Of a DNA stretch of 64,000 nt, positions 1 through 64,000 are shown one piece after another. The position numbers and the translations under genes are program-made. The notes under the pieces are model-generated. The model ran no database searches. It saw only the letters and a program-made list of their open reading frames with translations, and had not been told where the DNA came from. The DNA lies in NCBI GenBank assembly GCA_019775845.1, contig JADQAV010000002.1, positions 1,674,001 to 1,738,000 on the forward strand, written 5' to 3'. The stretch comes from Myrmaecium sp. VS I D KN 1. Taxonomy: Eukaryota > Ascomycota > Dothideomycetes > Valsariales > Valsariaceae. How positions within the stretch are numbered: position 1 is the stretch's first letter; the number at the start of each line of letters is the position of its first letter.

Positions 1-11501: not shown

Positions 11502-12935
11502 ATGGAGTCTCCAGGTTCTGAACTCTCCGACTACTCGTCCGAGGACTTCCCGGAGGATGTCAAGCCCACCCGCTCAAGGAGCTTCGATCCTTACCACGAA
11601 CACCCATACCTCGCCGGCGCCATGAGACCAGCGAAGCGACCACGCCTGGGTACCGACCAACCGCCCGAGATACCTCCCATGGACGAGGAGGAGATCGAAA
11701 TATCCGAAGACACGGATGGCAGCGTGCCGCCGTCGCCAAACCACCCGGGCATGAGCGGCGACGACTACGAGTATGGTCAAGAGCAGGTGACGACGTGCAA
11801 ATGGGAAGGCTGCAACATGGGCGATCTGGGTAATATGGACAAACTGGTCGAGCATCTCCACGAAGACCACATCGGCACCCGCCAGAAGAAGTATTCTTGC
11901 GAATGGATCGACTGCGCACGAAAGGGCATCCCTCACGCCAGCGGGTACGCGTTGCGCGCGCACATGCGCAGCCATACGCGCGAGAAGCCCTTCTACTGCA
12001 CATTACCGGGTAAGCTCCAAACGCGATCCGCGACCGGCCCATGCATAGCTGAACACTCTATCTTTCCAGAATGCGACCGCTCCTTCACCCGCTCGGACGC
12101 GCTGGCGAAGCACATGCGAACCGTCCATGAAACGGAAGCTCTCCGTCCGTCGGATCCCGTCCCCAAGCATCACTCCTCCAATCCGTCCAACAAATTCCAA
12201 CGCCTTCGGCTCGTCTTTGGCAAGAACAGCGCTCCCGGCGACACAACAAACAACGGTAAATCCGCAACACCAAACCCAGATTCCCCGTCCAGCGCCGCTC
12301 ACCCAGGTGATCCACCCGTCGCAGAATCGGAGTACGCCCACAACAACGTCATCTACACCCCTGATTCGAGCCGCCCGGGCGTGTTCGCCCCCGTCTTCCC
12401 CGCCGACGTCGCCAGCGCGCTCACGCCCGAAGAAAGCGCATTGCCCGCACAGCAGCTCTTCCGCCTGCTGCGGCGGCAACTGCACTGGGCACAACAGGAG
12501 GCCGAAGCGCTGAAGCAGGAAATGGAGACCCTCGAACAGCAACGCAAACGCGAGTGGGCCGAGAAGGAGTTGCTCTTCGACAACGTCATGGAGGAGGAGC
12601 TGATGTGGCTGATGCGTCGAGGCCGGGAACGCGGCGTGGAACCGCTGAGGAAGCCGGACCTGAAGGCGGATTGCCTGACTGACCTGGATAAAGCGAGGAC
12701 CAGGGCGATCACCGACGCGACGGGAAAGGAGGTCAAGCCGTGGTGGCGAGAGGAAACGGAGGGCTTGGCGGCCGAGGTGATGCATGACGTGGAGGCACAG
12801 GGGCAGGTGAGCAGCGAGGGTCGGAGCCTCCAGCAGCAGCAGCATGAGCAGCCGTCCGGTGGAAAGGATAGCGAGACCGGGGGGAGATCAGGGGCTACCG
12901 GCATGGAAGGGGTCAGAACGGAGGCAGGAGCTTGA
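11502..12935 (+). CDS. C2H2 zinc-finger protein, INO80 subunit Iec1-like
   Basis: Exons 11502-12009 and 12070-12935 join to 457 residues. Three C2H2-type fingers lie at about 99-123 (CKWEGC...HLHEDH), 133-158 (CEWIDC...HMRSH) and 166-189 (CTLPECDRSFTRSD...H). The spacing and the sequences EHLHEDHIGTRQKKYSCEW and HASGYALRAHMRSHTREKPF match the fungal family that includes S. pombe Iec1, a YY1-like subunit of the INO80 chromatin remodeller. The N-terminus is acidic and disordered. A long Glu/Gln/Arg helix (LKQEMETLEQQRKREWAEKE) suggests a coiled coil at about 325-375. A role in the nucleus on chromatin is inferred from family membership. The 60-nt intron lies inside finger 3 and is in frame without a stop, so an unspliced message would still read through. 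Confidence 0.82.
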   Translation: MESPGSELSDYSSEDFPEDVKPTRSRSFDPYHEHPYLAGAMRPAKRPRLGTDQPPEIPPMDEEEIEISEDTDGSVPPSPNHPGMSGDDYEYGQEQVTTCKWEGCNMGDLGNMDKLVEHLHEDHIGTRQKKYSCEWIDCARKGIPHASGYALRAHMRSHTREKPFYCTLPGKLQTRSATGPCIAEHSIFPECDRSFTRSDALAKHMRTVHETEALRPSDPVPKHHSSNPSNKFQRLRLVFGKNSAPGDTTNNGKSATPNPDSPSSAAHPGDPPVAESEYAHNNVIYTPDSSRPGVFAPVFPADVASALTPEESALPAQQLFRLLRRQLHWAQQEAEALKQEMETLEQQRKREWAEKELLFDNVMEEELMWLMRRGRERGVEPLRKPDLKADCLTDLDKARTRAITDATGKEVKPWWREETEGLAAEVMHDVEAQGQVSSEGRSLQQQQHEQPSGGKDSETGGRSGATGMEGVRTEAGA

Positions 12936-13717
12936 ACGATCTTTTTCTTTTCCTCGAAATTTGCGTGCAGAACAGCGAATACCTTTCAGTTCACACGATC
13001 TTGATAGGGAGGTACTTCCTAACACTTCCGAAACAATGACAGTACGGAGCGTAGCTCACAGATTGGCTCATTGAAGCAGACTTACCTACTACGGACTTCA
13101 TTTGGAGCGACGGGAGCGAGAGGACCGGGATCGCGTTTTCCCACGTGCCAGCGAGATCGATTGGGGGCTGATGTGGAGAAGCGGACCGTGCGGGCAAGGG
13201 CAGCCTTGTCAGTGGGGCTGTGTGTGTTGTGTGGGGATGTCTGATCGTCCAGGTACATCACATTACATAGCTAGGAATACGGGAGTAGCAGTGTGCCAGT
13301 GATGCGGTGCCTGATCTGACGTGCCGGAACAGGAAGCCACCGCCTACTGCAGCGTCCTGCAGGCAGTATACATACAGGAGCGAGTTCGACGAACATTATA
13401 GTGTCAAGGGACTGAAATCTGATACCAGCGCATTTGCAATACATTTCGCATGGACATGATTCCTTTGGGCATTGGAGATATTACATCGTATCCTTGCAAA
13501 AAGTAAGACTGAATACCCTCGCCAGCCTTGCCCTTCCCCTCGATGCTGTTGCAGAGTGAACTCCCTCCCAAATCCCAGAAAAAAACGCCAGCGAGTCCTC
13601 TCCTCCCTCGATTACCCATCGCCCAATACACCGCCAAATCCCCAAGTGTATAGCATAGCAGATCGCGAATGAGGAAAACGTCACCGAGATGAAAGCGGCT
13701 GTCAAGCGGAACGCTCC
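12936..13717. other. convergent intergenic region
   Basis: This lies between the 3' ends of the zinc-finger gene and NUP120. I see only AT-richer sequence consistent with two 3' UTRs and no supported gene. Short open frames here have no recognisable family. Confidence 0.5.
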
Positions 13718-16700
13718 TCACAAGAACTCGTCTCCTCCAAGCATCCCGTCGGTCGCCTCGCTCATCGGAAACCTGCCCAACTGCACGGCCTCCACCCAAT
13801 CCAGATGATCTTGGTATTCTTTCCTCACATCTTCGAGGGTGACAACCTTCCTCTTGCCGTCCTTGCCTGTGCGGTGCTTGGCGCTCTTTCCATCTTTGCC
13901 CCCGGCAACGGCGACCCCTCGGAACTTTTCCGTCAGTCCGGCCGCCCCGGCCACCGGTACCGGTTCAGCCAACAGCCACCGCTGCTTCTCGTCCTGGCAC
14001 GCCAAGAGGTTGATGAGCTCGAGGTAGCTCTGGCCGAGGCCCCCGATCTTTTCGCCCAGAACGCTGACCCCCTCGCCTGCATCCTGAAGACGTTGAATTC
14101 GCGCATACAGGATCTCGGCGGCACCGCGCCAGTCACCGCGACGCATCCTCCACGCTGCCAGAGCGGTATAGTACGGTGAAGCCGTTGTGATGTTGAGGGT
14201 CTTCGTGCATAGCTCGCGGAGAGCCGTGTCCACCTCCGCAGCCAATGTTACGAAGGGAAAGTCAACCAGAAGCGAGGTTTGCGGCGGTGTGGACTTGACA
14301 ACCATCTCGGAAATAAGGGAATGAAGAGCCGAAGAGCGAAGGATAGGGTTGGAATGACGATTGAGTGTAGTATAAGCAAGGTGGAATTGGTGAGTATAAA
14401 GCGCGGCATGGAAAAGACGGGTAAGGAGGTCGGTGCGAACGTTCTCGAAGTGAGGTGCCGCCTTGTATTGAGAGGCGTTATCAGTGCGAACGTGCGCAGA
14501 AAGGGCATCCGCAGCTAGAGCTTCCAGGCCTAGCTGTGCGAACTCAATGACATACGAATGGGCCTTGGGTTTTTCAAACAGAGATAGGACGTGCTGGTAG
14601 TACTTTGGCAGACCATCGGAAAAGTAGTCCCTTTGAGCCAGGTCAAGGAGACTCACATTGTCGGCTTGCTCAATATCGAAATGCCCGACGCCGATATCAA
14701 AGGCCGCTCTGCGGAAGTGAGTCGCAGCCCGCTGGAAGTCACGCTGACCAAGGTAGAGGCGCGCTTTGAGATACGTGCCCCAGATACTATCGGGGAGAAG
14801 ATGGACGAACTGCGCTGCCAAGTCATACTGCTTGTGCAAAATCATGAATGCTAATGTGTCGTTGGCGACTGTCTCGTAGCCTTTCTCCTTGAACGGCGTG
14901 AAAATCCATGCACGAGGCCAATATGTGAGAGAGGCTGACTCAGTGATATGGGGAAATCGGATGGTATAGGCCTGTGGACCGGTGAGAGCTTCAAGGACAG
15001 TCTGAGTCTTCGGGACCGGTATCACAGGAGCCCTCGCTGCTCCGAACTCGAGAGAGAATGAAGCGTTTGCCTCGGATTGTTTCTGCGCAGGGCTTGTCGG
15101 CCAGATGTGTCTTGACATCCAAAGCAACAGTCGGTACTGTTTGATATAGTCAACGACTATAGGGTAGAGCTCGGTCGCATCGAATCCTTGCGATAACGTC
15201 CCGGGGTCATAGTCTCGATGCATGAATACAACGAGGACAAGAACGTCGAGTAGGATTTCGAACCCCGTCTCCAAGGTCTCCTCTGCAACTCTCTCGACGA
15301 AGCTCATTCCGTAACGAGCGCTGTCCTTTTTGACGGGATGGCCATCTTCAACCTCCGTCAATCTAGCCAGGACTCGTTGAAAGTCTTCGTTTTGCAAATT
15401 CCCAATACCCCCGAGGAAGGCTAGGTCGGAATGAAGTCGGCTCACGTCGTCATCCGTTACGAGAGAGCAAAGGCCGGATCGGAGATCCACTTCCTTCATG
15501 CGGACTTGGACGGAGAACATCGTCCCCTGAGATATATCGGACTGTATAGCGAGCTCCAGACTCTGGGGGAATTCGAAAGGATAGGACTGCCTGAACCTGC
15601 GGGCTGCGATTAGGAGTTTTGCAACTTCTTCCGATCTATCGGTCTGCTCATAAGGGCCAGCCGCGGCCGCATAATCCAGAGGAGCTGGTATGTTGACATC
15701 CTTCTCGTATATGTGCTCATTCTCCCGCAGAAGTTCGATATTCGCACATTTTCGGATTGGTGTGACAAAATTCGAATGTAAAAGCCATGCCATACCCAGC
15801 TCCTCATCGTAGGCTAGTGATATCACTGTACTCCTGCGCTTGTGTAGATCCTTAACCAAGCCGTAGAATACACGCCACTGCGTTGCTAGATCCGCGGCAT
15901 ACTGATCATAATCAATGGCGGTACCTGGATGGTCTTGTACTTTTGAGACGATTGCTGCATAGATACGTTCCATAAGGGGTAGCTGGGCTACAGTGGGGTC
16001 GAGACGTTGTCGTTTCACGACTGGCTCCCCAGTGTCGTGTCTATAAACGTGAAGAGCAGTTTCCAGGGTGGCCTCTGTAAATCTTCCAGGGAAAGACAAA
16101 TACTCAAGCCAGAGCTCCGAGTTTCCCGGATTGTGAAGGAGTGCAGCATCGGCTAGTGGGCCGTCCGTATGGTCGGCAATTCCCCTAAGCGAATCAATCT
16201 TTTCTGGCGCCACAGCCACCCAACTGCGTCTCCAAGTTTCCCCGATAGAGTCTGAATCCAACAAGTTGAATTGCAAGGAAAAGATACGGCTGTAGGGGCC
16301 GGACCTTGCGCGGATCCATATCTCAGTCCCTCGCCAACCAGCCGTAGCCTTGACGTAGAATTCTTCCAGGTTCCAGACTGTGGTGTCCATCAGTTCATCC
16401 ACAGGCGGTACGAAGGATATTTCGGGCTGAATATCGTAGATCCCGAGCTCTGGCTCGGCATCAGCATCCCTTACACCCCAAAATTTGAATTGATGTTTCT
16501 TCGGTGAATAAGTAACGATACAGTACTCATTCTCTGATCCCGTTCCCGGGACGTTAACGACTTGAAGTAACTGAGCTTGTGATGCCCCAATGAAGTACTG
16601 CGCTTGCTTCTGAGGGTCCTTGAAACTTTCCCCAAGGATATCGGTATGTAATCCAGGCTTTCCGGTAGTAAGATTCCAGGCCTTAAGAGTATGGTCCAGG

Positions 16701-17596
16701 GAAACGGTCCAAAAGTGCTCCGAGTCTCCTTCTGATGTTTTCGGTGACAAAGCAATTGACGCAGCTGATGATGGCTCAAGGTCCAGAGCGCCAAACCTGA
16801 CCGTATTATGGCTTTTCCACGAGATCAATCCCTTGAACGAAGTGCCCCAACGACTTTCCGTGAATAGCGTGTCCCGCCAGACAGAACCTTACAGAGTCAG
16901 TGACGCATATCAGATCCCAGGGAGATACAATAGCATACCATCATCTCCCGACTTCTTGACCAGCCTCATGACTGTTCCGTCATGCAAGGATACATAAAGC
17001 TCCTGTGCGCTTATGGCGAAAAGCCTGTATGGCTGATAGAAGCCGAAAGCGCTCGGTTGGAACGTCTTACACCAGCTCTCTATTGGTATATCCGAAGCTG
17101 CAGACCTGATGAAGAAGTCCTGGTGCAAGTTGAGGGTATACAATTCGTTCGCAGTGGTGAGGACAAAGACAGCGACCATATCCCTCTTGTCCGGCTCCGC
17201 CATGGCAACACCATACGGTCTGATCGCATTAGGGAAGTGGAAAAGTAGAGTCAACGACGGCTCGCCTTTGCTGAACTTTTCTCGGCTCAAGTCGGCGGCC
17301 TGCACTTCCAGTGTTTTGCGCTCATGTAGGACACGCCAGAGGACGTTGCGTGGCGTTTTCTTGCCGCGCCGGAAGAAGATGGACGCATCGCTGGAGAGCT
17401 GACGGAGGGCGAAGTCGTCTTCAGACTGGTTTGCAAAGCTTTCGGTAAGAACGGTGCGTGTCGCCGGCGATCGCGACGAGAACGTTGAGACGCTGTGAGG
17501 AGGAAGCTGGAAGGAGATGGTCGATCCTGGGTATGCTGCTGGCTCAATACTCAAGCGCGCTTCCTTATAGTTGAATGGCACGGATGGAGTAGCCAT
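13718..17596 (-). CDS. NUP120: nucleoporin Nup120 (Nup160 family)
   Basis: On the minus strand, exons 17596-16939 and 16887-13718 join to 1275 residues. Nup120 is a scaffold subunit of the Y-shaped Nup84/Nup107 complex of the nuclear pore. The N-terminal half is a beta-propeller (for example HFWTVSLDHTLKAWNLTTGK), and the C-terminal half is an alpha-solenoid with many helical repeats (YLKARLYLGQRDFQRAATHF). I chose the ATG at 17596 because its context is ACCATGGCT and the fungal family starts near the YKEARLSIEP segment. The frame stays open 55 codons further upstream to 17761 with unconserved sequence. The single 51-nt intron has a TAAG acceptor. Length and order fit the family. Confidence 0.88.
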
Positions 17597-18189
17597 GGTC
17601 CACCCATACAGCTCCAGGCAAGTACCGCGAGACTGCTCGTTGAGGGAAAGGTGCGCAGGTATGCGTACCGTTGATGGTCTTGGTGGGACGCGCTCCAAAC
17701 AAATCTTTGGGTGAAGCTTCATGGGTGGCCCGAGCTCGAAAACTAGAACAAAGAGCTCCAACTACTTAGTACCTCGTCGTGCTCATGTATATCCATTTCT
17801 TTTACCATGGAGTATTCCTATACCAATCTATCTTCTGAATGCAAGCAAGGGACGAACCCTATAATGACTTAGCACTGTCATAGATGCTGATTTCAGATAC
17901 CTTAAATCGTAATCATCTATCAAGTTCAAGCAGCTACTAAAATACTATCCATCAGGCTATGCCGTAGCATCCGGTAAGCATTGAGGCTGTGATTGAATAA
18001 CATAAAGAAATAATGGGTATAGTACACGCAACCCCTGATCCCAGAGAAGACAAAAAAGACGAATTACCACAGGTTCAGCCAGGCATATGGTGACAGTCTC
18101 TCCTCCGCATTGAAAGCAACCTACAATCACTGGAGAACAACAAGAATACAGAAAGTGGACGAAGCTGGCGCTGGCCACATGATACAAAA
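17597..18189. other. intergenic
   Basis: This contains the NUP120 promoter (minus strand) and the 3' flank of the ammonium permease gene. It is AT-rich around 17800-17960. I see no coding sequence. Confidence 0.5.
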
Positions 18190-19971
18190 TTATGAAGGGG
18201 CAGCGGTCGGGTTCCTGGGACCACCGGACGAATCGACCGAGCTGTGTGGATTCAACGCACTGTTGCCATTTGATTTCTCCTGAAGGTCGATGGCGGAGTG
18301 ATGAGAGGCGTTGTCAGCGCTGTCCTCCGGTGACTTGACCTCTCTGGTAAGCTCAACATAATCATACTGCCATAAGAAGTGGTTAGCCCGGAAATCAGAA
18401 GTGAAAGGGGAAGATCTTACGGCAAATTCGCCGATTTCCACGTCGTCTATCCCCAAGATTTCCTCTTCCTCTGTGGCACGTAATTTGAAAATTGGTAGGA
18501 ACCGCCCAATGTAGTCCAAAGCCATAAGGATGATACAAGTACCGCCAAAGGAATAGAAGCCCCCCGCAACTGAGTCCGCAATCTGATAGCCGAGCTGGAC
18601 CCAGTGATGGTTCAACCAGCCTCCTGGAATCTCAGTGTACCCGTCGAGGTGGGCAATATAATCCCTAGGGACGAAATTAGCTGATGACGCGAGGGGATTG
18701 TTTATTCAGGATCTTACGCAGCGAAGAAGGCTGTCAGGATATTGCCCACTAATCCTCCAACGCCATGAACCGCGAAGATATCAAGAGCATCATCGCAGCG
18801 CAGAAAATACTTTAACTTGGTGGCGTAATTGCATGCGACACCGCCAATGATCCCGTAGACGACGGCAGCCCATGGAGGGGTGAAACCTGAACCGGGCGTG
18901 ATGGCAACTAAGCCTGCGATGACGCCGCTACAGAAACCAACAGTTGACCACTTGCGTTCCAAACGATAGTCGACCAAGCACCAAGTGATCCCACCCACAG
19001 TGGCACTCAGATTCGTAACCACTGCAGCCATGACAGCACGAAGGTTGGCGGCCAATGCGGAACCAGCATTGAAGCCAAACCATCCAACCCAGAGAAATAC
19101 GGTTCCGATGACGATGTGAGTCACATTGTGTGGCCGGTAATTCAGCTCCTGGGTGCCGTGTCCGCGTCGTTTCCCAAGCATATACGAGTAAGCCAGGGCG
19201 GCACAGCCGGAAGCAATATGGACAGGCGTTCCGCCAGCAAAATCGAGGCCACCCATTACAAAGCTCCATCCAGCCGGATTCCAGGTCCAGCAGGCAATAG
19301 GGTCGTAGATGATCGTAGACCATATGAACATATAAACGATACAGGGAAACATCCGGCCTCGTTCGGCTACTGCACCCACTGCAAGCGCAACGCTTTACTG
19401 TTGTTAGCATCCACGCATCAGGTCTCCAAAGCCAGACTTACGTGATGCAAGCAAACATCCCCTGGTAAACTGCGAAAAGGAGGTCTGGAATCTTGCTACT
19501 TCCCACAGAGGGTTGGGCGAGTACATTCATGAACCCAAAGTTGTCCAGCGCGCCGATGTACTTTCCTGCCTGATGTGAAAAAGCAAGGGAGTAACCCCAA
19601 AAGAACCATTGAAACGATATGACAGCTGTGGACATAACGGACAGCCATAGTAGTGACAAAGCAGACTTGCGTCGAGCAAGACCAGAATAGAAAAACCTAC
19701 GTGAAGGTTAGCAGGCTAGAACAGCGAGGTCAAATGATCGGCTACACGTACCCAACGCCCGGTATCATAAGCAGAACGAGGGCAGTTGAAGTGATCATCC
19801 ACGCGATATCGCCGGCCTAACCGTGTTTCAGCTCACGAGTTCCGCTTCAGAAGATAGCATGAGGCCTACATTGTAGAAGACGTTCAAATCATACTTGAGG
19901 GAATCTCCACCAGTCGCGGTATGGTTGGTATAAGGTTCAAGAGGAACGTAGTCACTTGAAGTGTCGGCCAT
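18190..19971 (-). CDS. ammonium transporter (Mep/Amt family)
   Basis: On the minus strand, exons 19971-19870, 19816-19752, 19696-19442, 19392-18718, 18664-18421 and 18366-18190 join to 471 residues, the usual Mep length. It moves ammonium across the plasma membrane. Eleven membrane helices are expected. The signature GGTPVHIASG carries the first pore histidine and DIFAVHGVGGLVGN the second. The helix start AGDIAWMITSTALVLLMIPG and the cytoplasmic tail segment EEEEILGIDDVEIGEFAYD are also typical. The fourth exon begins after an AAG acceptor ending at 19393; an earlier CAG would bring a stop. The last intron (54 nt) is in frame and stop-free. Nitrogen control by a GATA factor is likely: TGATAAG and AGATAAG lie upstream. 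Whether it is MepA, MepB or Mep2-like cannot be told here. Confidence 0.94.
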
Positions 19972-19973
19972 CT

Positions 19974-19980
19974 TGATAAG
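19974..19980 (+). promoter_or_regulatory. GATA motif TGATAAG next to permease start
   Basis: The sequence TGATAAG matches HGATAR, the consensus for AreA/Nit-2 type nitrogen regulators. It ends with the coding strand reading CTTATCAAG directly before the ATG, so it is probably in the transcribed leader. Binding is a guess. Confidence 0.3.
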
Positions 19981-20351
19981 AGAGGGTGGCCGATTGAGGT
20001 ACAAGAGAGACGTTTAGAAGGTAGAAGAGATATGTTTGACAAAAGGGGAAGACGATAGACAGTTGATGGGTGGATGAAAGCCAGCGAGTGGCTACTAAAA
20101 GCAATAAGCCTGGGAGATGTCTCTCGAGTATAAGGAGCTCAGGTGTGAACTACTAGATACAAGGAGTGGGCCAGTAGTAGGAAAATGATTCCAGACGGCA
20201 GCTAGATTCTAACTGTGGAGACAGGGGCTAGGAGGCCGTTCCGCGTTCAGTAAATACTTGAACTGCCTTCGCCAGGCTATCCCCGGTTGCTCACGCGGGC
20301 GTATGTCGTGAAGAATGGAGAGTACTGTTAACCGGCAACGATCGGACCGCG

Positions 20352-20358
20352 AGATAAG
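20352..20358 (+). promoter_or_regulatory. GATA motif AGATAAG upstream of ammonium permease
   Basis: AGATAAG matches HGATAR and lies about 380 bp upstream of the permease ATG, a typical position for nitrogen-repression control of ammonium permeases. It is a short motif, so chance occurrence is possible. Confidence 0.4.
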
Positions 20359-21503
20359 GCTTGATCTCCTTTGTCGAGGACCGCGTTCAAAGACGATGAA
20401 GTTGATGCATCCGTATAATGACGAGAATCATCGACAGGATCCCAGTAAGCGTGGACGGGGGAACCTGTGGGCTCTTATTCCCACAGACGTGTTGGATCTG
20501 CACCATAGATAGTAAGGAAGATGGACCCTACCACCTGGAGGCGCTCGTCCGGGGTCCAAAGCCACCGGTGGGGTGGAAGAGATACGGGCGGACGTCGCCC
20601 AACCAGAGGACACCAAAGGGAGCTCCGTGAGCGTGTGCGGACGGCCAAGCAATCCGCCTTACCTTCCCAGGTACATGCTTATCGCCGGTTGCGGTCACGG
20701 TGGGATGACACCTATCGCGGCATTCCGGGAGCCATCCACCTCTGCCCAGTACTGACGCTAACTACATGCCTTTATGAGTCTCCATTGTACTCACAATAAC
20801 GAGTAGATCAGAAGGAGTATGCGTCTTGTTGGAATTAAGCGCAGGGTGTCTATTTATCTTCAGCCGCAGTACATACTTTGCAAAGTCACGCTTGAATGGG
20901 TTGACATATCTATGTACTGTACTGTACAGCACTAGGAGTAGTACTACTCCTACTCGAAACCATCATTCCTCTTCAGACTGCTGGTAGGCAGGCAAGCTCA
21001 GCTGCTCCGTCACGACATTTCCCCCACAGTCAGTGGCCCATCATGCGAACAGAGAGCAAGGGGGCCGATGAATTCAAACCTGTCTAAGGAATTTCCTGAG
21101 CTCTCCGGATACTTTGATCAATCATGGTGAAGGTGAGGGATCTATAGATTCAACGATCGTAGGGTATCCATAGATCCCAATCAAAGTCAATTCAGAATCC
21201 AAGCTGCAACTACCTACATTGATCTCCGGGGAACAGAGATCCTTAAGGTATTTATGGGTACTCACTCCTAGGTACAAGGGTACTCTCTCACGGGTGTGCC
21301 ACTCCCGTCTCTCGCCTCCGATTCCAATCCAGCTAGCTCGGCCAGCACCGCCACACTCACTCGCCGATCGTCGTCTGCTCGAGCCAGCACGACAGAGTAA
21401 ATCCAACTACACCTCCAACCACACCTTGAGGGGGTCCGCTGCAGCGCTACACAAGCCGACAGTCCCTATGTAGTCGACTCTTCCGCGAAGACGAAGCATA
21501 GCC

Positions 21504-24500
21504 ATGGCGCCCGGAAATTTAGAAGCATCGTCAGGCCTACAACACCCCATCGATTCGCCATCCTCTGGGGACTCCGACCCAGATCAGCCGCTCGACCATC
21601 CTTCGAATCACCACCCGTCGGAGAACTATGAGCCGCCATACCAGTATACATCACAGGCACCCACGACGCCGCTCGACGATGTACCCCCGTTAAGCAATTC
21701 CAATTACTGGAATGCAGGCTCCAGAAGTTCTCGAGGAAGCGGAGGTCCTGCTGACTTTGCGGCGCAAACCCAACCGAACGGTGCGCCGACAGTACGAGCT
21801 CCCCGCCCATCCGCTGTTCGGACGCCTTCCAATGCATATGCGCCCGCGAGGCGACCAAATCAGTTTGTCAGTCACCAACAGCCAAGTTCGAACGCGAGTC
21901 GCCACCGCACATCGTCCGCGAACCGCGCCCGCCGCAACCCCAATGCAGATTATCGCGCGCAAGAGAAGGCATATGTACAACGAATACGTCAAGATGCGCC
22001 CGACGACGAGTTCTTTGGTGTTATGCGCACGCCGAGTCTGGGATATAGTACCGACACGGAGTCCGATGAAGAGTCACCCTCTACGGGAGACTACGCAGAC
22101 AATGACCCTTACGATCAGGAAACGCTGCTGTATTACGGAAATGACGACATGCAGCCGTCTGTTGAGGAGCTCAAGATTCCTGCTAATCGAGAACGGCTAG
22201 AGTGGCATTCCATGCTTGCCAGTGTTCTCACTGGTGACGTCGTCAAGCAAGAAAAGAAACGACTCATCGGAGGTGGAGAACAGCAAGGGGATAACTCCCT
22301 TAAGGCTGAAATTTGGCTCGGAATACGGTCAAAAGTCTGCGGAAGAACGGTTCAAGCGCAGCGGCGATTGATCGAGGATGGACGATCGAAGATCAAGAGC
22401 GTCGTGGAGAACATCATCTCGTTTGAGATCAAGGGAGAAGCCGAGGCGGGCAAAACCGCCGCCGAGCAAGTGGAGGACATCGTGAAGAAGATTGAGAGAT
22501 GTGAAAATCTTTACCCAACTCGACAAGCTTTTGAGCAAGCTCAACCCAGAGCCGCCTCGCAAGCCTACCATGAGAGCACGGATGCCGTTATTGCGTGGCA
22601 CAACACTATGCAGCTCATCAACACCGAGCTAGGTATACTAAGAGCGTGGGTCGGGAACGAAGAGCTTGATTTCACAAAGAGGAGACGACGCTCAGCTCAT
22701 GATGGTCACCTGTCCGATGATTCGTCATTCATCGACCGAATCCTGAAAGAGGATGGGTTGAAGTCGCTGCAGGGGAATGGTAGTCTTCTAAACGGCCTAC
22801 ACAACGTCATAAACAAGGCCAAAGCTACCCTCATTGCTAACGCTCAGGCCTTCGCTGACAGGCATCTGCCCCCGTACATTGAAGAGTTACTCACTTTGAT
22901 CAACTTCCCCTCTAGATTAGTACAGGAAATCATTCGGATGCGTCTCTCCTATGCCAAAACAATGAAGGACCCAGCACAGCAAGGGGTCATGATGACCGAG
23001 CAAATGATCGGACAATTCAGGATTCTACTAAACCTCGCCACGCGAGTGAAAGAGGCATACATGATAGTATCAATGCCAGAGCCAGGCTGGGAGCCGCCGC
23101 CATGCATAGAGGAAAATTTCGATGCAGTCGTGCTCGATGCACTCAAGTTCTACTTCAAGATGCTGAACTGGAAGCTATCCGCCAACAAAAACACTTTCAA
23201 AGAAGCCGAGATCCTAGAGCAGGAGTGGGAGTTCTCCAACAAGCTTGGAAGAGCTTTAGAGGGTGGCGACGTGGAAGTCGCTGAACAGTTCAGGTTGGTG
23301 TTCATATCTGACCTTTAGTCTTCATTATTCGCTCACATCCCACAGTTCTCTTACCTCGAAGTCGCTTGCCCGTCTGACTGCTCATTTCGAAAAGGAGCTG
23401 CAACGGCGTCCAGACGAAGTGGCAGGTTCTGAAATGGACAAACGTTACAAACAGATCCTTGATTCTGTGCGCGTAAGACAGAGGAAGCTCTTCCGTTTCT
23501 CGAGAATCCTCACACAGCGATTTGAGAACTCCACCGAATACAACATCAATGTCGAAAGGGACTGTTTACATGATCTTTATGAGGCTCTGATCTACTCCGG
23601 CCACCTTTTGGTGGAACCAGCGTCCAGAAAAGAGGACATGGGATTCTACATACTGGCGTCGCCATCGCTGGAGAATCGTCCGAAGGACATACAGTCTCTG
23701 TTGACTACGTGTTACCATGCCGAAGACAACCCTGAGGACCCCTCTAATCCATATGTACTAATCCTCAAACCGGAGAACCCGCTCATTTGGACCGGTAGAA
23801 AGTTAGTCGCCGACGTCCGACAACCCAATCCGGATATCAAAACTGGACGCCTCAGACTGATAGCCGATGGATCGCAGCAGCGTTTGGCTAATGCTGATCT
23901 TACTTTCCAACAAGCCGTTAGCGTTGACTTGACTAAGCTTATTGAACAGAGAGCGAATCTACCTCGTGTTAACCTGGAGCTTCAGAAGATCAAGAAGACC
24001 GCGTATAAGCTTTCAAACACCATCATGGATAGTGTCGAGATCATTCGCAAGCAGACGGTTGGGCTGGATTGTCAAGAGCTCATCCAGACATGTTTTGCCT
24101 TCGCTACGGAGTTTGGACAACGCTCCGTTCTTCATCTGGACCACAATCGGCGTGCGCTCAACAATCTCAAGCTTACCCGTCTAGCTTTGGATTGGGTGAG
24201 TTTCATCTGCGACGATTGTGTAGCTTCGGATCGAAAGACGTTCAGGTGGGCAGTTGTGGCACTTGAATTTGCCATGATGATGACTCGGGGTCAGAACATC
24301 CTTTCAATCACGGAGCAGGAGTATGCGAAACTGCGTGCTAAGGTGGCTGGCTGCATGTCACTACTGATTTCGCATTTTGACATTATGGGCGCAAGATCTA
24401 CCATGGCTGCACAGGCAGAGAAACAACGGATGGATGCAATGATGGGCAAGTTGCGCATGGACGTCAGCCGTCTGAAGGATGACGAGGAGTCCGCAAAAAT

Positions 24501-25659
24501 AGTGCGAGAACAATGGCTGGAGCAGCTGGCGGAGATTGATGAATTCAGGAAACAGAAAGAAGCTGAGCGACAAGCGCTTGGTAGGGTTTTGGAAGACTCG
24601 AACGAGGCCGATCGTGCTCTCACGTATCTTTCCGCCTCGGCTACCAATGTCACGTTGCGGTGGCAGCAGGGGCAGTTCGTCGGCGGAGGAACGTTCGGAT
24701 CTGTTTATGCTGCCATCAATCTTGACTCTAACCATCTGATGGCGGTGAAAGAAATCAGGCTGCAGGATCCGCAGCTTATCCCGACAATAGTGGCACAGAT
24801 TCGAGACGAGATGGGCGTTCTCCAAGTCCTGGACCACCCAAACATTGTGTCTTACTACGGCATTGAGCCTCATCGCGACAAAGTGTATATTTTTATGGAA
24901 TATTGCTCGGGTGGTTCTCTTGCGGGCCTTCTAGAGCACGGTAGGATCGAGGACGAAACGGTCATCATGGTTTATGCACTGCAGATGTTGGAGGGTCTCG
25001 CCTATCTGCATGAGAGTGGTGTTGTTCACCGCGACATCAAGCCCGAGAGTAAGTCCACGAATAAGCCATGTACATTGATTTCGCTAACACTCCATCTTCC
25101 AGACATACTTCTAGATCATAACGGCGTCATCAAATTTGTTGACTTCGGTGCCGCCAAAGTCATTGCTCGTCAGGGCAAGACTCTAGCCGCAGAGCACGCC
25201 GCTACTCGCCAAGGCCGCCAGAAATCCATGACCGGCACGCCCATGTACATGTCTCCCGAAGTTATCAAAGGACAAACCCAAGGTCGGCATGGAGCTGTTG
25301 ATATATGGTCCCTCGGCTGCGTCATTTTGGAAATGGCGACCGGTCGCCGCCCATGGGCCAACCTCGACAATGAATGGGCGATCATGTACAACATCGCACA
25401 GGGGAATCCTCCTCAAATGCCCACGAAAGAACAGCTGAGCGAGGCGGGCATCGACTTCTTGATGAAGTGTTTTGAGCGTGATCCGGCAAAGCGGGCGAGC
25501 GCTGTGGAACTGTTACAGCATGATTGGATCATGACACTCCGTAACCAGCTGAGTTTGGAGCCTCAAACACCGCAGACACCACAGAGCGAAACCAGCAATT
25601 CCAGCCTTGGTGGGAGCGGCAGCGCCGGAAGTTCGCGCCATGGCTCATTAGCACCCTAA
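21504..25659 (+). CDS. SSK2: HOG-pathway MAP kinase kinase kinase Ssk2/SskB
   Basis: Exons 21504-23293, 23346-25048 and 25103-25659 join to 1349 residues. The kinase relays osmotic and oxidative stress from the two-component response regulator Ssk1 to the MAPKK Pbs2. The N-terminal ~450 residues are low-complexity. A long helical regulatory region follows (DILD-type SVRVRQRKLFRFSRILTQRF). The kinase domain occupies about 1036-1310, with the Gly loop GGGTFGSVYA, lysine in MAVKEIRLQD, catalytic HRDIKPEN (split by intron 2), DFG in VDFGAAK and MSPE in the substrate-binding region. The start context is CCATGGCG. Intron 2 (54 nt) falls inside HRDIKPEN and has no in-frame stop. Confidence 0.95.
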
Positions 25660-26697
25660 GGAGCTCATACCTTTTGGTAACTTAACACCATCACCGTCCA
25701 TGCTGGGTCTGTAACCAGATCCTCTTCTATCTCCATTTAGAAAATTTTCATGACTTCGACGCGTTCGCTCTTAAATTTCGTTCGGTTTTGGCATACTTCG
25801 ACTGAGGCGCATGCATATACATACATACATCGATTGGCGCTGGGGTTTCTGTTCTCTTCCCTCTTTGGGCTCTATCGGGAGGGCCGGTGTATACAGTCAT
25901 TTTCTGTCTAGCGAGAAGGATAAAAGGCGGCTGGCAGGCTTTGATATGGCCTTGCTTTGGAAGCACAGCATAACTGTCGCGATACTACTCGACTGCATAT
26001 TCCCACGCAAGATGTTCACTTATATATAGCTTTCTCATATGAAGCATTGACATAGGGTTCCGTGACTCACATGGCAAGCTCAGAATGCCCGCATGCTCTG
26101 AACTCACCGATGCCGGCCGGAGTCATGCTCTTCCTCAACGTCAAAAGCGTGCGTGCATGGCTGCGAATGTGACTGGGCCGCGGTGATCCCCACAGCACGG
26201 CAAACCGCTGACCCCGGCTTTTCCGTAAGCGATCGTCTGTGGACTTATCTACGCAGGGCTTTTCTCGGGGCGTGTGCGGGTACACATGGTAGATACGGAG
26301 TAGGATGGAGCGAATCTGTGCCTCTGCCGGCAAGGCAAGGGACCTATGGCGCTCCGAGTACAGTTTTGGCTCCAGGGACGGGCGGACCCCGCTAATAAGA
26401 TATCGTGGTGCGCCAATCGCTAACCCACATTTACCTCACTGATGACTGGAGCTCGGCTTGGTGGGCAAGTGTACGCCTGCCCGCCCGGGGCTCCGAGTCA
26501 TCGGCCTGTCGTCTCCCCGCCCCAGGGAACAATAAATTGTCTGGAGCTGCCAGTACACCTGCACTCACCACCTCAAACCACCAACCTTACCAACCTCGCA
26601 ACCTCTCCGGCAGACCTTCAGGCCTCTCAATTGACCTCCTTCTGTGCCTCTTTTCCCTTTTCCTTCGATACTCAGACTTCTCTCCACAAGCACAGCC
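25660..26697. other. intergenic, ARG1 promoter
   Basis: The first 350 bp are probably SSK2 3' UTR, including a CATA-repeat run near 25812. The rest is GC-richer and should contain the ARG1 promoter. It carries a perfect TGACTCA at 26063-26069 and a CCAAT at 26413-26417. The final 150 bp are pyrimidine-rich. No gene is supported. Confidence 0.5.
26063..26069 (+). promoter_or_regulatory. candidate cross-pathway control (Gcn4/Cpc1) site TGACTCA
   Basis: TGACTCA is the core consensus of fungal Gcn4/CpcA/Cpc1, which induces arginine genes during amino-acid starvation. It lies 629 bp upstream of the argininosuccinate synthase start, rather far, so confidence is limited. Confidence 0.4.
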
Positions 26698-28305
26698 ATG
26701 GCCAAGCAAAAGGTCTGTCTCGCCTACAGGTACGTCCGGTCTTATCAACATCCATTGATCGCCTTCGCACTCCTACGACAGAAGTACTGATCAATGTTCC
26801 TCCACCTTCGTTCAGCGGTGGCCTCGACACCAGCTGCATCCTTGCCTACCTGCTTGAGCAGGGCTACGATGTCGTATGCTTCAGTGAGTCAATGCGCGCT
26901 CCTAGCCGCCTGCCGACGACCGATTTGCTGATAACGAATTCCCATTAGTGGCCGACGTTGGTCAAGAAGGTAATTGAGAGCTCCACCACCCGCGCGGACC
27001 ACTACACGGAACAATTGACTCAACCCTACCTACCAGAGGACTTCGAGGCCGCCAAAGAGAAGGCGATCAAGATTGGCGCGCTGAAGTGCGTCGTTGTCGA
27101 CCTTCGCCGGGAATTTGTGGAGGAGCTCTGCTTCCCCGCCGTGCAGTGCAACGCAGTCTACGAGTGAGTACTCCTACAGCGCGCTCCTGCCCATTCCTTC
27201 CGCCGCTGACGAAGTGATCAAGGAATGTCTATCTTCTCGGAACATCTCTCGCTCGTCCTGTCATTGCCCGTGCCCAGATCGCCGTTGCTCAGCAGGAGGG
27301 TTGCTTTGCCGTCTCCCATGGCTGCACCGGCAAGGGTAACGACCAGGTTCGCTTCGAGCTCGCATATTACGCGCTTCAGCCTAGCATCAAAGTCATTGCC
27401 CCATGGCGGGATCAGGTCTTCTATAAGCGTTTCGCCGGACGCAACGACCTGCTCGACTATGCTGCCCAGAAGAACATCCCGGTCACTAGCACAAAATCTA
27501 AGCCTTGGAGCATGGATGAAAACCTGGCTCACTGCTCCTATGAGGCCGGCATTCTCGAAGACCCGAACGTTACTCCTCCTGCCGACATGTGGAAGCTGAC
27601 GCAGGACCCCCAGAAGGCTCCCGACACTCCTGAGGATTTTACCATCTTTTTCAAGCAAGGCCTTCCTGTCAAGCTCGTCTACACTGAGGATGGCAAGGAG
27701 AAGACCGTTACGGATTCCGTTGAGCTTTTCCTTACAGCCAACGCCATCGCTCGCCGCAACGGTGTCGGCAGGATCGATATCGTTGAGAACCGTTTCATCG
27801 GTCTCAAGTCCCGCGGCTGCTACGAGACCCCCGGTCTCACCTGCCTTCGCGCTGCTCACGTTGACCTTGAAGGTCTTGTGATGGACAGGGAAGTTCGCGC
27901 TCTGCGTGATCAGTTCGTCACATTCAACTGGGCGAAGATCGTAAGTCTTCTTCATTTGTATACTCAATGCTTTCACCATCCATGCTAAACCAGTTCTAGC
28001 TTTATAACGGCCAGTACTTCTCCCCGGAGCGTGAGTTCCTCCACGAATCCATCATTGCCTCGCAGAAGCACGTGGAAGGACAGGTGCGCTGCCGGGCCTA
28101 CAAGGGCTCTTTCAGCATCCTGGGCCGTTCTTCCGAGACTGCTCGCCTGTATGATATGTCGGAGTCGAGCATGGATGAGATTGGCGACTTCGAGCCTTCT
28201 GACACGACCGGATTCATCTCCGTTCAGGCTATCAGGCTCAAGAAGTATGGCAAGATGAAGGAGGAGATTGGCGAGGGCCTGGTCAAGGGAAGCTCTTCCG
28301 CTTGA
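26698..28305 (+). CDS. ARG1: argininosuccinate synthase
   Basis: Exons 26698-26729, 26816-26883, 26949-26969, 27037-27163, 27223-27940 and 28000-28305 join to 423 residues, the normal length. The enzyme joins citrulline and aspartate using ATP to make argininosuccinate, the penultimate arginine step, in the cytosol. Exons 1-2 create the PP-loop AYSGGLDTS. Exon 3 is only 21 nt and supplies MADVGQEE across its borders. The signature FAVSHGCTGKGNDQVRFEL is intact, as are SRGCYETPGLTCLRAAH and LYNGQYFSPEREF. Every splice site is GT-AG and the phases close. Induction by general amino-acid control is likely from TGACTCA-type motifs upstream and in the introns. Confidence 0.97.
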
Positions 28306-29081
28306 GCTGTTTAGGGTGATTTGGATCGAGAATACCACTTTCGGAAAAAGGAGCGACGGGGCGTCTTCTGCTAGGGACATGTTTAGCGCATGGTCAATAG
28401 AAAAAAATACATGATGAATGATTAGTACTCTAGGGAACTACTGGTATCTCGTTTCATAGTTCGCTCTCTTTTTCAATATTCCATTTAAAGATAAACCTCA
28501 CTCCTAATGTGTATAAGATGGATATTCTTCTCGGTAGTATTTGCTAAACATCTGATAGAATAACGAGGAAAATACTGTAGTAATTACTTTCCAGAGCCTG
28601 CTTCAAGTATTAGGTAGCTCATCCAAACCTTGTCCTCGATCTGATTCAGCAGACAAGATGTTACCGAACGGGCCCCCTGGGAATTGATGCACGGCCGGGT
28701 ATTCGGAGTATAATGTCATCAGCTCCCTGATTTAGTGCTGTGTCGAGTCATGAGGAAAATCGGCTAACCACCCCGCCCTTCGTCATTATTGTTTTTCTTC
28801 CCACCGCCCTGCGAAAGCCCTAGAACTAGGAAGGACCTCAAAGTCGTTCAGTCCTTTACCAGTCGACGCGCTGTTAGCCACTACTTACTGCTTATACCTA
28901 TACTACCTCCGCCGAAGAGCTGTGGTAAGCTAATCCACCCAAGTATCGCAGCCGTCACCACGGAGAATATAAAATCGTTTCCTTCCTAGCTTAGTTGAGT
29001 CGCGACGAGGTCCGATATACACTGCACGGTTAAGTGTTCATTTCTACAGCCACAACAATAAGGGAACGATCTGCGACCTGG
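28306..29081. other. intergenic
   Basis: An AT-rich left part (probable ARG1 3' UTR, about 28306-28620) is followed by promoter-like sequence for the splicing-factor gene. Frames in 28780-29000 are short and unrecognisable. Confidence 0.5.
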
Positions 29082-30797
29082 ATGGCTCACCCGGAAACGC
29101 AAGGCGCGGCTGCCGCAAGCGCCAAAGAGAAGGCGGCCGAGAACGCTCTGGAGGCCATTGAAGCCCAAGTCCAGCTCGAGAAGCAGCTCACCGAAGGCTT
29201 CCCGACCGACCCGGCCGAGTTCCCCGATGACCCACGCGTCTCGCTCTCCAAGGCGGACAACAAGTACATCCTCGTCGATGACGAGGGCGAGGAGTGGGAG
29301 TTCGACGAGATTCACCGCAAATGGATCATGGTACGCTTCCAGAATGACATGCCTTTCCCCCCTTACCATTCTCTCGAGGATTAGCTGTATTTCTTGACGA
29401 CGCTGGAAATCCGATCCCATCATCGGGCTTCAAAACCATCGCGAATCGGAGAACACTTATCTAATGACTTGTGATATGGTTGGTTCTACGATTATAGGCG
29501 GACATCGATGATGAGCTTGGAGGTCAACGACTCGATGACAGTGAGGACCGGTTGTCTGGTGGCGTTGGAGGTTCCTCGAAGCCAAGTGATGGGGAGGCAC
29601 TCTCGGGCAATGACTTAGCGGGTACAAATGGAGGACCTTTCAAGAGCGAAGAGGATCGCGAACGGGCAAAAGAGGAGAAGAAACGTAAAAAGGTATGCGA
29701 TCGCCTTCTCCCCCTAAAGTACCTCCCCTGCGCCAAAGTTCAGTCAACTAACGGATTCTTCATCAGCTGGCACACCGAGAGAACTTGAAACGCAAACGTG
29801 AAGAGGAAATTGCGAAGCGTCCTCCGACCGCGATTTACATTCAGAACCTCCCGCTTGATACAACAGAAGAAGAGCTGTCGAAGTTTTGCGGAAAGTGCGG
29901 CATAATCGCCATGAGCGAATCGGGCAAAGAGCGCATCACGATTCACCACGTGAAGGACGCGGAAGGCAAGGATACCGATCAGCAGAAGGGCGATGCCACC
30001 GTGGTGTTCCTGAAGCCGGAATCCGTGAGTTTGGCGCTCATGCTGCTCGACGATACGTATTTCCGGCCGACCCTGTCCGAGAGAGTGCAGGTCTCCGTCG
30101 CGCAAAGTGATTTCAAGAAGGTCAAGACGGAAGAGTACAAGCAGCGGGTTCGTGCGCCGGAATCGGCAAAGGATCGTCAGAAACGACTCAAACTACGACA
30201 GTTGCAAGAGGCGTAAGTACTCGTCACTCAATGGCAAACTTCTCCCTCGAAGCCACGAGATCGCAGTTTCACTGACAGCAAGCAATCTAGCAAACTTGCG
30301 GATTGGAGCGACGATGAACCGGGCCACGTCGACGTCGATGAGGAAAGGCGCAAGGCCAAGCACGCGAAAACTGTAGTTCTGAAGAACTGCTTCAGATTAT
30401 GGGACATGGAGGTATGTCCCCCGCCATGAAGCCACCATCCGCGTCACGATCAGCTAACGCCCCGGTCCTTGCTCGCCAGAATGATCCCGAGGAGTACGCC
30501 ACGGTCCGAGAGGACATGTTCGAAGGCTGCGGCGCCCACGGCGAACTGACGAACGTGACCATCTACGACCTCGAACCCGACGGCGTGGTCACGGTGAAGT
30601 TCAAGACCGTTGAGCAGGCCCAGAGCTGCGCCGCCCGGATGAACGGCAGGATGTACGCCGGCCGGACGCTGGTGGCTTACCTGAGCGACGGAAGTGAGCG
30701 GTTCAGGAAGAGCAATGACAGGCAGGGAGAGGAGGAAAGGTTAGAGGCCTTCTCGAAGAGCCTGGAGGCGGGCGAGGGTGGATCGGCCGAGGCATAA
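29082..30797 (+). CDS. splicing factor, CUS2 / Tat-SF1 family
   Basis: Exons 29082-29330, 29498-29692, 29767-30212, 30291-30411 and 30480-30797 join to 442 residues. Cus2/Tat-SF1 proteins bind the U2 snRNP component SF3B1/Hsh155 and assist U2 structure and pre-spliceosome assembly. The N-terminal segment has a conserved acidic-aromatic stretch (DDEGEEWEFDEIHRKWI). RRM1 lies at about 169-255 (TAIYIQNLPLDTTEEELSKF). The second RRM (about 325-420) is UHM-like: KTVVLKNCFRLWDMENDPEE, then the end segment NGRMYAGRTLVAYL. UHM domains normally carry R-x-F at that position; here it is R-M-Y. The start at 29082 gives MAHPETQG. The frame extends 16 codons upstream, but the first in-frame ATG with a sensible context is this one. 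Confidence 0.9.
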
Positions 30798-31446
30798 GGG
30801 TATACGGAGCGACTGGAGTGAGTCAGGAGCGCGAAGGGGTCGCGTGGAGACTTGGCTGCTGCGATGGCAAGAGAAAATGAAGTGTCAGATTCACTGCGCC
30901 CCGCCGGGTGAAGGTGGCATAGTCATCAAACGTGGATGTGCTTGAGCAGAGTGCATATGCAAGCCAGGAGGGACAGGAGGAGTATTTGACTCTAGTTATG
31001 CCAAGCATTCACTGCAACAGTAACAGACGTTGTAATGAAGGAGATTATTCACTTATGTGAGGACAGATCCAGTTCGTTTGTCTACCCTGACGATCAATGT
31101 TATAGCAATTATAATAGGATACGGGAGAGGTGCAGGAATACCGGAAAGACGCGCTTCGCTTGAAAGCGAAGCAATCAATGGTCTCATCCTTGTGTATTGA
31201 TATGTAGATGAGAGGTTTTAATGGCCGAGTGCCATAAGTCCTCTGCCTCGCTTCTAGGCCTGAGTCGCAGGCAAGCTGATGTAGCGGGCGAGGCTGAATC
31301 CGGAACCCACGATGCTGGCATGCTGCCACCACGATCACACCCTGTGGCAGCTTCTACTTGATCTTGTAGGTAATTTCGTCGGGACAAGACCGCTGGCTGT
31401 AGTTCCACCGGACAGCTTGCCCCAGGTCATTTCAAACCCGACTTTT
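30798..31446. other. convergent intergenic region
   Basis: This lies between the 3' ends of the CUS2-like gene and the small membrane protein. I see probable 3' UTRs and nothing else. Short frames on the minus strand have no recognisable domain. Confidence 0.5.
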
Positions 31447-32140
31447 TTACTCTCCCTTCCTCAATTCCTTCTTCTTCTCGGAATGAGCCGTCCTGTTCTT
31501 AAAAGGGAACGCGCTGGTTCTCTTGTCCGCCCCGGTTTTGCGACTGATCCGTCCATCGCTAGTAGCAAAAAGGACACACCACAGGGCTATCATCGTAAAG
31601 ATGGCTGAGGCCGCAGTGGCAGCGCCGAATGTGGTGATGCCGGTTTCAGTCCACATGGCATAGGTGAAGAATGCCACGGTGGCATGGTAAATCATGGTGA
31701 TTACGAGGGTCGGGTACGCATAAGGTGCCTTCGGATCTTCTGGATCGGTCGTAGTGGGACCGGCTGGAGATGAGCCATTAGCGACTTGAGCTTTCAAAGG
31801 CGCGATTTGAATGGAGATGAGTCGACTGTGGCACGCCGCACGCTTAACTCACCTTCAGAGAGTCGCGAGCTTAGTGGAACCGAGCCCGTGAGAAGGATAT
31901 TGAGGACACCTATGGTGAGAAGGCAGAAGCCGAGGGAGCGCGAGAAGTACGTCTCTAAGGCTGCAAAACGTGTTAAAGATATGTGCGGCGGTATTAGCCA
32001 TGGAATTGAGGCTCACTTGATGCTTCTCGAACCTCAGGCGAGAGCAGGGTGACGATGATTTGGGGGGAAACTATGAGAGGAGCTGCTTGCAAAGCCAGCC
32101 AACCCGCAGTACCGTAAGTATAACTGTAGTAAACGTCCAT
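31447..32140 (-). CDS. small conserved multi-pass membrane protein
   Basis: On the minus strand, exons 32140-32017, 31960-31853 and 31790-31447 join to 191 residues. Four hydrophobic segments are visible: near the N-terminus (GWLALQAAPLIVSPQIIVTL), after intron 1 (SLGFCLLTIGVLNILLTGSV), then TLVITMIYHATVAFFTYAMW, and last AATAASAIFTMIALWCVLF. The C-terminus is a basic, charged tail (about 40 residues) and should be cytoplasmic. The segment LETYFSRSLGFCLLTIGVLN looks like a conserved fungal motif, but I cannot name the family. No catalytic residues are evident. Phases close across both introns and the start is MDVYYSYTYG; an in-frame ATG 90 nt upstream is less likely. Function unknown. Confidence 0.78.
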
Positions 32141-32816
32141 TGTGGATGTTGAGAACAGCAACGAGGGTGCTGTGATGTTTGGGAGTGGGCAGAGAAGCAA
32201 AGGTCGAGAGAAAGTAAGGTGAGTAGTCAAGGATAGGTGGTGAAGGTATAGTCAAGTTAAGGTACCTGGTGCTTATTATAGGACGCATTCCCGACGAAGC
32301 TCCAAGCTGTAATAGAAGCTGACTAGTTATGACGTCGTGCGCGCACCTTTCGTCACCTTTGCGGGTCCGTGCCAACCAGTGAGCCCCGCTCACCAGCCAC
32401 ACTTCAAGAACGCCGGACCCCATACTGTGGCTTGGTCTGAAAGCATTGGGGGTAAAATGCCATGGCTTTTTTGTCGACGAAACGCCCCTCGCTATCAATA
32501 CAAAACATGAGGGCAGAATTCCAGCTTCCAAGGCGATGCGGCAGCCCATGTGCGGTCACTACTATGCGGATTGCTGGCCACAGTATTCCTCTATATGTTG
32601 CCGAACAAACAGCGTCTCCTTTCACATACTCAACTCCAGCCAATGCATCTTCACAGCCAACAAGAGCTCGCAAAGGGTGGTTGCCGAAGAGCGATATCTC
32701 GTGCTCCTGGTCTTCCAGGTGAGATTACGTCTCGAACGTTGAGACAAGCAGAAGCCCTCTTACTGTACAAGTTGGAGCCAATATCTCAATAGCCACTGAA
32801 GAAGGAACAGGCAGCC
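32141..32816. other. intergenic
   Basis: This is the promoter side of the small membrane-protein gene (minus strand) and the 3' flank of HIR1. I see no supported gene; frames in 32446-32792 lack any family features. Confidence 0.5.
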
Positions 32817-35800
32817 CTATGAGATATCCACGGCCATTCCATTATCGGCGTTATCGGCCCTCTCGCTAACGAGCCCGAGTAGACGAGCATAAGGAACAGT
32901 GATACGTTGTAGGTCGCGGTGTTTCCCTAGACACTGTTAGTTGGAGCGCTTTCTCGCAATTGCGACATGAAATGAGGTATGAAGATCAAAACGGAGCACC
33001 GGGCAAGCGACTCACCCAGCACCAAGACTACATCTCTCAGTAGCTCTTCCTTATCCCAACCACATATCGTGTCGTCCCTCTTAGCCTGCACCTTGCGCTC
33101 ATCTGACTTTCTCGTCGCCCCTTCTCCTCTTGCAGTCCCATCGTCGCTTTCTTCATCATCCATGTCGTCCCCATCCGCCTCTTCGCCCAATAAAAGGTCT
33201 CCTGCCAGCGTTCGGAGCAGCTCCTCAATCTTGGCCTTCATTCCTTCGGCTCCTAGGCGCTTCGCATACATGAGTAAGTACATCTTGAACTCCTCTCTCG
33301 AGCCAAGTGCCTTTGCCGCGGCAAGCCGGTTTTCCAGGTGTGCCACACTGACTGCAGATTCGAAGCCTTCGAAGCCCTCCGCCGACAATAGTTGCTTGAT
33401 CAGACGCTGTAGGAAATACGCGCGACCGCGAAGAAGCACGTGGTTTGTCGTGTTGCGCTCCAGCAGCGGTATGATACCAGCAGAGAGGTTCGCGGCATCT
33501 ACCTCGTCGCGTTCATCTGCGCGCTTTGCCTGTTCAGCCGCAGAGGAGTTGGACACAGCGTTCGTGGTCACAGTGGCCATCGAAGTTGCTGGGTCTGCCG
33601 TATTCCAGTACTGGCTGCCGACTGCCCACCAGGGTTCCGTGATACGCTGCCACGTGTAAAGTGAAGGTGAATACATGTAACCGTCGCCGTTCGAGAGACC
33701 AACTATGATGCGACCCTCCGAATTAAGGCGTGCAAAGATAACGCCGGGACCGGGCGAAAGATGGGGCGCCTGAGAATGAACAGCGACATCGAGAATCGGG
33801 GCTAGGGATATTGGTGGATGAGGAGAAGATTGAGTCTTTATATTCCAGACGTAGGCCGTACCGACAGCCGTTACAGCAAGGAGATGCCAGCCGCGTACCT
33901 CCATGATGACAGGTTGGGCATCCATTACGAGCGCGTTCAGAAGACGTCGGCCTGCAGGCGTCCAGGTGTGGACGCTGCCATCCTCACAAGCAGCGGCCCA
34001 GAAATTGAGATTGCCGGTGAGAAGGAGAACGGGCTTTGGTATGAAGTCTTGCCACAGCGTCTGGCCACGACGCGTGCAATTGATACGGGTCGGGTCCCGA
34101 TCTTGCGGTCTGCCAGTACGAGATGCTCCGCTCGAATTACGAGCCTCAAGTAGGATTGCATCCTCGTTTTGATTGTGCGCAGCTGCGTCAGAAGGATCTG
34201 CCGAGGGCGGAGCACTGCTGTCTTGAGTCCGGACAATGATACTGCGAACCTGTGGTACTGCTAGCCGCAGGTGGCTTGCCATAAGCGAAGAGCTTACGAT
34301 TGCAGGCCTGAGAGGACCTGGCGGTGCTGTTGGGCCTGGTTCCTTCTTTGATGGGCCGGGAGGAACAAGACCTTCCGCGCTGTCCATGACAATAGGCGCT
34401 GATCCATTTCGGGAGGCGGCTGTGATTCTCTTCTCTACTTGCCGTTCTTCATCACCTTCTATATCAGCGAACTTGCGCTTCGTCCCAAGGATAAGGCTAG
34501 CTACTCCGCCTTTTGGATAGCCATCGTATGGTTTCGACAGGTCCAGGATGTTGTATGGTTGGTCATTCCTCGTCCCTTGGGTAGCTGCGGAGACCAATTG
34601 GGTCTGAGGAAGAGTCGACTCCGCAATGCCCGAGGATGAAGACACCAGGAGTGGCTGGATTCGCTTTTTGCCATCCTTCGTAACTGTCACACGCTGTTTT
34701 AATTTGTCAACTCGTTTGTCAACGACCGAAGGTTGTGCAGCGGGCGTCTCGGTACTGCTGCCATTACCAGTGGTGCCGTTTGCTTTCGCTTCGTTGGTAG
34801 CACCATTGGCCGTAGGCTGGTTACCAGCATCACCCATAAGCTCACCCATCCTGCCTTGAACACCCCTTAGCTCACCAGCCTTGCTATTTTCTTCGAGGAG
34901 AAGTCCATCCGTGCCCTCTAGAATACCTGCTCTGCGACCCGCACCAAATTTTGATAATGATTTCTCATTTTCGTCCACGGGCGCCACATAGCCCAACTCC
35001 CCGGGTTCAAAAACGGCCGCCATGATACTCCCATCCAGGCTGGTGACAAACAATGTCTCCCCGGACGGGGTCCATGCCAAGTCTGATATAGACTTGCCGG
35101 CGAGCTCGTGTGTGATCGCGAAAGGCCTCGCATAACTCGTATTCCAGATACTGAGAGTCTTGTCCTGTCCGGCGCAAGCGATAATGCTGACAGATTGATT
35201 GGTGTTGTTCCCATTTGCGTCGAAGGAAGACTCGGTGATGGGCTCGCGGTAGAATAATCTCGGCGAGAAAGCGCATACCTCAACGGGGCCTTCGTGTCCA
35301 ATCAGATTGATATCGTTGGTCCAGGTTCCACGGACAATGATTGCTACGGAACTAACAGGGCCATTTACGGAGTTCGCGGCTGCGATATGAACGCCGTCTG
35401 GGGACCATGAGCACCTGCGGAAATAGGTGGTAAGCGGTGATGTCAGAAACGGATCCACGATCGTGTGCTCCAATACGAAGTTGTTAGTTTGGTCCTGCGC
35501 AGTTGCATTTGCTGGAGGCGAGGTGAATCTGAACACTTTGATAGTTCGATCGTCGCTAGCCGTGGCGAAGTACTTGTTTGCTGGATCAAAAGTAACTCCT
35601 TTGACGTGACTCTGGTGGTTGGAAATCGTTTTAAGTTTCTCGAACGTATGGCCCGACCAGACGACAACCTTAGAATCCAAGCCTACTGAAACCAATATGG
35701 AGGAATCGTAGGACCACCCAAGGTCTTGCACATCGTTGTCATGCCCGATTAGCCGACGCAAAACTCGCCAGTTCTCGACGGGCGGGGGCTCATTCGAACC

Positions 35801-36326
35801 TACGTCCTTACTTCAGCGACCATTTCTTGCCAAGTGATACTGCCCAGGAGAACGTACCGAATGTGGAGACGTGAGGCGGAGGATTAGGGTCCAGCACGTA
35901 AACGCAGACCACTTTATCATCCGCTCCTGAAGCTAAGTATTTCCCATTCCCGGAGAAGCGAACGGCGTGAATTGTTCCAGAGTGATGGCTAACGGCGGCG
36001 AGTTGTTTCGGTTTGTCGTAGTCTGGGTTCGCAGAATTATAGATTGCCTCCGTCGACCAGATTCGCACGTGTCCGTCTATGCCAGCATGTCAGCAAAATT
36101 CTGGTTTCGCAGGTGCGTCTGTGAGGATGTAGTGCGCGGAAAGACTGAGTACCTCCGGCGGCGGTGGCCAATCTGCTCCCATCCGGCGAAACGTGACAGC
36201 TATAGACTTCGAAGTCCTTGATCTCGCCTGTGAAAATTGGACAGTCCGGTCAGCGATGATCCGCGAGCGCTGCGCTGCTGGGAGGATACCAGGATGTGAT
36301 AGCCAGTGCGGCTTGACAAGATGCAT
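32817..36326 (-). CDS. HIR1: histone chaperone HIR1/HIRA-like subunit
   Basis: On the minus strand, exons 36326-36290, 36227-36153, 36076-35858, 35799-33016 and 32926-32817 join to 1074 residues. Hir1 belongs to the HIR/HIRA complex, which deposits H3-H4 independently of replication and represses histone genes. The N-terminal WD40 propeller spans about 1-375, starting MHLVKPHWLSHPGEIKDFEV and including HVRIWSTEAIYNSANPDYDK. The short HIRA B-motif lies near 480-498 (VTVTKDGKKRIQPLLVSSS) and binds Asf1 in relatives. The C-terminal Hira domain follows (LNFWAAACEDGSVHTWTPAG). The last exon supplies GKHRDLQRITVPYARLLGLV, which is missed if reading stops at 32927. The first exon is only 37 nt. Confidence 0.94.
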
Positions 36327-37273
36327 CTTTGCGGCTGTCCCGGTGGTTATCGTCGCATACTAGGGGAATATCACAATAGCAACGATCCCTTTCAGCGCTC
36401 GACTTGGTATAAGCCGGGTTTCAGCGGGTGGGTTCAAGAATCGCACGTCCGGGGAAAGCCAACTCGGTTCATGCGCCGGGCGACGCGTTGGAGCTAAATG
36501 GCCTGGCAGGACGCTTGGCGTGAGCGAGCTTCCACCTGGCCCGAGCTTGTAAGGCTGAGGCGGAAGGTCGGAGCTCAACGCGGAATACCGATGAGGTACT
36601 TACTCCGTACAACTCAGAACCTACATCCATAAGGTTGGATTTCTGATATCGTCTAATGACCTCTTCATTGTCTATGTACATAGATCAGAGCATTTGCGCT
36701 TGCAGGTTCAAACACCTTACGGAGTGTTAGCCTTTGCAAGCGCGTGCTATATGCAAACCTTTAGTCATATATATGTGAAGCACATTACGCCCACCATGCG
36801 TATCCAGACAGTAGATGGTATGGCACATGCAGCAAACCTGAAAACGGCCAAGCCAGTTTCCTCCAGTTCCTCCGGCTAGACCCGCAGAGTCGGCTGAAAT
36901 ACTTGCCCTGCTTCTCCCTTCGTGCCTAGATCCTGACAAGCTCGAGAGGCCAACTTAAGGTCCTAAAACGGGTATCGTACCGGAGGCTTTGATGTCTTCA
37001 ATGTACGACGGCTTTTTATCCTCAACGTTACCTAGACATCCTGGATGCTCCGGTCCATGTAAAGTATCGTTGAAGTCCCGCCAGCTCTGCTAAGCCCCGA
37101 GCTCAAGCGCCGTCTAGCCTGTAAGATTATTCTTGGTTTCCGCAGTTCGTCTGCCGAACGAGGCATGAGACGGGGGTAGACGGCTCTCTGCCAGCCGTGA
37201 CTGCCCATGACGTGGAGAGTTCGAAGATGGACGAGTCGCACTCGAGCGATAGTCAATCGATGTAGCTTCGAGC
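36327..37273. other. intergenic
   Basis: This holds the HIR1 promoter (minus strand) and the 3' flank of the zinc-finger gene. I find no gene. Segments at 36650-36800 are AT-richer than the surroundings. Confidence 0.5.
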
Positions 37274-38174
37274 CTAGCGAAACCCTTTCGGCTTGCGTTT
37301 CTTGAACACAACTCTAGGCGTCGCTTCGGTTTCTTCCTCTATTTTCACCTCTGCTTTTGCCCTCTCGGTCTCTTCCACAGTAGGCGCAGTGATGCCATTT
37401 TCATCCGCTGGCTCCTCCTTCTTGATGGCCGGTGCACTAGGCTCGCTTTCCACAGCGGTCGTCGTAGCTTTCGGCTTAGCAGAACTCAGTAGCGCTTCTA
37501 TATCATCACTGTCGTTATTGGTGCCCTTCGACCCTGGGTATGACTTATAGGCAGAGCCCCATCCTCTCTGCCTGACAATTCCGCCAGCCTTTTCCTCCTC
37601 CTCTTGTCCTTCGTACTTGCGTTTCCTCACCCCGATATTCTGAACCAGACCTTTGCTGGCATCATCTGAGCCTTTCTTGACATCTTCATCCACGAATCTT
37701 TCCGACACAACCTGCCAATCCCCTGCTATGGACATATCCTTCCGAAACTCATCCGGAATAGCAACGCCCATATCTGCCAGTTGCGCGATCTGCTTCTTGC
37801 GGTCCTCGATGGTCGCCGGCTTCGAGGTGGATGGGGGAGCCGGAGCGGTCGCTTTTTTCCACGGCGCACCTGCAGGTGCACTACTAGAGGTACCAGAAGC
37901 AGATACCAGCCCATTCAATCGCGCAACCTCATCTTTCGCTCGCTGCTTCTCTCGCTCAGATCGTTCTTGGTTCTTGTGCAGGCCTCGAAGCGAGCGCTGT
38001 ATATTTGCTTGATGCTTGCCCGTCGCTTCATGTTGCTGCTTCTCGAAGGGGGTATCGCGAACGAAGGTATTGCAGAACTTGCACCAATATTTCGGCTGCA
38101 CGAGACAGGTCAGTTGACGATTCTGAAGTAGTATTCGAGGCGTGGCGTACGGTAGATTTCCAATACTCTGCCAT
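37274..38174 (-). CDS. U1-type zinc-finger protein, WBP4/FBP21-like
   Basis: On the minus strand, exons 38174-38151 and 38095-37274 join to 281 residues. Exon 1 codes only for MAEYWKST and leads into PKYWCKFCNTFVRDTPFEKQ, completing the N-terminal U1-C/matrin-type finger (C-x2-C, then H and H in HEATGKHQANIQR). The family includes human WBP4/FBP21 and fungal formin-binding-like proteins found in spliceosomes. No WW domain is visible, unlike WBP4. The rest is charged and low-complexity with a conserved GWGSAYKSYPG stretch and a basic C-terminus (VVFKKRKPKGFR). A role in pre-mRNA splicing is inferred from family only. The 55-nt intron has a perfect GTACGC donor and TGCAG acceptor. It shares a short promoter with the stomatin-like gene. 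Confidence 0.82.
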
Positions 38175-38391
38175 AATGTGCTTTGAAGAGGCTTGGTGAT
38201 AGTCGGGAGAGCTTAGGGTGGCGCTTGCGCGATGATGTCGCTCGCGGAAAGCGGAAAGCTCGGCCGGGGACCGGGGAAGGTGATCCACCTAAAATCCCCC
38301 AACTTAGCATCAAGCAGGACGGTCCACAACTTCACAATCAACTATCCCAAAGCTCCTTGTTGAATCGCGACAATCTCTCCACTTGCGGAAA
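38175..38391. promoter_or_regulatory. 217-bp bidirectional promoter
   Basis: Only 217 bp separate the start codons of the minus-strand zinc-finger gene and the plus-strand stomatin-like gene. Both promoters and leaders must fit here. I see no clear TATA box. Confidence 0.7.
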
Positions 38392-39738
38392 ATGGCGCCG
38401 AGCGCCCAGCTTGTCCAGTCAGCCCTTACCCGGGGCCTCCGAAATCATATCATCAGCGTTACCACCCGCCCTGCGCTCGGAACCGGAGCTCTTGTAGCTC
38501 TTCGCACCCTGCACAATGCGCAAAGCCGTTCTTTCTCCCATGTAAAGGACTTATCGTTCCCGAATCAAACGCTCGCTCCTTTCGGTCTGGGTGGTAGCAA
38601 CGCCCCTCCGACATATTTCCAGAAGCCGTCTCTTCCAGCGAACACCATCATACGCTTCGTCCCGCAGCAAACAGCATGGATAGTGGAACGGATGGGCAAA
38701 TTTCACCGTATATTGGAGCCTGGCCTTGCGATATTAGTGCCTTTTATCGACCGGATAGCCTACGTCAAGAGTTTGAAGGAAGCCGCGTTGGAGATACCGA
38801 GTCAGAGTGCCATCACCGCGGACAACGTCACCTTGGAGCTTGATGGTGTTTTGTATACCCGTGTCTTCGATGCGTACAAGGCTAGGTCAGTACCCAGTGC
38901 TGTCTCCTCAAGGTTTCCATAACTGACTAGGAATAGCTATGGCGTGGAGGATGCTGAGTACGCCATCTCTCAACTGGCTCAAACCACCATGCGATCGGAA
39001 ATCGGCCAGCTTACCCTCGACCACGTGCTCAAGGAGCGTGCGAATCTGAATGCCAACATCACCGCCGCCATCAACGAAGCTGCGCAAGCTTGGGGGGTCA
39101 CTTGTCTTCGTTACGAGATTAGGGATATCCACGCGCCCGCTCCAGTTGTCGAAGCGATGCACAGACAGGTCACTGCTGAGCGTAGTAAGCGTGCGGAGAT
39201 CCTCGAATCTGAGGGCCAGAGGCAGAGCGCTATCAACATAGCAGAAGGCAAAAAGCAGAGCGTGATCCTTGCATCGGAGGCGCTTAAAGCGGAGCAGATC
39301 AATCTCGCCAGTGGTGAGGCCGAGGCAATCTTGTTGAAGGCCAAGGCTACCGCTGCTGGTATCAACGCTGTCGCCAGGTCCATTACGGATGGCCAGGAGG
39401 CTGCACAGGGCGCTATGAGCTTGAGTGTTGCCGAGAAGTATGTCGAGGCCTTTGGCAACCTGGCGAAGCAGGGCACAGCGGTTGTTGTGCCTGGAAATGT
39501 CGGAGATATGGGTGGCATGATCGCTAGCGCAATGGCAGTGTACGGGAAGATCAGTGAGAGCCAAGCGCGGAACGTGGGTGGACAGCTGGTTGGGAGCGGC
39601 TCTTCTAGGGAGGCCTCCACGCCTGGCTCCTCTAGGGTTGAGGAGCTGGAGAAGGAGCTTGAGAAAGTCCAGGCTACGTCGGAGGATCTCTCGAGGGATG
39701 TCCTGAGCACATTTGACCGTACCGCCAGGAGAGAGTAA
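38392..39738 (+). CDS. mitochondrial stomatin-like protein (SLP-2 type)
   Basis: Exons 38392-38885 and 38937-39738 join to 431 residues. SLP-2 proteins are SPFH-family scaffolds of the mitochondrial inner membrane that organise cardiolipin-rich domains and prohibitin-associated proteases. The N-terminus is Arg/Ser/Leu-rich with no acidic residues up to about residue 50, fitting a mitochondrial presequence (HNAQSRSFSHV). The SPFH domain begins at NTIIRFVPQQTAWIVERMGK and includes AYKARSYGVEDAEYAISQLA across the intron. A long Ala/Glu coiled-coil follows (RQSAINIAEGKKQSVILASE). The conserved C-terminal SLSVAEKYVEAF is present. No transmembrane helix is evident, as for SLP-2. The ATG at 38392 (AAAATGGCG) is preferred over an upstream non-ATG extension. 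Confidence 0.92.
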
Positions 39739-40182
39739 TGACACCCGGGCGATCAAACGGCGCATACCATAACTAGTACCTTGATTTCTCGGTATGGATA
39801 TCGTGCTGCATGGGGTGTAGCATTTGGGCCGGATTTCCTCCAATGAGCAACTTGCTCATGACAATTCTGGGGGCATTTTGATTTCCCCGTTGGCGGGCAT
39901 AGGGGTTGTACGTATAACAACGGGTTAAGAACTCACAAAAGAGAAAGGGACGCGGTTCTTTTTCGTGCATCTGTATTATTTATTCGAAATCACACGCAAA
40001 CCTGGTAGCCGTGCCCAGTGAGGTTATATAGGTGTGAAGTGTTCCATCCTTTCCATTCAAGGGTCGCGGCAACTATAGCCGAGAACTCGACCATCTCCGA
40101 GAGCGCCCGATTAATAAATTTCGGAGAACATAGTACATACATCAGGATAGACAACCCTATCCCCACCACCGACTACAATAGA
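39739..40182. other. intergenic
   Basis: This includes the stomatin-like gene 3' UTR and the TIM54 promoter. I see nothing coding. Confidence 0.5.
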
Positions 40183-41688
40183 ATGGCGGAACCCAATCCG
40201 TCGCCGGCCGAGGCGGCCAAGACCATGAATTCGGCAACTTCGACTGCTGCTAAGGCTGCGGAGGGCAATCCCGCGTTGAGAGCCATGGGTGAGTCTCCGC
40301 GCATCCCAATTGCTGTCCCATCACCAAACCTGTCCCGCTGATGCCACATATGCACGACGTCTATTGCCATGGAATGCTAACTTGCGCTCGCAGGTCTTCC
40401 CAACTTCAAATGGCGGCTGCCCTCCCGAAATTGGCTCATCTTCTGGACCGTCGTCGGCACCTGGACGGGCGCCGTGATCTACGACCGCCGCGAGACGAAG
40501 CGCATCCAACGGAAGTGGGCCAAGTTGGTCGAGGGCATGGCCGAGGAAACACTGCCCGTGGACACCATGCAGCGGCGGCTCACGATTTACCTTTCCGCCC
40601 CGCCGGCCGACGGGCTTCTGAGCGCGCGCGAGCACTTCTACGACTACGTCAAGCCGGTCCTGGTTAGCGCGGCGCTCGACTGGGACGCGGTCGAGGGCAG
40701 GAGAGAGGGCGACGTCAGAGCGCAGCTGGCGGAGAGAATCAGGAAGTATAGGCGGAGAGCGGGGGAGCCATCTGAGACGCGAGAGGTTGATGACGGATCG
40801 GACAAGGAATTCGCGGTCGCGCAGACCAGAGCTCGAGCAGGGATCAAAGAGTGGGACGGACCACGGGGCGACATTATCATCGGAAGGAACACATGGAAGG
40901 AATACGTGAGGGGACTTCATGAAGGTTGGCTGGGCCCATTGGATCCCCCGCCCGCGCCTGTTGAGCAGGTGTCTGCAGCGGACGGCGCTTCCCCCATGGC
41001 TATCTCGTCCGATGGCAAGGTGTCCATCTCCGGTGATGAGAAGACCGTCACTCAGGACGTTCAGGCCGGTGCTGACGCTCCTTCGACGGAGGGCGACTCC
41101 AGCTCGGCCGCTGACACGAGCGAAGCTCAGTCAGAAAACGGTGAAACCAAGTCCAAAAAGAAACCGCAACCGCCCCCCTTCATCTCACCCGCCAGTTACC
41201 CGGATGCTTCGCTCTCTCCCCTCACCCCCGAGGAGTTCAGCGCCGACGCCCTCATCCCGTTTCCGCACGTCCTCGGATTCCTCAAGACGCCGGTGCGCAT
41301 GTACCGCTTCCTGACGAGGCGCCACCTCGCCGACCGCATCGGCCGGGAGGTGGCCGCGGCCGTGTTCGCGACGTCGCGCCCCTTCCGCCCCGGCGTGCTC
41401 AGCGTGGCCGGCGCGGACGACGGCACGGAAGTCGAGCAGGACCTCGTGTTGAAGGAGGAGGAGAGCGAGTGGCACAAGAGCATCCGGGAACGGACGGAAG
41501 GGCCGAACGGGCGGGAGCCGGTGTGGACGGACCCGATGGTCTTGGACGAGAGGATCGCGCAGAGGATGCGGCGGTTCGAGTTGCCGGCGGAGTTGGAGGA
41601 GAAGGCCGAGCGGATCATCAAGGAGTTGCCTCCTTGGTGGCAGGTGTGGGCGAGTGAGAAGGGTCGGGAGGTGGAGTCGCAGGAATGA
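40183..41688 (+). CDS. TIM54: mitochondrial import subunit Tim54
   Basis: Exons 40183-40288 and 40394-41688 join to 466 residues. Tim54 belongs to the TIM22 complex that inserts carrier proteins in the inner mitochondrial membrane, and helps assemble the Yme1 protease. The hydrophobic anchor is NWLIFWTVVGTWTGAVIYDR at about 47-66, preceded by GLPNFKWRLPSR, the usual Tim54 entry sequence, and followed by RRETKRIQRKWAKLV. The large intermembrane-space part contains DTMQRRLTIYLSAPPADGLL and a disordered Ser/Pro-rich insert (about 240-315). The C-terminus ELPPWWQVWASEK is characteristic. The 105-nt intron splits the Gly before LPNF. Confidence 0.93.
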
Positions 41689-42307
41689 TGATTAGCGACG
41701 TCTGAAAGGACCTTGGATTTAGGGCCACTGAAGAGGAATTTGAGGCTGTCCGCTTGTAGGTTGGGCGCGAGAGGACTCCATGATCACCTGCCGTCCGCCT
41801 GGTGGGAAGATGTACTGTAACATACTGAGATGGCTTGTCATCGCACAGGCGCGGTGAAGCCACGAGAGCCTGACCGCTCCCCGAAGGCGCAGCGCGTCAT
41901 ATATAACGGTCTTTGTAACATAATGAAGCGGAATATCCCAACTCACAATTGTGGCATTCAAGGTTCCATTGCCTGGGGGCATCTTGCGAACTCCGATTCG
42001 AGCCGAACTGGCCTCAGGTTGAACTCCGTATCAATGCCGCATGGGATGCTCTCATGCGTGGTTTCAACGGTATCAACATCACCACACGAAGTCGCGCACA
42101 TCCTTCCGTAAGGTCCTTCAGTGATCTTCACACACCGGGTAAGGTACCGAGACCCACCGGACCTGACCGGAGCCAGGTACCCGGCACGGGCACGGCCACC
42201 CGACCCGACGTCAACCACCCCGCCGCCGCCTCCCGTCACAACTTCACCACTCAGAAGCGATAGGTACCTGCCAAACATCCACCACATCCTCCCTCAATCC
42301 TCCGACC
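41689..42307. other. intergenic
   Basis: This contains the TIM54 3' flank and BNA7 promoter. From about 42170 it becomes C-rich on the plus strand, as in a fungal leader. No gene is supported. Confidence 0.5.
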
Positions 42308-43270
42308 ATGGCGTCCTACACCAGCCACACTCACGCCTACATCCAACCCGCGCACCCCTTGCAATCCCTCACCATCCATCAACCCCAAACCCCAACGCCA
42401 ACCCAGCAACCCGGACATGGACGAAATCAGATCCTGATCCTCTACCTCCACGGCGGCGCCTGGCGCGACCCCACCCAAGACAGTTCCACCATCGCACCCA
42501 GCCTATCTCACCTCTTCCCCCCGTCCCCGCAAATCGCAGCCCTCATAAGCATCAACTACCGCCTCTCCCCCTACCCCACGCATCCGACCCAGCCTTCGCA
42601 GCCCACCGACCCCCACCGCACCGTCCGCCACCCCGCGCACCTGACCGACGTCGTCGCCGCGCTGGGGTGGGTCGCGGAGCACGCGGAGGAAGCGTGCGGC
42701 ATCGGGATCCGCATCGACAGCGGTGACACTGGCATCGTGCTCGTGGGTCATAGCTGCGGCGCGACCATGTGGTTGCAACTCCTCTCCTCCTCTGCATCAT
42801 CTTCTTCTTCTTCCTCCTCCTTGGACTCCCCCGATGCGGGTATTCGCTGGCCCGATAACCTCCCGCCTCCGCTCGCCGTCGTGGGGTTGGCGGGGTTGTA
42901 CGACCTCGCCGCTCTGCCGTACGTAGAGATCTTGCGCGCAGCGTTTGGGCCTGATGATGAGGATGACGAGGAGAAGGAGAGGTCCGTGTGGGCGGCGGCC
43001 AGTCCGGCTCGGCGCGTGTACGGGTGGCGCGGCCTTGTTGTGCTTGCGTGGAGCGAGGCGGATGGGTTGGTTGAGGGGGCGCAGCGGGAAAGGATGGTGG
43101 AGGCGTTGAGGGCGCAGGGCTGGAAGGATGACGAGGCGTGCGAGTGGACTCTGACCGGGTCGCATGATGAGGTGTGGCAGAATGGGAGGGAGTTGGCTGA
43201 GGTGGTGGGCTGGACGGTTCAGAGGGTTATGGCGAAGAAGCAAAAAGAGGGGGCGAACGAGGAGAAGTGA
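42308..43270 (+). CDS. BNA7: kynurenine formamidase (alpha/beta hydrolase)
   Basis: This is a single exon of 320 residues starting in an excellent context (GACCATGGCG). The enzyme hydrolyses N-formylkynurenine to kynurenine, the second step of tryptophan breakdown to NAD. The oxyanion-type motif HGGAW (48-52) defines the family. The nucleophile elbow is GHSCGA with Ser149. Candidate acid and base of the triad are Asp in WSEADGLVEG and His in TGSHDEVW near the C-terminus. INYRLSPYP after the HGGAW motif is typical. A Ser-rich run at about 159-170 is an insertion of low complexity. The gene is GC-rich in its third positions compared with its neighbours. It ends tail to tail with AzgA with only 186 bp between stops. 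Confidence 0.9.
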   Translation: MASYTSHTHAYIQPAHPLQSLTIHQPQTPTPTQQPGHGRNQILILYLHGGAWRDPTQDSSTIAPSLSHLFPPSPQIAALISINYRLSPYPTHPTQPSQPTDPHRTVRHPAHLTDVVAALGWVAEHAEEACGIGIRIDSGDTGIVLVGHSCGATMWLQLLSSSASSSSSSSSLDSPDAGIRWPDNLPPPLAVVGLAGLYDLAALPYVEILRAAFGPDDEDDEEKERSVWAAASPARRVYGWRGLVVLAWSEADGLVEGAQRERMVEALRAQGWKDDEACEWTLTGSHDEVWQNGRELAEVVGWTVQRVMAKKQKEGANEEK

Positions 43271-43456
43271 AGAAATCCATTGCGATTGGGAAGAGAGCCA
43301 AAAGCAAATTTTGAGATTGGGATGGTCTATCTACACCCTAAATCGCCAGTCTTGAACAGCCACTTGCTACACACCATGATATCGTAAGGGGAGCAAAGAA
43401 AGGAAAACGCCAACGTAAAAGGTCGTCAGACATCGTCGCCTCACTCTCTTCTCCAT

Positions 43457-45843
43457 CTACCGCCCATCACTCCCCCGTCGCACGGAACCAGGAGAGACCG
43501 CGGCGCCACCGCCCAGTCTCGCGGTCGGTTGCGGCCGCCGGACCACCACCTCCACCTCTTCGCCTTCCACCTCCTCGTACTGGCCGTACCCGGTACCGGG
43601 CCGGCTGTCCGTCGGCGACCCGACGAACGAGCTCCCCTTCAGGCTCGCCCCGCGACTCCGCTGGATGTCCAAGGACGGATCACGGTTGACGCCTATCGTC
43701 CCCACCCCAGGACCCGCCGCCACTCCCCTCATCTCAACAACGGTCGGGCCCTTGAGGTCGGAGACGCCGCCGGTGTTATCGCCCCCGGCGCACCATGCCA
43801 CCTCCTCCTTCTCGTCATCGCCGAACTCGTCGTCGTCATCGCGCTCCACCCCGCGGGCTTTACCCCACAAGCCGGCGGCGACGCGCCAGACGCCGGGCGG
43901 CTTCGCGTCCTTGGCGCCCCAGGCCTCCCGCTCGTCGTCCCGGTCGGTCAGGATGCGGCCGCGGCTGAGGGTCTTGAGCAGCCAAATGGGGACGTTGACG
44001 GCGATGTAGACAAGCAGGCCGCCGATGAGGCCGTAGGCGGTCGAGTAGGAGAAGGGGATGAAAATCATGGTGACAAAGGCGGGGATGGCCGAGGTCGGGT
44101 GGGACCAGTTGATCCCGCCCACCTGGCGCATCATCAGGCAGCCGACGATGATCAAGGCGCTCCCGGTCGCCCACGGCGGGATGGAGGCGAAGATGGGCGC
44201 GAAGAAGAGCGAGATGATGAAGCACACCCCGGTGGTCAGGGCGGTGAGGCCGGTCCGGCCGCCCTCGGCGATGCCCGCTCCGGACTCGATAAAGGCCGTG
44301 AGCGGGGAGCTGCCCAGCACGGCACCGATCGAGATACTGATGGCGTCGATGCAGTACGCCCATGTCGAGCGAGGGAAATCACCCGCGGAATCGGTGGCGC
44401 GGGCGAAGCGGGCCATGGCGTGCATGGTCGCGGTCGTGTCGAGGATGTCGACGTAGAGGAGGGTGACGAGCGCCAGGGCGAACTGGCCGCCGGCAGCGTG
44501 CATCTTGGACGGGGATAGGTCGAGGATGTTCATGGTGTGCTTGATGGGGTGGAAGGCGGCGACCTTCTTGAAGAAGTCGAAGCGGTCGTTGCCCGTGGCG
44601 TCGTAAGGGAAGTAGGTGAGGGGCGAATCGCGGCTGAGGATGTTCATGTCAGCAAGGTTTCTTCATTTATTCCTTCGATCGAAGCAGGCTGAGGGAGGCT
44701 TACGGCCAAGAGGTGATGGTCACCACGGCGATGCCGATGATGATGGCTGAGCGCCAGCGGTACGACATGAGGATGGCGGTGAGAATACCGCCAGCGATAC
44801 CCATCCACATCTGCAGCATGTCTGTTAGTTACAACCGCACGGCCGGTCCGAGCAGGCCAGACTTACGGTAGGGTTTCTCATCTTGTGGCTGGTGCACTCT
44901 CCAGTGTCCGCATCGCGGTACTGCTCCTGGCAGCCGGCGATGTCCAGCGGGGCGGAGAGGCCGGCTCCCGTGACGGCACCGATGCCGGCTGAGTAGGAGA
45001 GGCCGATGAGGGCAAGGTACAAGCCGATGCCGCAGGCGCTGGCCACCTTGAGGGAGTTGGGGATCAAGCGGACCAGCCACTGTCGAAGCCCCAGCAGGGA
45101 AAGACCGATGAAGATGAAGCCTTCGATGAAGACGGCAGTCAATGCCAAGTCGAAGCTCACCGGGCCGCTACCGTGGTAGCCGACGACTTGGTAGGCGAAG
45201 TAGGCGTTCAGGCCCATTCCCTGCCTTCTCGTTAGCTTCTCGCGGAGAAAGAGGGAAGGAGAGGACAAAAGGACGTACCGGCGCCAGCGCGATGGGAAGG
45301 TTCGTCACCAGGCCGAAGAGACATGTGGAGAAGGCGGTGATTGCGGCAGTGGCCGTGATGAAGTCGCGATTTATCTCTGTTCTCGGCCGTTAGACGGGTG
45401 CTGGATTCTGATGGTGCAGTCGTGAGCGTCGCTTACCTTGCAAACACTGATTGTAATCGGCATCGTTGGTGCATGTGGGATCTTCGGTGCTCTCGCAGAC
45501 GCAGGTGCCTCCGGAGTCGGTGAGGATGCTGGCCTGGAAGACGGTCAGCTTGACGGGATTGCGACCAGCTGGAAAGTGTGGACTTGGGCCGTACGTTGAC
45601 GGCGATGATGTACGCCATGGCGAAGAAGGTGGTTAAGCCAGCCAGAATCTCCCGGGAGAACCGGGCGCCTTGGATCTCATTTCGCTGCGAGAGACGATCA
45701 GCACTGAACGGATAGAGGGTTGGACGGAAGGAGAATGTGGGTAGACCAACCGCTCCGGAGCCCTCGAGGCGAAACCACTTCCCGATCGGCGTGAGGGCGA
45801 TCCAGTCATTGCACCAGGTGGTCGCTCCGTCGAAAGTCAACAT
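43457..45843 (-). CDS. azgA: purine (adenine/guanine/hypoxanthine) permease AzgA
   Basis: On the minus strand, exons 45843-45751, 45684-45595, 45533-45437, 45376-45279, 45220-44867, 44810-44704 and 44633-43457 join to 671 residues. AzgA proteins are proton-purine symporters of the plasma membrane. Family landmarks include GARFSREILAGLTTFFAMAY, the LAPGMGLNAYFAYQVVGYHG core rebuilt across intron 4, FIESGAGIAEGGRTGLTALT and FAPIFASIPPWATGSALII. About 12-14 helices are expected. The last 150 or so residues are a charged, Gly-rich and probably disordered tail not seen in the ~580-residue A. nidulans AzgA. Intron 1 (66 nt) is in frame and stop-free. A TATA box and a GATA site lie upstream, fitting nitrogen or purine regulation. 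Confidence 0.94.
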
Positions 45844-46035
45844 GGCGTCGACGAGACTGGGGAACGAGCAGGTTGGAAGGAGAGAAGAGGAAGGAGGTTG
45901 TGGAAAGTGGGAAGTGGGAAGTCAAGTACAACCAGGGAAGGGGGACAGAAGAAGAAATAGTCGTAGTGCTGGTGCTCTGACCGCACACGGACGAGCCTAG
46001 CTGTGGATCCCGTGCATGAGGAGGGGCACGGGGAT

Positions 46036-46044
46036 TTATATATA
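46036..46044 (-). promoter_or_regulatory. TATA box candidate of azgA
   Basis: The coding strand reads TATATATAA about 195 bp before the azgA ATG, inside an otherwise purine/pyrimidine-skewed segment. Position and sequence fit a TATA box. Confidence 0.5.
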
Positions 46045-46051
46045 GAGAAGA

Positions 46052-46058
46052 AGATAAG
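46052..46058 (+). promoter_or_regulatory. GATA motif AGATAAG near azgA TATA box
   Basis: AGATAAG (HGATAR) lies 8 bp upstream of the TATA candidate relative to azgA. GATA factors of the AreA type activate purine-uptake genes in Aspergillus. Confidence 0.4.
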
Positions 46059-46269
46059 GCAGGAACGAAGGAGGGAGGGGGGACGAGCTGAAGCGAAGGA
46101 AGGAACGGAAGCTGTCGAGGCGAGAAAAAGAAGAAAGGAAAAAAAAAAGCACGGAAGGATAAAAAAGATGGCGGAGGCCATGGTTCAGCCCGGGAACGGG
46201 TGGGGAGCCTTGGTTGGCCGCATTCAGAGAGGATCGGCGGCGAGGGGGAGGAGGAGAAGGGGAGGAGTG

Positions 46270-46287
46270 GACGACGACGACGACGAC
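46270..46287. repeat. GAC trinucleotide repeat (6 copies)
   Basis: Six perfect GAC units in the purine-rich stretch upstream of azgA. A simple microsatellite. Confidence 0.85.
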
Positions 46288-48066
46288 GAAGCAGAGCAGA
46301 GAGGTGGTGGGGTGGAGGGGCGGAGGGGGTGGAGGGCGGAAGGTGGAAGGTGGGGAGGAGAGGTGGGAGCCGCCCCACTTCATGCAAGCAATGTGGGATC
46401 GTCAGGCGAAGCGAAGGGCCGGGGGGAGGTTTAGCAGGCATAAGGTACCTACTGTAGTAGTCCTGGTGGCTGCGAATGTGAATCACGATGCATCGGACAA
46501 CGCTTACGATTCAGGAGGTGATCAGCAGCAATGGAGGGGAGAAAGAGGCGAAGAAGGCAAAGGAGGGATATTTGGAACGATGTCTACCTGCCTTACGGAA
46601 ATAGCAAGGTGAATGCAGAAAGAACGAGGGAAGGGAAGAAGACCGGATGTGCCCGTCCGCCGCTCTCGTTGGACGGGACGGGAGGCGTTCACACGCTCGG
46701 GCTGGGCAGGGGCCAAGGCAAAGATGGAAAAGAGGCGGGGCGGGACAGTCCGGGGAGGCGTTCCCGGGGCGTTTCGGGGCGGCTCGCGTACGGATTTAAA
46801 CGGGCGACTAGCCGCAAGACGCGGGTCATCCTGTCGATCCCCGCCTAGGTACACACAGACACGTCTTGTACGCGTCGTGCTGACTCTGACTGATGCCTTG
46901 TACATACCGCGTCCCCCTTCCTCTCTCCGGGTCAGTATGTCAGTTGACGAGAGCAGTGATGGCAAGTGATGGTATCGTAGAAGATCCAGAGTGAGTACGG
47001 TATTAGATATACAGGTAGTAGTATAGGTGCTCGATCTATTGTACTATCCATCAGACCTGTCGGACCGTACCTGATGTACTAGTACCTGATCACTGCATGG
47101 CAACCCAAAAGAAAACAAAGCAAAACAAACCTGGAAGCGATCTCAGTTTTCACGGTTGGGCCGATCGGACGGCCCGAAACGGCAGGCTCGTGCGTCCTAG
47201 CTCCGACAGGGACATAACTTTCTTACCGATCCGCTAACGTTTTTTAGTGAGAGAAAGAGAGAGAGGCAATCCCCACCTGGATGCATGCAAGTTGTGTGAA
47301 CCGTCGGCCTTCACGACTGTCCAACGGCTGCCGACCGATACAGTAGTATCAGTAGTCATTGGTAGTAGGAGACATCGGTATATGCAAGAGTGAGTGGGTA
47401 GTGGATCACAGATATCGGTATATGGATTCCGTTACCGTACATAATACAGCCTTGGCTACTACCTGGCAGGCAGGCACGTCATCCCAAACCCCCCACCTCC
47501 CTCCTTCCACGGACTCTTGGCCGCCAAACATGTTTACTCCCAACCTTGACCTCGAATCCTTCCGCTTCCCCTTCCCTCTCATTGGCTCACCTCTCAGGCA
47601 CCAAAGGGCGGAGAGACGTCCTCCTCCCTATCTCCTTCCTTAATAGTGTTGTACCTTACCATACGGACCTCTCTATCTCTCTGTCATCCTGGCTGCCTGG
47701 TCTCGGGTAACCATCTCAAGCTCGCATCCCGATCTCCCAGCATCCCGGCATCTTCCTACCTACCATCCCACCTCATGCAATCCTGAACCGACCTCCACCA
47801 CTGCCGCGTCGGCTTGCCCTGCTCTTCTGCATTGCTCGACCCTGCAGCACCTCTCTTTTTTTTTCTTCAGTCACACACATTCTCTCTCTTTTCACCTCTT
47901 CAACTACCACCGTCTCTACCTACACCTCCTCCCCCTCCTCCCCGCGCCATCGGTCTCGCGCTTTCAGTCCAGGTGACGCCGCTCGTCCCTGCTGAGACCG
48001 TCTCCCTCCTCCCTCTCTGCGTAGCCGCATTCCCTCACGACCGAACGCTTTCTCTCCCTCGCGGCC

Positions 48067-50287
48067 ATGTTCGCTGCAGACTCGTCCTGGGCCGACGCTG
48101 GTGCGGAGAAGGTCGGAGAGAGGAAGGAGCGGAAGCGACGGGAGGCCCGGGAGGGTTCCGTCCGAAGTGGGAAGAGCGGCAAGAGCAGCAAAAGCTCGAG
48201 CGGCAAGAGCTCCCAGTCCAGCTCCACCGCGGGCTCGTTCTCCTTCCTCTCCAGCAGGAAGTCCAAGCACAAAGCCTCCTCGTCCTCTTCTTCCGTGAGT
48301 TCGGCCACCTCCAGCGCGACCACGAGAACGACGGCGACAGCGACGGCGCCGACAACGTACAATGCCACGGAACGCCCGACGAAACCGAAGCATACGCCCA
48401 TCCGGATCGACTACCCCATCCCCGAGCACCCGGACGACACCGCCCTCGAGGTCACCTGCACCTTCATGACTCCCGCCTGGACGAGCGACTCCTCCCAGTC
48501 TTCCCTCCCGGAACCCCTTACTCCCGCCTCGCCCATGTCCCGCAGTCCGGGCGGTCAGACTCCCCCGCGTCGGCCGTCGGACGTCTCCCCTGGTAAGTCG
48601 GCCGCTTCATTCGGGAAGCACCTCTGCTCACCTTCCCGCAGGTACCCCTGGCAATCAGAGCATCCCATCCGTCTCCTCCGTCATCGACGAATTCGCTTTC
48701 CATCAAGACATCGGCCCCGACTCCTTCGTCAACAAGGTCTTGACCCGCTCCGAAGACGTGTGTACATACTCTTCCATCCCCTTCCCTCCAGCGCTGACGT
48801 CCGCCCAGGTCTTGCTCGCCGATGCCTGTTCTCTATACAGCGAGGATCGAGACTTCTACGACAGATGTCTCTCCCACGAGAGAACCCTCACGAATACCTC
48901 TAGGTTCTCCTGGGACACGGCCACGTCGTATGCCGTCTCCGTCCAAGGCCCTCTCAACTCGGACGAGATCCGTGAGCAGGAAGAGGTGACCAGGGAGTTT
49001 GCGGCCTTCAACTTCGACGACAAACGACCCGTCACTCCGGCCACGACGGGGACGGACGGTTCCCCTGCGCGGCCGCGTCCCTCCCATTCACCGTGGAGTT
49101 CCACCTCCCCTGATATCAAGCGTCCCTTCACCGACAGCCCAGCTGGGTCCATCCGCCGACATCGAGACTCCGTGATCCTTGCGCCGATCGAGGAAGACGA
49201 GCCGGAACGCCTCTGTTCTGCCGCTCCCCGACATGATGAAGTCATCTCGCCGCCCCCGAAATCGCCCCGTCGTCGCTCCAAGTGGATTCGCAACTCCATT
49301 GAGGCTGCCAATTACGACAACATCCGACAATCGATCCTGCTGGAGCAGCCGCAAGATGGCTTCGAGGAAGCCCAGTCGCTCACCCATTTCGAGCTCTTTC
49401 TCAAGCACATGGAGCAGCTCGGAGCGGAGCATCTGCTCTCCCGCCTCCGGAAGTACGGCTCCCTTAATCTTTCTAGCTCTCCAGATCCAGACGCGCGACT
49501 CGAGTTCCACCTCTGGCTCCTGACGGCCTTGCACCTCCCCTTCCTCTCCCGCTACGCCGTCGCCCCGCCTTCCATCGCCCCGCTCGCGCCCTTCCCCCTC
49601 CAGAGCCAGCAGCCGCAACAGATCCTCTCCCTCCACTCCTCTCCGGCCACGCTCCTCCAACTCTCGGCCAAGTACCCACACGCCCGGATCCATCACCTGC
49701 CGGCCCCGAGCAAGCCATCTTTGCCCGAGAGCTTAGCGAGCTCCCTGCCGTCGAACATCACGCTCTTCCCCGCCCCCCTCTCCTTGCAGCACCTCCCCAG
49801 CCAATCCTTCACTCAGGCCCACTTCTCCGCTTTCTCCTCCCTCCCGTTCGCCAGCATGCTTGACACGCTGGGCGAGATCCACCGGCTGCTGCGGCCCGGC
49901 GGCGAGGTCGAGCTGCGCGCGGTGGACGCGCTGCCGGACCCGAGTCTCACCGGACCCCGGTTGGCCGGCTGGATGCGCCGGCACCTCCTGCCCGCGCTAC
50001 GCACCGCGGGCGTGCCGCCCCGGCCGAGCCGCGGCCTCAGCGAGGGCGTCTGGGACGTCGGCTTCGAGGTCAAAGCCGAGGGCGGCTGGAAGGTGCCTCT
50101 CCTTCCCGGCGAGGTCGACGAACTCGGGGAGGAGGTGAGCAAGGGGCTGTGGGCGTGCGAATGGGGCGCTCACGTGCTGGAGAGCGCCGACGGCGCCTTC
50201 TGGTGGGAGGACGAGGGGATCTGGGAGGAGTGCGCGGTGCTGGGAACCGCGGTCGTGGTAGGTTGGGTGAGGGGTGTCAGGGATTGA
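48067..50287 (+). CDS. methyltransferase-fold protein with degenerate SAM site
   Basis: Exons 48067-48592, 48642-48757 and 48809-50287 join to 706 residues. The first ~190 residues are Ser/Lys/Arg-rich and disordered. A conserved-looking block follows (VIDEFAFHQDIGPDSFVNKV, then LLADACSLYSEDRDFYDRCL), then another disordered stretch. The C-terminal ~270 residues follow the layout of a class I methyltransferase. ILSLHSSPATLLQLSAKYPH occupies the place of motif I, then a FTQAHFSAFSSLPF segment, and EIHRLLRPGGEVELR matches the usual post-motif region. The glycine-rich SAM loop (normally like DxGxGxG) is absent and no acidic residue ends strand 2, so catalysis is doubtful. I cannot name an orthologue. 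The 51-nt second intron is in frame and stop-free. Confidence 0.75.
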
Positions 50288-50809
50288 GGATTCCCTCGCT
50301 CGGAGACTGCGATGGTAGCCGTACATGCGTACTTGCTTACAGACTGATGATACCATTATATGATGATTGCTATGATAATATATGAATACATAGTTCGCTT
50401 CAATCTCCTTGCGCTTTCTTTATCCTAGTTTCTGTATTTTTGCTTGTCCTTCAATCTTCCCTTGCTCTTTGATCGGTCAACAAATCCAGATCGCATTATA
50501 TATAAGAAATCTGACCTGTTCTCTTCTAAAATCTTCTCTCAACCAGTCCCGACGGATCGTCATGAAGCAAGCGTGTCCTAAATTCTATTGCCCGGGCGAG
50601 GATCAAGCAAGTGGGATGGAGGGAGAGTTGGATAGATAGAAGGGTATTCAGATTGCTAGATCGAGATCAAACCGTCTCCAGTCCCATCTCCAGATCCACC
50701 AGCACCAATGCGATACCAAAACCATTACCAATTTCAAAAGCGCAACCTTACTCGAACCAACAAAACACATGTGTGTAAAAGGAAATAAGGAAAGATAAAA
50801 AGGACAAAA
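50288..50809. other. convergent intergenic region
   Basis: AT-rich sequence between two 3' ends. Several TATA/AATA stretches at 50360-50400 and 50500-50520 may serve in polyadenylation. No gene is seen. Confidence 0.5.
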
Positions 50810-53800
50810 TCAACCCCGCCGAAACCGCCCGACAAGCCCCTTGATCGCGCCAAGCCCGCCGCCGCGGCCCTCCCGCTCCCGCTCCCGCTCCCGTTCCACG
50901 CGGTCCCGCTCAAGCCGGTCGCGCTCCTCCCGCCGTCGAGCCCGACGACGCATCTCCCGCCGCAAGGCCTCCAGATCCTCGGCCTCGTCGGCCCCCGCGC
51001 TGGCGCCGACGCCCGGCCCGTCGAGCACGGTGCCCACGAGCGGCGGCGGCAGGGGCGGGTCCGCGTTCACGCTGTGCACCCACGAGCTCGTCTTGTCCTT
51101 GCCGCCGCCGTTGGCGGTGCCGGTCGCGCCGAAGAAGGGCGCCGGGCCCGCGGCGTGTGTGTTGTCGACCTCCCGATCGAAGGCGCCGTCCCCGACGGCG
51201 GGCACGCCGCCCGTCATGTAAGGGGAGTAGTGATGGTGGGAGGGGTCTTGGACCGGGCCGCCGGCGGGCACCTGGTGGGAGCGGCGGCGGTGGGAGCGCC
51301 GACGGTCGATGCCGCGGTCGTCGCCTTTCTCCTCGGCGTCACGGTGCTTGCGCGTCGAGCGACGTCGGTCCAGGTCCGGGTGCGCTCGTCTCCGCTCCTC
51401 GCGTTCACGTTCACGTTCACGGTCCCGATCCCGATCCCGCACTTTGGGCTCCTTCGCGGCTCGAGTGTACTCGCGACGGCGCTCGCGTTCGCCGTGGCGC
51501 TCCCGGCGTTCGTCCACATCGGCGGCCGCGCCGTTCTCCTGGACGCGGTCGTGCGTGCGTCCGTTGGCGTGCGCGTACGCATGCCCGTTGACGTGTTGTT
51601 CCCCCTTCGCCGCACGCCGGGCCCGCTTCTCTTCCAGCCTTCTAGCCTCCTCATCGACCAGCTTCTCGCGATGCGGTCTCTCCTTGTCTCTCCGCTCCGC
51701 TCGTCTCCGGGCTCGTGCATCCTCACGCTCCACTTCCTTTGGCCGTCTCCGGGACGCTTTGTCCTCGGCAGGCATCGGCGCCGGCACGGGCTCCTGGGGT
51801 CGAACATTCTCCACGTCAACTCCACCGTCGCCATACTCGTACATCTCTCGCATCTCCGTCTCGGCCTGCTTTCGAGCCCGCCTCTCCGCCCGCCGCGCTT
51901 CCCGTGCCTCCCTCTCGGCTGGATCGCCGTCGGCGTCCGTCTCCGCGCTTCCGCCGCTCTTGCTCGCCCGCCGCCTCTCGCCCGCGACATCGGCAGCCAC
52001 GCCCTCATCGCTCATATGTCTGCTAGACTTGTGGGAATCAGGGACACGCCTGCGGCTGCGCTCGAGATTGTCAGGGTCCGCATGCTTGTCCTCTCTTTCT
52101 CGTGTTCTCTCTCTTCCCCTTTCTTTGTGTTCGCGACGGCGACTTCCCTGCAAGCCCTCATCATCCGTGACAGGCACCGTGGCATGAGTTCTCTTCACGC
52201 TCCTCTTCCTCCGGGCTGCATCATCTTCACTATCTACTACGGCGCGCTTGCGCACACCTCTCGGGTCGACTTCCGCGTTGCCTCCACGTCGGTCGCCGCC
52301 GCTCGCTTTGCCAAACAAACCACCGAACACGCCGCCGAGGGTGCCGAAACCGTTCTTCATGTTCGCGGCCGTGGTGGTTGCCCTCTTCATCGCGGGCCGG
52401 ACTGGGGAACCCCCGCCCCGAGTTCCCGCACCCAGGAATGTGTTCCTTCTGATCGGACCGTCAGGACGAGCGTGACGATGCTCTGGAGCGAAATCCCTGG
52501 CTTTTACTGCGCCACCGTCGCGGTCTCGGTGACTGGGGTGACTGCTGCGATGGCTGCTGCGATGACTGTGCCCATGGCTTTGCGGAGGCTCCACCATTGC
52601 GATATCGTCATCCGGGCCTGATGCCATCACGATATCCGGCCCCGAGCTAGGCCGATCGCCGTTCGCCTCGACGATGACAGGCGAGTCAGCCGCGAGGTCA
52701 GTTGGATCCACATGTCTCGAGCGATGGCGAGAGGCGTGCCTGGACCGGCGGTGGTCACGGCGTTGCTGTCGTTCGGCTTCGCGGGCGCGTTCGAACTCGC
52801 TGTCTTCTTGGCGGGGTTCGTGGTCACGTTCCCGGGTATGTCGGTCTCGTCTGCGCCGTGCAGGAGGCAATGGCTCATCCTCGTGATCGGATATGGGAGC
52901 CGGAGCGTCAGGTGACGCCTCCACGTAGACGACATCGTCGTCATCAGGGAGAGGATACGCGTCGGGGACGACTGTCATGAACTCGTAATCAGTTACCCGC
53001 TGCGACTGACATACTACTACCTCGTGGTAGTCACGTCGGACGCAAAAAGAAAAGCAACAACTCACCTCGTGCCCTTCCCTTATCTTCCCTCTTCCTCGCC
53101 GCTTTTTCCTCGCGCTCCCTTCCCTTATGCCCGTCACGATGACCATCGCGTTCCGCATCGTGGCTGGCTCGGTTCCGGGCCTCTCGCTCTCGTTGAGCTC
53201 TCCTCTGGTCCCGTTGCAACTGCCGCGTCCTCTCCCGCTCCATCTCCTTGATCCTGTCCCGCTCGATCTCCACCATAGCTGCTTCGCCTAACACCCGCGC
53301 GGCTTTGCTGGTCCGCAAAGCTCTCCGCTCAGCCTCCACCGCGGGATCTTCCGCCGTATCGGCGCCCACGTCCATACTCGGTCTCCGGTAGGAGCTCGTC
53401 CGACCTTTGCCGCTCCGACTCCGACTGATCGCGATCCCGCCAAAGCCAGAGCTGCCTCGTCGCAGCTTCGGTGCAGGTGTTGCCTTCTCTTGTTGTAGGT
53501 GCACTTCCTCCGTCGCACTCCTCTCACCCTCCTTCTCCCTCTCCTTCTCCTTCTCCTTGTCCTTCTCCTTGTCCTTCTCCTTATCCACCTCCTTCCGTTC
53601 GCGGTGACTCTTGCTCCGCTGGGGCGTCATCGTCGCAATCTTCGTCTTGGTCGGCGTGGCCGTCGCCCAGAAACCCCAACCATTAGATGTCTGCTTGGAG
53701 TCCTTGGCGATCCGATGTCGTTCTTTCCGCTCGGGTTTGGGTAGGGACGTGTGTTCATCTTCACCAGGTGGGGGTCGAGGCGGTGAAGGTTCGTCCACGT

Positions 53801-56800
53801 CGGCCGGTGCAGCTTCGGGCGCATGCTCCGCACTTTCCGGAAAGGGTTCTGCAACCGCCGGCGTTGCCCCATCTTCTTCCATGTGCGGTGGAGGAACTTC
53901 TTCTGACATAATATACCTCTCCTTGTCCTTCACTTTTTTCTCCTTCCTCTTTTTCTTTGTAGCGGTCGCCGTGAAGTCTTCGGCAGCCTCCGGCTCGAAA
54001 ACAACCGGAGCAGCGAAGTCCGGGATGACCAGGACGGGTTCAGTCTCAGCAGGCGGTTCAGTCTCGGGAAGCGGCTCGGCTTCCGCGGTTATTCCGATCG
54101 GCGGCGGCGGAGGCGGAGGGAGCGCAATCTCATGAGCGTCCCAATAGTTGTCCTCGGTGGGAAAGCCACCTGGCACGGGTGTGCTCACGTGCGGGGCCTC
54201 TTCCGGCGGCGGTTGTGTTTCGGGCTCCCGCACGTGCTCGAACTCCGGCGGAGGGGGCTCGGGTACGACAACGACTTCCGGTTCCCACGCCGGCTCCTTG
54301 TCCCGGGAGGACTTCTTCGTCTTCTTCTTGTCCTTCCTGGAGAGCCTCTTCGGGGGCACTGGCTCCGGTTGGACGACGGGCGTGAGTTTGAGTTTGGATC
54401 TGGGTTCGGGTTCGGGGTCAGGTGGAAGCTCGGGGTGAAACTCGATTTCAGCTGGGATCGGTGGTGCCTCAGGCGCAGCATAAGCATCGGCATAAGCATA
54501 AGCATCAGCATCAGCAAGCCTCGGTGCTTCCTCGTCAATGACAACCTGAACGACGTGCGCCGCCGCCGCAGCGGCGGCGGCGGCGGCCGCCTTCTTCTTA
54601 TCCTTCTTCGAGAGCTTGCCTGAGGTTTTGCTCTCCTTCGCGCGCGTGCCGCGGCCCCTGCCGTCGTCCAACGGCGGATCAACAGCTGGCTCCACGCTGG
54701 CCGTGTCCGGTCCGACGACCACCAAGTCATCGTCGGCCGCGACACCAGTGACCTGGTCCGGGTCCTCGGCTCCATTGGCCGCAGGTTCGGCTGGTCCCGC
54801 TGCAGGCTCCCCTGCCGATCCCTCCTGATTCGTCGCGGCGGCCGGGTCGGTCTTGGCGAGGCCACCCCACCCCCACCCCCCACTGTCCCCACCGAGCTTG
54901 GTCTTCCTCAGGCCGACACCCCACATGATCCCCCACCCACCCGGGGACTTGTCCTCCTTCGGTGCCTTGGAAGCGTCCAAGACGTCCTGCACCTCGTCCG
55001 CTGGCACGTTTTCCACCGCTGCGAGCAGATCTTCGTCCGTTGGCGGAGCAGCGGGTTCAGCTGGCGGCGGTGGCGGAGCAGCGGGCTCGGATGGCGGCGG
55101 CGGCGGCGGCGGCAAAAGAGTAGACTCATGCTGAGGCTCCCATGCTGGCTCTGGCTCCGGCTGTGGCTCCGGCTTTGGCTCCACCAAGACAGCCTTGTTC
55201 TTTTTCTTCGCCCTCCTCCGCTCCTTGGCACTCATTCCCGCATACGGATCCAGCGCTGGCCCTTCGTCAATGCTCTCCATGATCTCGTTCGGATCCAGCT
55301 CCGCTTCAGCGGGAGCGCCATGAGGGATTGCAGCTGCCTCTGCCTCCGCCGCCGCCGCCGCAGCAGCTTCAGCTTCAGCTTCCTCTATCCTCTTCCTCTC
55401 AGCTTCTTCCTCTTCTTCCCGTTTCTTTCTCTCCTCTTCCTCTTCTTCCCATCTCTTCCTCTCCTCTTCTTCCTCTTCCCATTTCTTTCTCTCTTCTTCC
55501 TCTTCTTCCCATTTCTTCCACTCCTCTTCCTCTTTCTTCCTCCTCTCCTCTTCCTCTTCCTCTTCCTCTTTCTTCCTCCTCTCCTCTTCCTCCTTCATCT
55601 CCTTTTCTTTCCTCAACCGCTCTTTCTCCTCCTTCCTCTCCTTCTCCTCGCGCTTTTTCTTCTCTTTGGCGGTCTCCTTCTTCTTCGAGACAAGGGGCGC
55701 GCTGAACAAAGCGCCCCATCCGCTCCCGCTCCCGCTCGAGCTTTTCTTGTCTTTCTTCTCCTTTTTCTCTTCCTTCTCCGGTTCAGGCTCAGGCTCGGGC
55801 TCGGGCTCAGGTTCGGGCTCGTGCACGACTTCGGGCTCTGGTTCTGGTTCCGGCTCCGGTTCCCATCCCCGGTCCGGCTCCTCTTCAGGCACAACCGCAA
55901 TGTCCGCCTCTGGTTCTAGCGCGTTCCCGCGCGGGACGTCCTCGATCAGTTTCGGGCCAGCATCCACCACGGGTTCCTCTGGCTCAGGCGGCGGGGTGGG
56001 TACCACGGGCGGCCAATTCTCTCCCACCTCGGCGACCTGAAACCCCTTGCCCTTCTTTTTCTTCTTCTTGCCGAGGCCGATGGTCCAGCCCGCCCAGCCC
56101 TCGTCGTCCTTCGTGTCGCCGTCGTCCACCGCGTCCGGCTCCACGACGACGGCGCCGTCGTTGCCCGCATCCGCATCCACCTCCACCACGTCCTTCCGCT
56201 CCACCCCGCCTTTCTTGCTCTTCTTGCCCTTCTTCGCGCCGCCGAACCCGGCCCACCCGCCCCATTCATCGTCCTCCTCTCGCGGCTCCCCCTCATCCAC
56301 GGCATCAGGCGCTTGCACAGGCGCGCTATCGAACCAGTCATCCTGCTTGCCCCAACCTGGAGCATCTGTCCAGCCATCCGGCTGCGCTCGGTTGGCCGGT
56401 TCCGGCTCCCGCTCCGAAGGCGGTGAGACCATGCTGTCTTTCTTTTTCGCATTCTTCATGGCCCTCCTCCTCTCTTTCGCGCTCATGCCCGCGTACGGAT
56501 CTCTAGGCTCCAGCTTAGGCTTTTGCACAACCATGAGTTCCCTCTGCGGCTCCGGCTCCGGCTCAGGCTCTGCGAGCACTTCAGGTTCAAGTGCCTGTGA
56601 GGCCTCCGGTTCTGGCTCGGCCGGTGGCTTGGGCTCTGATGGTTTCGGTACGAACACTGGCTCGGGCTCGAGTTCGGCGACAGCGTCGCCCTTCTTCTTC
56701 TTTTTAGCCTTCCTCTTTTCCTTTGCCGTCATGCCTGCGTATGGATCTACCAGCTCGGGTTCGGGATCTGCGCTTGGAGCTTCTGCTGGATGGGATTCCG

Positions 56801-58802
56801 GTTCCCACTGGTCCGAAGGTTTCAATTCTTCATCGGGTTCGGGTTCCGCCAGGACCTCCGGTTCCGGCTCGGGTGCCGGCTCTGGCTCCGGCTCCGGCGC
56901 TGCAGCCATCGCTGCCAGAGCATCGTCTTTCATTTTCTTCTTTACCTTCCTCTTCTCCTTGCTACTCATACCTGCGAACGGGTCCACTGGTTCCGGCATA
57001 GGCTCCGGGGCCGCTGGTTCCGGTTCGGGTTCGGCAGGCAATGCTTCCTTTTGCGGTTCCGGCTCGGATTGCGCAGGCACTGCCTCCTTTTGCGGTTCTG
57101 GCTCAGGTTTCGCGGGCGATGCCTCTTCTTGCGGTTTGGGCTCGGGTGCAGGTGCAGGGTCGGCTACTTTCTTCTTCTTCTTTTTGTCTTTCTTGTTGAT
57201 CGAGAAGAGACTCCACCCACCCCAACCCTCCTCTTCTTCCTTCTCCTCCTCTTCCTCCGCCACCGGCTCAGGTTCAGGCGCAGCTACAGCTGTAGTTCCG
57301 TCGCCTTTTCCCTTCTTGTCCTTCCTTGACGGATCGCCAAAGCTGGAATCCCAGGCGTTCGCACCATCCTTGACGTTTCCCTTGAGCGGACTGGAGACGG
57401 AGCTGCCAAGGTCGACTTTGAGCACCTCCTCTCCCTTGTCTTCCTTCTTTTTCTTGCTCCCCGCCGTGCCGCTCCCGAGACTCCACACACTACTTCCGGC
57501 GTTACCGTACGGTCCTGTAGCGGTATTGTCCGTGGCCCAGGCGCTCTTTCCAGCGCTCCACGCGCTGACACTGCCCCAGGGGAAGCTGAACGCGCTGCCG
57601 GAGGTTTTGCCGGTCTCCGTACCGCCTGATGAAGCGTCGACGCGGGGGCTTTCAGAAGTGTCGTGGAGGTCAATTTCTTCCATAGGTTCTTCGGGCACCG
57701 GAGGCGGAGGTGGTGGAGGTGGCGGAGGCGGTACGGGTTCCTCGTCTGCCTTCTGAAACGATCGTTAGCCAATCTGACTTAAGTTCCTCACGAGCTTGAA
57801 TAGAAGGGCCCGCGGAGCTCTGATCATATACATACCTTGCCCTTTTTCTTCTTCACTTTCTTCCCAACAGCCGTAGTGAAACCGGACCATTCATCCGCAT
57901 CACCATCTGCAGTATTCCAGGGATCCAATCGCGCCTGCTCCTCTTCGGCTTTCTTCCGAGCCTCTTCTTCCTCCGCTTCCCTCTTTTTTCGCTCTTCTTC
58001 TTCTTTCTCCTCCTCCTCCTTGCGTTTCCGCTCCTCTTCCTCCTTCTCCTTCTTCCGCTTTTCCTCGTCGTCATCTTCTCCATCGCCGCCACCCGCCCCA
58101 CCGTCTGCACCTCCTGCCCCGCCGCCGTTATTATCTCCGCCGGCGGGTCCGTCTCCGGACTTTTCCTCCAGCGCCCAAGGCGCGAGATTCTGATTGTTCG
58201 AAGCAGCAGAACGTTTCTGCGCCGCTGATTTCTTCTTCTTGGCATGGGAGCGGAGGTTCGATGGTTCGCCGTGGAAGTCGGGACGAGGAGGGTAGCACGA
58301 GGCGTCGGCTGCGGCAATGAAAGGAGTATACGGCGGTGGCAGTAATTCGAGTGCAGTGCCGCAACCGCAGGACTCGGCGAGGTTGGAGCTACTGGTGTAG
58401 TCTGGCGGGAGATCTTCGTACGCTGGAGTGCTTTCGAGAGCCTCGGAGTAAGTTGGAGGAGAAGCAAGCCGACCGGAAATCGCTGGAAGAGTCTAGGCCG
58501 AAGTCAGCACGAGAGTAGCGCGATGAAAATAACACATCCAGAGGTTAGAAAGATGGACGGAAGACTGTGTAGAGGTTTTAAAAGCCATAAAACATTGGTG
58601 CCCGGATTGGAAAATATCGCCGTACCAGTAGAGCCCACTCCGTTTGATCCCCCTTCGAACTCGCCCAGCTTGGCCGCTGGTCCGCAGTCGCGACACCCGA
58701 GTCGTCCTTATCCCATGCGATCCGCTTCGGATGTACCATGACGCGCTCAGTCAACGCGCCCGCATCTTCCCCTCCCCGGCTCTTCACGACCGCGGAAGCC
58801 AT
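50810..58802 (-). CDS. giant repeat-rich disordered protein with W-K modules
   Basis: On the minus strand, exons 58802-58626, 58492-57836, 57752-53066 and 53013-50810 join to 2574 residues (2554 if the ATG at 58739 is used). I do not recognise the family. Exon 2 has no Met codon but is open and in phase. About seven modules join a Trp-Gly core to a Lys run (DEWSGFTTAVGKKVKKKKGK; WGGWSLFSINKKDKKKKKK; WGGWAGFGGAKKGKKSKKG; WAGWTIGLGKKKKKKGKG). Four modules read DPYAGMSAKERRRAKKK or a variant, near 56984, 56747, 56504 and 55255. Glu-Pro tracts separate them. A long E/K/R helix (55380-55680) suggests a single alpha-helix or coiled coil. The C-terminal exon is Arg/Asp/Glu-rich with the conserved-looking DYEFMTVVPDAYPLPDDDDV. 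No enzyme domain, signal peptide or membrane helix is visible. A scaffold role is a guess. Confidence 0.72.
55420..55520 (-). repeat. 30-bp minisatellite coding a WEEEEEERKK repeat
   Basis: Within the giant gene the coding strand repeats a 10-codon unit (WEEEEEERKK and close variants) about three times. The TGG codons are spaced exactly 30 bp apart (plus-strand CCA at 55448, 55478 and 55508). The array sits in a longer Glu/Lys/Arg-coding tract. Confidence 0.8.
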
Positions 58803-59072
58803 GTCTGGCACGCGCCCGCGCATCCACCAGTGTTTACGCGATCGTCCAAGGTATATATCAGCAGTGGGGAGTGTATGTCTGCTGGTTGGCAATCCGAAGA
58901 AGCCGAGTGTCACCTCAGTTCGGTTCTCTCTTCCGTCGAGAGTGGATCTATGGACGTCGAGAGGGCGATGAGCTGGTCTGTAGCTACGAGTATGGAAGAG
59001 CGCTCAAATCAAATATCCACCCTGGTACTCTCTCTCCTTCCTATTCGCAATGTGGGATACGATCGTGAGTCA

Positions 59073-59089
59073 CGTGTCGTGTCGTGTCG
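59073..59089. repeat. CGTGT pentamer repeat
   Basis: Just over three tandem CGTGT units, followed by dispersed TTTCGT and TTCGT words to about 59123. Confidence 0.7.
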
Positions 59090-60362
59090 TTTTGTTTCGT
59101 TCCGAGTCGTTTCGTTCCTTTCGTGTCTTCGTCCGATGTGAGGGCAGGTCGTTCGTCTCGAGTGTGGTCGTCAATGTCGTCAAGAGTCGTAGCAAACCGG
59201 GGCTGCTGTGTCAGCTGGCTCAACCAGCGAGCTGGCTCGTTGGCTGGCTTGGTTAGAAGCACTGTGTTTCCGTCAAGGTTAAGAGCAAGATGCTGGCAAT
59301 TTCTCGTTTCCACTGAGGAATGGCATGCAAACCGATCTTGGTCCGTAGCCTCAGGGTCTACCGGTAAATGAGGCTGCCCGCCGTTGGTGGCTAGATACGG
59401 TTGACAGAGGGTTCAGAGCGGGCCGGCGCGCGCCTGTCAGGTCTCGCGCGGTCCCCCGCAATACGCGAGAAAATCAGGTCAATCTGTGAGGTGAAGGCGC
59501 AAAATGGTCTTGCGAAGGGAAGCTTGGGGCCGAGGGAAGGCCAAGGGAAGATGTCACAGTCAGGATGATGAGAGACGGCTCCCAACTACCGGTGTGTAGG
59601 TCTGTGTACGTGTATGTGCGTGTAGGATATGTGTGTGTCTGCACGTGCGGGGGCGCCACCGGTGAGAAAAGGCAAGGAGGAAGAAAGTTGGCAAGGGAAA
59701 AGGGGGACATGGAGGAGAAGAGAAGCAAAAGAGAGAACAGGTAAAAAAAATTTCGACGGGTGTAATGGTGCGTCCAATGTGCAGTCAGCATTCAGCGGTC
59801 ACCTCAGTTCCAAGCTGCAGTCCAACCTGCGATCGCGGGTCGGTGGTTGGCAGTGCAGGTGGGCAAGGCGGGCAGGCGAGGAGGCGGGGTGGTTGGGTGG
59901 AAGGCAAGCGAGAGGAGGAGGGGGAAAGACGCAGGGCGAGGGGGCCACAGGGGGGCGCAATCGGGAGACGAACGGGCGAATTGCCGGCCCAGCTTCCCTT
60001 GCATCCATCCAATCCATGGATCCCCTCACCGATGGCAGATGGGCGGAAAACGGATGACGGATGGCGGATGGCTTGCAGAGCTGCAGGGCACGTGGTGCAA
60101 CAATGATCAATATAGGTGCGTATCATACATAGTATACTGGATACTGTACTGTATATTCGCTCTAATTATGAAATGGAAAAGATTTGGATGACGAAAACCT
60201 AGCTAGAATATTTTGTATAGGACTATTTGGTTCCTATGACAGCTATCTCTATCTCTATAAGGGACTACCTAGGATCATTGTCTTTCCACTCCGAGAGCAT
60301 GTTATACACAAAGGTACAGGATCTGCTGTTTACAGATCCATGCGTGCCGTGGAAACAACCTG

Positions 60363-60386
60363 CAGACGCACACGCAGACGCACACG
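60363..60386. repeat. 12-bp direct repeat CAGACGCACACG (2 copies)
   Basis: Two perfect adjacent copies in the long intergenic region. No associated function is visible. Confidence 0.8.
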
Positions 60387-60584
60387 CAACGGGTTGTCCG
60401 GGGTGTTTTCTCAAATAACTTGAACCTCATCAACTGTTACGCTTGCGAGGGCCCGACGCCATGCCATGCCATGTCCATCCCGTCGCTGACTCTCTTGGCA
60501 GCAGCCACTCGAACATTTCCTCCTCCACAGAAGCAAAAACCACAAAACAATCATCCATCTCAATCCCATCAAGAGAAAGCAGAA

Positions 60585-60605
60585 CAGGACAGGACAGGAC
60601 AGGAC
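60585..60605. repeat. AGGAC pentamer repeat (4 copies)
   Basis: Four perfect AGGAC units preceded by C. A short microsatellite in non-coding sequence. Confidence 0.85.
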
Positions 60606-62010
60606 CAAACACCACCGGGCGTTCGCCCCGCGCGCTCCGCGGCGTTCCCATTCCAGTCCATCCACATCCGATCTGACGTCGGCCTCACCTCGACTGCCCT
60701 GTCGACCAACAAAAAAACGGGCACAAGCAGCGGTGAAGCAATCGCCTACGCGCACGTCCATGATTCGCCCTGCCCACCCGCCTACAATGTACCTGCCCCA
60801 CACCCCGCCCGCCCGCCCGCCGTATTCGCTTCCCGACCGATCTCGTGGGCGGGTGGGCGAAGATCCTCCGCTGAAAAGTGATTATACAAAGGAGATGCAT
60901 GCGTGGCAGTGGGCATATAGGAGTATCTCCAGATTCATCAGACCACCGAGGAGGGAGAAGAGAAAGGAGGAGAACGGCAAGCAGATCATCTGTCCCCAAA
61001 CTCATCTGCTTCCGCTCTCGGTACCTCCGCATGTATCTCTATCAAAAACAGTGGAGAGTGATGATATGATGAGGCTGCAGATATAGCGCGCTCATAGTGA
61101 CGGTGCTATATTCAATAGTATATATCTGTAGATAGATATACATACTGTCTATCGACAACCTTCTCACCCCGCAATTCCCGTGCACGTCCCTACAGCAGTA
61201 GAAGTACTAGTAAGTGTTCAAGGGAAGAACGGGGAAAGGAGGAGTGAATGTAATGGAAAAAAAGAACAAAAAAGAACATAACAAGACCAGGAGAATCTGG
61301 GTATCGGTGGAGCGAGGAAGGCTAATGGTATAGAAGAGAAGAGGAAATAAAAGAAGATGAAGTTTGGTGGGAAAATCTGGTATGTGGAAGGAAAAGAATA
61401 GAAGAAGTATACAAAGATATATAAAAGGAAGAAGAGATGGTGGTTTAATATGCGAAGATCAGAAGGGAAGAAGAATAATGAAGACAAGGGAAAGAGGGAT
61501 TGAACCATGTTGGACGCCATACTTTTTTGTACCCCCAACTCTTCGATGTATTTCCTATCCACCCAGCGCCGTTCCTGGTTTCACCCGCACGCCTGCTATT
61601 TAGTAATATCTCCCCCAGGCGCGGACGATGTGAGAGGCGCGAGTCCCAGGGGATATATAGAATAAGACAGAACCTCCAGATAGTTAACGAGAGAGGAATG
61701 AACAGAGAGTGTAGGAAATGTCGAGAAGAACATGAGATATAGAGAAGCGTGGGAGAAAGCAACGACGATGCTCTAGACGGTGTGGTGGGTTATACATTAC
61801 CAATGGTAAAATGAGAAAAGGAAACGCGAAATGATCGAGAAAATGGGTCGGCCCCGAACGGACGAGAGCATCTCCCATGATGGCCACAGAGACTGGTGGA
61901 TAACAACGGATCATCTTGTCGTAGTGTTCCTGGCCGGAGCAGAGTGCGATATCTTCAGACTTCGAAAGAGCGACGCTGCAGCTCGCCCATCGCGCCCTCG
62001 AAATTCCCTC

Positions 62011-64000
62011 TCAGCGGTCTCGCTCATCCCCAGCTCTCGCCAGCACCGCATCCGCCCGCTTTATCCGTGCGCGCCAGGCATCTTTCTCGCCGTACTCCGA
62101 CCTCGCGTCATGCAATCCCACGACCGCCTTTTGCATGCTCTCCACCAGATGGCTGATCAGCTCCTTGTCCATTTGCTCCAGGCCCGGCCTCTTGCTGGTG
62201 CTGCTCTTGGCCATCTGCTCCAACAAGATGGCGACGATCCGTGCGTTTGCCGATGCGAGCACATCGGGGGAAGTTGACGTTGAATCCTGCGCGGGCTCGT
62301 GTCGGTCGCCATTGGTCGAAGGCTGGATGGAAAGGGTCTTGTTGGGGTGCATGTAGAAGTTGATGGTGGACGAACTGCGAGTGCTGGGGCGTGACGTGGG
62401 GCGAGATGTTGGACGAGAGCTGGGGCGGTGGAATGTGTGAACTTGAGCTTGCTGGGCAACGAGCTGATAGGAGAAAGCCTCTAGTTGCTCGTTCTCATCT
62501 TCGGTATCACCCTCAGAGGAACTGAGGCTTTCGTTGGCAGTGGCAAAGGTTGCAACCGTCGAGATCGTGTCCGCACTAGGGTTCCGGTTGTGTAAGGATT
62601 GGCGGCGCCGCTGCTTTGGGGTTGTTTGAGGGGATTCTTCTTTTAATGGAAGGGGAGAGACGGCCCGGGTCGTTGCAACAGATTCGTCCGAGCTAACAGA
62701 GGCGGGCCGGCTCGCACGGTAGGTGCCCATCGCAGAATGAAGGAAAAAGTGCTCGTAATCGAATGCGTCCGGCCGATCTTCGTGGCGCTCAGGTGGTACC
62801 GCGGAAGCGTCTTCATAAATGCTTTCGCCAGCAACAGACTCGCTGTCATCGTCTGAACCGCCCTTGCCTCCTTCCACTTCATCTGCTTCCTCGAGTTTTT
62901 CCTGCTCCACATCCTCACGGCGGCTTTTGGTGGGTTGCGAAAGGTCATCGAGTTCATCGCGCAGGGGTCGTTTTTGCAAGTACTGCTCCTGGCCGTCGCG
63001 TCTGGGGCTTTGACCGGGCACAGCCAATTTGGTTTTATACCCAATGCCACCGTCCTGGCTAATTGGGCTTGTATTGTATGACTGGCTGCTGGCATACCAT
63101 TTCTCCGCGTCGGTAAATGGACTTGGTGTCCGCAACCGTTGCATGCTACGCCTCTTCATATTTTCCTCGGTGGCCCGTTCCTTCAGCATCGTCATACGGT
63201 TCTTCAAATCCGTCATCTGCGCCCGCAGATCACCAGTTCGGGAGGGCACTTTGCGCAAGGTGTGATTGGAAGGCTGTGTGGAATCATCCTCTGGAAGCGT
63301 ATCTAATGAACGAGGCGAAGCTGCAGAATCCGTAGGAGAACGTCGCAAGGAGGACTCGCGGCTGATGAAACTTCTTGTGGTGCCCCGCATGGCTTCCGCG
63401 CTCTTCGTTTCCCGCACCGAGGAGAGGGGCCGCGAGAAGTGTTGAGCCCCTGCCGGCGGCGACCAATATGAAGCGGATGATCCTAAAGCACTGGATGAGC
63501 GCATCTGCCTCATCGTCGGAGGCTTCTGGAGATTTTCAGGAAACGGAATCGAGGTCTCGCTAAGCACCCTGCTATGGTTTGTACTGCTGCCGTTCGATGT
63601 AGATGGGTGATATTTCTTTTGACGGGGTGGAATGAAACCGATGCCACCGTACATCTGTCGATCTCGCTCGCGCGCAGCGGCAATGTCCGATGGCATCTTC
63701 AGTGAACTGTAGGACGCGGTAGGAGGTCCAAGAAGCGAATGGCGAGCGCCCCGAAGGTTTCCTTCCATGAGCTGATTGCAGCAAGCCTAGTATAAGTCGA
63801 TCTGATCTGGCTAGACCAAGGACGGGTGCACTCACATTGAGTCTCTTCTTTGCGTTGGCTAAGATCATCTCCGCTCTTCGACTGAGCTCATCATTCCCGA
63901 AAGTATCTTGCGCCTCCTCTCCACTGTCCTCCCATTGCTCCATGTCTGTTTCTTCGTCGTTACCTAATATCTTTGGCAATGAACCTAATCGTCCGTAATC
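62011..64000 (-). CDS. conserved low-complexity protein, 5' end outside window
   Basis: On the minus strand, a first visible exon 64000-63836 (open at the window edge, reading DYGRLGSLPKILGNDEETDM) joins exon 63771-62011. The start codon lies beyond 64000, so the gene is partial here; at least 641 residues are visible. The protein is rich in Ser, Arg and Glu. Segments that look conserved are the helix DLRAQMTDLKNRMTMLKERA followed by RRSMQRLRTPSPFTDAEKWY, the acidic DDDSESVAGESIYED leading into DAFDYEHFFLHSAMGTYRA, and a helical C-terminus (LASANARIVAILLEQMAKSS). Such short conserved helices in disordered sequence are common in fungal cytoskeletal or polarity proteins. I cannot assign a function. 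A SRPTSRPTSRPST run is a small internal repeat. Confidence 0.75.

Follow-up and report, generated by a model that had tools for sequence, protein, structure and literature searches.

A giant, apparently almost wholly disordered fungal protein with recurring aromatic–basic modules as a candidate multivalent scaffold

In filamentous ascomycetes Woronin bodies are tethered by Lah (Leashin), described as a giant, acidic protein with a repetitive Pro- and Glu-rich middle, which in Neurospora carries repeats of the PEEVELPASP type; its predicted length is 5,936–7,480 amino acids (aa), while the 10,821 aa predicted for Neurospora came from a locus that turned out to contain two genes (PMC2690989). 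A C-terminal membrane-spanning region of Lah is reported to be needed for septal targeting (PMC5345055). Woronin-body fungi also contain long disordered septal-pore proteins, SPA in Neurospora and SPP in Aspergillus oryzae, many of them domain-free, whose disordered regions are described as biased towards Arg and His and as avoiding Lys and Gly (PMC10023807); Woronin-body and SPA genes are listed in PMC5309816. In human (HeLa) cells, Arg mixed-charge domains are reported to enter nuclear speckles when opposite charges are neighbours and the nucleolus when the charges are blocky (PMC9324279).

The giant protein described here resembles Lah, as portrayed in those accounts, in its giant size, acidic character, repetitiveness and Pro- and Glu-rich tracts. 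However, membership of the Lah family was rejected on its size of 2560 aa, its different repeats and modules and its lack of a C-terminal membrane-spanning segment. On a simple Kyte–Doolittle scale (19-residue windows), its hydropathy maximum is 1.63, in a window that starts at aa 1333 in a poly-Ala run, and none of the six top windows falls in the C-terminal third. Another trait of Lah is an N-terminal sequence that binds Woronin bodies. The likeness to SPA and SPP proteins, judged by eye from their description, is that of a long, apparently disordered protein from a Woronin-body host (HEX-1) that looks biased towards Arg and His in aa 1641–2560 (R 18.7, H 4.3, K 5.0 and G 8.7%; Asp plus Glu 20.0%). 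By contrast, aa 1–1640 are rich in Lys, Glu and Pro (R 3.9, H 1.0, K 10.5 and G 7.1%). The switch from Lys to Arg lies near aa 1640, within the uninterrupted open frame of exon 3. Only aa 1641–2560, with Arg intermixed with Asp and Glu (z = 0.3 for charge segregation), resemble the Arg mixed-charge speckle proteins as described, whereas charges in aa 1–1640 are segregated and the protein has no nuclear Pfam domain. Literature searches by topic listed no protein of this layout, and five module strings were absent from the texts searched.

Gene model and family searches

The gene lies on the minus strand of the window (the whole 64,000-nucleotide stretch of DNA analysed) at 58802–50810. Its four exons (58802–58626, 58492–57836, 57752–53066 and 52971–50810, stop included) are joined across three GT–AG introns of 133, 83 and 94 nt (58625–58493, 57835–57753 and 53065–52972), giving 2560 codons. 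The initial annotation of a single spliced gene with four exons and about 2570 codons is borne out by this model. The chosen frame is stop-free in every exon. An additional in-frame ATG is present 7 codons upstream of the chosen start, which is therefore uncertain by that distance. Coding evidence for exon 3 comes from the contrast between synonymous and nonsynonymous change among the DPYAGM copies described below. When synonymous codon preference was scored after training on six frames of the window, the coding frame was not singled out: in all 6 segments some antisense frame outscored it, which at face value speaks against the frame. The training frames themselves scored only 0.02–0.10, and because codon bias is this weak we count the test as uninformative. 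A scan for bacterial-type promoters around intron 3 found nothing, a result without weight for a fungus.

When the four exons were scanned separately, no Pfam model scored above its curated cut-off. Exons 1 and 4 had no match, exon 2 had eight weak matches (E 0.023–0.89), all below cut-off, and the sole match of exon 3 was the low-complexity model PF05887 (23 bits against a cut-off of 100). NCBIfam likewise gave nothing above cut-off for the four exons, its sole match being the low-complexity NF033845 (30.1 against 999). No RNA-binding, nuclear, arrestin-type or ENTH-type Pfam domain was found, and exon 3, the exon compared with PDB sequences, had no match there. Searches of the own assembly with the W pair, the DPYAGM module and exon 4 found no paralogue. 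Five exon 2 matches besides the self-match (E 0.009–0.056) were judged to be chance. Outside the assembly, relatives were sought in viral and prokaryotic collections, where absence says little for a fungal gene: scans of the viral contigs found no relative of exon 2, the DPYAGM alignment or exon 4, and a scan of the prokaryotic genome contigs found none of the C terminus. In the latter contigs the DPYAGM alignment had one match, a planctomycete frame, FHA-type by eye, that contains a lone DPYAGMSEKEK and no other module; it was dismissed as chance. The earlier statement that the layout belongs to no described family thus holds for Pfam and NCBIfam at their cut-offs, and unannotated fungal orthologues may well exist.

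Two apparent versions of one module layout

Seven Trp–Gly sites followed by Lys runs had been proposed. All are present (aa 261, 455, 775, 831, 957, 1218 and 1637), although those at aa 1218 and 1637 are weak. A tight core, W[AGS]G[WF] followed by KK..KK, fits four distinct sites; the script count of five arises because the matches at aa 775 and 778 overlap. The four sites, all on the minus strand and identified by pattern match, are Module 1 (WSGF plus a Lys cluster, aa 261–278, 57836..57889), Module 2 (WGGW plus KKDKKKKKK, aa 455–473, 57168..57224), Module 6 (WGGW plus Lys clusters, aa 775–792, 56211..56264) and Module 7 (WAGW plus KKKKKKGK, aa 831–847, 56046..56096). The sites at aa 957 (WGALF plus KKK, aa 957–978, 55653..55718, minus strand) and aa 1637 pass only a looser W–K rule, which aa 1218 fails. 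The sequence was shuffled 2000 times for every one of four block sizes; the looser rule, observed 6 times, had shuffle means of 0.09–0.12 and a maximum of 2. The bare W..[WF] spacing, observed 8 times against shuffle means of 1.02–1.90, was reached once among the 2000 shuffles with blocks of 60 and never at the other three sizes.

The four DP[FY]AGM modules that had been reported are all found, at aa 535, 614, 696 and 1113. On the minus strand they are Module 3 (DPFAGMSSKEKRKVKKK, aa 535–553, 56928..56984), Module 4 (DPYAGMTAKEKRKAKKK, aa 614–632, 56691..56747), Module 5 (DPYAGMSAKERRRAMKNAKKK, aa 696–716, 56439..56501) and Module 8 (DPYAGMSAKERRRAKKK, aa 1113–1131, 55194..55250), each examined by pattern match, by substitution analysis (pS/pN) and by a DNA scan of the assembly. 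Pooled comparison of the copies gave pS of 0.83, at which synonymous sites are saturated, and pN of 0.13, a ratio of 0.15; at the same offsets the flanks, which are not homologous alignments, gave ratios of 0.76 and 0.86. This combination of synonymous saturation and a conserved protein sequence indicates selection on the peptide. Conservation extends beyond DP[FY], through AGM-[ST]xKE, and the 25.66-Mb assembly contains just four stretches of DNA that encode DP[FY]AGM, all within the giant gene. A single-sequence AlphaFold model predicts a short helix at aa 1120–1129 of Module 8 (block pLDDT 77). Two further basic elements, SKKDKKKA (aa 1326–1333, 54588..54611) and SRKDKKKTKK (aa 1416–1426, 54309..54341), both on the minus strand, start with [STN]xK[DE][KR] as the DPYAGM modules do.

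The W-type and DPYAGM-type modules, eight copies in total, have one layout in common and look like two versions of it. A unified pattern (aromatic-[AGS]-Gly-hydrophobic, then a basic cluster), devised post hoc from the sequence on which it was scored, gives 9 matches, 8 of them non-overlapping, against 0.02–0.04 in shuffles. Profile comparison gave no support for homology of the two types (hhalign probability 6%). The apparent common layout amends the original description of two separate modules. Across the eight modules, mean charge is −0.39 per residue over the 10 residues before the hinge and +0.72 at positions +9 to +13. The upstream side is net acidic in 7 of 8 (the copy at aa 698 is +1), and the downstream side carries +5 to +7 in all 8.

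Charge layout, predicted helical rods and the protein ends

Disorder-like composition is seen in 99% of 21-residue windows. Charges are segregated in aa 279–1640 (z = 7.1 against 300 shuffles), a region that is acidic overall, whereas aa 1641–2560 has no blocky pattern. The alternation of acidic and basic charge proposed initially consequently applies to the former region and not to the latter.

The two candidate rods found here, with their alternating Glu and Lys/Arg runs, resemble single-alpha-helix (ER/K) linker proteins; here the rods would be linkers, in a protein whose remainder is unlike familiar examples of that kind. Rod 1 (aa 198–249, 52 aa, 57923..58078, minus strand), free of Pro and Gly, satisfies an in-house score for opposite charges at i/i+3 and i/i+4 and is assigned by that score only. 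Rod 2 (aa 970–1083, 114 aa, 55338..55679, minus strand) is Pro/Gly-free, has i/i+4 opposite charges and is also predicted to be one unbroken helix: the single-sequence AlphaFold model places aa 969–1085 in a single helix with block pLDDT 90–97, falling to 77 and 70 at the ends. It carries Trp at aa 1023, 1026, 1036 and 1046. Either rod may instead form a coiled-coil dimer.

Near the N terminus, three PPxY motifs at aa 71, 88 and 111 (58328..58459, minus strand) are candidate WW-domain ligands; aa 1–165 contain 3 against a shuffle mean of 0.051, a count matched in 1 of 20,000 shuffles. WW proteins are encoded in the same genome, among them one frame with three WW domains; the Rsp5/HulA-like ligase of this genome is a candidate partner. 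The Arg/His-rich C-terminal third (aa 1641–2560, 50810..53666, minus strand, a span that takes in the intron at 53065–52972) has one Trp. Within it, the single-sequence AlphaFold model predicts a charged helix at aa 2502–2543 (50864..50989, minus strand), with block pLDDT as high as 97; beyond it lies a basic/hydrophobic tail peptide with a predicted helix at aa 2546–2554 (pLDDT 63). Inspection by eye also suggests a bipartite cluster of basic residues around aa 2081–2101.

A possible scaffold and its alternatives

The recurring modules and charge blocks fit the layout of a multivalent scaffold, as had been suggested. Our preferred reading, which we put at a little under an even chance, is that the giant protein is a self-associating sticker-and-spacer scaffold with eight dipolar stickers. 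Each sticker would run from an acidic or Glu-Pro stretch through a compact aromatic-Gly hinge, [WFY]-[AGS]-G-[WFM], to a Lys/Arg cluster. In the DPYAGM type this cluster opens with a helix cap, [ST]-x-K-E, and probably folds as a short basic helix. Stickers would pair head to tail, within or between molecules, with the acidic-aromatic half of one binding the basic half of the next. A mechanistic analogy is offered by the Lys boxes of eIF2-beta, which interact with acidic-aromatic boxes of eIF5 and eIF2B-epsilon; here both halves share one module of one chain, and no homology is claimed. Glu-Pro and Pro tracts would serve as flexible spacers, with distances set by the two rods. The PPxY cluster might recruit a WW-domain protein such as the Rsp5/HulA-like ligase, through which the assembly would be regulated or removed, and the C-terminal third could be a second cohesive or a nucleic-acid- or membrane-binding region. 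The likeliest site would be the hyphal cytoplasm, where the septal pore and the cell cortex are the leading candidates. Against this reading stand the composition of aa 1–1640, unlike the Lys- and Gly-avoiding SPA and SPP regions as described, and the possible nuclear features considered next.

Four other explanations were weighed. A nuclear or nucleolar scaffold, which we consider rather unlikely, would have the Lys runs as nuclear localization signals and the C-terminal third as an Arg mixed-charge region condensing in speckles or the nucleolus. The many Lys clusters, which together with the bipartite cluster could be nuclear signals, and the Arg-rich, Lys-poor, unsegregated composition of aa 1641–2560 are consistent with it. 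However, the PPxY cluster would point to WW partners in the cytosol, no RNA-binding or other Pfam domain is found, aa 279–1640 is acidic with segregated charges, and the rule of PMC9324279 is one described for human (HeLa) cells.

The protein might also be low-complexity bulk, a flexible spacer, tether or brush comparable to the repetitive middle of Lah, with the modules as by-products of repeat expansion that have no binding role. Compositional bias is indeed strong, the gene accounts for 23 of the window's 28 (overlapping) tandem-repeat rows, and the family matches of exon 3 are all low-complexity. We nevertheless regard this as distinctly unlikely: the DPYAGM copies are synonymously saturated yet conserved as protein, unlike the products of recent slippage, and module counts exceed those in composition-preserving shuffles.

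An adaptor for Rsp5/HulA ubiquitin ligase or endocytosis, with PPxY recruiting the ligase, DP[FY] binding coat-adaptor ears and basic helices binding membrane, would account for the three PPxY motifs within aa 71–114 and the three-WW-domain frame. It is very unlikely, given that conservation reaches AGM-[ST]xKE, beyond the needs of a simple DPF/DPW ligand, and that arrestin- and ENTH-type Pfam domains are missing. That exon 4 is a transcription unit of its own is hardly credible, even though exon 3, if left unspliced, would run to a stop codon 11 codons inside intron 3 and the two ends of the protein differ in composition, as removal of the 94-nt intron restores the frame and the composition switch sits inside the continuous exon 3 frame.

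Returning to the self-associating scaffold, a bolder version, possible but somewhat doubtful, is that the eight modules are a previously unlisted interaction peptide of acidic arm, hinge and basic arm, with the W and DPYAGM versions differing in specificity; a protein-only self-assembling network braced by the rods would result, perhaps as a plug at septa or a gel at the cell cortex. Sequence drift makes disordered scaffolds of filamentous fungi difficult to recognize. Here the stickers are legible in the sequence and copies are constrained, which provides defined residues to mutate in assembly tests. A septal location, if true, would add a part to the poorly known machinery that isolates hyphal cells. 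The Nup120 of this genome has matches in two Nup120 chains, with E values of 4e-24 and 3e-15. The genome also contains a HEX-1 gene (G000:C38) that ends in SRL and whose product matches, at E 8.2e-85, the major protein of Woronin bodies. The fungus should thus form these bodies, a host trait with nothing specific to the giant gene.

Gene structure and composition

The proposal that a single spliced gene with four exons occupies positions 58802–50810 of the minus strand was borne out by the computed model. In this model, the exons are joined across three introns with GT–AG borders (133, 83 and 94 nt), and the product comprises 2,560 amino acids, compared with about 2,570 codons in the initial annotation. 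The assembly containing the gene has 66 contigs and 25,660,682 bases. Inspection of the intron sequences revealed CTAAC, resembling a branch site, in introns 1 and 2, and an alternative start is possible seven codons further upstream. Residues 1–1640 are Lys-rich and contain Trp (K 10.5, R 3.9, W 2.3%), and the last third (aa 1641–2560) is Arg/His-rich (K 5.0, R 18.7, W 0.1%). Because this change lies within the uninterrupted frame of exon 3, it does not mark a gene border.

Synonymous codon preference was scored with six frames of the window as the training set, and at least one antisense frame outscored the coding frame in 6/6 segments. The training frames themselves score just 0.02–0.10, so this test was given no weight and likewise lends no support to the frame. 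Two long plus-strand open frames, 56041–57756 (571 aa) and 54624–55919 (431 aa), lie opposite exon 3, where AT skew on the plus strand is near −0.39; they probably arise as a by-product of the coding strand being repetitive and rich in purines.

Two module kinds and their common layout

All seven sites previously assigned to W modules (a Trp-Gly core followed by a Lys run) and all four DP[FY]AGM sites were found in the protein. A loose W–K rule recovers the Trp core with its Lys run at six places (aa 261, 455, 775, 831, 957 and 1637), whereas the site at aa 1218 fails it. Shuffled sequences gave means of 0.09–0.12 and a maximum of 2 under this rule (four block sizes, 2,000 shuffles each). Eight instances of the bare W..[WF] spacing were observed, a number reached by 1 of 2,000 shuffles at one block size and by 0 at the other three. 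The strict W[AGS]G[WF] + KK..KK rule identifies four distinct sites.

In both module kinds, a [WFY]-[AGS]-G-[MWF] hinge precedes a basic cluster. A unified rule, drawn up post hoc with the data already seen, combines [FYW][AGS]G[MFWLIVY] with at least five K/R in some 10 of the next 22 residues. Nine of the 12 hinge matches are followed by such a cluster, yielding eight non-overlapping sites (aa 261, 455, 537, 616, 698, 775, 831 and 1115; shuffle means 0.02–0.04, maximum 2, 3,000 per block size); the other three, at aa 1240, 1715 and 2056, lack it. The motif [STN]xK[DE][KR][KR] occurs nine times (shuffle mean 0.22, maximum 4, block size 60): four times in DPYAGM modules, once in W module 2 and four times elsewhere. 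Profile comparison of four W modules with four DPYAGM modules gave a probability of just 6% over 3 columns; common descent is therefore not supported. A common layout is shown, and the two separate modules of the earlier view look like two versions of it.

Charge arrangement and a candidate scaffold

The mean charge per residue across the eight modules rises from −0.39 over the ten positions preceding the hinge, through 0.00 in the hinge itself, to +0.72 at positions +9 to +13; the upstream arm is acidic in 7/8 and the downstream arm basic in 8/8. The alternation of acidic and basic charge described in the initial annotation holds for aa 279–1640 (segregation z = 7.1) but not for aa 1641–2560 (z = 0.3). 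The net charge is −107, and simple hydropathy detected no transmembrane-like segment. Two Glu/Lys/Arg rods (aa 198–249 and 970–1083) are single-alpha-helix-like by an in-house score. Rod 2 contains a ten-residue repeat, W-E6-R-K/R-K (55405–55611, minus strand), with Trp at aa 1026, 1036 and 1046. AlphaFold models, which were single-sequence and carry little weight for proteins of such composition, predicted one helix at aa 969–1085 (block pLDDT 90–97, lower at its two ends), together with a short one in module 8 (aa 1120–1129, pLDDT 77). The C-terminal 196 aa were modelled as coil except at aa 2374–2388 (low confidence), aa 2502–2543 (pLDDT up to 97) and a tail helix (63).

We tentatively favour, at slightly less than an even chance, a multivalent scaffold, most likely cytoplasmic, in which the acidic-aromatic half of one module would pair with the basic half of another, with Glu-Pro tracts as putative spacers and the helical rods also built in. 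A nuclear scaffold is the leading alternative, given that the last third has the composition of Arg mixed-charge domains, which go to speckles according to PMC9324279. PMC10023807 describes septal-pore-associated (SPA/SPP) proteins, including nine Pezizomycotina-specific SPP proteins without domains (section 12), and reports disordered regions biased to Arg/His that avoid Lys and Gly. The last third partly matches this composition, whereas the first 1,640 residues do not, and the likeness is suggestive only. Identity with leashin (Lah) was ruled out by size, repeats and the missing membrane-spanning region, as far as the excerpts of PMC2690989 and PMC5345055 describe that protein.

Three PPxY motifs lie near the N terminus (aa 71, 88 and 111), a number matched by 1 of 20,000 shuffles. 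The genome contains 13 WW matches, 10 of them above cut-off; three of the matches share one 406-aa frame, which we take to resemble an Rsp5/HulA ligase. A separate 671-aa frame (L016) carries one WW domain (PEGWIAHIDPNSGQYYYIHLPTQSTQWEFP) in Pro/Ser-rich surroundings and may, by likeness, be a SOFT/PRO40-type septal protein. The host is a Woronin-body fungus, since a frame ending in SRL (L028:661–1722) matches the Woronin body major protein, HEX-1 (E 8.2e-85); a long His- and Ser-rich stretch separates its start from the conserved part.

Constraint, uniqueness and neighbouring frames

Over 16 codons, the six DPYAGM pairs differ at 0.72–1.03 of synonymous and 0.03–0.19 of nonsynonymous sites (pooled pS 0.83, pN 0.13). 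The flanks (16 codons at fixed offsets), which are non-homologous alignments, gave pS of 0.84 and 0.74 and pN of 0.64 and 0.64. High synonymous and low nonsynonymous differences indicate that the copies are old or converged, with the peptide kept. This constraint on module copies speaks against mere low-complexity bulk, which is disfavoured. The five-codon W cores, pooled over pairs, differ at 13.0/16.5 synonymous and 19.0/73.5 nonsynonymous sites.

DNA encoding DP[FY]AGM occurs four times assembly-wide, always in this gene (reversed control pattern, 1). Protein searches of the assembly returned only the same four places for one DPYAGM module (E up to 1) and only the self-match for a W-module pair (E up to 5). 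When viral and prokaryotic contigs were scanned with parts of the protein, one match appeared, an FHA-type planctomycete frame (L014:4554–5225) that shares 64% identity with the fungal module across 22 residues; this frame has one lone VDPYAGMSEKEKLQAKARKK (DPYAGMSEKEK) stretch and was taken as chance. The claim of novelty is based on family libraries, topic listings of the literature and a text search for five motif strings, which retrieved 0 papers. Unannotated orthologues are likely in many fungi.

Upstream of the gene lies a 591-aa open frame (62014–63786, minus strand), and adjoining frames at 48025–50287 (plus strand) are convergent with the giant gene, about 520 bases away; neither locus has a Pfam match at 1e-4. 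The latter frames have a Ser/Lys-rich start and, by eye, a methyltransferase-like LLRPGGEVEL stretch close to the end.
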